Assembly: GCA_029641185.1 (NCBI GenBank) | Contig: JAPWGK010000038.1 | Span: 62,001-126,000 of the forward strand | Direction: 5' to 3' | Length of the DNA stretch: 64,000 bases | From: Pseudofabraea citricarpa | Taxonomy: Eukaryota > Ascomycota > Leotiomycetes > Helotiales > Dermateaceae | In this document: positions 1-64,000 of the stretch, one piece after another | How the letters are laid out: each line of letters starts with the position of its first letter | How positions within the stretch are numbered: position 1 is the stretch's first letter | Program-made: the position numbers and the translations under genes | The notes under the pieces: generated by a model | Seen by the model: the letters and a program-made list of their open reading frames with translations, nothing else | What the model was told of the DNA's origin: nothing | Databases searched by the model: none

Positions 1-1489
1 AAGTTGGGGACCATTGAACTCCCTGAAAATTGCGGCTGATCTGCAGCGCGGTGGGGAATTATTACTAGACACACCTGTAAATGGATACATGAATCATACA
101 ATACTAAAAATCAACTACAAGTCAAGAGAGTTGTAAATCATCCCGGAATGAGACTTCAATTTTAATTTTCAAGTTATAAGTGCGAGTGTAGTTTCTAAGG
201 TGAATGGAGCGTAGAGTTTATCTTAACTGAATCATTGATTCAGAATGGGTTGCAAGACCTTGGCCTTGTTAGCTAAAATATCAGACGTCGCCTATGATCT
301 CAAATAGAGCAATGTCTTTTTCTTTAAAACAAAGATATATAAATCGAGAGAATTGACAAGCGATAAAATACGAACAGCTATTTAATAGTATTAAGGAGCT
401 TTACGAAACATTGAACATCAGGTATACACGAAACATATAAGAGCAAAATGCTAGGCGTAGAGGTTGTGAGAGTTTATGTAGCTTGAGGAACTATCAAACA
501 GGATAAACCCAGTCATATGAACCATGTGGTTTCTCACGAATCGGATTCATATTCAACAGATAATATGAAGACGAAGAATCTATTAGGGCAAAATAAAATC
601 CCAAAGAGAATTCATACTCAAATTTAAGTCTTTGTAGATTCTCATTAGTTGTCTTTCAAGAAATAATAAACTTAAAAGAATAACTAATAAACACCATCAG
701 CAAACCTAAGCAAGCAATAATCCAGTCCTGTACGGAATTCTCTTCTTAAGAACTATCAGTCCGGCGAATGAGCAAAAGTAAAAGTAGAAGGTTAGTTAGT
801 GACCTAGACAATCAGAGCAAGTTGAGGGCCGTCAAGTGTTAAGCTGCCTGTAGGGTAATTAAAAGAATATCTAAAGCCTCCCAGCTTTCTTTCTACTATA
901 AAAACATAAATCTTATACAAGTTAGCCCGTTCGCTTTTAGAGGAACTGCTATTGAAGCATTTATTATATAAAAGGGTATTATTTAATTTCAATCATCACT
1001 GTTATATTAGTATAGTAGATAAGAACACATGAAAGATTCCGGGAGAGAATTGATACTCGAACGATATTCACTCATATGACCCTCGGTACAAGGGGCTACG
1101 GAACATTCACAGTGTACGGAGGCATATAAATATTCCGAAAGATAGAAATGGGAGTAAGTAAGCTTGAAGGCTTAAATGTCGGCTCGAAAACTAGCGTCTC
1201 TTCTCTGTCAAATTCTGTAAGAATATTTCCATTATATCCGTGACAAATGACTTAATATAATGCTTACACTTAATAGAGTAGTTTTGAGCCTTTATCTGTA
1301 ACAATGATAATTCATCTTACAAATTCACCATATTAAGATATGTCCTCCCCACCAAGCTCGCGCCAAATCCCACCCACAAAACCATCTATCCACAACCAAC
1401 TTGCTAATAACTACCATCACCCTCACAAAAACCTGCCTATAATTTCTCCACAACAAACCGAAATCACCACCCTCATACCACAAATCACA
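1..1489. other. TA-rich gene-free stretch
   Basis: I see no convincing gene here. The DNA is rich in TA steps, stop codons are dense in all frames, and the only ORF of any length (minus strand, 804-992) is short with no recognisable content. The composition resembles RIP-degraded repeat DNA, but no repeat partner for it is visible inside the window. Confidence 0.5.
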
Positions 1490-1891
1490 ATGTCCGATCC
1501 CAAATCTCCCATCGCCCAGACCAGCGCAAAGATCAAAAGCCTTGTAGCCGAGATCACAGAAATAGCCGAGCAGATGATACGCGAACTGAAAGAGACTAAT
1601 CCAGAATTACTAGCGACAATGCTGGAGGACTTGAGTTTCCGTATGGTGAAAGCTTCTCAATATGCAGAGAAGATGCTCGGTGTGTTAGTTGAGAGTATGT
1701 AGTAGGCTTACATCTTCAGCATGTTTTTTCTTTTTCCCTCGTTGGTTATATGGAATTGCTAACGTGTGGCTAAAGGAGAGCTGACCAGTGGAGTCCGAGT
1801 CGAGGAGAAGAAGAGAGAGGATACTTCGAGTCTGAAGCAGACAAAGGAAAAGAACCCTGCTGTGACGCTACCAGGTATTTTGAAGCAGTAA
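1490..1891 (+). CDS. Truncated paralogue of the unrecognised helical-linker family (copy A-prime)
   Basis: Model join(1490..1694,1776..1891), 106 aa. The intron has GTATGT at 1695, a GCTAAC branch site at about 1758 and an AAAG acceptor at 1774-1775. It lies at the same codon position (after the first base of the Ser codon in GAGAGT) as the frame break in the neighbouring gene at 2429. Exon 1 resembles that gene: both have NP-x-LLA-x-x-(L/M)-x-(D/A), then QYA, then ES. Exon 2 is a short charged linker (VEEKKREDTSSLKQTKEK) and then stops. The C-terminal domain of the other family members is absent. Function unknown. It may be a degenerate tandem duplicate or a short regulatory relative; a longer N-terminus from 1340 is open but lacks the helical character. 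Confidence 0.5.
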
Positions 1892-2428
1892 CAAGGCTCA
1901 GCTATCTCTCGGTGGGCCCCTGCCCGGCTTGTGTCTTCTACTGATGGCTAATGGGTTCTGGGCGCTGCACATAATGGCACGTGCCGCCTTTTGTTATCCT
2001 AGCTTCAGACAATGCTAACCATGAAAGCGATGCGGTGTTCAAAGAACATGTAACATAGTAGCAGAATGCCGTGGTCTGGCAAGGTATCTGTTATGGAAAT
2101 GAAAAATGGATTCGATGGTGTTAAGGCAGTGGCCAGAAAGAAAACTTATGTGTACCTATAGTAGAATATTGCTGCATTGCTGCCATTAGTTCTTGCCTGG
2201 AATCAAAGTGGCTCTATCACCCACCGTGTTGAGGCAGGAGCTCCACGTGCCCAAAATTCCACCATATTTTCTTTGTTTACATGCAACGACCCCACGACCT
2301 TGCTTCGCACCACAAATTTACCTTCTCAGCACTTCCTCATATTCACACCACAAATTTACTTTGCCACATCTTCGCATCGCAAACGCACTCTCCCACTGCA
2401 CCCGCATCTCCCCGAAACAACTACAACG
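1892..2428. other. Intergenic spacer
   Basis: Holds the 3' flank of the truncated copy and the promoter of the next gene. The upstream extension of the next ORF (from 2177) is open but Thr/His/Pro-rich and unlike the family, so I read it as 5' UTR. Confidence 0.4.
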
Positions 2429-3572
2429 ATGTCTAACCTTCTGTTTCGATACTCCCAAGGACACGCGAGTATCAAAATCGCGACGCAGACAATACTAGAG
2501 GCTGCTTATATTATGGAGTCTGACTTAAAAGACTCAAACCCAGCTCTGTTGGCGGATTTGATGGAAGCTGTACAATTCAAGGTAGAGGAGGCATGTCAAT
2601 ATGCAACACAGGCGCTCAGCGCAGCCACTGAAAGTATGACCCTCTATCTCTATCTTAGATACTCTCCATGAGCATTCTGTTGACGTTCCTAAAGAAAAAC
2701 CACTGCCTCAGATTGAGAATCCAGACTCTGCTGGAAATGAAAGTGATGTCGCTGCCAACGAAGAGCCAGGTGCTCCAAAGTCCAAGAGCAGGTAAGCTTA
2801 CTACAAAACCTCCCTGGATGTTACGTATACTGATAATTTCATGTACTACAGGATCTCATTTGAGTTGCCTTTAATGATCATGCCGACCGACAGAGATGAA
2901 GATAGTCATTTATTTATCATGGTCAATGATGCCTCCATCGTCGAAAAGGGTTCAAGAACGCTATCTAACCTTTGGCACAACCCTGACGACTATTGCTTGT
3001 ACAATCCCCGCCACACTATGAATCACAATGACGATCTCAATGACAACGCAGTTATACTCTATTTCGATCGTTTCGTTGACCGTCGAAATCTTCCACAGTC
3101 GAGAACCCCACATCAGCTGAAGGATCCTGCGAAGGAAAAGGGAAAATACGATCACGCTCAATTGTGGAAAGCAATGAGATTCTTTGTTCATTTCGTCAAC
3201 GGGAAAATGGACATGGTGATTGAAGGACAACTTGATAAGGAATTATATCTCGCATTCGGCCGATGGATGCGTGTTCGAGACCCAACGAGGTATGCCAGTG
3301 TTGTTGAGAGCTGTACAGTGGGAGAAGGAAATGAGATTGATGGTCCTAGCAATGATGGTGCTGATGATACTAGCGATAACGCTGGAGATCATGTTAGCCG
3401 TGTTAGTGATAATGATGGTGGCGATGATGATAATAATGGTGGCGATGATGATAATGATGGTAGCGATGATGATAATAATGGTGGTGGCGATGATGATAAT
3501 AATGGTGGCGATGATGATAATGATGGCTGGGAAGATGATGATAGTGGGGATGATAGCAGTGACTCCGCCTGA
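2429..3572 (+). CDS. Unrecognised family, member A, with Asp-rich repeat tail
   Basis: Best model join(2429..2633,2659..2791,2852..3572), 352 aa. The order is an N-terminal helical segment, a charged linker (PKEKPLPQIENPDSAGNE), a phase-2 intron (GTAAGC at 2792, ACAG at 2850-2851), a C-terminal domain of about 140 aa, then an Asp/Asn/Gly repeat tail. The C-terminal domain shares NPDDYCLYNPRHT, YFDRFVDRR and LKDPAKEKGKY with member C at 39596 (NPDDISVYDPTNT, LKDPVKERNKY). The first junction is odd: keeping frame needs removal of only 25 nt (2634-2658), shorter than usual fungal introns. A 64-nt intron from a weak donor at 2595 is the alternative, and a real frameshift is a third possibility. 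Function and location are unknown; I do not recognise the domain. Confidence 0.6.
3417..3531 (+). repeat. 21-bp coding repeat (Asp/Asn/Gly) in member A
   Basis: About five tandem units of 21 bp encode GGDDDNN or GGDDDND variants; one unit carries an extra GGT codon. They form an acidic, probably disordered C-terminal tail. Between-unit differences are mostly AAT/GAT (Asn/Asp) switches. Confidence 0.8.
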
Positions 3573-3869
3573 GGAGCAAGTTGCAGTTTGCAGTTTAGTG
3601 GAAGGGATAATTGTTAGGTATTGATAGCATAGCTGCTATATGAGTCATTCTCTACTTGTATGATTTGTAGCATACTACTAGGTTGAACTTGATATATGTT
3701 CTTACGCCTAATAACACGTATTAGTATATCACACTTGCAAGTGGTGTTTTTAATTCACCTCAAGCAGGCAGCCGCACTTCAAACCCTACCACGTGATATG
3801 TTTAGTACGCGTTTGAATATAATAAAACAAGGGTTTTGTACTTCAACAAACAAACAAAATAAACAACTT

Positions 3870-4185
3870 GGTCTCATGGCCTAGTTGGAAGCCCTCCAGA
3901 CGTAGAGGTACAAAGTACCCGAACTGGCCCCAAAAAAATACACACAGAAGGAACTGTATAAAATCACAGAAGCAGCCGCAGCCTGAGCCATGTAGCAGGA
4001 GAACTGTCTAAAATCACAGAAGCATAAGTGGGCTCCACTTTGAGAACTGTATAAAATCAAACAGAAGCAGCTGCGGACTGCACCGCGAGAGGGAACTGTC
4101 ATAAATCACAGAGGAATATGTGGCCAAGGACCACCGTTAAACTCTGTATAAATATAACCACCAAAATCCTTACCATCTTTTTTTT
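3870..4185 (+). ncRNA. Possible Pol III unit (tRNA-related, SINE-like)
   Basis: A perfect A-box match (TGGCCTAGTTGG, 3877-3888) lies 7 nt into a sequence that starts like a tRNA (GGTCTCATGGCC). It is preceded by a CAACAAACAAACAAA tract of the kind seen upstream of fungal tRNA genes. A degenerate B-box-like CCGAACTGG follows at about 3919, then five short repeats, then a T8 run near 4176-4183. This is no full tRNA, since the arms do not close properly. A tRNA-derived SINE or Pol III ncRNA is the inference; the B box is weak. Confidence 0.3.
3951..4155 (+). repeat. Five degenerate 22-28 bp repeats at ~47-bp spacing
   Basis: Copies of GAACTGTATAAAATCACAG-type sequence start at 3951, 4001, 4043, 4093 and 4140 (the last is very degenerate). 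Spacings are 50, 42, 50 and 47 bp. Spacers between the copies carry CAGCCGCAG and CAGCTGCGG. They lie inside the possible Pol III unit. Confidence 0.65.
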
Positions 4186-4708
4186 CTTTTCTTCCTCTTC
4201 ACCTTTTATCTTTTTCTTCATCGCATTTTATTTCTAACATACGCGGGCTCTTCTTTTTTAAGGTGCCTTTTAGCTTTAGTTAAAACGTAACGATATATTT
4301 ATTCTTCTTTCTCGCTTAAATTCGCTTACCCCTTTATTTACAAGAGTTCTTCCCTAATTCACTTATTTACCTAATTAATTAGTGTATCTTATCGTGACCT
4401 TTTTATAACATGCAGAATCAGAACTAGACACCAGGTGGCGGTATATAAACGAGTATTCTTCTTCTTTAATCCACTCTTCAACCTGCTGCACAACCTGATA
4501 CTCTATATACCTTATACCGATCTGGAGCTTTCTTCAGGTCACATGCGGCCTAGCTAGGCATGAAGTTAACACTCTTCAAGGTACATAGCTCCCTATCAAG
4601 GTGTAGAAGTAAAGTTTATTTCATTGCATCATATACTACCGAAAGTAAAGAGTCTCGACTCCACTACCGTACCCCAGATTAAACGCCTCCAGATCCAATT
4701 TTCCTTCC

Positions 4709-6488
4709 TCATGTCACAAGGTAAATCCGTCCTTCATAGCCCGAAAGACAATCCTCGGTGCCGTCAACCCCGTCAACACTGCTGACAAGCAACTCGTATT
4801 TTCCGTTGACGTTCTTCGGCCTCTCAAACTTTTGCCTCTCGGCTGTGAAATTCAACGCCACAATAGCTCGGTCCTTGCCAAAAAGCTTTCCAAATACAAA
4901 AGTCTGCTCATTCATCATATCGTAGCCCTCAAAGCTGCCGTGGATGAAAAGATCTTTGTATTGTCTTCTCATGCTCAACATCTTTCTCCAAAAGTTGAGT
5001 ACAGACTTGGGATCTGGTTGTTGCTTCTCTACATTAATCTCCTTGTACAAATCATGTGTTCGCATCCAAGCACCATCCTTGTTGCTTGTAAATCCTGCGT
5101 GTGGTGTCGAGTCCCACTGCATAGGTAGACGAGCATGATCACGACCAAGGACTTGAATTCCTTTCATTGCCTTATCCAATGCTTTTGGATCATTTTTGGT
5201 CTTCTGGCCAACAGACTTGTAATAATTCAGTGCTTCAATATCCTTATACTCCGAAATCGGCCACTCTGTTGGCGTATTGATCATACCTTCAAGATGTCAG
5301 CGAGTAAATTGATAAATTGGTCTGCAATGACTTACCGATTTCTTGGCCTTGATAGACAAATAATGTGCCGGTCATGGCGCACATCATTAATGCTAGCATC
5401 TTTGCACTTGGTCCCCTCCACTCAGCACTGTCACTGGCAAACCTCGAGACAGATCTTCCCTGATCATGGTTTTCACAGAAAGCAGTAGTCCAACCGTCAG
5501 TTCCATCAATGAATGTTTGCCATTTCGAAACAACCCGCTTGAGGTCTGAAAGGGCCCATGGTACAGCCTCGTACTTGTATGTTTCCCCCATCCCTAAATC
5601 AACGATATCGAATTGGAAAACCATGCTGAGTTGCTTATCACCAGATCCAACATATCGTAATACGTGCGCCGGGTCTGGCGTATGTGGAAGTTCCCCGACT
5701 GTCACGGTGTCATATTTGTTCAATACTTCGTTGTTCATCTCGCGGAGGAATTCGTGCATTCTCGGGCCGTTGCAGAAGAGACTCGTGGCAGGCTGTTCAA
5801 AGGCTTCGGGATCGACAATAGGCGCATCGGGCATGATAGCACCTTTAGAGTACATGTTCACTGTGTCTACTCGAAAGCCATCTACGCCTTTCGAAAGCCA
5901 GAACTCCATGGCGGAATCATAGATGGCTCGGCGAGTAACAGGATTCTCCCAATTCAGGTCCGGCTGCTGAATTGCAAATAAATGCAAATAATACTCTTGT
6001 GTATGTTCGTCCCACTCCCAGGTACTGCCACTGAAATGTGATAACCAGTTGTTGGGTGGCATTCGAGTTCCGTCATCGGCGTATCGTGCAGGTCTCCAAA
6101 TATACCAATCGCGTTTCGGATTCGTTTTTGAGGATCGGGACTCCTTGAACCAGGCATGTTCGTCAGAGGTATGGTTGACGACCAAATCGAGAATCAATCT
6201 CATCCCCCGAGAGTGGCATGCATCAACGAGTGACTCGATATCGGCGACGGTGCCGTATGGTGCATAGACGGCTTCGTAGTTGGAGATGTCGTAGCCCATA
6301 TCATGCTGGGGAGAATCGTACATGGGAGAGATCCATACAATGTCGATTCCTAGATCTTTGATATAGTCAATCTTGGAGAGAATGCCCGGTAGGTCACCCC
6401 ATCCATCACCGTTGCTGTCTTTGTAGCTGGCAGGGTAGATTTGGTAGACCACACCGTCTTTCCACCAAATGCGCTCTGTGACTGTCAT
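4709..6488 (-). CDS. GH13 alpha-glucosidase (maltase)
   Basis: Model complement(join(4709..5286,5336..6488)), 576 aa, with one 49-nt intron (GTAAGT donor). It hydrolyses alpha-1,4-glucosides such as maltose. All four GH13 regions are present: DLVVNH near residue 101, GFRVDTVN with the nucleophile Asp near 208, TVGELPHT with the acid/base Glu near 266, and CENHD with the third Asp near 342. The residue after the nucleophile is Thr; Thr is associated with maltase and Val with isomaltase in the yeast enzymes, so maltose specificity is favoured. No signal peptide is seen, so it is probably intracellular, acting on sugar imported by the divergent permease at 8483. Length is normal for fungal maltases and the gene looks intact. 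Confidence 0.95.
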
Positions 6489-7669
6489 ATTTGCTGATTT
6501 TGGACTGGATGAGGGGGTAGTGAGGAGGATGAGAGAGGGGGAGGCAAATTGAGATAGAGGGAGAAGATTTGAAGAGAAAGATAAATGTGAGGAATACTGG
6601 CTTAAATTGTAGATGTGGGAGAGGAGGGCCGGCAGTATTCAGCCGAGAAACTCACGATGTTTGAAAGATTGTACTTAGTCGCCGTAGCTTGCATTCTTGC
6701 ACCCACAGCAGTCATCATGATCTCCGCAAAGTGGATGATCTCCAACAACATTGAGCGACCAGGTACAGCATCAAAGTCAATTGGCAAAGATAGGGCGCAA
6801 AAGCTTGGGTAGCAGTGTGGGGTTGTCGATCGACATACCGGATTCTCCCATGGGTTTGCTGTGATGCTGAAAAGTGTAATTCGGCGATTGATTATGCATG
6901 ACATGTGAGACAGTGAGTCAAGCATCCGGCTGGAAGATAGGAAAGTTGGTTTTGTAGGGAATTGTTATCGAATTGTAGATCTGGAGGACGACGTCGCGAA
7001 AACCGTCGTTGAAATTCTCGCTGGAATTGGAGATGACGTCGGTCAGGGACAGTGAGCACGTGTGATAGTCTCACGTGATTCAACCACGCTCTCCGGATCG
7101 GCTGATCTATCTTCCGGTCACAGCCACATCTTCTCTCGACGGCGTTTGCAGGCGAAGAGCAACATCCACCAGACGGCGACACCGATGCACCAACATCAAC
7201 AAGGGAACCACTTAAACAAACAGACACGATGCAGCCCAAGAACACAAAGACCACTGCAGTACGAAGAAATATGCCTCTCTACTATCAGCCCCGAGTCCTC
7301 ACAGCCCATCGACGTCCAAGGATGTCTTCCATCCATCACCAGCCAGCCAGTCAGCCCGTCGGACGGTGGCAGTGATCCATGATGTTTCAAAGGCTTGCAC
7401 GTGAAGGAAGAGGAATAAACAGCCCTCGACCTCAACCCCCACTCTGTGTCCTGATTCTGGAGCGAGATATATCACGAAATCTAGGCCGAAAATTCAGGCG
7501 GCCATTTTATCTGACTTTGTTCGCACATCGATGACGGCAAAGCGCTTGACGGCGACAGCAATCGTCTATCCCGCATTCTCCAGAGATCCAAACCTTGTCT
7601 CCGCACTTGGGGAAGTCGAGTCTGGTCTGGCCTGGGGTTGACCAGGGATGCTGCATTAACCCCTTTGGG

Positions 7670-7683
7670 CCGGATCTCCACCG
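7670..7683 (-). promoter_or_regulatory. CGGN8CGG-type site (AmyR-like), minus orientation
   Basis: On the plus strand this reads CCG-GATCTCCA-CCG, i.e. CGGN8CGG on the minus strand, facing the maltase gene. Known basis: the Aspergillus zinc-cluster regulator AmyR binds CGGN8(C/A)GG upstream of starch and maltose genes. One such match in 2 kb could be chance. Confidence 0.35.
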
Positions 7684-8227
7684 TGAGGGGACCTTGCTAT
7701 CCCGTCCAGACCACGATAATATGGTTATATTAATTACGAGCATACAATGGTGGATTCATGGACGACTTGAAACATCGTGGATTGGCAGAAGTCGACTCTA
7801 TTGCTCCTGGGCCCAACAAGCATTTTTGGGGCTGCTCTCGGCTGGGTTCTTGTCTCTTGAACTTCCTTTGTTTCACGGGTTTACGTACGATGACCTTGTG
7901 GAAGAGCTTTGCGACAGGCTGAATTGTTTTGCTGGATGATGGCAGGATTGGTTGAGTGAGAGATAGCGTACAGACGAACCAGCCCGTCGAATGCCGAGCC
8001 CCTGAACGGACAGCAATAGTGCCTTGCCACTCCCGCCAGCTCCCGAATCCCAGTCGGTTACTGATGCCAATACCTCTTTTCTTTACTTTCCCATCAACGC
8101 CATCGAAATCTAACTACATGAACCGCCATCTCAAGCGGCTAATGGCTATCACACCAACGCCTTGGCAGAGTCTTGCACCATTTTGGCCAGGATGGGTCCA
8201 GCCTTGAACCCCAGACTCCCAGGTCGG

Positions 8228-8241
8228 CGGGAACTACGCGG
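8228..8241 (+). promoter_or_regulatory. CGGN8CGG site (AmyR-like) upstream of permease
   Basis: CGG-GAACTACG-CGG lies about 240 bp upstream of the permease ATG, a typical distance for a zinc-cluster activator site in fungal promoters. Function is inferred from the consensus and the neighbouring genes. Confidence 0.4.
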
Positions 8242-8482
8242 AGCTGGACCTTGATATCACTAGGAGTTAGTCTTTCATCTCAAGAGACAATCTGGCCGAT
8301 TGGCCAATCCACCCAAACTTCTTCCTTCTTCGATTCTGATGTACTTGCTGAAGGGGATATAAGGATCAAGTGGTCCCTCGATATCTTACTAGACAGACAT
8401 CACCACATCATCTCATCGTCTCCTCTCTTCTCTTCACTTCCCTTTTCTTTCAGATCCTCCGCCATTCGTAATACTCTTCAGA

Positions 8483-10234
8483 ATGGCGATCGAAACCAGA
8501 GTTGAAGAGATTTCCTCAGTCTCATCAAATACAGCAGACTCTCAAACAACTATCCATAATGTATCCGCCAATCCCCACGTCGCCGAGCTCTCGGCCGAGG
8601 CGAAAGATGCTACCCAACATGAGCACTCCCTGAGTCTGATGCAGGCTCTCAAATTATATCCAAAAGCTGTGCTTTGGTCAATCCTCTTGTCAACGGCAGT
8701 AATAATGGAAGGTTACGATGTCGTTCTCCTGCCGTCATTTTACGCTTTACCCCAGTTTAATCAGAAGTATGGCGTTATCCAACCTGATGGCTCCTATACT
8801 GTTCCCGCCTCATGGAAGTCTGGCTTGTCTAATGGTGTCCTTTGTGGTGAAATCATTGGTCTCTTCATCAACGGAATTGTGTCCGAGAAATATGGCTACA
8901 AAAAGACAATGATTGCTTCTCTTATGATGATGATTGGCGGTATCTTCATTCCATTCTTCGCTCAAAATATCCAGACTCTGTTGGTCGGTGCAATTATCTG
9001 TGGTATCCCATGGGGTGTTTTTCGTAAGTCTTCTGGAGCTCATGGACAGCTTTGCAACTCGCAAGCTAACTCGAGTATAGAAACCCTTACTACTGCTTAT
9101 GCCTCCGAAGTGTGTCCAACACAACTACGCGCCTACCTCTGCACATATGTCAACCTCTGCTGGGTTATGGGACAATTTATTGCTTCGGGAGTGCTTCGTG
9201 GTATGCTCGACCGCAAAGATGAATGGGCTTTTAGAATTCCATTTGCATTGCAATGGATTTGGCCAGCCCCGATCCTTTTGGGTGTCATATTTGCACCAGA
9301 ATCACCTTGGTGGTTAATTCGCAAAGGTCGTATTGATGATGCCAAGAAGTCCCTCTTGCGTCTTACTACCAAAGTTGACGAAAACTTCTCTGTCGACGAT
9401 ACAATCGCCATGATGAGCCACACCAACGAGCTCGAGAAGGGTGTCTCTTCTGGAACATCATACCTCGACTGCTTCCGTGGTACCGATCTTCGACGCACAG
9501 AAATTGCTTGCATGACATGGTTTGTTCAGACCCTCTGTGGATCAACTTTCATGGGCTACTCTACCTACTTCTACCAACAAGCTGGCCTACCAACTGTTCA
9601 GGCTTTCAACCTCTCAATGGCACAATACGCTCTTGGTGCTCTGGGTACTATGGGTGCGTGGTGGTTAATGAGCCGTGCCGGTCGACGGACGATCTATCTT
9701 CGTGGCTCATGCGTTCTTTGCATTCTCCTCCTTATCATCGGATTCACTTCATTTGCCCCAGAAAGCAACACTCCTAGTCGCTGGGCTATCGGTTCTATGC
9801 TACTTGTCTTCACATTTGTCTATGACCTGACGGTTGGTCCCGTCTGCTACGCACTAGTGGCCGAAGTATCTTCAACCCGTCTCCGATCCAAAACGATCGT
9901 TCTCGCACGCAACTTCTATAACGCTGGCGGTATCGTCGTCAATATCCTGACAACTTATCAATTAACACCAAGTCCAACGGGATGGGGCTGGGGAGCCAAA
10001 TCTGCCTTCTTCTGGGCTGGCACCTGCTTCTTATGTATTCTGTGGATCTTCTTCCGCCTTCCTGAGCCCAAGGATCGTACGTATGCAGAGATGGATGTCT
10101 TGTTCGAAAGGCGCATCACAGCCCGGAAGTTTAGAACAACCAAGCTTGATATTTTTACTCCAGGGGACCGGAAGGCGTCGAGTGTTGCGAGCGAGAATGA
10201 AAAGCCCGTTACTACATTTGTTGAGAAGGTCTAG
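8483..10234 (+). CDS. MFS alpha-glucoside (maltose) permease
   Basis: Model join(8483..9023,9081..10234), 564 aa. The intron (GTAAGT to GTATAG) is 57 nt with no in-frame stop, so the unspliced frame also reads through; splicing gives the family-typical FQTLTTAYASEVCP. It is a 12-TM sugar/H+ symporter of the fungal maltose permease type in the plasma membrane. Visible family signatures are a loop-2 motif (SEKYGYKK), PESPWWLIRKGR after TM6, and SRAGRRTIYL in the second half. The N-terminal 60 residues are hydrophilic and cytosolic. Divergent from the maltase gene; substrate uptake for that enzyme is the natural reading. An alternative alpha-glucoside substrate cannot be excluded. Confidence 0.92.
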   Translation: MAIETRVEEISSVSSNTADSQTTIHNVSANPHVAELSAEAKDATQHEHSLSLMQALKLYPKAVLWSILLSTAVIMEGYDVVLLPSFYALPQFNQKYGVIQPDGSYTVPASWKSGLSNGVLCGEIIGLFINGIVSEKYGYKKTMIASLMMMIGGIFIPFFAQNIQTLLVGAIICGIPWGVFRKSSGAHGQLCNSQANSSIETLTTAYASEVCPTQLRAYLCTYVNLCWVMGQFIASGVLRGMLDRKDEWAFRIPFALQWIWPAPILLGVIFAPESPWWLIRKGRIDDAKKSLLRLTTKVDENFSVDDTIAMMSHTNELEKGVSSGTSYLDCFRGTDLRRTEIACMTWFVQTLCGSTFMGYSTYFYQQAGLPTVQAFNLSMAQYALGALGTMGAWWLMSRAGRRTIYLRGSCVLCILLLIIGFTSFAPESNTPSRWAIGSMLLVFTFVYDLTVGPVCYALVAEVSSTRLRSKTIVLARNFYNAGGIVVNILTTYQLTPSPTGWGWGAKSAFFWAGTCFLCILWIFFRLPEPKDRTYAEMDVLFERRITARKFRTTKLDIFTPGDRKASSVASENEKPVTTFVEKV

Positions 10235-10694
10235 AAGGGTTTTGTTAAACGGAGTTTCTTAGATCATTAGATGCGATATACACCCTTTTAGAATGATAAA
10301 TTTTAGTTCAGAATACCAAGAAAGTTACATACATCTATCTTTTTTGTGTCTTTTATAGAATGAATCGCCACTTGTCAGCTTGTAAAGCCTGAATATATCC
10401 AACCCCTTTATCATTAACCCCCTTTCACGTCTCCATTCATTATAACCCACTCACGACTTCGCTTACAGCACAAAAGAAAAATCTGCTTCGCAACCGCCCC
10501 ACCTCGGTTCTTCTTAGCAACGACTTAAACGACACGCCTCTGATTTTACAAACGAGCAGCTAGGCATCCCCCTAGGAATATCAAGTATGCCAAAAAATGA
10601 AGACGAATGATAGATAACCTGCTCAAATAACGAATAGGATGAGAAAGAAAAACTAAAACAAAAGAAAAATTACAGAATCGGAAACTGAACGATT

Positions 10695-10808
10695 TCCGGA
10701 ACGGGGAATTGAACCCCGGTCTCCCGCGAACCTTCTTCCTGCTCTCCCTCTCTCGAGGAGCGGGCAGGTTTTGAGAGGCGGAAATGCTAGCCACTACACC
10801 ATTCCGGA
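10695..10808 (-). tRNA. tRNA-Glu (CUC), intron-containing
   Basis: On the minus strand a 7-bp acceptor stem (TCCGGAA / TTCCGGA) encloses a D arm (GTGTAGTGGCTAGCAT), an anticodon stem TCCGC / GCGGG with loop CTCTCA-intron-C (anticodon CTC), and a T arm CCGGGGTTCAATTCCCCG. The intron of about 43 nt sits after position 37, the canonical eukaryotic site. T-runs follow on the minus strand. It pairs with a near-identical gene 316 bp away whose intron is unrelated in sequence. Confidence 0.93.
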
Positions 10809-11123
10809 GTTTTTCTTGTTCAGACTGATCCTGTTATTTTGTTGGAGGGATTTGATCTATGTGGTGTTATATAAGGTGGGTTGAGTTAGGGTTTGGTTTT
10901 TGAAAAGGCAGAAAACTTTGGCGAGAAAAAATTCAGATAAGGAAATTGATATTAGGAAGGGAAAAAAAGAGGAAGGTGTCAAGCGAGTCGCTTGGGTTTT
11001 AGAGGGGGGGGGAGGAAATAAAAAAGGTAAGGAAGGATAACGGAGAGGAAATTCTAAAAGATTTGAATCCTGAAAGATAAAAGAAGAATTATTTATCGAA
11101 GCAAAAAAGAAACAAAAAGAAAT

Positions 11124-11224
11124 TCCGAAACGGGGAATTGAACCCCGGTCTCCCGCGACCTGTTAGAAACCTTGGAAGGGGAACTATTGAGAGGCGGAAA
11201 TGCTAGCCACTACACCATTTCGGA
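11124..11224 (-). tRNA. tRNA-Glu (CUC), second copy, intron-containing
   Basis: Same mature sequence as the copy at 10695 except for the acceptor stem (TCCGAAA / TTTCGGA), where both strands have changed so that pairing is kept. The intron after position 37 is about 30 nt and differs from that of the first copy. A TTTTTC tract follows on the minus strand. Confidence 0.93.
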
Positions 11225-12426
11225 TGTTTTGTTGTTGTTTGTTAAAGGTAATGAGCCTATTTGATAATATGAATGGTTCGGGACTGTGTAGCGGTGTTGT
11301 GGAACGCCATGTACTAGTTTTTCTTAGCTTCGAGTTAGGCGAGTCAGTTGGTGTCATTCAACCCCCACCTTCTTTCCTTTGGGGTAAATTAGCCAGAGGT
11401 TTAAGGAAGCTATAAATGTACTTTTATACAATTAATAGATAGTTGAACGCTTGTTTCAACAGATGCTTCTAAGAACAAATTATAACAGATGATTACATTG
11501 TTTTTGAGAAATACACAAAATAACTGCTTGTGTTCTCTAGAACTTTACATGGGATTAATCTCCACTAACATCTCGCGGTACTTGTAGTCCAAATTAATAT
11601 AATTAGATCGTATAAGAAATATTAATCACATGTGTCAATTACCAGGAACTCTTAGGGTTACTTAAAAGCAAATAAAAATTACCTCTTATACTAGCGAGAT
11701 AATATTCTTTATAAAAGGCCAGGTTAGTTGATATGTAGAAACTAACGATAAAAGTGGCTTTATGAATTTGACAGAAGTTATAGCCTAATAAGACGTTCTA
11801 TTACTTTTATATTCTTCTCTACAAAAAGCTAGATTATCCAACTTAACGAAGGTAGCATAAACACTCTCGCATCATAGAAGGACCTGGTCTGCGAGATAAT
11901 TCTGCCGATTGTTCCAAAGGTGTCTTTATTTATGCTTGATCAGATATCTGAGCAGGTGAGTAGTAGTATGAAGCTTATTAACGAATTTATAATAAATCCC
12001 AATTGTCTAAATGATAGAGTAGTTGGTTTATATTATGAAAATTATCAACTGTTAGGTGGCTATAGAACATAATCTCAATCCTGTGTTTGTATACATTTCT
12101 ACCAGGCTTGCAAAATCTTAGTATACTTTATTAAATGGGTCTCACGCTTTCAGGTTGGATAAGTCATTGACATCTTACAGTTATCCCACACGGAAAACCA
12201 AAAAAGAAAAAAGAAAAGTAATGATTCCCTTGCTATAAAATCCAATTAGAGGTGCCCTAACAGAAGAGCAGTTATCAAAAAATCATCGAGGCGACTTGAA
12301 AACCTCGTCCCTTCCGTACCCCATCGAAGCAAAGAAAGAAAGGGGTTAAAACGAACAGGGAGGACAAGTAAAAAACCCCCATCATATACAACCGAGTGTT
12401 GCATAGGTAATCGTAGACTATGCCAA

Positions 12427-12870
12427 CTAAATGGACGTAGGGCATAACCCCGCAGAAAGCTTTACAGTGGTGGTCACGGTGCCTTGATTGCCCTTACAGA
12501 GCCCATCACTATTTTCGGGACTGGGATTAGAACAATATAGAGATGCAGTGGGCGAAGCGGTCATAGAAGGTAAGCTAAGCGTAGCCTGGGCACACGAGTT
12601 TTCCGTTGGCTGGGTGGGACATGCGCAGCCTGTAGAAAAGGAGCCTGATACAGTTTGTGTGATCAGTGGTTCAACGAACCCACCGCAATTGTAATAATCT
12701 GTCGAGCATAAAGCATTGGACCCGAGGTTCCTAGCTATGACGTACGCACAACCAGTTTGACCATCCTGTCCGGGGACGTTGGCAGTAATAGTGCGAAAAG
12801 TTAATTTGGGGTCTGAACCTGGAGTTCCCTTGAGATTGGTGATACATGATGAGGGTATAATCCCAAGCAT
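12427..12870 (-). CDS. Hypothetical Cys-rich ORF
   Basis: An open frame of 147 codons from ATG at 12870 encodes a Ser/Thr-rich polypeptide with ten cysteines (for example TGCAYV, YNCGGF, TGCACP, GLCKG, GLCPTS). Such composition is typical of secreted fungal proteins, but this frame has no signal peptide at its start. A first exon may lie upstream (toward 13100), where I could not fix a splice site. I do not recognise the family. It may also be the surviving 3' part of a decayed gene, since TA-rich DNA surrounds it. Confidence 0.4.
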   Translation of the reverse strand: MLGIIPSSCITNLKGTPGSDPKLTFRTITANVPGQDGQTGCAYVIARNLGSNALCSTDYYNCGGFVEPLITQTVSGSFSTGCACPTQPTENSCAQATLSLPSMTASPTASLYCSNPSPENSDGLCKGNQGTVTTTVKLSAGLCPTSI

Positions 12871-13488
12871 AGTCCCCTTCGGTCATATCGTAATTAGCGA
12901 TATATATTAGTATATATATCTTCCAACAAAGTCACATTGTTTACCGGTAACTTGGTGGCAAGATGACGGGTAGCATTTGAATTATTGTTGCCTGAAGATA
13001 AAGATATCACTGTGTTTGTTTGATGCTGAATTGAGAAATGAGTTGTGACAACGTGATAATGAGGCTTGCTTGTAAATGCTGTGAATATGGAATATTTGTA
13101 AATTGATACCATGGCTTACCGTTTCTATCAACAGTTTTTAAGCATCGCATCATTTGGAGATAAAATCAAGCGCCAGTCCAAATATCTCTCGATAGATAGT
13201 CTTGAGTTGGATGCTGGCGGTTACATATATGATGAATAAAAAGATTACGAAGTGTTGGGTAAAGGCCAGAGGCTATTTAAGCGACCGATAGGTTGGAGGC
13301 AAGCAGGGGGTGAGCTTAAGATGGGTGATTGGCGCTTGCAGTGTTACAGCTACTGCGCCTCTTACATGGTGAACCAACATTTGACAACATTATATTGAAC
13401 TCACCAACTGCCGCTCCTAAAGCAAAACCTCGACTTTGCTGTCTCATACATGCACGATTTCTGCCATCTAACCGTGACTATCGCATCG
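12871..13488. other. Intergenic region
   Basis: May hold an unrecognised first exon of the minus-strand Cys-rich ORF and the promoter of the plus-strand gene at 13489. Nothing else can be supported. Confidence 0.35.
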
Positions 13489-14449
13489 ATGTATCTTTAT
13501 CCTCCTTTTCTCGGTTTGCTATTACTGTATCTTTTCCCCTACTCGTCCTCCCACGCTCTGATCCCCTGCAATGGTTGTGTACCGGAACATCTCTTGCGAT
13601 CAGAAGCCTATGGAATCGACATCGCTTCGGACTATCTGTATGCTGCCCATTCTTTACTCTTGACTTGGCTCATCTTTACTAATAGCTTTCTTCACTAGAG
13701 CGGCTGCTGTCCAGCATGTTAATGGGACTCTTGAGCCCATTGCAATTACCAGTTCTAGTTCTCAATATCGATCACTGATGAGTAGTCTTTCGAAGGACTC
13801 AGATATTTACCCCTATGGTTATGGGAATTAGCTGCCAGAATACAGATCAACTCGGTCTCCAGATCAGCTGAGTGATGCGGACCTCAATGTTTTATGTTCG
13901 GAATTTACCAAAATCTTGCTTGTTCTCCAGAGCCAGAACAGGGTTATCCGATATTATGGCATTTCTATGCCCTCGTTCTTTACTCATTCCCATGAAGAAT
14001 AGATTCTCAAAGCATTACATGGTTCTGGCCTTCCAGAGCCATCCTCGTCCCAACCTGCTGATTTTGCTGCTTTCGCTGCAATCAACACAACTAACTGCCA
14101 ACGTCATTTCGAGTTTGACTGTGGTGCCACTGATTACAATCCTGGGACTTTTATATTCCTGGAGTATAGCAATGCCACACTGAGCGGTTTCCTGTACCAT
14201 TTTTGGGGCGGCTGGTACTTCGATCGTGTCGCGTATTTCTCGGACCCTCGGCTGGGAAATTGGACATATGATGGTGATCAAGGACATTGGAAAGCAGTTA
14301 CCAACAGAATCAGAGCATTGATTGAAGATAACAAAGATAAAATTTATCTTGGGCGTTTCGACTCCGATCCATTGGACATTGTTGTGATGGGCCAATTAGT
14401 TTCAGATCCATTGTTTCATCAAACTGTGCAGGATTCCCTCAGACTATAG
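13489..14449 (+). pseudogene. Disrupted secreted-protein gene with in-frame TAG codons
   Basis: Exon 1 (13489-13637; an upstream in-frame ATG is at 13450) begins with a signal-peptide-like segment (YPPFLGLLLLYLFPYSSSHA). A normal intron follows (13638-13698, GTATGC, TACTAAT branch, ACTAG). The second exon then reads in one frame to 14449, 300 codons in all, interrupted only by TAG at 13829 and 14000. The 3' half is well kept (CQRHFEFDCGATDYNPG, FLYHFWGGWYFDRVAYF). Both stops are one C-to-T change from CAG, the usual RIP outcome. The second TAG could instead lie in a 60-nt intron from a weak GTTATC donor at 13943; no splice explanation was found for the first. Family not recognised. Confidence 0.5.
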
Positions 14450-15957
14450 AAGAATGAGCCTATCTTACCTCCGATATACCTGGGAAGCACTGTCCTTAAC
14501 CCAATCTTTATATCAGCATTGGGGGCAGCAAGAGGTGCAAAAAGCGACATTGATAGGCTGCAGCCGATGGGATGTAATGCTGAGGAGCCTCAGTGTATGA
14601 GGATGAGAGAGAAGATACTCCATGAATCTTTAGTTGAGCGGAGCCACGAACAAAAACATTCAGGGGAGCTTTAGATATACTAGTTGAGGTGTATTTCTGC
14701 AGGTATGAAGTGTATTCGAGTATGAATAAATTTCTTATCAACTTCACCTGCACCAACATCAAACAACGGAATTCAATCACTCATTTCGTAATATAATAGT
14801 CGCAGCTTTCCCTTATATACCAGAATGTTTTATACTAGCTCCAGTTTACAGAAAGACAATACTATACCGTGGGAGCCTTAGCTTGTATGTCAACACCCGA
14901 TGGAGGTACCCGCCTATCCTAAATTAGCTGCTAATCCACCAAAATCAAAATATCCTGGTACTTGAATCTTTTGATTATAGTGATCCTAAGTCTAGCTAAT
15001 TCTAATTCTTTTTATCTATAACATAAAATGTCCGAATGACTTCAATCTTGATAGAATATATGAGTAGGTAATATTATAAGTGTCAGGATAAGCTCAGCCC
15101 GAATACTAAGCGATCACCTGATCCGCATGAGGTTATATAATAATTTAAAGATTTCGTACAAGGTTTAATCATGATACTAGCTCTCCTAATCTTATTATTA
15201 AATACTTAAAGTTAGGGTTAAATAACTAGTAGCTCTCTCCCTAAGAGAGAGTAAGAAACTAAAACCTGTTTATTATAATAGATTTTAATATAAAATTTAC
15301 TCCGTGTACGGTTTCTTTATTAGTGAATATTTACAGAGCTTAGATACCAAGTTAGAATAATAATAAGTTATTATCTTATTATATATAGGCTTATACCAAG
15401 GCTATAATACTATGGCACAGGCTATAGCACCTATATAGCACCATACAGGTGCTATTTGATCAAGTTCAAATAGTTTAGAGTGCTATTTAAATTATTCACC
15501 GTGAGAGGAAGCAAGAGGAAGCGAGAGAAATTAAAAGCTACCTAGGTACCTACCTACCATATGACAACGAAAAAAATAAAAAAAATGAAGAAGAAGCAAC
15601 GGATATTTCTAGGGGTGGCCACCACTTATCCTATGTAGAACCGTACAGACTGTAATTGGCTGGATCTCAGAGTCTTAGAATGAACCACCGCCTTTCCTGT
15701 GCACTCTCGCAAGGTCTGCCGCCACGCTACACGCTTTATGTTTGTTTGTTACAATTTGGGTAGTTTGTTATATAAAGTACCTAGCTAGCTATCTAGGTAG
15801 GTAAGTTTGCTACAAAACCACGTGCGTTTACGTGGCTAGTGCGAATCGCTCGCTTATGTCGCTCAGATTTCAACCATAAACAACCAAACTTCCTCTAACA
15901 CAACCAACTTCCTTTAATACAACCTCAATCTCAGATTCACCTTTGAGGGCTAGCAGG
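14450..15957. other. TA-rich gene-free stretch
   Basis: No supported gene. From about 14800 to 15400 TA steps are very frequent. It contains a 39-bp hairpin repeat (15421-15459) also present at 36651. The last 150 bp are the promoter of member B. Confidence 0.5.
15421..15459 (+). repeat. 39-bp dispersed hairpin repeat, copy 1
   Basis: Contains ATAGCACC-ATACA-GGTGCTAT, a perfect 8-bp inverted repeat with a 5-nt loop. The 39-bp block differs from the copy at 36651-36689 almost only in the loop. Both copies are in the same orientation. Origin unknown; a miniature transposon remnant is possible. Confidence 0.8.
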
Positions 15958-17540
15958 ATGGATAAAGATACATTCCAGTTTGTCTGTCGTATTGAAACAG
16001 CGCTATGCTCCATCAAAGAGCGCATATTTAATGCAGCTGCAGATAATTCCATCGCAGGAAGAAGCGCGCGCGATCGTCTTGAGAGATTGATTATAGACCA
16101 TGAAGCTACCTCGAAAGACATTTGGCCACCGAAGCTGAAGCGTAAGAGAGAAAGTGAGCAAGAGCAAGAGCAAGAGCAAGAGCAAGCTACGAAGATCGAG
16201 TTATCAGCCCCGCGCAACGCAGATCGGTAAGCACTTTCCATGACGATATGAAAGATCTTCCGGCACTCAAAGTCTTCCCGCTACTTAAAGAAAGATCTTT
16301 TGCGACTAGAAGCCTTATCTTCACCAAATGAGTCTATTATTCAATGCTTTTCTAGTACTGAAAGGTTGTTTGGTGTTGAGAGCTTGTCTGGTACAGGAAA
16401 CACGTTTGGTAGTAGAAGCTTGTTTGGTGTTGAAAGGCTATCTGGTACTAGAAGCCTTTCAAGTACTAGACGCTTTATTATTACCAAATATATCTCTGGT
16501 ATTAAAAGCTATTTGGGTACTAAAAGCATCTCTGGCATTAAAAGCTATTTGGGCACTGAAAGTATCTCTGTCTCTGGTGCTAGAAGCTTTATTATTACCA
16601 AATGCTTCTCTAGCATTGAAAGCTATTTAGGCACTGAAAGTATCTCTGTCTCTGGTGCTAGAAGCTTTATTATTACCAAATATATCTCTGGTATTAAAAG
16701 CTGTTTAGGCACTGAAAGTATCTCTGTCTCTGGTGCTAGAAGCTTTATTATTACCAAATATATCTCTGGCATTGAAAGCTGTTTGGGTACTGAAAGTATC
16801 TCTGGTATTGAAAGCTATTTGGGCACTGAAAGTATCTCTGTCTCTGGTGCTAGAAGCTTTATTATTACCAAATGCTTCTCTGGCATTGAAAGCTGTTTGG
16901 GCACTGAAAGATCTTCTGGCACTGAAGGTCTTTCCGCCACTGGAGACTTTGTAATCACCAAAGTCTATTTCATTCCTCACAAGTCGAAAATCACTAACTA
17001 CTTTCCAGTACCAGATCATCTCCACCCGTCATGCAGCAAGCAAAACCAGAGCCAACATACAAGATCCTTGTCATGCAGAACAAAGAAATTTTTACCGAAG
17101 ACTTTCACCTCGGAGACCACAAACGCGTATGGCTGGGGCCAGAAACTCAAGTCCTCGCTGGATCAGAAGTTCTCCGTCGTTTGTTCGCGATGAAGAAGAG
17201 TGGCAATAGCCGTCTTGACGATGCAGAGGATCGATGTCTTTACGACCCGACCTACACGAAGGAACTCAAGCCCCATTATCCCAATCATACAAAGGTCATC
17301 TACTGGGACGGATTTTGCTCGGCATCGGATGAGCTGGTTGGGCCAGACTACTTCATCAGCCAAGACGAGGAAGATATGTGGATCATTTGGTTTATCTGGG
17401 CTAAGTGGCTGGGTGGCAAGCAATTCTATATCAGGGACTACTACCAAAAGCTTTGTGCGCTGGAGTTTGCCGAGAAGATGAAGCTTGATCAAGGGTTTGT
17501 CACTGCGGTTGAAGCTTTCAAGTTCCCAGAAAAGGAGTAA
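15958..17540 (+). CDS. Unrecognised family, member B, with repeat-filled giant intron
   Basis: Model join(15958..16226,17009..17540), 266 aa. Exon 1 encodes a helical segment, an NLS-like run (PPKLKRKRE) and a Glu-Gln repeat (EQEQEQEQEQ). The intron breaks the codon after base 2 (GTAAGC at 16227; TTCCAG at 17007-17008), the same phase as the domain-boundary introns of members A and C. Exon 2 carries the C-terminal domain (DRCLYDPTYT, KVIYWDGFC), more divergent than between A and C. The intron is 782 nt against the usual 50-110 and is largely filled by an 18-bp minisatellite. Nuclear location is inferred only from the basic run. Function unknown. Confidence 0.6.
16249..16965 (+). repeat. 18-bp minisatellite, open in one frame, inside the member B intron
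   Basis: About 33 units, mostly 18 bp with four 24-bp variants, read in one frame as hexapeptides of the pattern [SRY][LFIYC][FSL][GS][TVI][EKR] (e.g. SYLGTE, YISGIK, SLFGVE). A 78-bp higher-order unit (SISVSGAR-SFIITK-YISGIK-SCLGTE type) recurs four times at about 16560-16900. The frame is free of stops from 16252 to 17193. Degenerate units extend to both ends. I place it in the intron because its reading frame does not join exon 2 in phase. Confidence 0.85.
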
Positions 17541-17786
17541 CAAGCGGCAAATACCAGATACTTTGGATTTGAGTTTCTTTCATGAAGATTCAAAGCTTGG
17601 CAAGACTCGAATGTTTGACTGGTTGAAGAACGCATGGGCTTGGAAGAGATTCTTTGTGGGATGAAGATATGAATTGTATGGTTTCATTATCAGGCAAACG
17701 AGGGGCGGATGGGGGAATGAGCCTCGTGAGCTCATAAGCAGCATGAATGAAATGTCATTTTCCGAAATAATCAAAAGCCCATCGAC

Positions 17787-19696
17787 TCAGATGGAGTTCC
17801 TAGAACTGTGTATCCTGACCTGATCCATAGGTGCACCAGGAACAGAAAAGGGTCGAGGACGACGGGTATAAACTGCATCCGGTGGCTTCTCCTCGTCTAT
17901 CTCAGGTAGGACACTCAGTGCATCAACCTTCGAAATGATATTCTCCCTCCCTTTTCCTTTTTGAAGCACTGACCTAGCTCTTTTTTCTCTCCCGTGCATG
18001 ATTGCGGCAGTACTTAATCTTGACAATCCTTCCCGCTCCCAGCTACGTGACATCATGAACCAGATGCTCCATAACGTAGCGACGATAATGACTCCCGTTA
18101 TAAACCAGGCCCCAATCTTACCAGCCTTGGATGGCGGATCAAAAATTGGTAGCGCTGGGGTTGCCGATGTATTGTGTCCCGCTGTCGGGTTACTAATACT
18201 CGTACCACCTGTATCTGTCGTTACAGGTGCTCGTGTTTTCTCGATTAGTGTGCCTAAGATAACTTCCAGGGCACTCATCTGCTGCCCGACTCCATTCGAC
18301 CCGTCCCATGTTCCGTTCGTGTACCATTTCTCGCCACATACTTGGCCCTGAGGGACACCGATTCCAGGTACTGTGCCACTGCACTGAGCGGCTGCTGCCA
18401 CTGCCGAGGAGCGTAATAACGCAATAATTTTGTCATATGTAAAAGGTGCCATCTGAGTGGTTGCTGCCATCCATCGAGAGAGGTAGGCTTTAAATGATCG
18501 TTGATCTGTATTGCATGCGTTTGATTCTTCGCATATGTCTTTCATGGTCCCGCCTGGGAAATAAATATCTGCCGAACGATTTAGGAGACCCCAAGTACGG
18601 TTCATCCAAAGTTCAGAGCCGGTCTGCGGTTTTGTTAGCCTCGAGATGGCTAACGTCAGAGTTGTACTTACATGGTTATACATGGTTGCAGCCCCGATAA
18701 GCATCACGCCTGCATTATATGTCCACTGGTTATGATCCAACTCGGTACAGTTCAACGTCTGAGCTTCTGCATTATCGTACACGTTGTAGTTCTCATCGAT
18801 CAATCCAATCATCTCTAGCCAGTCCCAAAGCTTCACAGCCCAATCAGAATATAAGCTGTCGCCTGTGTATCTCGCCAGTCGTGCCGCGATATTGAAGAGG
18901 GAACCATTGGAAATGGTGTTCTTGAGATTATATCCCAGGATCATGTATATTTGCCACCTTAGACCTCCTCCGCATAATGTTGTATCCCATCGGTTGATCT
19001 GCTCGTTGAACACAGCTTGGGCTAGCGACAGCCAGGACGGCGAACCCGGCGGCGGATCTGGAAAGTTCGTCTCTGCCGCTGAGAGAGCAGCCATGGCCCA
19101 AAAAGCCTGATCATCGTTGCCAAGTGATGCGCTTTGGTTCTGTGGCATATAATCTTCGTCTGGCCCTGTCTGGAAGAGCAGTGCTTGTGACACAACCGAG
19201 TTATAAGTTGCGTCGCCCGTGTAGCGGTAATAATCAATCATGGAACCAAACATCGCTCCTGATTGCCACCAATAGTAGGGAGGAAATGGTAAGAGGCCAG
19301 GAGTTTGACCGCTCTCGTTTCCTTTGTAGTAGGTCATTAGCCCGAAGGCGATGTCGCTTGCAGCCCTTTTGATTGATTCTATACATCATTAGCCTTGATG
19401 GAGTCGGCGAAATAAGTGATAAATGCTGAGATTTATGATATTATGGAATAGACTGAGGCTAATCGTATCGTGCAAGGAGAAAGTGAGCAGGACTTTAAAA
19501 GGTCCAGGCTAGACAGGTACATCGGAGAAGTTTGGCGACGTCATGTGATTGTGAGATCACAGGACCCAGTTTTCCAAAAAGTTGATATTTGAGAGGGCGT
19601 CCTCATACCTGGGTCGTCGATATCAATCTCAATTGCTAATACATTTGGTAACAGCAAAAGTAGCAAGGTCGCGCATATTTGTGGCAATCTCATCAT
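17787..19696 (-). CDS. GH76 endo-1,6-alpha-mannanase family (Dfg5/Dcw1-like)
   Basis: Model complement(join(17787..18623,18672..19378,19609..19696)), 543 aa. The 88-nt first exon encodes a signal peptide (MMRLPQICATLLLLLLPNVL). The mature part starts IDIDDPESIKRAASDIAFG, as in fungal Dfg5/Dcw1 proteins, and has MTYYKGN, YYWWQSGAMFG and the catalytic Asp pair in LGNDDQAFW near residues 118-119. These enzymes act on GPI-glycan mannose to cross-link cell-wall glycoproteins. Unlike classic GPI-anchored members, the C-terminus has a TM segment (about 435-457) followed by a basic 86-aa tail. Intron 2 (48 nt) is in phase and stop-free. Confidence 0.9.
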
Positions 19697-21916
19697 GATT
19701 GCAGAATCGTGAAGTTGCCCTCACAGAATAATATCCGTTCCTGATAAAACAAAAGGCAAATGAAAGCCGGAGGATATGAAGAACTCCTTCACGATTTCAT
19801 CACAGGTGTACAGAGCTCCTCAACTTGCCATATTCGAAACCCCGAACGACATCAGAGCAAAGGCTTTTCGACATGAGATGGAAAGTTGGAGAAATATGAC
19901 GAAAGAAACTGGCTGGGGATAAGAAATGTACTTATGGGCTTATCATGAGCAATGATGTGCTACTGGGGAGCCAATGCTTGCTTCCGGGGAAAGTTGAAAG
20001 TGATCCATGTGAATACGATGAGGGCTCCAATCAGTGGTCTGACATGTTGGCAAGGATCCCATGGGGATAAGCAGCATCATTGGTGGATTCGTGTCAACAC
20101 GAGGGGCACAGGGCCCTTACGAGAATTGTCATATACCCTTTAAAAAAAAGAGGCGGCCAGGAAATGAAAGCATGTGGGGCTATGCTGTAAGGTCGCATTG
20201 AGTTGTAGCTGGGGCTGGTTGTTTGTAATGAAGAAAAGAATTAGTCTGTTGCAAAAATTGAAAAATTGAAAGACTTGTAGAAAACCGGTCGCGGTATCAT
20301 ATGCCAAGGTTGGAATTCTCTGATAACTACAATGCGAGGTAATAGGTAATATCAGCCCATTGCTGAAAGCGGAAAAGAAATATTGTATCCCTGCTGTTCA
20401 GCCGAAGTTCTCCATACAAGCCGATGTGCCAATTCGAAACAAGCACTGGTGATGTGATATCGGTAATACGGCGACGGAAAGGCTTTTCATTTCAAGATTC
20501 AATTGATTGTAGATTCTCTACTCTATTATACGTTTACACCATAAGGGTGTGGTCGTGGTGAAGAGACATACAATAACAGGTCCAATGTATCACTCACGTG
20601 ACTGAGTCTAAGAGCGATTTTGTTGTGCTGCAAAATTAGGAACTCGCGATTTACGAGCGTATAGTTACATATTATCTGCTTAGGAGTTTGAGTTTTCCCT
20701 CTCACTACATAATTGATAGCCATTCAACTCGAAAACAACGACAGTCTCATGATCACGTGTACATTTTTATAGCTTCTATTGATGATGGTTGGACGGACAC
20801 AAGGTACGCAGTAATGTGAGAGCATATATTCGGCACAAATATCAAACATTTCTCTTCTAATTACTAGCTGGAATTCAGGGAAAACATGGACACCTTAACA
20901 GTAAACTTCAAAAGAAGCGAGCCGGTGTTGTACCGCATTGCAAAGGCTTTGCAACTACTATGTTGCCCGTTCTCTATCTAGAACTATCACAAGCAGGCAA
21001 ATTCATGCAGGATTCCTGGATACCTTTCCTGAACGGTCTTGGATGAATGTCAGTTTTGAGCTGTTTTCAAATTCAAAGAATGAAATTGTCGGGATCTCAA
21101 GTTTGTGATCAAAGAGAGCACAAAGTTATATCAATGGGTAGCTAATTATATGGTGAAGTTCCTACTTAGATAACCATTTAGATGGGCGTCATGCTTGACT
21201 CTTGAGTGGTGGTGGCGACCATCTTTGATTAAATCTGGCCTCGAGAATCGTACATTCTATTTCTGGTATAGCATTGAGTGCAGGCGCAATCTGAAGACTG
21301 GAATAACTACATCTTCCATCCGGTTTCCAAGTAGCAGTAATAGTCTGAGTTTTCGAGGCTTAATTATCTGCTGTAAGAATCAGGTAATGATTGTGACATA
21401 TTAGGGGTTGCATTTTTCTCTTGATTAGAGTTCCCCGTAATTTCATGTTCCAAGGCTGTAGTTAATCTTCCTCGCCATTTTTCCAAGTGGAATATCTGAT
21501 TTCATAATCGAGGTTTTTTCCACATTAGAATCTTCCCCATAATTCGCTGAAGTCCGTCCTCCTGGTTTAAGGGATAAGTGAGGGTGAGGACTGGCTGGGC
21601 AAACGAAGGACTAAGCGACGGTATACCTTTCGAGAATTTCATAAAAGTCATTGATTATAGCTTCGGCTTGTCTGGAAATATATTTACCTGCCATGTTATC
21701 TACAATAGATAGCTTCTAGAACGGAATCTTAACGTGAACATTTTTTATTTCAGCCTTTAGACCCGAACAGCACCCTGTTCGGTCTCCTCGGCTAAACCTG
21801 CCGCCGGCTAGATTGAAAATAAATAGGGAAAGAATTCCCGTAGTAATCTGACATAAGAACGCTTATCGTGTTGTTCACCCAAGGATTGGATCCATTGCAG
21901 CTCAAAGCTCGTCAAC
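19697..21916. other. Gene-free stretch, 2.2 kb
   Basis: No supported gene or RNA. ORFs here are short and without family features. The 3' end is the promoter of the HET gene. Confidence 0.5.
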
Positions 21917-24383
21917 ATGATTGAAAGTTACGATTTTTTACACCTGGAAGTGGTACATATGCCCGGTTCTGAAGAGAACAATCTCACGGAATGGTTTCAA
22001 CGATACGGGGAACTGGATGGCAATGATATTTCCAAAGATTCCGATGTCCTTCAAGCGGTGAATTCCGACGAGCTCCCTGTGAGTTTCATTGAACAGCGAA
22101 TTAGGGAATCGACACCAAAAGCTCCCGCCACGAGAGGATTCTGCGTCAAATGTCAAGATTTGTTTGATAATTGGCCTTCGTTAGGTAGTTCATCGACTAG
22201 AAACCACGACTCCAAGCCCGACCTAGACGAAGATGGATGGGAGTATGCTGTCGCAAGATCATGTAGCACTTTCGAATTGGAAGCCTCAGCGCGCTCTGGA
22301 TGCAGATTTTGCACATTCTTACTACAATCTCTCAAGGATGTTAACTTACTGGACACATTTCGCAAGATTGAAGCACGCTTGTATCATCTCGATAAAGAAG
22401 CGATTGCATCTTTGTGTATTCAGAACTGGGGGACAAACCCTTCTCAACTCCTATGGCTAAACTTACCTGGAAAGATCTGCACTTCATGTAATTCTGGCTT
22501 GGCTTCAACTGTGAAATTTGACTCGACTTTTCTACCAGCCTCAGGTGCGTCGTATTTCATAAGCACAATGTTTCAATCTTGCTGACAGGCTGAAGCCGAT
22601 TGTTATGATAACCCGCGGGACGTGTTTGAGGTAGCGAGTAATTGGCTGTCTACTTGTTCTGAAAGCCATGAGCTCTGTAAAAACAATGAGAACACGCTCC
22701 CAACAAGGCTGATCTCGATTACTGGCGAATCGCTGCGTTTAGTGTTGAGCTCCGAATACCACAAGAGGCCGCGATACGCCACTCTATCACATAGCTGGGG
22801 TTCCCACGATGTCATCAAGCTCACTTCAGATAATATGGATGACTTTATGACGGCAATACTGGTTGAAAGACTTCCAGCAACCTTCAAGGACGCCATTAAA
22901 ATTGCTCAAAGATTAGGTTTAGATGCATTGTGGGTTGATTCACTATGCATTTTGCAAGACAGTGAAGATGATTGGCAAAAGGAGTCGGCGCTGATGTCCT
23001 CAGTCTATGGCGGGTCAACTATTAATATAGCTGCGTCGTCCGCTCGTGATAGTAGCCAAGGTTGTTTTCTTAAGCCGCTTAACTTCAGTGGCGGGCTTCG
23101 AGCTCGAATCACTGACGGTGGACGACAAAGAGTGCAGGACTTTCGAAGTTCGAACGAATACAATCTTTCAACTTTTGATACTCACCTGGGATCTAGAGCC
23201 TGGTGAGTTTGACTTTCTTTTTTAAGCATAAGCTCTTATTCTGGTTGTTACTAGATACGCGTAGAGTGTTAGCTGGCAAACTCGTGCATGTTTCTTTACG
23301 TCAGAAATACACATCGCAATTACGAATCCAATCCAAACGGGTATGCTGACTTGGGACTATCAATAATGTAGGGCACTACAGGAGAAACTGTTACCACCTC
23401 GAACGATTCATTTAGGCGATCGAGGCGCCTTCTGGGAGTGTAGAATGAACATTGCATCCGAATATCTTCCAGATGGGTTTCCACGGATACTCGTCTTCTC
23501 ACTTGTTCGTCGAAAGACAAATTTTGAAGGGCTATGGCCTCAGATCGTGCGACTTTATTCTACCGCGACTCTTACTTTTGGGAAAGACAAATTACCAGCG
23601 CTTTCTGGTGTTGCAAGGCTCGGGCATGATGAAACCGGTGACGAATATCTGGCGGGGCTATGGAGGCGTCAGATTGAGGAACAGCTATGCTGGCGCCGGT
23701 GGGTGCCCAAAACCATAGCAAAGCGACCAACTTGGCGAGCACCCACCTGGTCTTGGGCTTCTATCGATGGAAAGGTATTGTGGTATAGGTTGCAGAAAGG
23801 TATCCTTGATACTCAACATGCACACGTTTTGGATGCTAGCACGGCGAAATACGGCCACGATCCGTTCGGGCAGGTAACTAGTGGAGTAATTCGACTTGGT
23901 TGCTCCACCATGGCATCTGGCTACTTGGTTTTTTCAGATAAGACCAATGAAGTGGAGGCTGAAACAGACATTTTTATTATGTTACGTGTCGGTAATGAGG
24001 ACAAGGAATTTCTCATCCAGCTCGACTGTTCAGATGATATACGTTCAGGGGATAATGAACTAGTTTATCTCTTGCCCTTACTCAGTGGCAAAACAGGCAC
24101 AGGGACTATCTTGGAAAACGATGATTGTCTAGATGAATTCATGATAGAGGGTATTGTGCTTCGCCCCAACCCCACAAAAGGCGAGTTTTCTAGGATTGGA
24201 TCATTCCACTTCTACAAAGATAGAGCCTTGTTACCAGAGGAAGATAGTGGTGGGGAAGAAGCTTATAAGCCCTTCTTCAAGGTATTGGAAGACTATGGAG
24301 TGACAATAGCTGAGGCAGTATGTGCCGAGATCATCACGAATTCCAGATATCCCGAGGAAAAATTCGTCATCACTCTCGTATGA
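21917..24383 (+). CDS. HET-domain (heterokaryon incompatibility type) protein
   Basis: Model join(21917..22544,22596..23202,23372..24383), 748 aa. The HET domain spans about residues 269-425, with YATLSHSWG, LPATFKDAIKIAQRLG, LWVDSLCILQD, DWQKESALMSSVYGGS and INIAASSARDSSQGCF. After the intron at 23203-23371 comes the W-A-LQE box joined to PPRTIHLGDRGAFWEC, and further on WRAPTWSWASIDG. A Cys-rich segment (CVKCQDLFDNW, CRFCTFLL) precedes the domain. HET proteins trigger cell death after non-self fusion when paired with a variable partner; whether this one does is unknown. The first intron uses a GTGCGT donor and a GCTGAAG acceptor at 22594-22595, chosen because the nearer CAG breaks the frame. 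Confidence 0.9.
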
Positions 24384-26642
24384 AGAACGAGAATTTTTTA
24401 AACCCATCCAGCTATATACCGAGCGTACTACAGATTAGTCGATCAACTATTTGGGTTCATGCAGGAGGGTATAGATGTAGTCAACTCAATAACGGTACGT
24501 ATGCAAGACATATATCTACTATCAAAAGGATGCACCTATCGAGGCCTGGAGACATCTTAATACTTGGCTGGTAGAAAGAGCAATTGTGATCTTGTCGATC
24601 TGTTTTAGGCCATGATCATAGATAAACGGTTTAAATGGCCCAGAATTATCCAAGCTTTTCAATGTAGAAGGGTTCGGATCTCAAACAATCCCGAGAAGAA
24701 CACAGCCCCTGAGTCATCTCTAAAGGCTAGGGTATCCACAGACGTAGATAATGCGACATGAAGCGGCGCAATGTTCTCCCATACAGCCTTGACCAAGCAT
24801 AATGGCTTCTAGCTTCGTCGATAGGCGGCAGTGCTCGTAAAGGATTGGTAATAGAACTACTTAGAAGCTTTAGCACCCATGGTAGTAATTCATCATAAAT
24901 AGATCATATAATCTCAACCAATACAGCTAATTATTAGTAAGATTCCATGCTGGAAAGGCCCGTAATAAAGAAAACTTCGGGGACCGATAAATCATGCTCT
25001 GTATCTTCGGATGGACTACATTACCCCAGTCAAATGAAATTGTTTGCATCTTCAGGCTACGCTTCTACTTATGTCGGATAATTTGTATAAATATCAAATT
25101 CAAAGTGAGTATCAACAGAGACTTATATGGTTAATTTTAAATGGGTAGGGCAGAGTGTTCTGTAATAAAATTCCATAATATCTGGATTTTCTACACAGGC
25201 TACTTATGTCTCTTGCATAATTAGCTGCGGCGACTCCCCAACCTACTAAATCATCAGCCAAGATTGAAACAGTGCGTAGTCTTACCTCTTGTGATTGTTG
25301 TTGGAGAATGAATGAAACTCGTCGGTGTTCAATTTGTCGAGTACCGAGGCTTGCACCATCTCGGCTTTCTAACCTTGCAACAAGAATGCGAAGCACGTAG
25401 CGCCAGATTCAGCAAACAAGTTCTAGACCCATGATTGTGGAGACATCTTCCTGGTAGAGTTGACCTTCGTCCCCAGTCCCACTCCCGTAGGTAGTGCCCA
25501 GGTACTCGTCAAAACGGAATACTCCCTCAAAGACAAGGAAAAGAAATCATTCAACCAAAGATTATTGTGGATGATAATATCATATCAGTGTCATCTGAAG
25601 GGGTGTTCTGTTTTATCGATTGCCACTCTCAGCGGGGAGCGAGCCTGAAGAACGAAGGTCAAGTATCGCAAGAGGTACTAGCCTCCACCCATTACCTCTT
25701 CTATAGACTAAATTAGGCTTTTGATCGTGTGTTACAATTTCAGAAGACCGCATAAGGACCAAAAAGTCAACGGCCTCTTGCTACCGGATTTCGGTCAGCT
25801 ACAGAGCACCGCTCGGCTAATCTAGGGGGCTCGAATATGAACTTGGATATATTACCAGTGGATTAACCAATGATGTGAGATGGAATATTCTATCTCATTT
25901 AGTTGAGGAAGGGGTGATGCAAGAGACACATCCGGGATTTCTTGTTTAGCTGACCATCTGGAAGACATTCGGTGGTTGTGGAAGCTCCACACTATCTTTT
26001 CGCCGAGAGCCGAGCAACTTTATTGGTTGTTTGACAGTTCATCTGACAATCAATGACTATAAATTCCTGCTCTCCACTTGTGTCGTATGTCGATCCCGGA
26101 CTCCTTATTCCCTGACAGCCCCGGTGATTCTACGCAACGCCAGCTTGATCATGGACTCTGCATCTGCCGTTGAGCTCGAAATGCCCGGGATTGCTTCTTA
26201 TATGCTGATGTCGGACTTCATGTTTACTCATAAGACAGAGGCTACCACCACCAGTCGGACTCCGAGGAAGCACGGGTGTCTATCGTGTGCGTCACTTCTG
26301 GTCTCGCCTGCTTTGAAGGACTTCTAACTGGTTGGAGATATCTTGGAGTGCTATGAGACGGCTATCTTTTCTTCACACGAATACTGTCAGGGAACTCCTA
26401 CGCGCCATCACTGCATTCAACCTCGGTCTGAAACCAGTCACACATATCATGGCGCCGTCATTCGCTGCATCTACAGAGAACCTGGAATTTGTGATCCTCT
26501 GCAAAGAGATTGAGCAATTCTTATATAAGGTCGGAGTTGGCCAGGCCATTGATTTTGGCAGCTAGTATCTAATAGGTACTTCTATTCACCAATTCTGCTT
26601 TCTTTCTCAACATCCAAGTAATTATCCGACTCAGTAGCGATC
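24384..26642. other. Mostly gene-free; possible small two-exon gene near 26151-26565
   Basis: From 24384 to about 26000 no gene is supported. At 26151 an ATG opens a short frame (MDSASAVELEMPGIASYML), and at about 26340-26565 two overlapping frames are both open. A spliced small protein is possible, with a donor in GGGTGTCTATC near 26275 and an acceptor near TTGGAG at 26330-26345. Neither frame resembles a family I know, so I make no CDS call. Confidence 0.3.
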
Positions 26643-28311
26643 ATGGCATACCACAGCGTCCCAATTTTTGCAATTGGTGCCGTCCTTTTGGCCTATATCG
26701 TGGTGATCAAGGTGCACTCTCTCATCACCACCTACAACTTCTCCCGCACCCGCGGCTGTGAATCCATCATCAATCACCCCCAGCCGGAGCGAATCCTCGG
26801 TCTGAGACTCTATCAGGACCTGGTTGAAGCCGCACGCGGTAAAAGAGTCCTCGAGTTATTTGTCGAAAAGTTTAGGCAGTATGGACATACATGGCGATGT
26901 GTTATTTTGGGAAAATATGTCATTATGACTGACGAGCCAGCAAATGTCAAGGCGTTGTTATCAACGCAATTTAAGGACTTCTCACTGGGGGATAGGCTGG
27001 CCGCCTTCGGCCCCCTGTTGGGAAAGGGAATCTTTACATCAGATGGTGTCGCATGGGAGCATTCACGTGTAAGATCTCAGTCTTTCTATGCCTACTGCGA
27101 CTATCTCAGCGAGAACTGAAAAGCTTCGACTGAATACTAACTAAACCCAATAGGCGCTTGTTCGTCCCAGCTTTGTTAAGCAGGCTATTACTGAGCTGGA
27201 CACCCTCGAATCCCACCTCCAAGCCCTCTTTAGTATTATACCAAAAGACAAGTCAAAATTCGACCTCCAGCCTCTCTTCTTCCAACTGACGCTCGATAAT
27301 TCCACCGAATTTCTTCTTGGCGAATCAGTACGCAGTCTTACAAGTCCATCAGGATCTGCTGAGCAAGAATTTGGGATAAAGTTCGATTTCGCACAGTTTC
27401 AACTTATGGATCGACTACGCTTGGGACGCTTTGTTTATTTTCATGGAAGCAAGGAATTCTATGATGCATGTAAATTTGTTCACGTCTTTGTGGACAAGTA
27501 TGTGCACAAAGCTTTACAAGCTAAGCATGCGGAGAAAGTACAAGCCACACAGGAAAGCGAAAAGAAGGGGAAATATATCTTTCTGAAAGAACTCGTGCAA
27601 GTCACAGACGATCCGATTCAGATACGTTCTGAGCTTCTGAATATCCTCCTTGCAGGTAGAGACACAACCGCTGGCACTCTATGCAACACCTTTTTCGTCC
27701 TCGCCCGTCGCCCTGAGATCTGGGCGAAGCTTCGTGCCGAAGTAGATGAATTAGGCGGCAAGAAGCCTGACTACGAGACTTTGAAGGGCTTGAAATACCT
27801 GAAATGGGTGTTGAACGAGTGTATGTTTCTCCTGTGATACTTTTACAGCAAATTAGATGACTGCCTCAACTAACACATTATAACTTCAGCAATTCGTCTT
27901 TTTCCTTCGGTTCCCTCCAACGCCCGTACTGCCGTCAGGCTTACCACCCTCCCCATCGGCGGCGGTCTAGATGGAAAATCGCCTATGGTAATTCAGCCTG
28001 GACAGGAGGTAAGCTACCATGTTCATTCTATGCACCGTCGCAAAGATATCTACGGTGAAGATGCGGACGAGTTCAGGCCAGAACGCTGGGAAACGCTGCG
28101 TGTAGGCTGGGAGTTTGTCCCATTCAATGGAGGCCCAAGAATCTGCTTAGGGCAACAATTCGCCTTAACAACTGCGGGATATACAATTGTGAGGTTAATG
28201 CAGCACTTTGAGTCGTTTGAGGCCAGGGATCCTAAATCTTGGTGTGAGGGATTACATTTGACGTTAAGCTCCGGAAATGGGGTTTGGGTTGCGGCTACTC
28301 CACAAGTCTAA
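26643..28311 (+). CDS. Cytochrome P450, CYP52-like
   Basis: Model join(26643..27068,27154..27820,27890..28311), 504 aa. An N-terminal membrane anchor (VPIFAIGAVLLAYIVVIKV) points to the ER. The I-helix motif is LLAGRDTTAG, the ExxR is ESIRLFP (made across intron 2), the PERF-like motif is FRPERW, and the heme loop is FVPFNGGPRICLGQQFA. YHVHSMHRRKDIYGEDADEF is typical of the alkane/fatty-acid hydroxylase group CYP52 and relatives. The likely reaction is terminal or subterminal hydroxylation of a fatty substrate with NADPH-P450 reductase. Introns are 85 and 69 nt with good sites. Confidence 0.92.
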
Positions 28312-29030
28312 TGTCAAGACAGTTATAACTAAATTGTGTCTGATCTCAAATACTATCAATAGAATGTCGTTTTTGTTGTCTGAGATTATAAGACGATTGT
28401 TTTGAGTGCACTCTGATCTACATACTGTTAACTACTTCACGGAATGAAATAATATCTCTAAGGTCACTTGTGTTGAATAGATATGTCTTTGCCTTCTTAC
28501 TGTATCATCTCAAAATTGAGATTCTTTGGAAATACGGAGCTAATAAGTAGGTCACTGTGATTATTGGCTTCGGATTTCGGAAATCGAGAACCGAGAGCCG
28601 AAATATACTCGCTTCTCATATTAGACCTACTCGTCGGGCTCGCTTTCATTTTCTCTGTCGTCACTTCTCTTCGAGACAGGAAAAGTAGATTCAAAATGAA
28701 AATAAACACATAGCGTAGTGATTCGTATCAAAGAAGTTATTTGAAGCTTACAATTATCCTTGACGTATGACTTGGTGTAAGCGATAGAAAATCCTACAAC
28801 CATTTCTATATTGCACAATACGTTGAGGTATATGACTCTAACTATTTAATAGATTTAAATTTGTTTGAGTACAGATGCTGTTATTAAATACATTTTGAAA
28901 ATAATTACAAGGAGAGGATACATCAAATAAAATGTAAAGCACGTTCTAGTAAATAAAAACAAATCTAAAGCAGCTCGAGGGGGAACGAAATCGTGTTTAT
29001 ATTCATTCTCCAAGATGCTCTGATTCCTTT
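28312..29030. other. Convergent intergenic region
   Basis: Lies between the convergent 3' ends of the P450 and GMC genes. AT-rich; nothing else supported. Confidence 0.5.
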
Positions 29031-31051
29031 TTATGTATTTAGAATGACATCAGCAGCTTTCTCACTGATTATAAAGATTGGTGCTTGAATGAAGATGCCA
29101 GGAATGTTGGGGAAAACACTGGCATCAACTACCCGCAGGTTTTGGACGCCTCTAACCCGAAATTTCGAGTCGAGGACCGCATTTGAATCATCCTCAGCAC
29201 CGATGGGACAACTACAAGAAGCATGATGACCCCAAGCACGATCTTTAATGTATTGTCCTAGATCATCAGGTGAGGTGACTGATGGACCGGGGTTCTCTTC
29301 AACAAAGCTGTCACCACCAAGAAGAGAATACACCGAGTATTCTTCCAACGCTCGACGTGACATATTGATAGCTTGAATCATGGCATCGAGATCCAGTTGA
29401 TCAGCACCTCCGGCGGTTGTGCCGGTATCAAAGTAATTAAAGTTGATGATAGGAGTGTCAAGCGGATTGGTAGATCTGAGCTCAACTGTCCCAGCCCGGT
29501 TGCGAGTATGAGCCTTCAAGGTATACCATGAAAAGTGCTGATGGTCTACAACAGCGGCATCAGCCCACTGTGGGAAGTACCCCGTAAAATCGACTGGACC
29601 AGCGAAGATGTATAGATCAATGTCGGACGTCGACGCAAAGTCAGAATTGACTGCCATGGTAGCAGCAAGACCATTTGTTGCATACGCTCCACGCAGAGCA
29701 AAGATGTTCGGATTATCCTGCCACTTCTGAAGGCAGACATCGTGGGCCTTGCCATCAAACGTACAGCCCTTCAGAATTTCAAAATCCTTTCCGTGTTTGA
29801 TATTCACTGGGATCTCGTACCGATCTTGCATGTTGGTTCCCACACCAGGAAGGTTGTTGATAACGGTAATGTTGAATTTGTTTAGCTCCTCAGAAGCTCC
29901 GATGCCACTCAACTTGAGTAGCTGGGGCGTATTGAAAGCTCCAGCAGCAATAATCACCTCTTTGGTCGCAACTGAAGTGCCAGGAGTGCCTGCGCTACCA
30001 CTAAAGGGACTAGCACTGTATAAGTACTCCCCGTCAAGGAAATCAACCCCCGTTGCTATTGGACTGGTTCCAGAAGTGTCGAAGTTGATCTTTGTAACAT
30101 GGCAGTTCTGCCGGACAGTGAGAGGATAGCCTTGAGCTACTGTCGAGATAATGAAATCACGCACAGCTGTCCTGGTTCCACCTTTCATGATGAGCGGAAT
30201 CTGAAAGAAGCCTTGGGTGGAATCACGAGCTGGGTTTAATCGGCTGTTTGGATCATTCAATAAAGTATTTGCAAGCCCCGTAATTGCGTTGAGAGGGTCG
30301 GGGCCGATTCCCATCACAGCAGCACCGCCAGCTAGATGCTGAGTTAACATCGTGTCATTAAGGAGGATTGTTGGATCAGTGGGCTCGGTAGGAAGCCATT
30401 CGTAGACCTTGTCGAGGTACTGGTTCATGTTTGTCGATGCCCAAGAATTATCACCAGTAATTTGCGCAATTCTATCCCAGTCGCTTGCACTGTCGACTTG
30501 TTAGCTGTGTAATTTTACCAAGAATTAGAGTATGGGGATAATCTTGCTCCCGCTGCAAAGGCACAAAAGAAGTAAGGAAATCCGACATACTGAGGAGTAA
30601 TGAATATGAGAGCATTGTGAGTAATACAGCCCCCCAGTGTGCCCGACCGCGGATAGAGAATTCCAAGTTCTGTAGCGTCTGAAGGTGGATCGGGACCGAC
30701 ATGATATTGGTATGGTCCAACTCGGTACGTGTACTTTGGATCCCTCTTTGCTCTTGTCTGGTCTTTGTAGTGGTTAACAAAGAGGTCCCATCTCAATTTA
30801 GGATCCTGGGTGACGAGTGCTTGGTAACCAGGAACTGAAATGTTGACATTTCCACCCTGGTCGTTCCCAGACTCAATGAGAAGTGTTCGATAACCAGCCA
30901 TTGCTAGCCTACAGGCTAGAGGGCCTCCTCCAGCACCACTTCCAACAACAATATACTCATATTCGAGAGAGACGTTGGAAGCAGTTGGAGCACTGTTGAC
31001 GAATTGGAAGGTCACGTGAAACAAAACCACAAAGATATCCAGCAACTTCAT
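29031..31051 (-). CDS. Secreted GMC oxidoreductase 1
   Basis: Model complement(join(29031..30489,30591..31051)), 639 aa. It has a signal peptide (MKLLDIFVVLFHVTFQFVNS), an ADP-binding fold motif (VVGSGAGGGPLACRLAMAG), the GMC signature 2 (AAGAFNTPQLLKLSGIG), and the C-terminal HHASCSCPIG with the catalytic His region and PGIFIQAPIFIISEKAAD. The family oxidises alcohols, often releasing H2O2. The substrate is not predictable here. It is divergent, by 418 bp, from the peroxygenase at 31470. The 101-nt intron was fixed by codon phase (H-ASDWDR junction). Confidence 0.92.
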
Positions 31052-31469
31052 GATGCCTGTCGTTGCCAAAATCCCGTCTGATTTCCAGCGTTGATATTCA
31101 AAGATGAGTAATAAGAGGGATTTGTAGTAGGAGCACGAGCAGCCACGAGCTACCGAGGCTGAGTCCAAAAAGTTGAGAAAGAAACAGTCCTCGGTTAATT
31201 TTACGAAGTCGAGATGCAATAAGTACAACGGCATTTGAATAGCCGCTATCGATTGTGCGGGGAAGCACAACCACTTTCGTCAGCAGCTTTCCTAAAAGAG
31301 AAGGACTGGAGTAAGCTGAAAAGTTCGATGGAATCCGTGTCTCTTTCTGGCTACTGATCGACATCTTGTTCCTGGCAATCTCGGCAAATGGCAAAGATGG
31401 TCAGCCGGATTGTGAGAAGTCAAAAGGTCGTCTGCATCTTTTTTGTGGTCATGGTCAAACTTTTCCAAC
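31052..31469. promoter_or_regulatory. Bidirectional promoter, GMC 1 / peroxygenase
   Basis: Only 418 bp separate the two start codons, so the genes probably share control elements. No individual motif is claimed. Confidence 0.5.
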
Positions 31470-33035
31470 ATGAAGTTGCTCGGGGATATTCTGTTGATGC
31501 CATGTCTGGTGGCCGCCTTTCCCTTCATTTCAGAGCAGGCTGGTATCAAAAACACTCACCTCCTGAACAGACAACAGGTATGAGTTTTCTCTACAAGTCC
31601 AATATCGCTCTCTGACATTTTATCTCTGCATGCCAAAAAAAAATCTTCTTGGACGTCCCATTGTTTGAGGTCGTCAATCTAACTTTCAGCAGAGCGGCGG
31701 TGGTCAACCCGGAGGCCCAGTTACGTGTCCGTTCAATCCAAATCATCAAGATGCTGTACCCGTGAGCGATGCCTTGTAAGTTTTCTACCTATATGATGAT
31801 TGAGACTCTCTATCTAACGAAATAAGTCCGTATAACGGAGCGAAGGGTGGAATACCAGGCACCGGAGTTGGAGGCTATCAGGTCCCAGCTTTGGGTGACA
31901 TCGATCACCAATTTATCGCTCCAGCCGATACTGATATCAGGGGACCTTGCCCTGGATTGAATGCAGCGGCTAACCGTATGTCCTTTTACCTGACATAATA
32001 GTCCCTTGCTGAATGTGTATAGATGGATTCCTTGCTCGAGATGGCGTGACCAACTATATCGAGTTGATTGATGCAGTTCAAAACGTTTATAATATGGGAT
32101 ACGACCTTGCAAATTTCCTAGCGGTTTTCTCTATCTTTATCGCTGATGGCGATCTTGTTACTACGAAGCTATCGATTGGCTGTGATGCTACAACGCGTAC
32201 TTCCATCAATCCAACGCTCACTGGCAGCGAGCCAGGACTAGATGGTCACAACAAGTTTGAAGCGGATACCTCTCTCACTCGCGATGACTATTTCTTAGGG
32301 GAGGGTGACAACTTTTCATTCAACGGCACTTTGTTTGGTATGATGGCTGAGACTACGGGAGGCAATTTTGATTTCCAGGGGCTTAGCGAGTTTCGGTATC
32401 AGCGATACATCCAAAGCAGGCTTGAAAATCCGCAAATGCAAGTCCCCTCAATGGACTGCGAAGGCTGTGCTGACATATTTTCGTAGGTTTTTCGGCCCTT
32501 TAGGTACATTCACTTATGGAGCCGCGTCGTTTGTCTATGAGCTCTTTCCGTCTGGAACCGATGCTTATCAACCCAACCTTCAGAATACGGCGACATTGTG
32601 AGTAACATATCGAAAAGATAATCTGCGATGCTAATGCATGTGGCAAGCTTTGGTGCAGAGCAGCAGTCAGATGGAACGTGGAGTCATGTTCCCGAACGTA
32701 TCCCCAGCAATTGGACCACCAGAGTGACGCCGTACACTTTACTTGACGTTGCAACGCAAATCCTCGAAATGTACGCTGTGCACCCGGTGGGTTTTGGAGG
32801 AAATGTCAATGGCACGTTTGTTGGCATTGATTTCCCTCCATATATCCAAGGGGGTAATCTCACTGCCGCCCAACCATCTGCCGTGGCATGCCTGTTGTAT
32901 CAGCTTGTGTCTGGTCCCATTCCTTCCAGCCTTAACGGCTTCGTCACCCCCACAGTTGAAGCTCTCCAAGCCGTACTTACGGCAATCGGTGGTGAGTCAT
33001 TCACGAACTTAGGATGCCCCATTCCATTGACCTGA
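31470..33035 (+). CDS. Heme-thiolate peroxygenase / chloroperoxidase family
   Basis: Model join(31470..31577,31690..31775,31827..31975,32023..32437,32487..32597,32648..33035), 418 aa. The signal peptide is MKLLGDILLMPCLVAAFPFI. The heme ligand Cys is in the PCP motif of RGPCPGLNAAANHGFLARDG (joined across intron 3), and EADTSLTRDD is the acid/Arg motif of long-type unspecific peroxygenases. It uses H2O2 to oxygenate or halogenate organic substrates outside the cell. Intron 4 (32438-32486) is non-canonical: only a GC-AG intron (GCAAGT donor) keeps frame. The two flanking GMC genes are plausible H2O2 sources. Confidence 0.92.
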
Positions 33036-33850
33036 GTAACGGACGAATGGATTCCATATCTCTACTATATTATTGTCTTTTAATTGTAAATTCTATTCAA
33101 ACTTCTTTCCTTCCAATATCGCTTGCGTCTTCTTTGTAAACAACAATAGTTTTCTCCTGAATTGTAAATATTGAGAAGGAAAATACATAGATTCATCTGA
33201 ATCATTGATTTTAAATTACAACCAAGATAGTATACAATGCGACCGGCATTAATTATTGCTGGAGAGGAACACAATAAAACGGTAACTATGAGTGAAAAAT
33301 ACAAATCGTAATTAGCTCTTCCTTAAGCATAGCAATACAAGGATTTCAGTACTCCAGTAATTCTGTGTCAGTCAACAGTAGTTGATATGACAGTACGACA
33401 GATCAAATTAATCAGATTATGGTCGGACCTCTCGTCGTTTTACATTATCACAATATACCACCATCAATCTCATAACATGAGTAACTCCTGAACCACATCA
33501 GTCCCCGTTCGTTTAACAACTGCCGTGCTGGTGGCGGTGGTTTGATGCCTCGGCATGACGATCTACTTCTATAGCGTCTTCCCCAAATTACCCGTTCAGC
33601 TCCCCCCGCATTTTGGCTTCCACTAGTTGGGATCAGCATATTTACAATAATGGGATTCTCTCATTTGCCATGGACGTGCCTCGGAGCCCAGATCATTCAG
33701 AGCACGAACACATGTTAGTCACGTGAGGCACCGTCTCCCGCAATATTGTTTTCTCTATAAAGTCGTGCAGACTGTGATGAAAGTACTAGAGTCGATTAAT
33801 CAGGCGAATTAAGTCCAGAGTCGTGAGTGGTCATAGGATTAAGGTGCAAA
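33036..33850. other. Intergenic region, 0.8 kb
   Basis: Holds the 3' flank of the peroxygenase gene and the promoter of GMC 2. An ORF at 33448-33639 (minus) has no recognisable content. Confidence 0.5.
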
Positions 33851-36144
33851 ATGCTACTTTTATTTTTTTGTGTCGGGTTCGTGCTCGCTTCAGCTTCTGA
33901 GCGCCAACTACTTCCCGTTGGTTTCGACTATGTTATTGTTGGCGGTCAGCCTCATCGAATCTTGCTCTGATTTAAGAAGCTAACTATGAACTCGATATAG
34001 CTGGTACTGGCGGTGCGGCACTGGCCAGTCGCCTCTCTGAAGATCCAACCGTGACGGTTGCTGTGATTGAAGCCGGAGGAGAGTAAGAGGATATCCCTTT
34101 TTGTCTCTATACAAGCTTACACCCTCGTATAGCTACCATCTGAACGACCCTGTGTTTGCAAGTACACCTGGAGGAGATATTCTCTCATGTGGCTGGAGTC
34201 CAGCCGACACGAATCTTATCGACTGGCAATTCCAAACGCAGCCGCAGACGGGTGCGGCAGGGCGAGTGATGCATTTTGCCCGAGGGAAGTGTCTTGGAGG
34301 TAGCTCAGCCCGAAACTTCATGATCTATCAGCGAGGTACAAAATCGTCGTATGATGAATGGGTGACGCTCGGTAATCCTGGTTGGGGTTGGGACGATTTA
34401 TTGCCATACTTTATGAAGGTCGGTTACCACTTACTAAAGGTCCTCGCGTAGCTGAAATTTGCGTCGCATCGTAGAGCACACAAATTACACCTCCAAACGA
34501 CAATCTTCGAGGTCCTGATGGCGCCGAAACGACATTCAATCCGGCTGCTTTCAGTCCTAACGGTGGCCCACTCCAGCTGTCATTCCCAAACTATGTGCAG
34601 CCACTGGCGCCGTGGCTACGTGCTGGCCTCAATGAGATTGGACTACCAAACGCCACGGATTTTAGCAGCGGCGAGCTGAAAGGGACTGGGTTTGCTCCGG
34701 CGACTATAGCACCCACCGACGAGTCCCGCAGCTCTTCGGCGACATCTTTTTTAACCGCCGCTCAGGGACGACCCAATCTGGTGGTATTCCAGAATACCAT
34801 AGCATTCAAACTTGTCTTTGATGGTAACAAGTCTACGGGTGTTGAAATTAGCCCACTTAACGGAAGCGTGTTCGAAAAGGCAACAACTATCAATGCATAT
34901 CGGGAGGTTATTATTGCAGCTGGGGCGTTCCAATCGCCACAATTACTTATGTTGTCGGTAGGTATTTTACTCGGTGATCACCAGCCAATATTAACAGTGT
35001 TTCATGATAGGGCATTGGGCCATCAGATCAGTTGGCACAGTTTGGGATTCCCATATTGCATGAAAATCCAAACGTTGGCCAGAATATGCAGGATCATCCA
35101 TTCTTCGCCCCGTCGTATCCCACATCAGTAAATACCTTGACGAAGGTAAGGTTCATTTTCACTTCTACAGATATTAAAAAAGCACTAATGCATCTACATT
35201 TTGCAGCTCGCACATGATCCGGTGTACCTCGCAGAACAATTTCTTCTTTATGAAACTAATGCTACAGGTGTGTTTACCAACAATGTTGCTGACCTTCTCG
35301 GGTGGGAACGTTTTCCGGACAAGCTCTTGGAAGAAATTGGTGCGGCAAAAGTCTCACAGGCACCAGAAGGATGGCCAACAGTGGAATATATTAATGCAGT
35401 AAGCCGTTCATAACCCTGTAGCTAAATACACATCTTTTTGACTCTGGTCCATAGCCTGGCTATATCGGAAGCTTCTCAGACCTGCTGTTAACGCAGCCGG
35501 TAACACTCAATAATCAGCAGTATGCTTCAATTTTAGGTGTGCTAATGCTCCCACAATCGAGAGGAAATGTCACTCTAGCCGGTGTAAGTAACGTATGCAC
35601 TATCAAAATTTTACCACAGAGTCGAAATTGCTGATGACCCTTGTGTCTCCATCAGCCCACGGCCCTCACCCTACCTAATATTAATCCAAACTGGCTTACC
35701 GATCCAGCAGACGAAGCAGTGGCGATCCAGCTCTTCAAGCGGCTACGGCAAACACTGTCTTCCAACGCCATGTCCCCTGTCATCACGGGGCCCGAATATT
35801 ATCCCGGGGTGGCTGTTCAAAGTGACACCGAAATCCTTGAATGGGTGCATAACAACGTCATGACACTATGGCACCCAGCTTGTACCTGCGCCATGTTGCC
35901 CGAAGACCAAGGCGGGGTTGTAGATCCTGAGCTGAAAGTCTACGGAACCGAGAACGTGAGGGTTGTCGATGCGAGCGCTTTCCCCAAGCTACCACCCGGT
36001 AAGCTAACTCAGAGCCCAATGGTCTGGTATCGGGATACAAGGGATACTAATGGTCCAACAGGACATCCGCAGTCGACGATTTATATGATGGCGGAGAAAG
36101 CCGCGGATCTTATCGTACGGGGTCACAGTGATAGCGAAAATTGA
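33851..36144 (+). CDS. Secreted GMC oxidoreductase 2
   Basis: Model join(33851..33944,34001..34082,34133..34418,34475..34957,35011..35145,35207..35398,35455..35583,35656..35998,36062..36144), 608 aa, eight introns. The signal peptide is MLLLFFCVGFVLASA. FAD-binding VGAGTGGAALASRLS is assembled across intron 1, GKCLGGSSARNFMIYQRG is GMC signature 1, AAGAFQSPQLLMLSGIG signature 2. The catalytic His pair is LWHPACTCAM and PPGHPQSTIY, the latter made by splicing a 63-nt in-phase intron (35999-36061). It belongs to the aryl-alcohol oxidase / choline dehydrogenase-like group. Its intron pattern differs from GMC 1, so this is no recent duplication. Confidence 0.9.
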
Positions 36145-37136
36145 GATTGGCCTCTAGAGAAACCGACTTTGCAATATAGCATAGCTTTCAGTCATGTAAT
36201 TTTGATTGGATATTATACCTGTTTATTAAATATATAAAATAGTTAATATATGTTGATGATTGGTTATATTCCTAGGCAGTATACCTGAAAAGTTCGGGCA
36301 TACAACATTCATCAGAAAGAGGATTTCTGTTTTTCAAAAAGTTAAATACCACAAGAATTTGAACTGGATCATGTGAATTAAATTGTGGTGTATTATGAAG
36401 GTAAGATGGGAAGAATGCAGAACAGAACATAAAAAAAGAGAAAGACTGGCAAAGGCAGTATAAAGCCCGTCGGCAAACCGTGTTTACTCAAACCCAAGCG
36501 ACCAGTATATCATGATTTATGACACAGTGCCCCAATATCAAAAGCTTTCATACATCAAGCTATTATTTTGTTCGCTGGAATTTTAGATTTGGCAGAAACC
36601 AACATCTACTTAGTACAATCCTTCTCCATAATATTAATTTGTATTGACGGGCTATAGCACCTATATAGCACCCTGTAGGTGCTATTTGAGGAACTAGTCG
36701 TTCTTATTGATACTACTAACTGACGCTAAGATAAAAACCAACATCCAATATCCCCTCATTAGTGCATAGCTTGGCTTGCGAACGATCTTGGCGCCTTATA
36801 CTCTTGGCGCAAAAGCCGAAGTACCAATTGCAGAACTTGCCCTCTTATTTTGTTGGTGTTGGATGATATCACATGACCTAAGAAGGCAGGTCGTTGTGGT
36901 AATTTTGCCTACTTCGTAAACGGGGGCTGATAACCTCTTCTCACCCTCTTGGCTCTCTGCATGCCAAGATTACGGTTCCGTGGCCCGCCTTAAAGCTTCC
37001 ACTGCCTGCATCTAATGTGCTAATTATTGAGCAGTACAAAGGTCTGATCCAACGCCGCGTAACCAGACGCCTTACCGCTTCGCACCCCATTGTTCCCACA
37101 ACTCCATCGGCATCTCCTACGAGACAATCAGAAATA
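36145..37136. other. Intergenic region with dispersed repeat
   Basis: No gene supported. Contains copy 2 of the 39-bp hairpin repeat. Confidence 0.5.
36651..36689 (+). repeat. 39-bp dispersed hairpin repeat, copy 2
   Basis: Contains ATAGCACC-CTGTA-GGTGCTAT. Arms are identical to those of the copy at 15421-15459 while the loop differs, and flanking sequence is unrelated. Confidence 0.8.
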
Positions 37137-38589
37137 ATGAACCACGAGAAGTACGAAGAGCGCCTCACGTTGGTGAAGCGAATCTTGCATGGCTTTGATC
37201 TCGAGGTTAGTACATCGAGTCCTAAGATTGGCTCTACATTGGTTGTTTGCGTCCTGGTGACTGACGTTTTGGTGACCTCTAGCCGTCAGACATATCACCT
37301 GTGGACTATGATGAGAATTTGCCTTTCCCCTACAATAACTTCATTTACAAGGTCTCCGTCTCGAAACCAGCCAGCCAAGATGCATTTGCCAATGCGGGGC
37401 CCTACACAGCAAAGTCATTGCCCGAGGGTGTGTCCGAGTTCATTGTCAGATTAAGCAATCCCGCAGCCGAGGGCCTGAACCACGACAACCGCGTTGAGAA
37501 CGAGGTGGCCGCCATATATCTCGCGCGTAAAGGACTGGCCAGCTTGAAGCCAGAGATGGCCTTCGCTATTCCCTGCGTATACGCCTGGCAGTTGGCACAG
37601 CCGTCATCCGCGGAGTCAGACGGCAGTCTGGGGTGGATTCTCATGGAATTTAAGCAAGGTGTGCCTCTCGACAAAGCCTTCCAGCTTCTCGACAGCTCCC
37701 AGAAAGAGGTTGTATTGGGACAGCTGGCCGATATCTTCTCCGGAATCCAACGCGCCACTTTGCCTGAGTCGCTTGACTCGTACGGGGGCATCACCATCAA
37801 TGACGGCAAGTTGGTCCATGGGCAGATGACAACATTATCTGGCGGTCCGTGGAAGAGTTACGGCAAATTTTGGACTACCCGCCTTTCTTCTCAGCTAGAC
37901 GAATCTGAGGAAAGTGTGGCTCTTCAGGGCTGGAAGCCAAATGGAGTCAGAGAGAGGATCGACAAATTCCTCTCTGCAGATCTTGACAGTGTTATGCAAG
38001 CTGCTGGTGTCGATATTTCCAGTCGTGTTCTTGTGCATGGAGATCTGAGTAAGTCCTGCCGAACCTACCTTGCTCAAGCCACCTGAGAAGCCTTTGACGG
38101 ATCGAAATGCTGACTGCATGATTAGCCATGAACAATGTCCTTTTTGACACGGCAACCAATCAAATCACAGGTCTCGTTGATTTTGATTTTTCCTACGTCT
38201 CTCACCCCTGCCAGGAGTTCTTTAAATCCTTTGGCGACGTGGGAGGAAACAGCACCGGTGGCCACGGACCAGATCTGACAGAAGGGCGCCTTTCAAAGGC
38301 TGTTCTCACAGGGTCTTTCGAGGTCGACGAACTGCCAGAAGAGGCTCATGAGGTATGGGCCGTGGCTAAAGCTTGGGATACTGCACTGGCGGTGAGAGAT
38401 ACGCTAAAGCCTAGCACGATTGCCGGCATGCCGGTCTTGGCTCAACTGGGGAAGCTTGAGGGGCTTTTGTGCCCATTTAGATTGGCTCACCCCGTGTTCC
38501 TAAAGAATTTGACGCCGGAGAAGGTTGCTGAGCAGCGAGCCGCAGCGGAGGAAGCTTTGTTAGCTTGTCTCGGCTCTTTGGGATTTTAA
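37137..38589 (+). CDS. APH/choline-kinase-fold phosphotransferase
   Basis: Model join(37137..37205,37283..38048,38126..38589), 432 aa. The catalytic loop VHGDLTMNNVLFD is assembled across intron 2, and the metal-binding loop is GLVDFDFSYVSHP (DFD in place of DFG/DWE). The fold phosphorylates small hydroxylated molecules or acts as a protein-kinase-like enzyme; substrates of the fungal members are mostly unknown. No signal or membrane segment. Start at 37137 gives MNHEKYEERL, the usual short N-terminal helix. Intron 1 is GTTAGT...CTCTAG. Confidence 0.85.
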
Positions 38590-39595
38590 CGGGACATCCG
38601 CAAAGAACTAAGAATCAAGGTCAAAATAATCGAGTAGCCTTAGGCTAAGAGACTTTCTAAGAGAAATGAGGCAATATAACAAGAGTCCAAAATCTGAATG
38701 CTTCGTCTAACAAGTGATTTGCAGTTGTACACTAAACATCCCACCAATAATTACGCACATGCATTGAATCTTTATTTTGCTTTAGGCTGTCAATATATTT
38801 CCTTCTAGAGTTGTGAGTAAACCTTTTAAATGTATCATTTCTAAAATATCATACATATGCAACTTTGAGTAGTTCCTTGCAAATCATAAAGGTTGAGGCA
38901 GATCAAATTATTTATGTACCCAGTGCTTATTAGGGGTATTTTCGGTATGCTACTCACCTTGGCTGAACCGGGAGAATCAATTGCCTTGTGTGGTCTGTTT
39001 GCTCTCTACTGAACATCCAGCGTAGCTATACAAACAAGAAATCTACAATCCATTCAATAAAATATACCTCAACCAACCGTTTGAATTGATACCATATAGC
39101 GAATTAATGCGCGGAGAATAAGATGGTGTACCCTGATCGATCACCTTAAAACACGGTGTGTATCGACACATATGCTTCTCAGCCATTGAAATAAAAGTGG
39201 CCTGAAATAACAAATGATTCTCTGTTGCCAAATACTCCCTCCCTAAAACTGCTGGGGCTATAATACGGAACTCATATAGCTCTGTAACCATTCTCAATAA
39301 GCGACGGCTACTTACATCGTAGGAATCCTCTCTCTTGCTCAGTATCATTACCAATGAATAGTTTAACCAGACCAGCCCATATCTCTCACGGGAATACCTA
39401 CCCTGGAACATCAACAAAGGCTTTACGTGTCTAGTTGCATTCACTGTGGCGGGTGCAATAACTTAAGCCCGTCGCGACTTTGCTCGCTAAGCCTCTAGCG
39501 CGCTAACGCCCTCTACTTCACCACACCACTTCTTCCTCTGCACCACAACTTTCCAAAAACACAATCATCCATTTGAGGTTCAACAAACCGCAACC
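38590..39595. other. Intergenic region, 1 kb
   Basis: A minus-strand frame of 133 codons (39043-39444) is open but shows no family features and lies in AT-rich DNA; I do not call it. The last 150 bp serve as promoter of member C. Confidence 0.4.
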
Positions 39596-40943
39596 ATGAG
39601 TGAAGCCCCGGCTCTCATTCTCTACGACGTGTGGGAGGCACTCGAAGCAATTGGCCAGGATATGTTCAATGCCGTTCGAAACATCGACTACTGCGACACT
39701 CTCTCCAATCTAGTCGACTCCTGCCACCGCGACCTCGTTGAAACATCAACTGAGATCCGGGAGAAGATTCAATTGGCGCAGATCTTAGCAGTGGAACTAA
39801 AGGAAGAGACCGGTAGTTATGTCGACGTGGTCAAGAGAAAAGCTGCCGAAGAGCGAAAAGTTACCGAAGGAAAACCCATTGAGAGCGCAAAGATTCAGTT
39901 GAAGGAGCTGAGGGAGGCCAGAGCTGCGCGCGCTATCGAGACATCAACGGCTAGACGTATGGCGGAGTTAAAGGACGAAATACGGGACACAGCGAATAAA
40001 AGATTCGATATGTATGACGAACTGGAGGAAGCACAGTCAGCGACTCGCAAGGCGGCCGAGGATTCCAAAGTAGCTCAACAAGAGAAGGACGCTGCTCTTC
40101 TCTTAAGCCAAAAGGCTGCTGCGGATTTGAAAGTAGCTCAACAAGAGAAGGAAGCTGCTCTTCTCTTAAGCCAAAAGGCTGCTGCGGATTTGAAAGTAGC
40201 TCAACAAGAGAAGGAATCTGCTCTTCTCTTAAGCCAAAAGGCTGCTGCGGATTTGAAAGCTGCAAAAGAGGACAGAGAGGCTGCTGTTTTGGCCACTCGC
40301 AAGGCAGCTGAAATCCATAAGGCATATGAAGCACCAAAAGAATCGGTCCCTAAGCGCAAAGCCGAAGTACAGAACGAAGCTCAACTCCTTGCCAAAAAGC
40401 CTAAGCTCGAAGAGCAAAAGTGAGTCGCTATCTTCTCCACTGTCCCCATGACGAATACTGATGATTCCTTTTAGGGCACACCCTCTCAAGGACGCACCTA
40501 TCTTTATATTGAAGAACGAAGACGACGATAGCAACATGATCATAGCTCCAGCCGAGGCACAGCTTTTGAGTGTTAGCAACCTGCTCAAGCGAATGTTCCA
40601 GAATCCGGATGACATCTCTGTCTACGATCCTACTAATACTCGAAACCCCAAAAACGACTTCACTGATGGCCAGAGATATGTCTTTTTCGAGAAATTGATT
40701 GCGAGAGAGAACAAAACTGTGGGCGGCGATCATATCTTGAAAGACCCCGTCAAAGAGCGAAATAAGTATGGTAAGAAGGAGATGTTTGCAACTATGGAGA
40801 TCTTTATCTATTGGTTGACAAATGATGAGATTATTCGGATCGATACACGTCATCAACGCACCAGGGCTCTTAAATTGGCCGAGTTTTTGGAGGTTTCCCC
40901 TAGATGTGGCTTCCAAGCTGCGTTGGAAAGTCTGAAACTTTGA
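39596..40943 (+). CDS. Unrecognised family, member C, with coiled-coil repeats
   Basis: Model join(39596..40419,40475..40943), 430 aa. Residues 1-160 are helical, ~155-245 a coiled coil with three near-identical 21-aa repeats (KVAQQEKEAALLLSQKAAADL plus 2 variants), then an NLS-like segment (PKRKAE...KKPKLEEQK). A 55-nt phase-2 intron precedes the C-terminal domain (DAPIFILKNEDDDSN, NLLKRMFQNPDD, VYDPTNT, YVFFEKLIAREN, LKDPVKERNKYGKKEMF). Intron phase and place match members A and B. It is the clearest intact member. Function unknown; a nuclear coiled-coil protein is the inference. The structured repeat array starts about 390 bp downstream. Confidence 0.75.
40067..40318 (+). repeat. 63-bp coding repeat in member C
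   Basis: Three near-perfect 63-bp units (40067-40129, 40130-40192, 40193-40255) and one degenerate unit (40256-40318). Differences among the three are one or two bases in the codons after QQEK (DA / EA / ES), which indicates recent expansion. Confidence 0.9.
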
Positions 40944-41330
40944 AATTAAGTGGCTATAACGCAAGCTGGTCTGATTTCGGGTCTGGGGTTTGTGTTATTG
41001 TGCTATTGCAGATGGATTGTTTTCGGGGTTCTCTACTCAGCTGCATACTAAGGAAGCTTAAGAGAGACTGGAACTGGCATGAGTTGCGGCCATGGTTTTG
41101 TGTTATTTTAGAATAGTAACTTGCACCTTCGGTCAGTTGTTGCACAATGCAAAAGCCCATCTCTCAAGAAAACTTTCCAGCCTACTTGAAAGAATAGTAA
41201 CAACCTTTAATATACTGTGACGTGTAAAATTCATTTGAATGGTAGGTGAACAATTCTTTGTAGTATGCGGAGTCTCGTAGACCTACGATATATATTAAAT
41301 TCATTAAAACATAGCAAATAAACATGAAAC

Positions 41331-41430
41331 GTGTAGTGTGTCGGGCCTCGCGGTTTTCGGCCAAAGGCGGTTATCAATTCTAGACCCTGGTAGCCAGCTG
41401 ATTCCATCCCGGTATAAAGCGGCACTACAT
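41331..41430 (+). ncRNA. Structured tandem repeat, copy 1
   Basis: Closing stem 41331-41338 (GTGTAGTG) with 41423-41430 (CACTACAT), one G-U pair. Central hairpin GGTTATCA / TGGTAGCC (41369-41376 / 41388-41395) with loop ATTCTAGACCC. The GCTG/CAGC helix present in copies 2-4 is broken here. A T12 run follows at 41474. This is the most divergent copy. Confidence 0.5.
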
Positions 41431-41620
41431 AGGATATCGTGGCCACAAATATACCCGCTGTTTCCTTGTTCTGCTTTTTTTTTTTCTTTTTTTCTCCAAT
41501 TACCTCTTTTTGTGTCCTTTTTCGTGTTTACCTATTAGCGGGTTTTCGTTTCGCCTCTCCGTGCTAAGAGGGAGATGGTAGCTGCTATATATATTAAGTT
41601 GAGCTAAATTGCCCAACAAA

Positions 41621-41720
41621 CATGTAGTATGCGGCCTTGCGGATCACGCAGAAAAGGCGGCTATCAATTCTAGACCCTGATAGCCAGCTGAATACAGCCG
41701 GTATAAAGCGGTACTACATG
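41621..41720 (+). ncRNA. Structured tandem repeat, copy 2
   Basis: Closing stem of 9 bp, CATGTAGTA (41621-41629) with TACTACATG (41712-41720). Central hairpin GGCTATCA / TGATAGCC (41659-41666 / 41678-41685). Also GCCTT / AAGGC (41634-41638 / 41654-41658) and GCTG-AATA-CAGC (41687-41698). T7 and T6 runs follow at 41784-41798. Confidence 0.55.
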
Positions 41721-41896
41721 AGACAACGTGGCCACAAGTCTATCTCTCTCTCTATACATACCTGGGTATATACCTTCTAATTCTTTTTTTGCTTTTTTCT
41801 TTCTTTCGTAACTTTCCCCCTCGCTTATTCCTTCGTGCCGAGAGACAGCAACCACCTCCCAGCTATATATCAAGTTAAGCTAAATTATCTAACAAA

Positions 41897-41998
41897 CATG
41901 TAATATGTCGAGCCTCGCGGATCACACAGAAAAGGCGGCTATCAATTCTAGACCCTGGTAGCCAGCTGAATACAGCCGGTACAAAGCGGTATTACATG
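41897..41998 (+). ncRNA. Structured tandem repeat, copy 3
   Basis: Closing stem CATGTAATA (41897-41905) with TATTACATG (41990-41998): relative to copy 2 a G-C pair has become A-U with both strands changed. Central hairpin GGCTATCA / TGGTAGCC (41937-41944 / 41956-41963). T5 and T6 runs follow at 42052-42064. Confidence 0.55.
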
Positions 41999-42187
41999 AG
42001 ACGATATGGCCACCAGTCTGTCAATCAAAGCTACCTGGGCCTCTGATTACCTTTTTGCTTTTTTGTAACATTCCCCCCTTCGCTTGTGCGTTCGTTCGTT
42101 CGTACCCAGAGTTCCTCTCTACCTCCTTCGCGAAAGCAAGGAAGGGTATCTATCTATCTACCTACTTAGGCAAAGTGCCAAGCAAAG

Positions 42188-42290
42188 CATGCAGTGTGAC
42201 GGGCCTCGCGGGATAAAACAGAAAAGGCAGCTACCAATTCTAGACCCTGGTAGCTAGCTGATTACAGCCGGTATAAAGCGGCTCTGCATG
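42188..42290 (+). ncRNA. Structured tandem repeat, copy 4
   Basis: Closing stem CATGCAG (42188-42194) with CTGCATG (42284-42290): a U-A pair has become C-G with both strands changed. Central hairpin AGCTACCA / TGGTAGCT (42229-42236 / 42248-42255): the outer G-C is now A-U and the sixth pair C-G. T5 runs follow at 42341 and 42353. Confidence 0.55.
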
Positions 42291-43157
42291 GGGATAATGT
42301 GGCCACGATTCTATCCCTCAACTGCGTCGGCATAGTTACCTTTTTGCTGATTCTTTTTGCTGTTCTTTTGTTCCCATGCTGTTTGTTGTGCCTTTGTGGT
42401 TGCGCGCTCCTCGGTTATTCACCAGTTAAGCGAGGCGCCTGCGCGATAGCTAATGATAGCAAGCAAGCAAGCAACATTATTACACCGCGCTGGTATACAG
42501 CACCAGAGGCTATCTCATATCATACGAAGGCCTGAAATAGGTTGTGTGACTTGATTGTCTTGGTGCTTGAAGAAAAGACAGAAGACTTCTGTAATGGAGT
42601 TGATGATGATATTTACTTGCGTCCAGCGGGTTCAGTTGAAAGACTGACTGCCCTGTGGCCGCCCGAAGGGCATGGGGACGTGCTAAGCTAGGGGATTATA
42701 TACATATAGTAGGGCCTTGGAAAGCATTCCATGCTTATGCGTGGCATAGAGCCGTGTGGCTGTAATCCTCCCCCGAGCCCCGACAGGTGGGGTGGTTGGA
42801 GGAAATGACGTAAATACAGGTAGGGGTTCTGGCGCGCTTTCCGTCGTGTTGTAACATCCATCTTCTTGCATTCTCAATTGAATGGAAGTGCACCAAGATT
42901 CTTAAGATAAGAAGGAGATGCGCGTATCTAACCAAGGAGGTAGGTCAGAACGGCGACCTTGGCAAATGTAGACTTGAGCACCTGACGAACAAGAAGATGG
43001 AGATGGTACAGCTTTAGGAGCATAAAGAGGGCTTTTATTATTGACTAGGGTATCATGTTCCTCAAATCTAAACTATTGTGTACCGACGAAGCAAGGTTGC
43101 CATAAAAATCGCACACAGGGTGCGCATGCTACCTGCGCGGCTTCATCAGTGCCGAGA

Positions 43158-45341
43158 TTATCGTCTCGGACTCGCCTTAGCCAGCCACTCTAGAATCCTC
43201 AGCGTCGCCACGCGAGGCACGTCCTTATATCTCTCGGCATCATACGTATCATCAATGGCTCTAGCAAGACGCTGCGCCTTCACGATGGTGAGTCTCTTTA
43301 CATCAGCCCAATGTTCCCTCTCCACAAACGCATCTGCCTCGGTCGCCAGTTCGAGTCGTTTCTTGCGCAGAGCAGGATCGTCAGCCTTTTCAGCGACGCA
43401 GAGCGTACATGTGCATTCGAAGCCCCAGGTGTTCATCAAGGCCGTCTGTCTTGCGCCGTAATCGCCCGACCAGTCATAGCTGATGAAGATCTCTTCGCCT
43501 GCGCTGAGGGACCGAGTGGCTCGGAGTACCATCAGGTCGCCGACGTGTTCTTTCTTGGCGTTCGCAATGCAGGAGTGGTTGATGTACGCAGCCCAGACCC
43601 ACAAGCCGGTGCTTGGGTTCTGTACACCCTCCTCGCCATATTGGTTACCCAACCCAAAGGCGTTGCGGGACATGATATCATGTACGCGAAAGGTATCGAC
43701 GACCGCGCCCTCGTCAGTTCTCGACACATTCTTTCCATCGCCGTGATAATCGCCATAGAGATTAAGGACCTTCTCAATCTGGGAGGGATTGCTAAGGAGC
43801 TTTTGGACGATTGCTTTGCTCAACCCGACGGGTGACATTCTGATCTTGTCATCTCGCACGTCGTATGTCATTGCCGCCAAAGCATCGTTTTCATGTCCCC
43901 AGACCACACAGAAAGCTTTCTCGCACATGACAATCTCGCCAGCGGGTATTTGACGAGTTGCGAATAAGCCGCGTCCTCGTCCGACACTATCTTTGACCTC
44001 GGTGTTGTTGATGAAGTTTGCAGCGTCGACCCGTGGACGAACTCGAGACAGACCAGCTTTGATCTTCTTGAAGTTATAAGTTCCCGTCTCTTGCTCGCGG
44101 AGACGCACGTCAATATTTCGCAGATAAACACTCGCGGTCTTGTCCCCGGGCATGAGCTTCTGTTGCTCCTCAAAGAAACCCTTGGCTTCCTGGTATTCGC
44201 CGAGGTTGTATGCAGCGCAACCGGCACGGAAATTGGCCTTGCTGTCGAGCTCTTTGGAGCGATCATTGTCTCTGCCGATCAAAGAGGCTTTTGCGTCCAA
44301 CTTTGCTTCATCTAGCTGATACAGTAGTAGGTTGACATGGGCACGATTGCGAAAAATGTCTCGGGTTAGGTCGCCAATAGTATCAGATGCAGCATCTTGC
44401 CGGGCGATCTTCAGGGCTTCAGTGTATTTTGCGTGGGCTAGTGGTAGGTCCTGTTTCTTGAGTGCAATGTTTCCCTGGTCTTTGCAAGTCCTTGCCTTTT
44501 TCTCTACCGCTGCTGAGTCCTCAGCATGGCCATTCTCAGTATGTCCGTTCCCAGTGTCATCTTTTCCACCCTGACCATTCGAAGTGCGACCATTCAAAGC
44601 GTGACCGTTGTCGGTATGTCCATTCTCAGCATTTCCATTTTCAGTGCGACCGTTCTCAGTGTTTCCATTCGTAGTGCGACTATTCGAAGTATGTCCATTC
44701 TCAGTGTGTCCATTCCCAGTCTGGCCATTGACTCCATTCACTCCATTGGTCGAAGTCAAACTGGTATATGCCGTCTCATCCCCACAGACAACCAAATCTG
44801 AAGGATGATCGATCCGAAGGGTAGCTTCGCCTTGATCGGTAAGAGTGAAGTAAGGTTCCTTGATGACAAAGACAGATGCCGACTCCAAGACATCCTCGCC
44901 GTGTCTCGATTTATGCAGATACACCTCCAAGCGTTCGGTGTCCCCCTTTTCATCCTGCACCATAGTCCACGACCTAGCGGCGAGAGTGACTACTGGGCTG
45001 ACACGCTTAAGAGCGAGCCGACGGCCATGATGATGAATATCGATTCGAAGCTCGGCGAGAGTGATGGGCTGCAGGTCTTGGAGTGAGATGATGCATGGCG
45101 GGTAGGGCTGGCCTATACCCAGAGCTGGTAGAGAACCGGCCTGCTCTTTGGTCGAAGTACCCATGTCAGCCATCAGAGATGCACCGGTCGCTTGGCTGAT
45201 GGCGTCTTTCGAGTCTCTTGGATCCCGCGCATGGCCTTCAAGCTTGGAGCATTTCTTCAGCCTGTCCTTGACGGTATTTCGGATGCGATCGCTCTCTTCC
45301 TCGGTCAAGAAGACCGTGTTTGCATTGTTCTGAGAAGTCAT
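43158..45341 (-). CDS. TPR-SET domain protein
   Basis: Intronless, 727 aa from ATG at 45341 (MTSQNNANTVFLTEEESDRI); the frame stays open to an ATG at 45623, but that extension is Ser/Arg-rich and unlike the family. The order is an N-terminal region, a 13-unit Asn-Gly pentapeptide repeat, TPR-like helices (KDQGNIALKKQDLPLAHAKY), then SET (GRGRGLFATRQIPAGEIVMC, WVWAAYINHSCIANAKK, GEEIFISYDW) with a post-SET Cys cluster (GFECTCTLCV). NHSC and the Tyr after it form the SAM/lysine site, as in SMYD-like methyltransferases. The target is unknown. It marks the left border of the tailoring-gene run. Confidence 0.88.
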   Translation of the reverse strand: MTSQNNANTVFLTEEESDRIRNTVKDRLKKCSKLEGHARDPRDSKDAISQATGASLMADMGTSTKEQAGSLPALGIGQPYPPCIISLQDLQPITLAELRIDIHHHGRRLALKRVSPVVTLAARSWTMVQDEKGDTERLEVYLHKSRHGEDVLESASVFVIKEPYFTLTDQGEATLRIDHPSDLVVCGDETAYTSLTSTNGVNGVNGQTGNGHTENGHTSNSRTTNGNTENGRTENGNAENGHTDNGHALNGRTSNGQGGKDDTGNGHTENGHAEDSAAVEKKARTCKDQGNIALKKQDLPLAHAKYTEALKIARQDAASDTIGDLTRDIFRNRAHVNLLLYQLDEAKLDAKASLIGRDNDRSKELDSKANFRAGCAAYNLGEYQEAKGFFEEQQKLMPGDKTASVYLRNIDVRLREQETGTYNFKKIKAGLSRVRPRVDAANFINNTEVKDSVGRGRGLFATRQIPAGEIVMCEKAFCVVWGHENDALAAMTYDVRDDKIRMSPVGLSKAIVQKLLSNPSQIEKVLNLYGDYHGDGKNVSRTDEGAVVDTFRVHDIMSRNAFGLGNQYGEEGVQNPSTGLWVWAAYINHSCIANAKKEHVGDLMVLRATRSLSAGEEIFISYDWSGDYGARQTALMNTWGFECTCTLCVAEKADDPALRKKRLELATEADAFVEREHWADVKRLTIVKAQRLARAIDDTYDAERYKDVPRVATLRILEWLAKASPRR
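44524..44745 (-). repeat. 15-bp coding repeat, pentapeptide NG(H/R/N)T(E)
   Basis: About 13 units such as NGHTE, NGRTE, NGNTE, NGHTD in the TPR-SET protein. Probably a flexible linker. Several units differ by single bases, so length variation between strains is likely. Confidence 0.85.
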
Positions 45342-46413
45342 GGCGAAGTGTATCTGTCTTACGTGCTGCGAAATCAGTGTTAGCGACGCGCTGCACGCCC
45401 GTCTGAGTGTTCTGGCTACGTGATTGCAGTTGATCCCCAATGCCGACAGGTAGTTGGGGAATCTGCGACTATTGAGTGCGATGTTGTGGCGAGATGTGCA
45501 GCTCAGACCGATTCCGTCGGCGAGGCTGCAAAAGTTGGGGTTGACGGCTGTGTAACCTGCCTGATAAGTCGTTAGGGCGGAGCTGACCTCCGATCGAGTT
45601 GTTCGCTTTACCGTCTGACTCATTCACCCGGAAACCTGGTAGAACATAAGCCCTAGAGCAGTGATGACTGGAACGGCGAATGGATTTAATCCTATTCTTC
45701 TTTTGTATCGCTTCATGTTTGTTGTTCGGGTTTTTGGGGTGGAAGTTATGAATGTTGATGATTTGTGCACTCGAAATTATGAAGAGGGATCAACTATGAA
45801 ATTCTGAATCTTCTTAGTCGGATTTGATTTCATCTATCCTTTTCTTTTTGCATGTGTTTCCCAGTCAAAGTAGCTATTGGCTATAGCCCGAACCCTACCA
45901 AGGGTCTCTATCCCCGAAACGAAACAGCTAGCTTTTGCGGTGTGAGGCTACTTCTCCTCTCCATAGTATAATATCCAGTACAAAATCAATTAATATGTTT
46001 TAACTAGAAAATCATAGCACTTAGTTATAACTTGAAACACTTAATCAAGTAGTCTACCACACAATTTCAAAATAGCTATTAACGATAGCTAGGTACGTAC
46101 CACGCCCCCTCCCCTCTTCCCCCTCGCATGCGCCTTATCAGCTTCACAGCCACACTTAATCAACGTCATATTACGGCAACAGAAGATCACCAAACGCATT
46201 ACTCTAGAATTTACAACTCGGGAATATAATTATCGAATTGAAAGACCTCAAAGAAAACATGCTACGTAGTTACAATAAGGTTATAGCCTAAGACCTTGGC
46301 CGTCTTATGACAGGCCGCTAATGGGCCGTGCCTGGTGACGTGACCTTAAATGTCAACACAATAGTGCAAACCTTCCGATCAGAAGCGTTTCAAGGTCTGT
46401 AACTGTGAACCTA

Positions 46414-46427
46414 CCGAAAACCTCCCG
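46414..46427 (-). promoter_or_regulatory. CGGGAGGTTTTCGG motif (candidate pathway-regulator site)
   Basis: Plus strand CCGAAAACCTCCCG. On the minus strand it reads CGG-GAGGTTTT-CGG and matches CGG-TAGGTTTT-CGG at 53525-53538 in 13 of 14 positions. It lies 327 bp upstream of the SDR start. CGGN8CGG is a common zinc-cluster architecture. Confidence 0.45.
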
Positions 46428-46493
46428 AGCATAAATAAACCATCCGAAAGTAAACATTCCGAGGACATGAGATAGCAAGCGGGGAAGGAGGCT

Positions 46494-46545
46494 TGTTGGA
46501 TTCACGTGAGGTGAATCACGCCGACACCTTATAGTGAATCCAACA
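46494..46545. repeat. 12-bp perfect inverted repeat
   Basis: TGTTGGATTCAC (46494-46505) and GTGAATCCAACA (46534-46545) are exact reverse complements, 28 nt apart. A third half-copy GTGAATC at 46511-46517 also pairs with the left arm. Could be a regulator palindrome or a small transposon relic. Confidence 0.75.
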
Positions 46546-46753
46546 GGAGGTGCAACCTAATGCCTTTCTCCTTCCTTCCAAGTAACCAATACCAACGACC
46601 AGTTCATTGGCCAAACCACCTGTTCATTACACTTGCGATAAGCGGTGACCAAAGCCAGATTATTTCCTACCCAAGACTTCAACTCCATCATCATCACCTA
46701 GATAACACCCAGCTTCTCTTCCCCGCACTCCGTGTAATCAACCCGCCATCAAA

Positions 46754-47856
46754 ATGAACCCAGTCAACACCAAGCCTTACCAGCTCCCAGCCGGCGCTAC
46801 CTGGCTGAGTAAGTCCACCCCTACACGTCAATGACAAGCCCTACGGCGAAGAGCAAGCTGACTCGATCGTGATCATCTATCTAGTCACCGGGTGCTCAAG
46901 CGGCATCGGTCGAGAGATTGCCAAACTCGTTGCATCGAAGCCTAACCAGCGCCTCATAGCAACAGCCCGCGACCCCAGCAGCCTCTCATATCTCGGAGAC
47001 AACACTGCATCGATCCTCAAGCTCGCTCTCGATGTGACATCCCCAAGCTCCATCGACGAAGCCTTCAAAGCAGCCGCGTCCCACTTTGGATCCAGCTTCT
47101 ACATCGATGTTCTGGTCAACAATGCAGGGTACTCGCTCTCAGGTGACACTGAAGCTGCAACTGAGAAGGAAATGCACGATGAGCTGGAGACTAACTTCTT
47201 CGGCACTGTACGCGTCGCTATGAAGGCTGTCGAGGTGATGCGTCAAGCTAAGGATCACCGCGGTGGCTTGATCCTCAACATCTCCTCTGTTGCAGGTGTG
47301 TGTGCCTTCCCCGGCCATGCATTCTATCACGCAAGCAAGTTTGCAGTCGAAGGCTGGACCGAATCAGTCGCACGAGAGATGCATCCGGACTGGAACAGTG
47401 AGTCTGTTTTTCTCCTTTCACCTTCTGGTGGCTATTGGGTCTTTTTTTTTTTTTGATTGGGAGGGAAATATGATGGGATGTACTGACTGGTATTTCCTCC
47501 TTCTAGTCAACTTCTGCCTCATCGAGCCCGGCGCCGTGAAGACGAACTTCGAAGGCCACAGCAAAGCCCACACGCGGCCCCACGAAGCATACGCCGGGTC
47601 GGACATGCCATCGCGCAAGCTCGAGTTCTTCGTCAACCAGGGTCTCAAGGCCGGCGTGGGCGTTGAACCCGTCGAGGTCGCGAAGATGCTGTTCCACGTC
47701 GCGAATCGGAACGAGAAGGTCCCGCTGCACCTGCCGCTCAGCAGCACGGCCGTCAAGCTCATCACGGCCAAGTTGCAGGGCCGCCTGGATGATTTGGAGA
47801 AGGTCAAGGATCTGAGTGCGCTTGATCAAGGTCAGGTCCAGTTCAAGCTCGATTAG
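46754..47856 (+). CDS. Short-chain dehydrogenase/reductase 1
   Basis: Model join(46754..46808,46885..47397,47507..47856), 305 aa. The Rossmann motif TGCSSGIG is completed across intron 1, followed by VLVNNAGYS, ISSVAG, and the catalytic YHASK. The motif order is that of classical SDRs of the 17beta-HSD / Ayr1-like type, acting on ketones or alcohols with NADP(H). Both introns have GTRAGT donors; the second is 109 nt with a T-rich centre. First gene of the tailoring run; the divergent partner is missing on its left side, where a promoter motif shared with the gene pair at 53 kb lies. Confidence 0.9.
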
Positions 47857-48402
47857 GTGCATGGGATTCTGAATTCGGTGGAGAGAAGTGACAGAACGTT
47901 AGGCAGAACCCGTTCCTGATACTTGCTTTCGGCTTTGAACTTTCTTTTCGAGCCCTCGTTGAGCTGAAGAAATATGAATTGCTGCTCTTACCATGTATCA
48001 CCTTGTGCCGTGACGGAAGTTATAATGGTTATTGATTCCCTACTCGGGTGACTCTATTCTTCGGGTATCTGCTTCGATCGCAAACCCACCTGACTATTTG
48101 CTTGCAGTAAAGCCCTCAATGAATTCGAATCCTGCCACCAAGCATGATAAATAATGCTTCTTGTTTCCACTATAGAAAACATAAATACAGTATCTATTCA
48201 ACGCCCTCAAAATAATATTCGTAGCAGAGAAAGGATCAGATCGAAAGCCCACAGTCTTTTCGTTACGTGACTTGGTCATCAACGCGAGGACCCAGGAACT
48301 AGCATGGCTTGATTTCTGACATGTAGAGCCCATCCTGAACGACCAATTCCTCCCGTAGCTCTAATCCCAACCTGCCTCTATCTACAGCATACTTGATCAT
48401 CT
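47857..48402. other. Convergent intergenic region
   Basis: 3' ends of the SDR and P450 genes converge here. Nothing else supported. Confidence 0.5.
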
Positions 48403-50199
48403 CTACCAAAGTCTCTTCCAGCGGACCTTCATGTCTCTGTCGGGCGGTATCCCAACGGCGCCTATGTAGGATTGATCGTTCTGGGCCGGCCGATCAGACC
48501 TCGACCCGTCGGCGTGCGTCCAGTCGATGAATTGGATGTCGAATCTCGTGACGAGAGCAGCGAGGGTCATGAGGATCTCCTGCTTCGCAAAGACGCGGCC
48601 AGGGCAGATGGAAGGACCGCCACCTATAACAAGAAAAGCGTCAGCCAAGAGCCAAAACATGGCGTGTGCGAAAACCGGGTATAGCAAGCACGTCTGAAAT
48701 GGCGTGACGGAAGAAAAAGAAACACAAAACATACCGAATGGGAAAAAGGAGCTGCTCTTGCCAGCCATCGTGAACTCTGCCTTGCCTCCATCGTGCTTGA
48801 GGTGCCGACCAGCCCAGAACTGTGACGCGCCATGTCCCGCAGAACTCCAGACGGCTTCGTTGTACTGCCCGAGCTGACTCGGTGCTTGGATGAGCGACCC
48901 CGCGGTGAGGAGGTATCCGTCTAGAGAGATAGGACGAGTGACCTCGCGCGTGACATTGATAGAGACATGCAGACGCAGGGTTTCTATATAGACGGATTGC
49001 AGCAGCGGCATAGCGAGCAGCTTCAGCGGATCGAAAGACCGCATTCCCGTCACGGCATCCGCCGTGCTGGCTGCTAGACACTCTTCTCGCACCGCTCGAT
49101 ACAGCGCCGGGTCGGCGATGAGCTCCATCATGGCCCACGTCGACATGGGCACCGAGTTGGCGTTCGTGCCGAAGATGAACGTAGCTACCATGCCGGCCGT
49201 CGTTTCGGGCGAGAGGTTCACAGTCGCCCACCGGATCAGCTCTCGTGCCATTCGTGACCCGTAGTGTGGCTCCCACTCTGCATCTCCGTCGGGCCCTTCC
49301 CAATCGAACTCCCTCGACGCCGAGTCGATATACCGTCGACACATGGCGTGGAACTCGTCGCGCACCTTCCACGGTCGCGGATTCAACCACCTGGGAAGTC
49401 CCCACATCAGCTGCGGTGCCAGACGCGCAAACTCCCACATGGCAGGCCAGAATCCGGCATTTTCCTCGACGAGACGCGGGCCCATCAGGGCGACGAGAGC
49501 AGCTTCGGCCATGTCGCTCTCGAAGAAGTGGCGCAGGCTGACCTCAGTCCACTGGTCTAGCGGCTGCCTCGCGAGGCGCTCCGAGAAGAGCTGGAAGTAC
49601 TTGTCGGTCAGATGGTTCGCGTGGTCGGTTCGCTGGAGGTACTCGGAGTAGACGTGGTGCTGGCCGTGCCAGAGCCGTGGCTGGCCGGGCTGGACGTCGT
49701 GTCCTGGGACGGGGTTCTTGCGTCGACCGGACTTGTCGTGCTCGAACTTGGCCAGCTCGCCTTTCTTTGCGCCCCAGACGTTGTTCATCACCTCCAGGAA
49801 GAACACGTCTGGACTGATGCTATGCGAGGGCTGGTTGATGGCCGAGATGTTCTGCTCGCCCGAGACCATATAGATCTTCTTCGGCCCCAGGCGGAACTTG
49901 ACAATGTTGCTGCTGCGCTGTGCAGACCTGTCGGATTTCATATGTTAGTTTACAATGTTAGTTTACATAGTAGCAATTGGGAAGTAACAGGTCCCCCGTG
50001 GGCAAGCTTACGCAACTCGTTGCAGGAACCCTTGCATGTCTGTCATGTACTGGTACGTATTGAAGATCATGGATCCCTTCAGAGAGGGCGGTTCTCTCAT
50101 GCTCTCTTTCTCACTCCATCGCGGAATGATTATGGCCAAGATGATGCACAGTGCTATCAGCGAGAGCAGAAGCTCAATGTGGCTCCCGGAAGTATACAT
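48403..50199 (-). CDS. Cytochrome P450 with CYP7/CYP8-like I-helix
   Basis: Model complement(join(48403..48623,48735..49927,50012..50199)), 533 aa. The N-terminal anchor is LLLSLIALCIILAIIIP. The ExxR is ETLRLHVS and the heme loop FFPFGGGPSICPGRVFAKQE is restored by splicing a 111-nt in-phase stop-free intron. The I-helix reads FIFGTNANSVPMSTW, lacking the usual (A/G)GxDT acid-Thr pair; Asn in its place is known from CYP7, CYP8 and related fungal P450s. The reaction could be an ordinary hydroxylation or an oxygen-independent rearrangement. It is divergent, by 341 bp, from the enoyl reductase at 50541. Confidence 0.9.
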
Positions 50200-50540
50200 T
50201 TTAAAACACAAATCCCTCTCTCACAAACTACGCCTGCTTCAAGGCGTTAAAGGATTATAACCAGCAGTAAAAGCCATGCCTTTGCTCGCTTATGCATGCT
50301 TCAACTCGCACTGCTAGTTGTTCGGAGAGTAATAATGGCCGATCAGATCGGGTCTGAAATTTCTACCGATCCATTCCGTCGCTTAAATATGCATTCCTCC
50401 GAGAGGAACAGACTCGGGGCTCGTAAAGCTTACTGCGACCAACCATGGCCTGCCGAGAGGCATGATAGAGGGTTTATCTACCGCGATGTCTTTAATTCAA
50501 CGACCTACGACCAGCGAGGCTTGTTGCGAGTTTTCTCAGC
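50200..50540. promoter_or_regulatory. Bidirectional promoter, P450 / enoyl reductase
   Basis: 341 bp between start codons. Contains a perfect palindrome CCGATC-A-GATCGG at 50339-50351, a CCG...CGG everted layout suited to a zinc-cluster dimer, and a half-similar CTACCGATCCATTCCG at about 50375. Confidence 0.5.
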
Positions 50541-51781
50541 ATGGCCATTCAATCAGCCAACATGTCGGCACCGCCAAAACTGCAGACGGCTATCGTGCAG
50601 TCTGAAAAGGGGACTTCGACAAATCTCCCACTGGCCATCAACCGGTCAGCGGCCGTGCCCAAAATCCCATCGAAACACCATGTGCTTGTGCGGGTTCTCG
50701 CCGTGGCCCTGAACCCGAACGACCACAAGATGGTCACTCACTTCAACATGCCCGACAGCGTCGCAGGCTGTGATTTCTGCGGCATCGTAGCAAAAGCAGA
50801 AGCAGGAGCAGAAGCAGGAGCAGGAGAGGATCAGCACGAGGAACCTTCAGCAGTACGACGTTTCCCTCCAGGTACGAGGGTCTGCGGCGCTCTATTCCCG
50901 TATAATCCTGATGATCCCGACAACGGGTCATTTGCGCAATGGTGCGTTGTTGACTCGCGCCTGCTGGTCAAGGTCCCTGATACCTGGAGCGATCTGGAAG
51001 CGGCGTCTCTGGGTGTCGGATGGTCGACGATCTCTCTCGCCTTCTCGGATCCCAATGCTCTGGCCCTTGACGGTCTACCGACCAAGCCGGCACATCAGTC
51101 CAAAGACCCTGTTCTGGTATATGGCGGGGCGACAGCTTCGGGGACGTTGGCGTGTCAGTTGCTAGCCTTGTAAGTCAAGTCCCATCTCCCGACTAGGTAA
51201 GGTAAGGTAAGTTAAGGAACGGACCTGCTAATTCTTATATACCCAGGATGGGCTACACCCCCATCGCAATCGCGTCCAACACATCCGCCGAATTAGCAAT
51301 GCAGTACGGAGCCATCGGCACAGCATCATACGCATCGAAGGACTGCGTCGAAGTCGTCAAGTCGCTAGCGGGCAAACCCATCCGCCGCATCCTGGACTGC
51401 ATCACCGATGCCGAATCGGCCGCCATCTGCTACAGCGCCATGGCTCGCACCGGTGGAGTCTACGCCTGTCTGGAAGAGTGCCCCGACGCGTGGCGGACTC
51501 GACGCGCCGTCAAGGTAAAGGAGGTTATGGGATTCCAGGTCCTCGGCGTCGACCTTAACCTGGGATCTTCCACGTATACCCGGCCGGGTGATCAGAAGCT
51601 CATGGATATTGGCATCCTGTGGGCTGGCGAGATGCAGTCGCTCATGGAGTCAGGCCGCCTCAAACCACATCCGCTACGCGAGTTGGAAAATGGGTGGGAG
51701 GGCATCATCCGGGGTCTTGAAATGTTGCGCAAGGGAGAGGTGAGAGGTCAGAAGCTTGTTGTGAGAATCCCACAGGATTAG
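50541..51781 (+). CDS. MDR enoyl reductase, LovC-like trans-acting type
   Basis: Model join(50541..51169,51247..51781), 387 aa. The GroES-like N-terminal domain (VLVRVLAVALNPNDHKM, AGCDFCGIV) lacks zinc ligands and is followed by the NADPH-binding Rossmann region (VLVYGGATASGTLACQLLALMGY, completed across the 77-nt intron). Such proteins serve as stand-alone ER partners for highly reducing PKSs whose own ER is inactive. A short Ala/Glu/Gly repeat (AEAGAEAGAG) interrupts the GroES domain. No PKS partner is in the window. General quinone-reductase function is the main alternative. Confidence 0.85.
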
Positions 51782-52033
51782 CGGTGGAGTATCAAAGATT
51801 AGTGATGCAGTACGTTGATATTACTTGGGCTATTGAATTTTAGGATTCGCCTCCCCAAAATCGTCTTTGGGTTGAGTAGAAACCTTCCGCGTACCATAGC
51901 ATGGAAAAGCCTCCAACTGGTGACTAAGAACATAATATCGAATTGGTAGTTTGAGAAGATTTCAAGAATGAGAATTATTCTATTGTCTATACCTCGTTGT
52001 CTATTTCTTGATGGCTCGATGTCTTGATGCGTC

Positions 52034-53289
52034 TTAAGGGTGGTCTATGCTATTAAACTGAGTCCAGAAGTCTTTCTTCCAGGCGTTGACAAGCTTCGTA
52101 ACGGTCGGGTTTCCAAAAGGAGCCTGCTGCGTTGCGAAGAACCCTGCAACTCCCACCTCTCTATTAGCCCACCAAACGATATTAGAAGCTCCACCCCACG
52201 CAAGCATGTTTCCCGGCTGGCTGATCTCGGGTACTGGTCCTACACAGAGCATACCACCCAAGCCATGGTTGACAGCATCCTCAGAAATAGGTCCGGAAAC
52301 AGTATCCCACGCAGGCCGCAATCCCAGGAGCATTTGAACGCTTGGTGATTTTGGAACAAGCTGTGGAGTAAACATCTCAGAGATGGTTGCTGGCTTCAAG
52401 AGTTTTGGCGAGTCGGAAATCAAATCTGCAAGCACGGCAACATAGTCTTTCGTCGTTGAAGATATGCCACTGCCACCCTCCTGATCCTCAGGGTTGTCAA
52501 ATGCCCAGCGCTCGCAGGGTTCTAGTCGTCCATCGCTTGCTCGGACAGCTCCTTTCATTAGTCTTGCATTGTACTCGGGGTGCTTTGAGATGTTGAATCT
52601 GGGGAACGGACTCGAGAGCCCCAGCTTCTTCCATATATTCTCGATCATGTAGTCTTCTAAGGTCATTCCACCGTTAAGGCGGCTCACAACGACACCTGCC
52701 CAATCCAAGCTGCATCCATACAGCCATCCAGTACCAGGCTCAAAAACCAGCGGCGTGTTGTATCTTTCCGTAACGCGATAGACAGGTTTATCCTGGCTCC
52801 GAGTTCCTGCCCAAGGTCTCAGTAGGCGGTGCGTAAATGGATATCCAAGTCCCGAGGTATGGCTAAGAAGATGACGGGCGGTAATTGCGACTTTGCTCGG
52901 CTCAAATGTAAAGTCTGACCCAGACACGTCTGTCAAGATTTCCTTGCCGGCCAACTCTGGAAGTATTTCCGTAAGTGGATCGTCAAGACCTATGAGTCCC
53001 TTGTCAACACATTGCAGCAGTGCAATACTGGTAATGAGCTTCGTGGCGCTTGCAACTTTGAGCACAACATCTTCGGAGAGAGGTGAGGCATCCGCCGAGA
53101 GAGAATCGTAGCCCGCAATCTTGCTGTATACTTCATTTCCTGAAGAGCCCAGCATTAGGAACGTACTAAGACACTTGCATGAGCTCAGGATATCATACCG
53201 TTTCTGTCCACACATTTACATATCACACCATGTACCTTTGCCTTTCCTTTCTCAGTATAGTCGGCAAGGACAGCATCGAAATCGGCCAT
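52034..53289 (-). CDS. Beta-lactamase-fold enzyme (LovD/EstB-like acyltransferase or esterase)
   Basis: Model complement(join(52034..53139,53199..53289)), 398 aa. The 91-nt first exon (MADFDAVLADYTEKGK) ends in DRN-G, completed by exon 2 as GNEVYSKIAG. The catalytic Ser-x-x-Lys is SATK at about residues 61-64 and the Tyr is in LYGCSLDWAG near 171, an arrangement close to LovD (Ser76, Lys79, Tyr188). Other marks are HLLSHTSGLGY and the C-terminal WGGASNIVWW. Family members transfer acyl side chains from PKS products or hydrolyse esters. It has no signal peptide. Divergent from SDR 2 by 474 bp. Confidence 0.88.
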
Positions 53290-53763
53290 TTTAATGAGGA
53301 GAGAGAGGTTAGGCTTGGGAGGGGTCGTCAAAGCTGTGAACAGGTACGCGCGCGTCAGTCAAGGAGGGGTGCGTACGCGTGTGTTGTCGCAGGAAGGGAG
53401 AGCTTGGAAGTAAACCGCAAGTTTGACTTTCGGTTAGGGCGCCGAGGCGGGATGGCCGCTGCCTAGTTGCTCAGCCCTGTCCCTCCCGGAAATAAGCAGG
53501 CTTCAACGAGAGAGCACGTGCATTCGGTAGGTTTTCGGCTATTTCGGTAATATACGAAACCCACTTCCCCACCTCCTGAATAAAGCTTATTTCTGTGGTT
53601 TTACTGTAATCCGAATGGTGGGATATGCTGGTTTACCTCGCTAAGAGGGCGAAGATAGGGGGGAGACCTCCGTGTCGCTATAAGAGATGAAAAGTGAGAA
53701 TGAGGCACAACAAGATCGCCTTTTGTCTACTTCTTTGTCAACTGCACAGAATTGTCACTCGCT
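53290..53763. promoter_or_regulatory. Bidirectional promoter, beta-lactamase-fold enzyme / SDR 2
   Basis: 474 bp with three direct CGG triplets at 53525-53547, the first two forming CGG-TAGGTTTT-CGG. The same 14-bp motif with one change is upstream of SDR 1. Confidence 0.5.
53525..53547 (+). promoter_or_regulatory. CGGTAGGTTTTCGG motif plus a third CGG
   Basis: CGG triplets at 53525, 53536 and 53545, separated by 8 and 6 nt. Best candidate for a pathway-specific zinc-cluster site because of its near-identical match at 46414-46427. Confidence 0.45.
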
Positions 53764-54810
53764 ATGGCTCTTGATCGATATGCGGCCGTTCATGCCCCTA
53801 CACCCCAAGGAAGAGGAGATGCCCGACCAACGGCAGAGCAAATTCTTCAAGACCAAAACCTGGTAGGAAACCATTGGGCAGATAAGATAATCCTCATTAC
53901 TGGCGGCACAGCTGGTCTAGGTGCCGAGTCTGCACGAGTATTGCACAAGACGGGAGCCAAAATCTTCATCATGGGACGAGATGTTGCAAAGGGCGAGAGA
54001 CTTGCCCAAGACATCTTAGCCGCCAACCCCGACTACCCGCCCCTCGATGTAATCCAGATGGATCAAAATAGCTTACAGAGCGTTCGTGATGGTGCGGCTG
54101 AGTTTCTCAGGAGAAGTGGAGGGAAACTCAACGTGCTTATGGCCAACGCCGGAATAGTAGCATCACCAGTGAGGAAGACCAAAGATGGATTCGAGACGCT
54201 GTTTGGCGTCAATTATTTGGCGTCCTTTCTCCTCGTTCAACTTCTGGAACCAGCTTTGTTAGCTTCTACGACACCTGAGTTCCATTCACGACTCGTTATC
54301 GTTTCAAGCGCCGGGCATCGAGGTAGTAACATCGACCCAAACAACTATAATCTCGAAGGAGATGACTACAATCCATCTAATGCATACGCCCAGAGTAAGA
54401 CGGCTATGATACTCATGGCCAACGAGTTTGAGCGAAGATACAGCGGTCGAGGTGTACACGGGCTGAGTCTGAATCCTGGGGTGATTATGGGCACCGAGAT
54501 CTCGCGAGGTCTACCTGGTACCTCGGCGTCACGACGAGAACAATATTATAAGATGGAGCCACTGTTGGCTAAGTGGGAGAAGAACGTCGAGCAGGGAGCA
54601 GCGACACAGGTGTGGGCAACTGTGGCCAAGGAGCTAGAAGGAAAAGGAGGGCTGTATTTGGATGATATACAAGTGGCTCAAGAAGCAGATACTACTGGGC
54701 CACCACGATACTGTTTGCCTGGCTGGAAACAGTGGATATGGAATGAGGAGATGGCAGCGAGGCTATGGAAGGACAGTCTGAAGATGGTTGGATTGCCGGA
54801 GGAGAATTGA
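53764..54810 (+). CDS. Short-chain dehydrogenase/reductase 2 (retinol-dehydrogenase-like)
   Basis: Intronless, 348 aa from ATG at 53764 (MALDRYAAVH); a frame opening at 53752 begins with TTG, not ATG. Motifs are TGGTAGLG, VLMANAGIV, IVSSAGHRG and the catalytic YAQSK, with LNPGVIMGT after it. It belongs to the extended group that includes retinol and fungal secondary-metabolite dehydrogenases. The role in the pathway (ketone/alcohol redox) is inferred from context. Confidence 0.9.
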   Translation: MALDRYAAVHAPTPQGRGDARPTAEQILQDQNLVGNHWADKIILITGGTAGLGAESARVLHKTGAKIFIMGRDVAKGERLAQDILAANPDYPPLDVIQMDQNSLQSVRDGAAEFLRRSGGKLNVLMANAGIVASPVRKTKDGFETLFGVNYLASFLLVQLLEPALLASTTPEFHSRLVIVSSAGHRGSNIDPNNYNLEGDDYNPSNAYAQSKTAMILMANEFERRYSGRGVHGLSLNPGVIMGTEISRGLPGTSASRREQYYKMEPLLAKWEKNVEQGAATQVWATVAKELEGKGGLYLDDIQVAQEADTTGPPRYCLPGWKQWIWNEEMAARLWKDSLKMVGLPEEN

Positions 54811-55185
54811 TTCAGTTATATCTGCAAATCAAGTTATTTCGTGAGATTTTCACTCTGGGATAAAACCGCCTCTAAAAGAAAAGTTGAAAGAAATGAAGCA
54901 TAAAAGCTTCCCTACCTAGTGGATGACAATGCAGAGTTCCTGATTATTTGTCGAATGATATCGACGTGATCATGTCAGAACTTTCTCAATCTAATCTTTT
55001 TCTTCTCCTTTTTTTTCAAAGAAAGTTAGATGACATATTATCATTTGAATTGCATTCTAGTGGAAACATTTCTATTTGCTTATAAGCTGGGGCTTTCACA
55101 GTATAGTCGTCGTCTATACTTTATGTTTGAGGTACCAATTTTGTGCATATTGTGCAAGGTTTTGAATACATCTACATTTATCTCG
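54811..55185. other. Convergent intergenic region
   Basis: Short AT-rich spacer between SDR 2 and the methyltransferase 3' ends. Confidence 0.5.
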
Positions 55186-56525
55186 TCATGAATCTACAGC
55201 TGGTCGAGCAATCATGTTGGCGTTATAATAGAACGGGGGTTCGCTGTCAAAACCCACGGCATGCAGGCCTTCGAACCCAGCTTTTTCTAGACGGCGATCC
55301 CATTCTTCAGGTGGAATACATGGTCCATCGGCACGTCCATCTGCACCACCTAGCCACCACCCTGGCAGCATGCCCTGTGTGTGTAAGTGCATCTCCATAC
55401 AATTCATCATTCGTAAGTACTTACCACCATGTAATCTACATACTTGCCCGCTGTTCTTGATTAGTTTATGTGATCTTTCATTGTTTAAAAGGATGAAAAT
55501 AACACTTACGCGGTGACAGTTCTTGGTTAAACAGAAAGCCCTTTGGTTGCAGCAAGGTTCGGCAATTCTTTAATGTCTCAACAAGACATGGTGTGGCGTG
55601 CAAGACCTAACAATCCATTTGATCAGTACTGAAATTATGCCACGGAAGTGTTCCAGACGCATAGAAGGATTGGACATACATTAGAGGCAATCACAAGGTC
55701 ATACGCTCCAGCCTCAAAGCCCTGTTCCCGCGGATCCCGCGAAATATCAAGAGCACGGTACTCGATATTTTCATGTTTCTCAAAGCGCTGCCGAGCCGAG
55801 TCGAAGAAGAGAGGCGAGATATCAGTGAACACATAACTGCTATAGAGCGATTCACCAGAGCTGGATTTTAAGCCAGCCAGAGCACGGGCTGTGGTGCCTC
55901 CAGTGCCCGCACCTATCTCAAGAATGCGGAGTTGAGGGTTGCTGCGACCCATGAGATTGAACAGCGGTCTCACCTCAGAAAGTCCGTTTGCCCAGTCGTA
56001 GAATTTCTCCAGCAGGCCGTCTTTCAAGAGCACCTTGACTAACTTGACACGGCCTTCGACAATGTCGACCACGTTGTCGTATACTCGCCATGGACCTTCG
56101 ATGACGGGCCACAGAAATGTGCCCTTGACACTCTCACGCAGCTCATCCATGGCCTTCAGACGAGCCTCGCTACTCATGGTGACCAATTCGGCAGAATCTG
56201 GGACCTGCGTATATCCTGGCAGTTTGAATCGCTCATACTCAGATGTCAGCCATGAACGGTAACGCTCGAAATGTGGTTTTGTGCAGGTCGCTGCTCGGAG
56301 CTTGTCTTGCATCTCGATGGCACACATAACCCACATCCTTGCTATCATATCCTGTTCCGCTTTCGACTCTCGAGTGGGTTTCATGAGGTCGTTTACGGGC
56401 ACTGGACTCATGCCCGGAGTCCATTGTAAATCCACCATCGTCCAGTCCGATTCCCTTTGGGCATCCATGTTAGAAGATGGGTGAGTGGAGGTATGAGGGA
56501 CAGTGTATACGTCAGTTAAGGACAT
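55186..56525 (-). CDS. Stand-alone PKS-type C-methyltransferase
   Basis: Model complement(join(55186..55374,55425..55450,55510..55606,55680..56525)), 385 aa. The SAM-binding motif is [18 protein letters not shown], followed by [28 protein letters not shown] and [14 protein letters not shown] (across intron 1), then the C-terminal [13 protein letters not shown]. This is the signature set of the C-MeT domain of highly reducing PKSs, here without KS, AT, DH or KR. Exon 3 is only 26 nt. The start could also be the ATG at 56468. It may methylate a PKS intermediate in trans, or be an independent enzyme derived from a PKS domain. Confidence 0.85.
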
Positions 56526-57060
56526 CTTTGGAGTTATCAAGAATGCGCCTTCACAAACCAATGTTCGGCACTGTATTTAATCATTTCCTTTAATATTTGG
56601 GGCCAAATTATTGTTGACATCATTTGGCTAGCTAATCTCCCGACTACAAAGTACATTTTGATCTTAGAGGCTACCTACACAGCCAGCCTTTCGGCGGGAG
56701 GCGTTGATCCACTTACTAAATCCCGACGCACTCGGACCCCTGTTTCGATAGACCTCGCGGATATTCTTTAATGTCGGGGGATTATCAGACTACCATAAGG
56801 ACCATGAGGTCAATTTATTGGTAAGATGGAGTGTGTTTAGCCAATCTTATTTTAGTCCTTCATTGCAGCTCTCGTACATGAGAACCCTCGACTACAGCAA
56901 CATATCAATATTATTTGTCCTCACTTATTATAAACTTGAGGTCTTAAACTTCTGGTTTGTTTTTCGTAAAAAAATTATATATTTTCGATTAAGAGATATT
57001 ACTTAAATATGAATACATGCATACTATTCATTCTACCCAAAAGTTTCCGACTCTGTCTAG
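56526..57060. other. Promoter of the methyltransferase and 3' flank of the CYP505 gene
   Basis: No gene. The right half is very TA-rich. No convincing copy of the CGGN8CGG motif was found here. Confidence 0.45.
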
Positions 57061-60000
57061 CTAATCAAATACGTCTATAGCATATCGTGTATTCTGTAAC
57101 CCGGCAAACCATTTCCTCATATCCTCTCGGGAGCTCTCCTTGCCATGCTTCTTCTCAACATCCAAGAACATGTCAATGAACGTGTCTTTTACAGACTCGC
57201 TCACAGCCCGGCTGCCACAAATGTAAACTTGTGCCCCTTGATCCCACGAATGCATTGCGTGATCTTTTTCTTTCCACAACCGGTCCTGAACATGTCTACA
57301 TCCCTCGCTTTCTTCAGTCTTCCGACTATAAGCCCTTTTTACACAAACCACACCTCTCTTTTCCCAGGTGTCAAGCTCTTGGCTGTACAAATCATCCTTA
57401 CTCGGCTCACGACAACCAAAATAGAGCATCGCTGGAGCAAGTTTCCGCCCAGCGCCTTGAATAGCTGCCCGCTCTTGAATAAAGCCTCGGAAAGGAGCAA
57501 TACCTGTGCCAGCCGCAATCATGATAAGGGGAGTTTTCTCGGCGTCGGCGGGTAGATGGAAAGCCACGTGTGATGGACGAATAGAAACATGCATTATGTC
57601 TCCCTCTCGCAGGCTGGATAGGTAGCTGGTTGCTACTCCGACATGCCGTTTTTCGTCGTCAGCGAGACAGGGCTCGTTCAGTACCGAGTAAGTCAATACA
57701 ACGTGATCGGATCTCCAGAGCGGGGATGAGCCAATGCTATATTGTCTGACACGCATGGGAGGCAGCATGGGCAGGAATGATGAGATTGGGAGGTTGATTT
57801 TGGGGTTTAACTCCAGCAGGTCGAGAATTGAGAGGCGCTTGGCTACAATCTCTTGGGCGTAGTGGTCATCCGCAGCAAGGTATTGGAGTTTCTCTTTCGT
57901 GACCTGATCTTGAGCAAAGTTTGCAAGCGTAAAGAGGTTGCGTTTGGTGGCAGGTTGAGCAAGTTCTACATATGAACCAAATATGTCCACGGCTGGTACG
58001 GAGACGTTGTCTGGAAGTGGAGTGAGTGCATTTGCTGAGATGGTGAGGTGGGCATCCCATGGCAGGTGGAAATGCCGCATCACTCGGTTAACATTATCTC
58101 TTGGATTGACTGGTAGAACGGCAAGGTAGTCACCCACTTTGTAGCTCATACCTGGAGGTAACTGAATCTCCATATATTGCTTCTTGATGGATGCATCCTT
58201 AGCAGTGAGAATCCTGGTGGCAGTCACAGACGCCTCCTTGACGTCTTGATGCAGGGTCAACTTCCGAGGGCTAGTAACTTGGACGCTCAGAGCTGCTCCT
58301 TCGGGCGGAGAAGCACCGTACCTCTTTATGAGTGTTGGCCAGAGGACATCGTCTTCCCAAGTCTCGAAGTCGGTTAGCTCGTTTCCTTCTGCAACATCAG
58401 AGAGGCCAAGCGATGCAATCCTGGAACCTCCATGCTTCTCAATAGATGAGTCAACAAGCCTTGGGATGCGGTGGAACGTAGAAGCCCAATCATGATTGCC
58501 GCAACCAAAAACAGCGTAAGAAACGTCCTTCAGGCTTTCCCCTCCCTTGATATTTTCCAGCCAGTTGACGAAGCGAGCAGCGTTGTCCGGTGGCTGTCCC
58601 TCGTACGAAGCTGTGATAATAACCACTGGTTCGTTGGTAGGTAGTTTTTCGGCGGCATTATCAACACAATCCACAGTACTTGCCCGGAAGCCATGTGAGA
58701 AAGCATTAGCAGCAAGTCGTTCAGCCATAGATTGACAAGTTCCACTGTTGGAGCCATAGTAAATACTTATTGGTTTTCCATCATGGTTTGATACGACAGC
58801 TCCATTAATGGCAGTGGCTGGTCCTGACTTGACTGGTGCCGTTGTACCAGCAAGTCTATGTTCGAGCTCTGCAGCTCTCAATGCATCGCGTGGAGTTGCG
58901 CGAATTTTGAAATTCGCCGGTTTGACTGTCAATGTTTGCTTAAGTGCCAGCGTGTAATCTGGATCATCGAACTCAAAGTCGAAGTTCTGCAACAACATCG
59001 CAATTACTAGCAAAGCTTCCTGCCATGCAAATGGCCGACCGATGCATCCTCGCGTACCATTGCCAAATGGTTTCCAGGAGTTCGGGAATTCTTTATTTAA
59101 GCGGTCAAAATTCCCGTCAAGCATGCGGTCGGGCTTGAACTCCTTGACGTCTTCTCCGTATACCGTGGGATCGAGGTGAGACAAGCCCACAAGCACAATT
59201 ACGAGTTCACCTGCGCGGACGACGTATTTACCTCCGACAATCTCGTCGTTTTTAGCAGCAACATTGAATACAGGAAGAGGCGGTGTGAGACGCAACGTCT
59301 CCCTAAGAACCTAATAGATAACGTAAGCTTGAATCATTCCAGTAATTGAAATTTCAGTGAACATGACCTACAGCTGAAATATAGGAGAGCTTGGATAAAT
59401 GCTCAAACCTGATCGGTGTTTTCCCGCAGACGTCGTCCACTTCCTTCTGGGCCTTTCGGTACATTTCAGGGTGCTTCATTAGATGATACAATGCAAATGA
59501 GAGCATTCCCGAAGTAGTTTCATGGCCGGCAATTAGGAACGTGATCAGATTATCCAGAATGCTCTGTTCAGTCATTTTTTGCCCGGTCTTAGGATCGACG
59601 CCGTCAAGCATGGCGGAAAGCAAATCCTTACGGCCATCTAAATTTTTCTCAGCCTTGCGCTCCTGCAAAATCTCACTGGCCGTCTTCCTCATCACTTCAA
59701 TATCGCTGAAGAACTTTTTGTCCTTTCCACGGTAGAAAACCGAGGGGATTGGTAATCTTCGAGCTCTGTCTCCGCTCTCCGTTAAAAAGTCGCCCATCGC
59801 TTGAACGAAAGGGTGCACGCCATCTTTGTAATAACTGTTGAATCGAAAGTCCATCGAACATAGCGCTATCGTGTCAAGTGTTAGTCGGGTGAAGTCATCG
59901 GTGACGGTTATAGGTGAATTTTTTCCGTATCGCGCCCACTTCATGGCCAGTTGGCTGGCAATGTCATACATTCCATCGAACATAACTCGAAGGGATGAAG

Positions 60001-60525
60001 GTCCAAAGGCAGGCACGAGAATTCTATGTGCGATACCCCAATTAGGCTCCTGTTCTCCATCGATCGCCTTTTTGCCTTGTTAGCTTTATCTGACTTCAGT
60101 CTTACAAAGCTTATTGAATATCAACTTACTGTGAAGAGGCCATCGTGTATTGCATGTCTCATCTCCTATAGCCCAATCATCAAAAGTTAGAAATGATGGG
60201 TTTTATGAATGGTATATTTTTATGTACCTTAAGGGCTGATATAGTCTTTGGGAAGCGCTTCTCGTCGCAGAACTCAGTTACCATAGCGTGACTATTGGCA
60301 ATGATGAATGTTTGACCTGGGAAACGCATACGATAGATCTCGCCTTGATATCAGACAGAACGCTTAGTAAGTGTTTGTCGAATGCATAATGTCCAGCTAC
60401 GTTATCTTACCATGTTTTTCAGCCAATTCAAATAACGATTTGAGAGGCAATTCCATGTCAATGTCGAAAAGGTTCCCTAGGAATGGCCAGCCCGGAGGCT
60501 CAGGAATTCCAGTTGTTTTGCCCAT
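57061..60525 (-). CDS. CYP505 P450-reductase fusion (P450foxy-type)
   Basis: Model complement(join(57061..59310,59372..60067,60130..60165,60228..60343,60411..60525)), 1070 aa. No membrane anchor. The P450 part has FLIAGHETTSG, the ExxR RETLRL (across intron 4) and the heme loop KPFGNGTRGCIGRPFAWQE. The reductase part has an FMN domain (ISIYYGSNSGTCQSMAERLA), FAD binding RQYSIGSS, NADPH binding GTGIAPFRGFIQE and FGCREPSKDDLY. P450foxy (CYP505A1) hydroxylates fatty acids near the omega end; here, a pathway substrate is possible. Exon 3 is 36 nt; the exon 4 acceptor (AAAAAG) was set by reading phase. Divergent from the oxidase at 61346. Confidence 0.95.
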
Positions 60526-61345
60526 AATTCAATGATTTCTGGTGTAATCGATTATTTTGATAGTAAAGGAATTGGATGCTTGAGTGACCAGCGTCATTTC
60601 TATGACTAACTGTCTCTGACAATGTATAGCAGTCAACTGATGAATAAGCAAGCTCAGGACAGCTATCGGAATCGGAGGGTATTGTAAGTATCACCGGTAG
60701 AGATTTGAAACGAAGACATGTTATTGGAGAGCTGATAGAAAAACCACAGAATTATCTAGACTTACTTGCTATTAGACAAAGCATTGTTCCCTTGCGTTAC
60801 TCGCTTAACTTTCCTAGTCCAAGCTTAGTGCTCACCAGACGTAGGACGATTTATCGTAAAATCAACCCAATCAACACCAGTCTGTCAATCTCATCCTTGG
60901 TAGGTAGATACCGTTCATTATGTATGTGTGGGGCGTGTGGCGTCATTGCTAAGGTCGGCCTTTTACTGTAGATCAAAAGTGGTTCATGATTCGGTAATTG
61001 TTTTAAATGGAACTATTTTTTGGCTTAGGATAAATGATGAGCCTGGTGATTGTCCTACCCAGTTACCAATGAGAAATCAGTTGAAGGATTCTGAAGTAAC
61101 AATCTCCGAAAAGAAGCAAGGCTCCCATCGGTCGTTTGTACGATGTAAGTAAGCGAGCAATCCTGAGCCTGGAGAAATTACGTACAGTATGGATCATGAT
61201 TACGCCTCATCAGCCATGTTGGAGCAGTATGTTACTCCATAAATTTGATACGGCCTATGCCCTAAAATCTATATTTAGATGCAATGTTTTACAAATCATA
61301 TATATTTGGTGAGGGTACAGTGACGCTTGACTGCAGTTTCCCGCC
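60526..61345. promoter_or_regulatory. Divergent promoter region, CYP505 / BBE oxidase
   Basis: 820 bp between start codons. Contains scattered CGG triplets (near 60669 and 60692) but no exact copy of the 14-bp motif. Confidence 0.4.
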
Positions 61346-63178
61346 ATGTTACTCGGACCGGTTATTTTGTCCCTCTTTCTAGGTCTGGTCTCTGGCCGGA
61401 ATATACCCCGGCTCTATGAAAATACAACCTGTAGATCTATCCCCGGAGATTCTCGGTGGCCGTCTACAGACGAATGGCATTCCCTCAACGAGACTGTCAA
61501 CGGTCGTCTTATTGCAACGGTTCCACTTCCAAGCGTCTGCCATTTGGAACCATTTGGCACCTACAATGAGGATGTATGTAGTGCAATGAAGACAGCATGG
61601 CTCAACGACCAGACTTTGTAAGTTATGTTCCAAACTTCTATTTTAACATAGTTATTGATACAGCATTTGCTGTAGTTTGAATTCTGCCGCCGAGGTCATG
61701 AACGCCTATATTCAAAACTATACATGCGTCCCTTTTACTCCAGCGTCTCAACCGTGTGAGCTGGGTAACTACGTCAGCTACTCCATCGATGTTGCTGGCG
61801 CTGGCGATGTCATTGCTGGTATCGAATTTGCTCGCAAGAACAATATCCGATTGGTTATTAAGAATACTGGCCATGAGTACGACTATTTAACTCTTGTATA
61901 AATTGTTGACTAAGCATTGACTGTTGTTTTAGTTTCGCGGGCAAGTCAACTGGCACGGGGGCTCTCTCCCTTTGGACTCACCATTTGAATACCACCGACA
62001 TTATAACGTCTTATCAAAGTGCTGAATATAATGGCGCCGCCGCCAAACTCGGAGCCGGTGTCATAGGAGGAACAGTCTACGGAATCATTGGTGCAGCAGG
62101 CTATCGAATTTTAGGTGGAACCTGCCCGACGGTTGGGCTTGCTGGCGGATATACATCAGGCGGTGGTCATTCCTTGCTCAATGGGGCCTATGGAATGGCA
62201 GCAGATGCTGTCCTTGAATGGGAGGTCATCACTGCCCAAGGAGAGCATTTAATTGCTACTCCATCTAACAATACCGACTTGTACTGGGCTTTGAGCGGTG
62301 GTGGTGCCGGCACTTTTGCTGTCGTGCTCAGTATGACAACTAAGATCTTTCCTGACGGGCCAATTGGTAGCGGAATCCTACTTTTCGATATAACGGAAAA
62401 TTACTGGCCAGCTATCGAAGACTTATGGGCCTTCCTGCCACAGTTTGTGGATGCTGGGCCGAATACTTGGGATTTTGCGCTCACTCCGACTGGTTTCCAA
62501 GCATATGCCATTACGGTTCCCGATAAAAATGCCAGCGAAGTCCAGGAATTGATGCAACCCTACCTCGACAATCTAACAGGACGGGGTATCAACTACACTT
62601 ACACGCCGACAGAATCTGCAAATTACCTTGCATATTTTTCTAGTAGATTTGGACCTGGTGTCGTGGGGGCCGGACCGGCGACTGTCCAACTTGCTTCACG
62701 TTTGATCCCTCGTGCCGCCGTGCTTGACCCCGATCAGAACAAGGCCATCGTGGATGCTCTGCGTGCTTTTGTAGACAATGAGTTCTGGAGTGTGGGCTGT
62801 CATGCCCTTAACGTGAAGGACATCGATCATCCGGACAACGCAGTCCTGCCTAACTGGCGCGATGCTATTGCGACCTGTAATATCGTGAGCTACTGGGATT
62901 GGAATGTCACTCGATCTGAAATGCAAGCTCGGAAAGAACTACTAGTTGATACCTTGATTCCAGCTCTCGAGGAGGCTACCCCTGGATCAGGTACGTACTT
63001 GAACGAAATCGATGCTCAATGGAAGGGTGACTGGATAACTGAGTTGTACGGAGAGAATTATCCTCGCTTGCTTGAAATCAAGAACAAGTATGACCCTGCG
63101 CACGTGTTTTATGCCTACACTGCTGTTGGAAGTGACTCTTGGGTTACTGATGGCAGTGGCCGTCTTTGTAGAGCCTGA
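61346..63178 (+). CDS. Secreted BBE-type FAD-linked oxidase (bicovalent FAD)
   Basis: Model join(61346..61617,61676..61876,61933..63178), 572 aa. The signal peptide is MLLGPVILSLFLGLVSG. The FAD-attaching His is in KNTGHDF (near residue 157), restored by using the GTACGA donor inside a GAG codon at 61877. The Cys is in GGTCPTVGLAGG (near 222), so 8alpha-histidyl and 6-S-cysteinyl links are predicted. The C-terminus has the BBE domain (YDPAHVFYAYTAVGSD). Such enzymes oxidise alcohols, sugars or pathway intermediates with O2. The first intron may instead end at 61663, adding four residues. Confidence 0.9.
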
Positions 63179-63499
63179 TTAGTGAAGAAATGTTAGAACA
63201 GGAGGATTTGAAGAATTTGTTGTAGACTACGTATGTTTGATTGAATCTGATCACTATGTACTTTTTACCTTTGTTGAGGTATTTTAAGCATTCCGTGCTG
63301 TCTAGATGATATGTCTTTTCTACATTCTCATTCACTCACTTCCGTCAAAAATATACTTCGCTTAATTTGGGGTTGAAGACCAAGAAAAATAGAGTCCTCA
63401 AAGAGGTGAATCTATGATATCCTGAATTTTCTCTAATGTATCAAAAGGTGCATAAAAAAACTAAGTCTTAAGTACACACATAATAGCCTCAAGTTGTTT
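63179..63499. other. Convergent intergenic region
   Basis: Spacer between the oxidase and the partial P450; nothing else supported. Confidence 0.5.
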
Positions 63500-64000
63500 T
63501 TATAGTTCCACCTCAGACTGACGTCTCCGCAGCATAATCTGAACTGTTGGATCCGAATCCAGCATAATTCCACTGGCAAATATTAGGGGATCAGTCTGAG
63601 ATGGGCTAAGTTTCCATTCGTACTTCAACAGCATGTGACAGAGCGCAATTTTGATTTCATTTGCAGCCAGGAAGCGACCTGGGCAGGCATGCTTGCCATG
63701 CCCAAAAGCAATATGCTCTGGTCGAGTCGTGGTCAATTGCCAGGCGTTCTCGTTACCTGGTTGTTCACGCAACCGCAAGAATCGGTATCCATCAAACTGA
63801 TTCGGGTTGGGGTAGACTTCTGGATCCCATAATGCATGGCTAGACACGCCAAGTTTGGTGCCTTGAGGTATAAGGGTTCCGTCAGGTAGACGCGTGTTTG
63901 CCATGGCCACACGATTCATATTGACTATACCAAGTGTTACTTATTCGCTAGTTTGGGAAGATTTGGATAATGATGAGAGTTTACCTGACATAGGAGGTTT
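63500..64000 (-). CDS. Cytochrome P450, C-terminal part (cut by window edge)
   Basis: Partial model complement(join(63500..63924,63985..>64000)). The visible part holds the C-terminal 147 residues. The PERF-like motif is FDGYRFLRLR, and the heme loop is AFGHGKHACPGRFLAANEIK, typical of fungal secondary-metabolite P450s of the ent-kaurene-oxidase / CYP68-type superfamily. The exon junction PPMS-VNMNRVAMA is supported by GTAAAC...GTATAG sites. The rest lies beyond the right edge, which shows that the gene run continues. Confidence 0.88.

Follow-up and report, generated by a model that had tools for sequence, protein, structure and literature searches.

The 64,000-nucleotide window analyzed in this study (G000:C32:62001-126000) comes from a genome that totals 43,985,132 bases and is split into 43 contigs. 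It belongs to a contig of 185,444 bases (C32), whose ends (L037, L049, and L050) are extremely AT-rich with a GC content of 15-19%, while the gene-bearing middle mostly has 37-48%. An orphan protein, designated B, is encoded at positions 40461-40943 on the plus strand, and the exon ahead of B contains an in-frame coding repeat of 63-nt units (39986-40300). A protein with TPR and SET domains is encoded at 43158-45623 on the minus strand. The homologues listed for the latter come from filamentous ascomycetes of several classes, including Lindgomyces, Hypoxylon, and Colletotrichum, which places the host presumably within the Pezizomycotina. An in-frame coding repeat of 15-nt units (44521-44730; Asn-Gly-rich) lies inside this gene. 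Between the two genes, 384 nt after the end of B, begins a tandem array of four similar cores, all on the plus strand. Copy 1 occupies 41327-41460, copy 2 occupies 41618-41749, copy 3 occupies 41894-42027, and copy 4 occupies 42185-42320. The core starts are 291, 276, and 291 nt apart, which bears out the first-pass annotation of this DNA, made from the letters only, that four plus-strand blocks recur every 276-291 bp.

The cores are about 134 nt in length (132-136 nt) and are 73-87% identical in pairwise comparisons. Identity falls to 38-65% in the 40 nt upstream of the cores and to 28-47% in the 110-120 nt downstream; shuffled sequence gives 27-39%. The higher values in the flanks come from copies 2 and 3, and the remaining flanks are mostly near the shuffled level. 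Thus, conservation is concentrated in the core. Divergence is not uniform over the repeat unit as it is in a satellite, and therefore the array is unlike a drifting satellite. The loop ATTCTAGACCC, which had been described as invariant, is indeed identical in copies 1-4. Another conserved motif, GTGGCCAC, is a palindrome at the DNA level; it is present in four of the five copies known (see below), and ATGGCCAC takes its place in copy 3.

A covariance model of copies 1-4 found a fifth, diverged core at 15597-15736 on the minus strand (28 bits, E 1.2e-6), a sequence that the model did not contain. Copy 5 is about 26 kb from the array and in the opposite orientation. By blastn, the copy 5 and copy 1 regions are 67% identical in an alignment of 193 columns that extends beyond the core on both sides; the homology with the array takes in the TATA motif upstream. 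In copy 5, the loop ATTCTAGACCC has an extra A inserted and one C-to-T change. A 43-nt stretch at 15417-15459 recurs at 36647-36689 with 90.7% identity, and is unrelated to the RNA copies.

Is there a sixth copy? A model of all five copies found none in the 294,261 bases searched, and the remainder of contig C32 gave no model match up to E 10. When the DNA of the whole genome was queried with the array, copy 3, and copy 5, nothing came back besides the array copies and copy 5 itself, and plasmids, viral contigs, and prokaryote contigs gave no match. Pattern searches of the genome gave a similar picture. The pattern TCAATTCTAGACCCTG with up to two mismatches occurs at 34 places, four of which are the array; the model was run on 26 of the 30 non-array places and scored only E 0.85 and 4.4. 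The pattern AAAGGCGG...AGACYCTG occurs at four places, all known copies. CCTYGCN{10,15}AAAGGCRG occurs at 12 places, namely the five known copies and seven others that are negative with the model, and TRCATN{3,14}GTGGCCAC occurs at 20 places, namely four known copies and 16 others outside the model test. An additional diverged copy may exist elsewhere in the genome.

Predicted fold of the core

In the consensus structure predicted by RNAalifold, the closing stem has 10 pairs, a further helix 4, and the central hairpin 8; two short helices and a hairpin on the 3′ side complete the fold. In the four-copy alignment, 95% of the cells form standard pairs. Each of copies 1-4 forms 25 of 26 consensus pairs, and copy 5 forms 20 of them. 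Changes on both sides were found at six of 35 pairs in the four copies; the shuffled mean is 2.6, none of 500 shuffles is as high, and only zero to two such pairs appear when the partners are slid by 1-3 columns. With the five copies, all from this single genome, pairing survives substitutions in both partners at 7 of 26 pairs; none of the 500 shuffles is as high, and the slid controls have zero to two. In either count, relatedness can produce an excess of this kind, and a consensus structure inferred from the very sequences under test is biased towards itself. The count of further standard pair types shows no excess over shuffles, with four copies (307 of 500 shuffles as high) or with five.

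The both-side changes sit in the closing stem, the central hairpin, and the 3′ hairpin. All the compensatory pairs listed in the first-pass annotation are present in the alignment: U-A/C-G, G-C/A-U, and A-U/G-C in the closing stem, and G-C/A-U at pair 1 and U-G/U-A/C-G at pair 6 of the central hairpin. The cloverleaf-like layout proposed there is supported in part. The three elements with both-side changes covary, while the GCCT/AGGC helix has no variation among the four copies and so no covariation support, and the GCTG/CAGC helix, with no both-side change in the four copies, has none either.

One closing-stem pair is U-G in all five copies. Since this pair would be a mismatch on the other strand, the plus strand of the array is favoured as the RNA. 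The fold energies are mostly ordinary. The z-scores of the plus strands of copies 1-4 are 0.65, -2.97, -0.87, and -0.32; copy 2 alone stands out as stable, and its minus strand comes close (-2.62). For copies 1-4, the consensus lies 0.2-2.8 kcal/mol above the respective best fold. When copy 5 is forced into the consensus, its energy is -16.7 kcal/mol and six of 26 pairs are broken; its best fold reaches -32.4 kcal/mol. Copy 5 may be in decay, or it may have another fold.

Sequences flanking the cores

A TATA motif of the kind used in external Pol III promoters lies 30-38 nt upstream of the core in four of the five copies: at 41289-41295 for copy 1 (38 nt before the core), 41586-41592 for copy 2 (32 nt), 41864-41870 for copy 3 (30 nt), and 15768-15774 on the minus strand for copy 5 (38 nt). 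Copy 4 has no canonical TATA upstream. No convincing internal A or B box was found in copies 1-4, with at most 6/8 and 7/9 positions matched. Downstream, runs of 5-11 T start 12-35 nt past all five cores. Copy 1 is followed by 11 T at 41475-41485, copy 2 by 7 T at 41784-41790, copy 3 by 5 T and 6 T within 42052-42064, copy 4 by two runs reaching a length of only 5 T within 42341-42358, and copy 5 by 8 T and 7 T within 15570-15585 on the minus strand. T-runs had been placed 44-64 nt past each block of the array; this agrees with a start 15-35 nt past the 134-nt core, the earlier count having been made from a shorter block.

Two Pol III-type genes of the same genome were used for comparison. The SRP RNA gene (RF01502; G000:C29:20489-20756) scores 144.8 bits, above the family cut-off. 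A likely U6 gene (G000:C2:955536-955687; L067:1440-1720) scores 33.2 bits, below the Rfam cut-off of 44; the match covers 152 bases against a 105-position model, and inserts resembling introns are seen by eye. Both genes likewise end in T-runs. The SRP RNA gene resembles the copies in having an extended TATA motif at the same upstream distance as well as the downstream T-run, but the RNAs themselves differ, as Rfam yields no SRP match at the array.

When the 26-mer upstream of the SRP RNA gene, a query chosen after the likeness had been spotted by eye, was compared with both strands of the window, the best match was the promoter of copy 2 (22 of 26 positions), followed by those of copies 3 and 1 (19 each). 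The promoter of copy 5 comes next with 18/26, tied in fourth place with two other sites. Only 60 of 127910 windows of 20 nt reach 19, and all of them come from the three best sites. For the 20-nt stretch before the core, the value of copy 2 is reached by 20 of 127910 windows, that of copies 1 and 3 by 60, that of copy 5 by 120, and that of copy 4 by 2103 (1.6%). The 24-mer upstream of U6 performed otherwise: copy 2 is among 11 listed sites tied at 16/24, and the other copies are absent from the matches listed. A promoter matrix built including these sites gives equally high scores in the AT-rich contig ends. The Pol III idea of the first-pass annotation, which was drawn from the T-runs only, gains an independent match to the SRP RNA promoter of the same genome, while the U6 upstream query does not single out the copies.

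Known RNA families

At gathering scores, Rfam has a sole match in the whole window, a tRNA at 11123-11224, which lies away from the array. When the scores were relaxed up to E 10, nothing matched copy 5, and the array had two matches, both on the opposite strand and at chance level (E 1.1 and 3.9). Known Rfam families including 5S, U6, SRP, RNase P/MRP, ribozymes, and snoRNAs do not come near threshold, and ARAGORN with bacterial settings predicts no tRNA. The original remark that no known ncRNA was recognised is upheld for Rfam at its thresholds in the array and copy 5. A description of the array RNA was not found in the parts of the open-licence literature that were covered, including those of two fungal surveys (PMC8216456, PMC5640933).

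Complementarity of the five cores to three protein-gene regions, U6, and SRP RNA (25 comparisons) is at the shuffled level with one exception. Copy 4 (the 42185-42320 core) has 11 nt complementary to the 5′ end of SRP RNA (L070, near 1500), and the maximum in 50 shuffles is 9. Copies 2 and 3 have 9 nt against the SRP 5′ end, within their own shuffled maxima, and copies 1 and 5 do not keep the complementarity. The complementarity of copy 4 to SRP RNA is probably due to chance.

Orphan proteins beside the copies

Protein B has two paralogues in the window. B1 is encoded at 17034-17537 on the plus strand, 1.3 kb from copy 5, and has 23% identity to B by blastp (E 1e-10). B2 is encoded at 2850-3572 and has 25% identity to B in a pairwise comparison (E 4e-19). 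The pairwise link between B1 and B2 is weak (E 0.008). In whole-genome searches, B found itself and B2, and B1 found only itself; a profile of the three sequences gave a marginal match outside the window in the same contig (L047:6791-8110, minus strand, E 0.0098). No homologue was found at E 0.01 in about 5.8 billion proteins, with B alone (28 candidates) or with the three-sequence alignment (1794 candidates). None of the three proteins belongs to a Pfam family, B having been searched up to E 10, and the structure prediction of B is uninformative (mean pLDDT 38.8). A BTB/POZ-like look of B is unsupported: Pfam gave nothing up to E 10, and the best PDB sequence has E 0.32 (ferredoxin reductases). 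Homology between A and A1 (N-terminal exons) was not detected either, the best value being E 0.14 with a profile that included one wrong-frame sequence.

Downstream of B2, a different tandem repeat was found at 3951-4140. It has four units of 43-50 nt starting at 3951, 4001, 4044, and 4093, and each unit consists of the common GAACTGTNTAAAATCACAGA followed by a different hairpin-forming stretch. A T-run lies at 4175-4186, and a full match to the A-box consensus lies near 3877, as at U6. The TATA-like match to the SRP RNA promoter is weak (15/26). The repeat is not detected by the array model, a model made from the repeat itself finds nothing elsewhere on the contig below E 0.7, and Rfam gives only four matches in the 3.7-4.3 kb region, all on the other strand (E 3.0-6.2).

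Thus, three paralogous orphan genes each lie near an RNA-like cassette ended by a T-run: B near the array, B1 near copy 5, and B2 near the 3951-4140 repeat. The association is suggestive, although all the pairings are on one contig and the third cassette differs in sequence. Since each of the orphan genes adjoins such a cassette, the protein may bind the RNA. The RNAs and the orphan proteins could then be one fast-evolving, co-duplicating module, for example an RNP or a toxin-like pair in which the RNA restrains the protein, although I consider this improbable.

Discussion

Judged from its sequence, the locus is probably a lineage-restricted set of tandem Pol III-type genes that encode a structured RNA. 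According to this reading, the four tandem genes and the fifth diverged relative would encode a structured non-coding RNA of about 160-175 nt made by RNA polymerase III. The length is simple arithmetic from a start about 30 nt past the TATA motif to the T-run, with the start assumed for copy 4. The TATA motif some 30 nt upstream would place TFIIIB in the manner of the SRP RNA gene of the same genome, and transcription would begin just ahead of the closing stem and halt in the T-run. It is this layout of promoter and T-run that points to transcription and to the polymerase, both of which are predictions. The RNA would fold into a long 5′ closing stem, a central hairpin with the invariant loop, and a 3′ hairpin around the conserved GTGGCCAC. 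The near-invariant unpaired stretches would be likely contacts for a protein or RNA partner, and for this reason the RNA most likely acts in trans within an RNP; the invariant loops and the short helices suggest such action. The family seems to be new in the sense that it is absent from Rfam, while its kind, a Pol III-type RNA gene, seems to be one already known. On the whole, the interpretation given in the first-pass annotation is partly supported.

Does the known biology of fungi offer a counterpart? In Neurospora, the main loci of microRNA-like small RNAs (milRNAs) are reported to be Pol III-made, ML-60218 being the Pol III inhibitor used in that report (PMC3547838). The milR-1 locus of Neurospora crassa is shown there with TATA-like elements and with marked poly-T, and neither an A box nor a B box is predicted in it (PMC3547838). 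By analogy, the layout of milR-1 may be taken as a precedent for that of the array. The array RNAs might accordingly be Pol III-made milRNA precursors that are cut by Dicer or other nucleases to leave a stable product of about 20-25 nt from a stem arm. I regard this as unlikely in spite of the shared TATA, poly-T, and lack of A/B boxes (PMC3547838), as the longest consensus helix has 10 pairs, which is short for a Dicer substrate, and conservation peaks in the loops and not in one stem arm. Compared by description only, the small RNAs of the milRNA loci come from a stem-loop, while the array RNA is predicted to be multibranched with short helices.

The cores could also work outside the Pol III system, as part of a Pol II transcript or as a DNA element (a protein-binding or boundary array) whose TATA and T-rich flanks are incidental. 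In favour of this, the AT-rich parts of the contig abound in T-rich and TATA-like stretches, no TATA motif precedes copy 4, and GTGGCCAC, kept in four of five copies with ATGGCCAC in copy 3, is palindromic as DNA. However, the match to the SRP RNA promoter is position-specific, and the paired changes include G-U pairs on one strand; this explanation has a low probability.

Satellite-like drift of a tandem duplication, in which the apparent compensation arises by chance or gene conversion, is quite unlikely. Four head-to-tail copies at regular spacing look like a satellite, only four to five sequences are at hand, and few of the folds are unusually stable. Nevertheless, the spacers, unlike the cores, are now mostly no more alike than shuffled sequence, the paired changes exceed those of all 500 shuffles, and copy 5 retains the TATA motif, the core, and the T-run outside the array. 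Selection on an RNA fold, which the first-pass annotation had preferred to satellite drift, is thus the better explanation, with conservation limited to the core, paired changes above the shuffled and slid controls, and a homologue outside the array. A SINE- or MITE-type mobile element, which the position of copy 5 on the opposite strand 26 kb off might suggest, is very unlikely, since only five copies were found and the homology of copy 5 includes the upstream TATA, which would be absent from a retroposed Pol III transcript.

The proposed Pol III-type genes may be likened to two other groups of RNAs. The human snaR-A genes are tandem and lineage-restricted. The snaR-A RNA is described as a Pol III-made non-coding RNA (PMC9151912); it belongs to another organism, and the likeness to the array RNA is one of description only. 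The conserved intergenic structures 1-4 of fungi (Gao, Jones and Rivas 2021, PMC8216456) are presented as structured RNAs of Pezizomycotina that stand alone and have no assigned function. By description, three of them have an H box and a single hairpin (PMC8216456), while the array RNA is predicted to be branched.

If the array is transcribed, it provides a structured Pol III RNA family that is missing from Rfam and seemingly confined to a narrow fungal lineage. The known fungal Pol III RNAs are mostly ancient housekeeping RNAs. If the proposed reading is true, a multi-copy family this young, with its loops conserved, would illustrate the way in which new structured RNAs originate. As it has been duplicated next to an orphan protein family, a partnership of RNA and protein can be tested directly.
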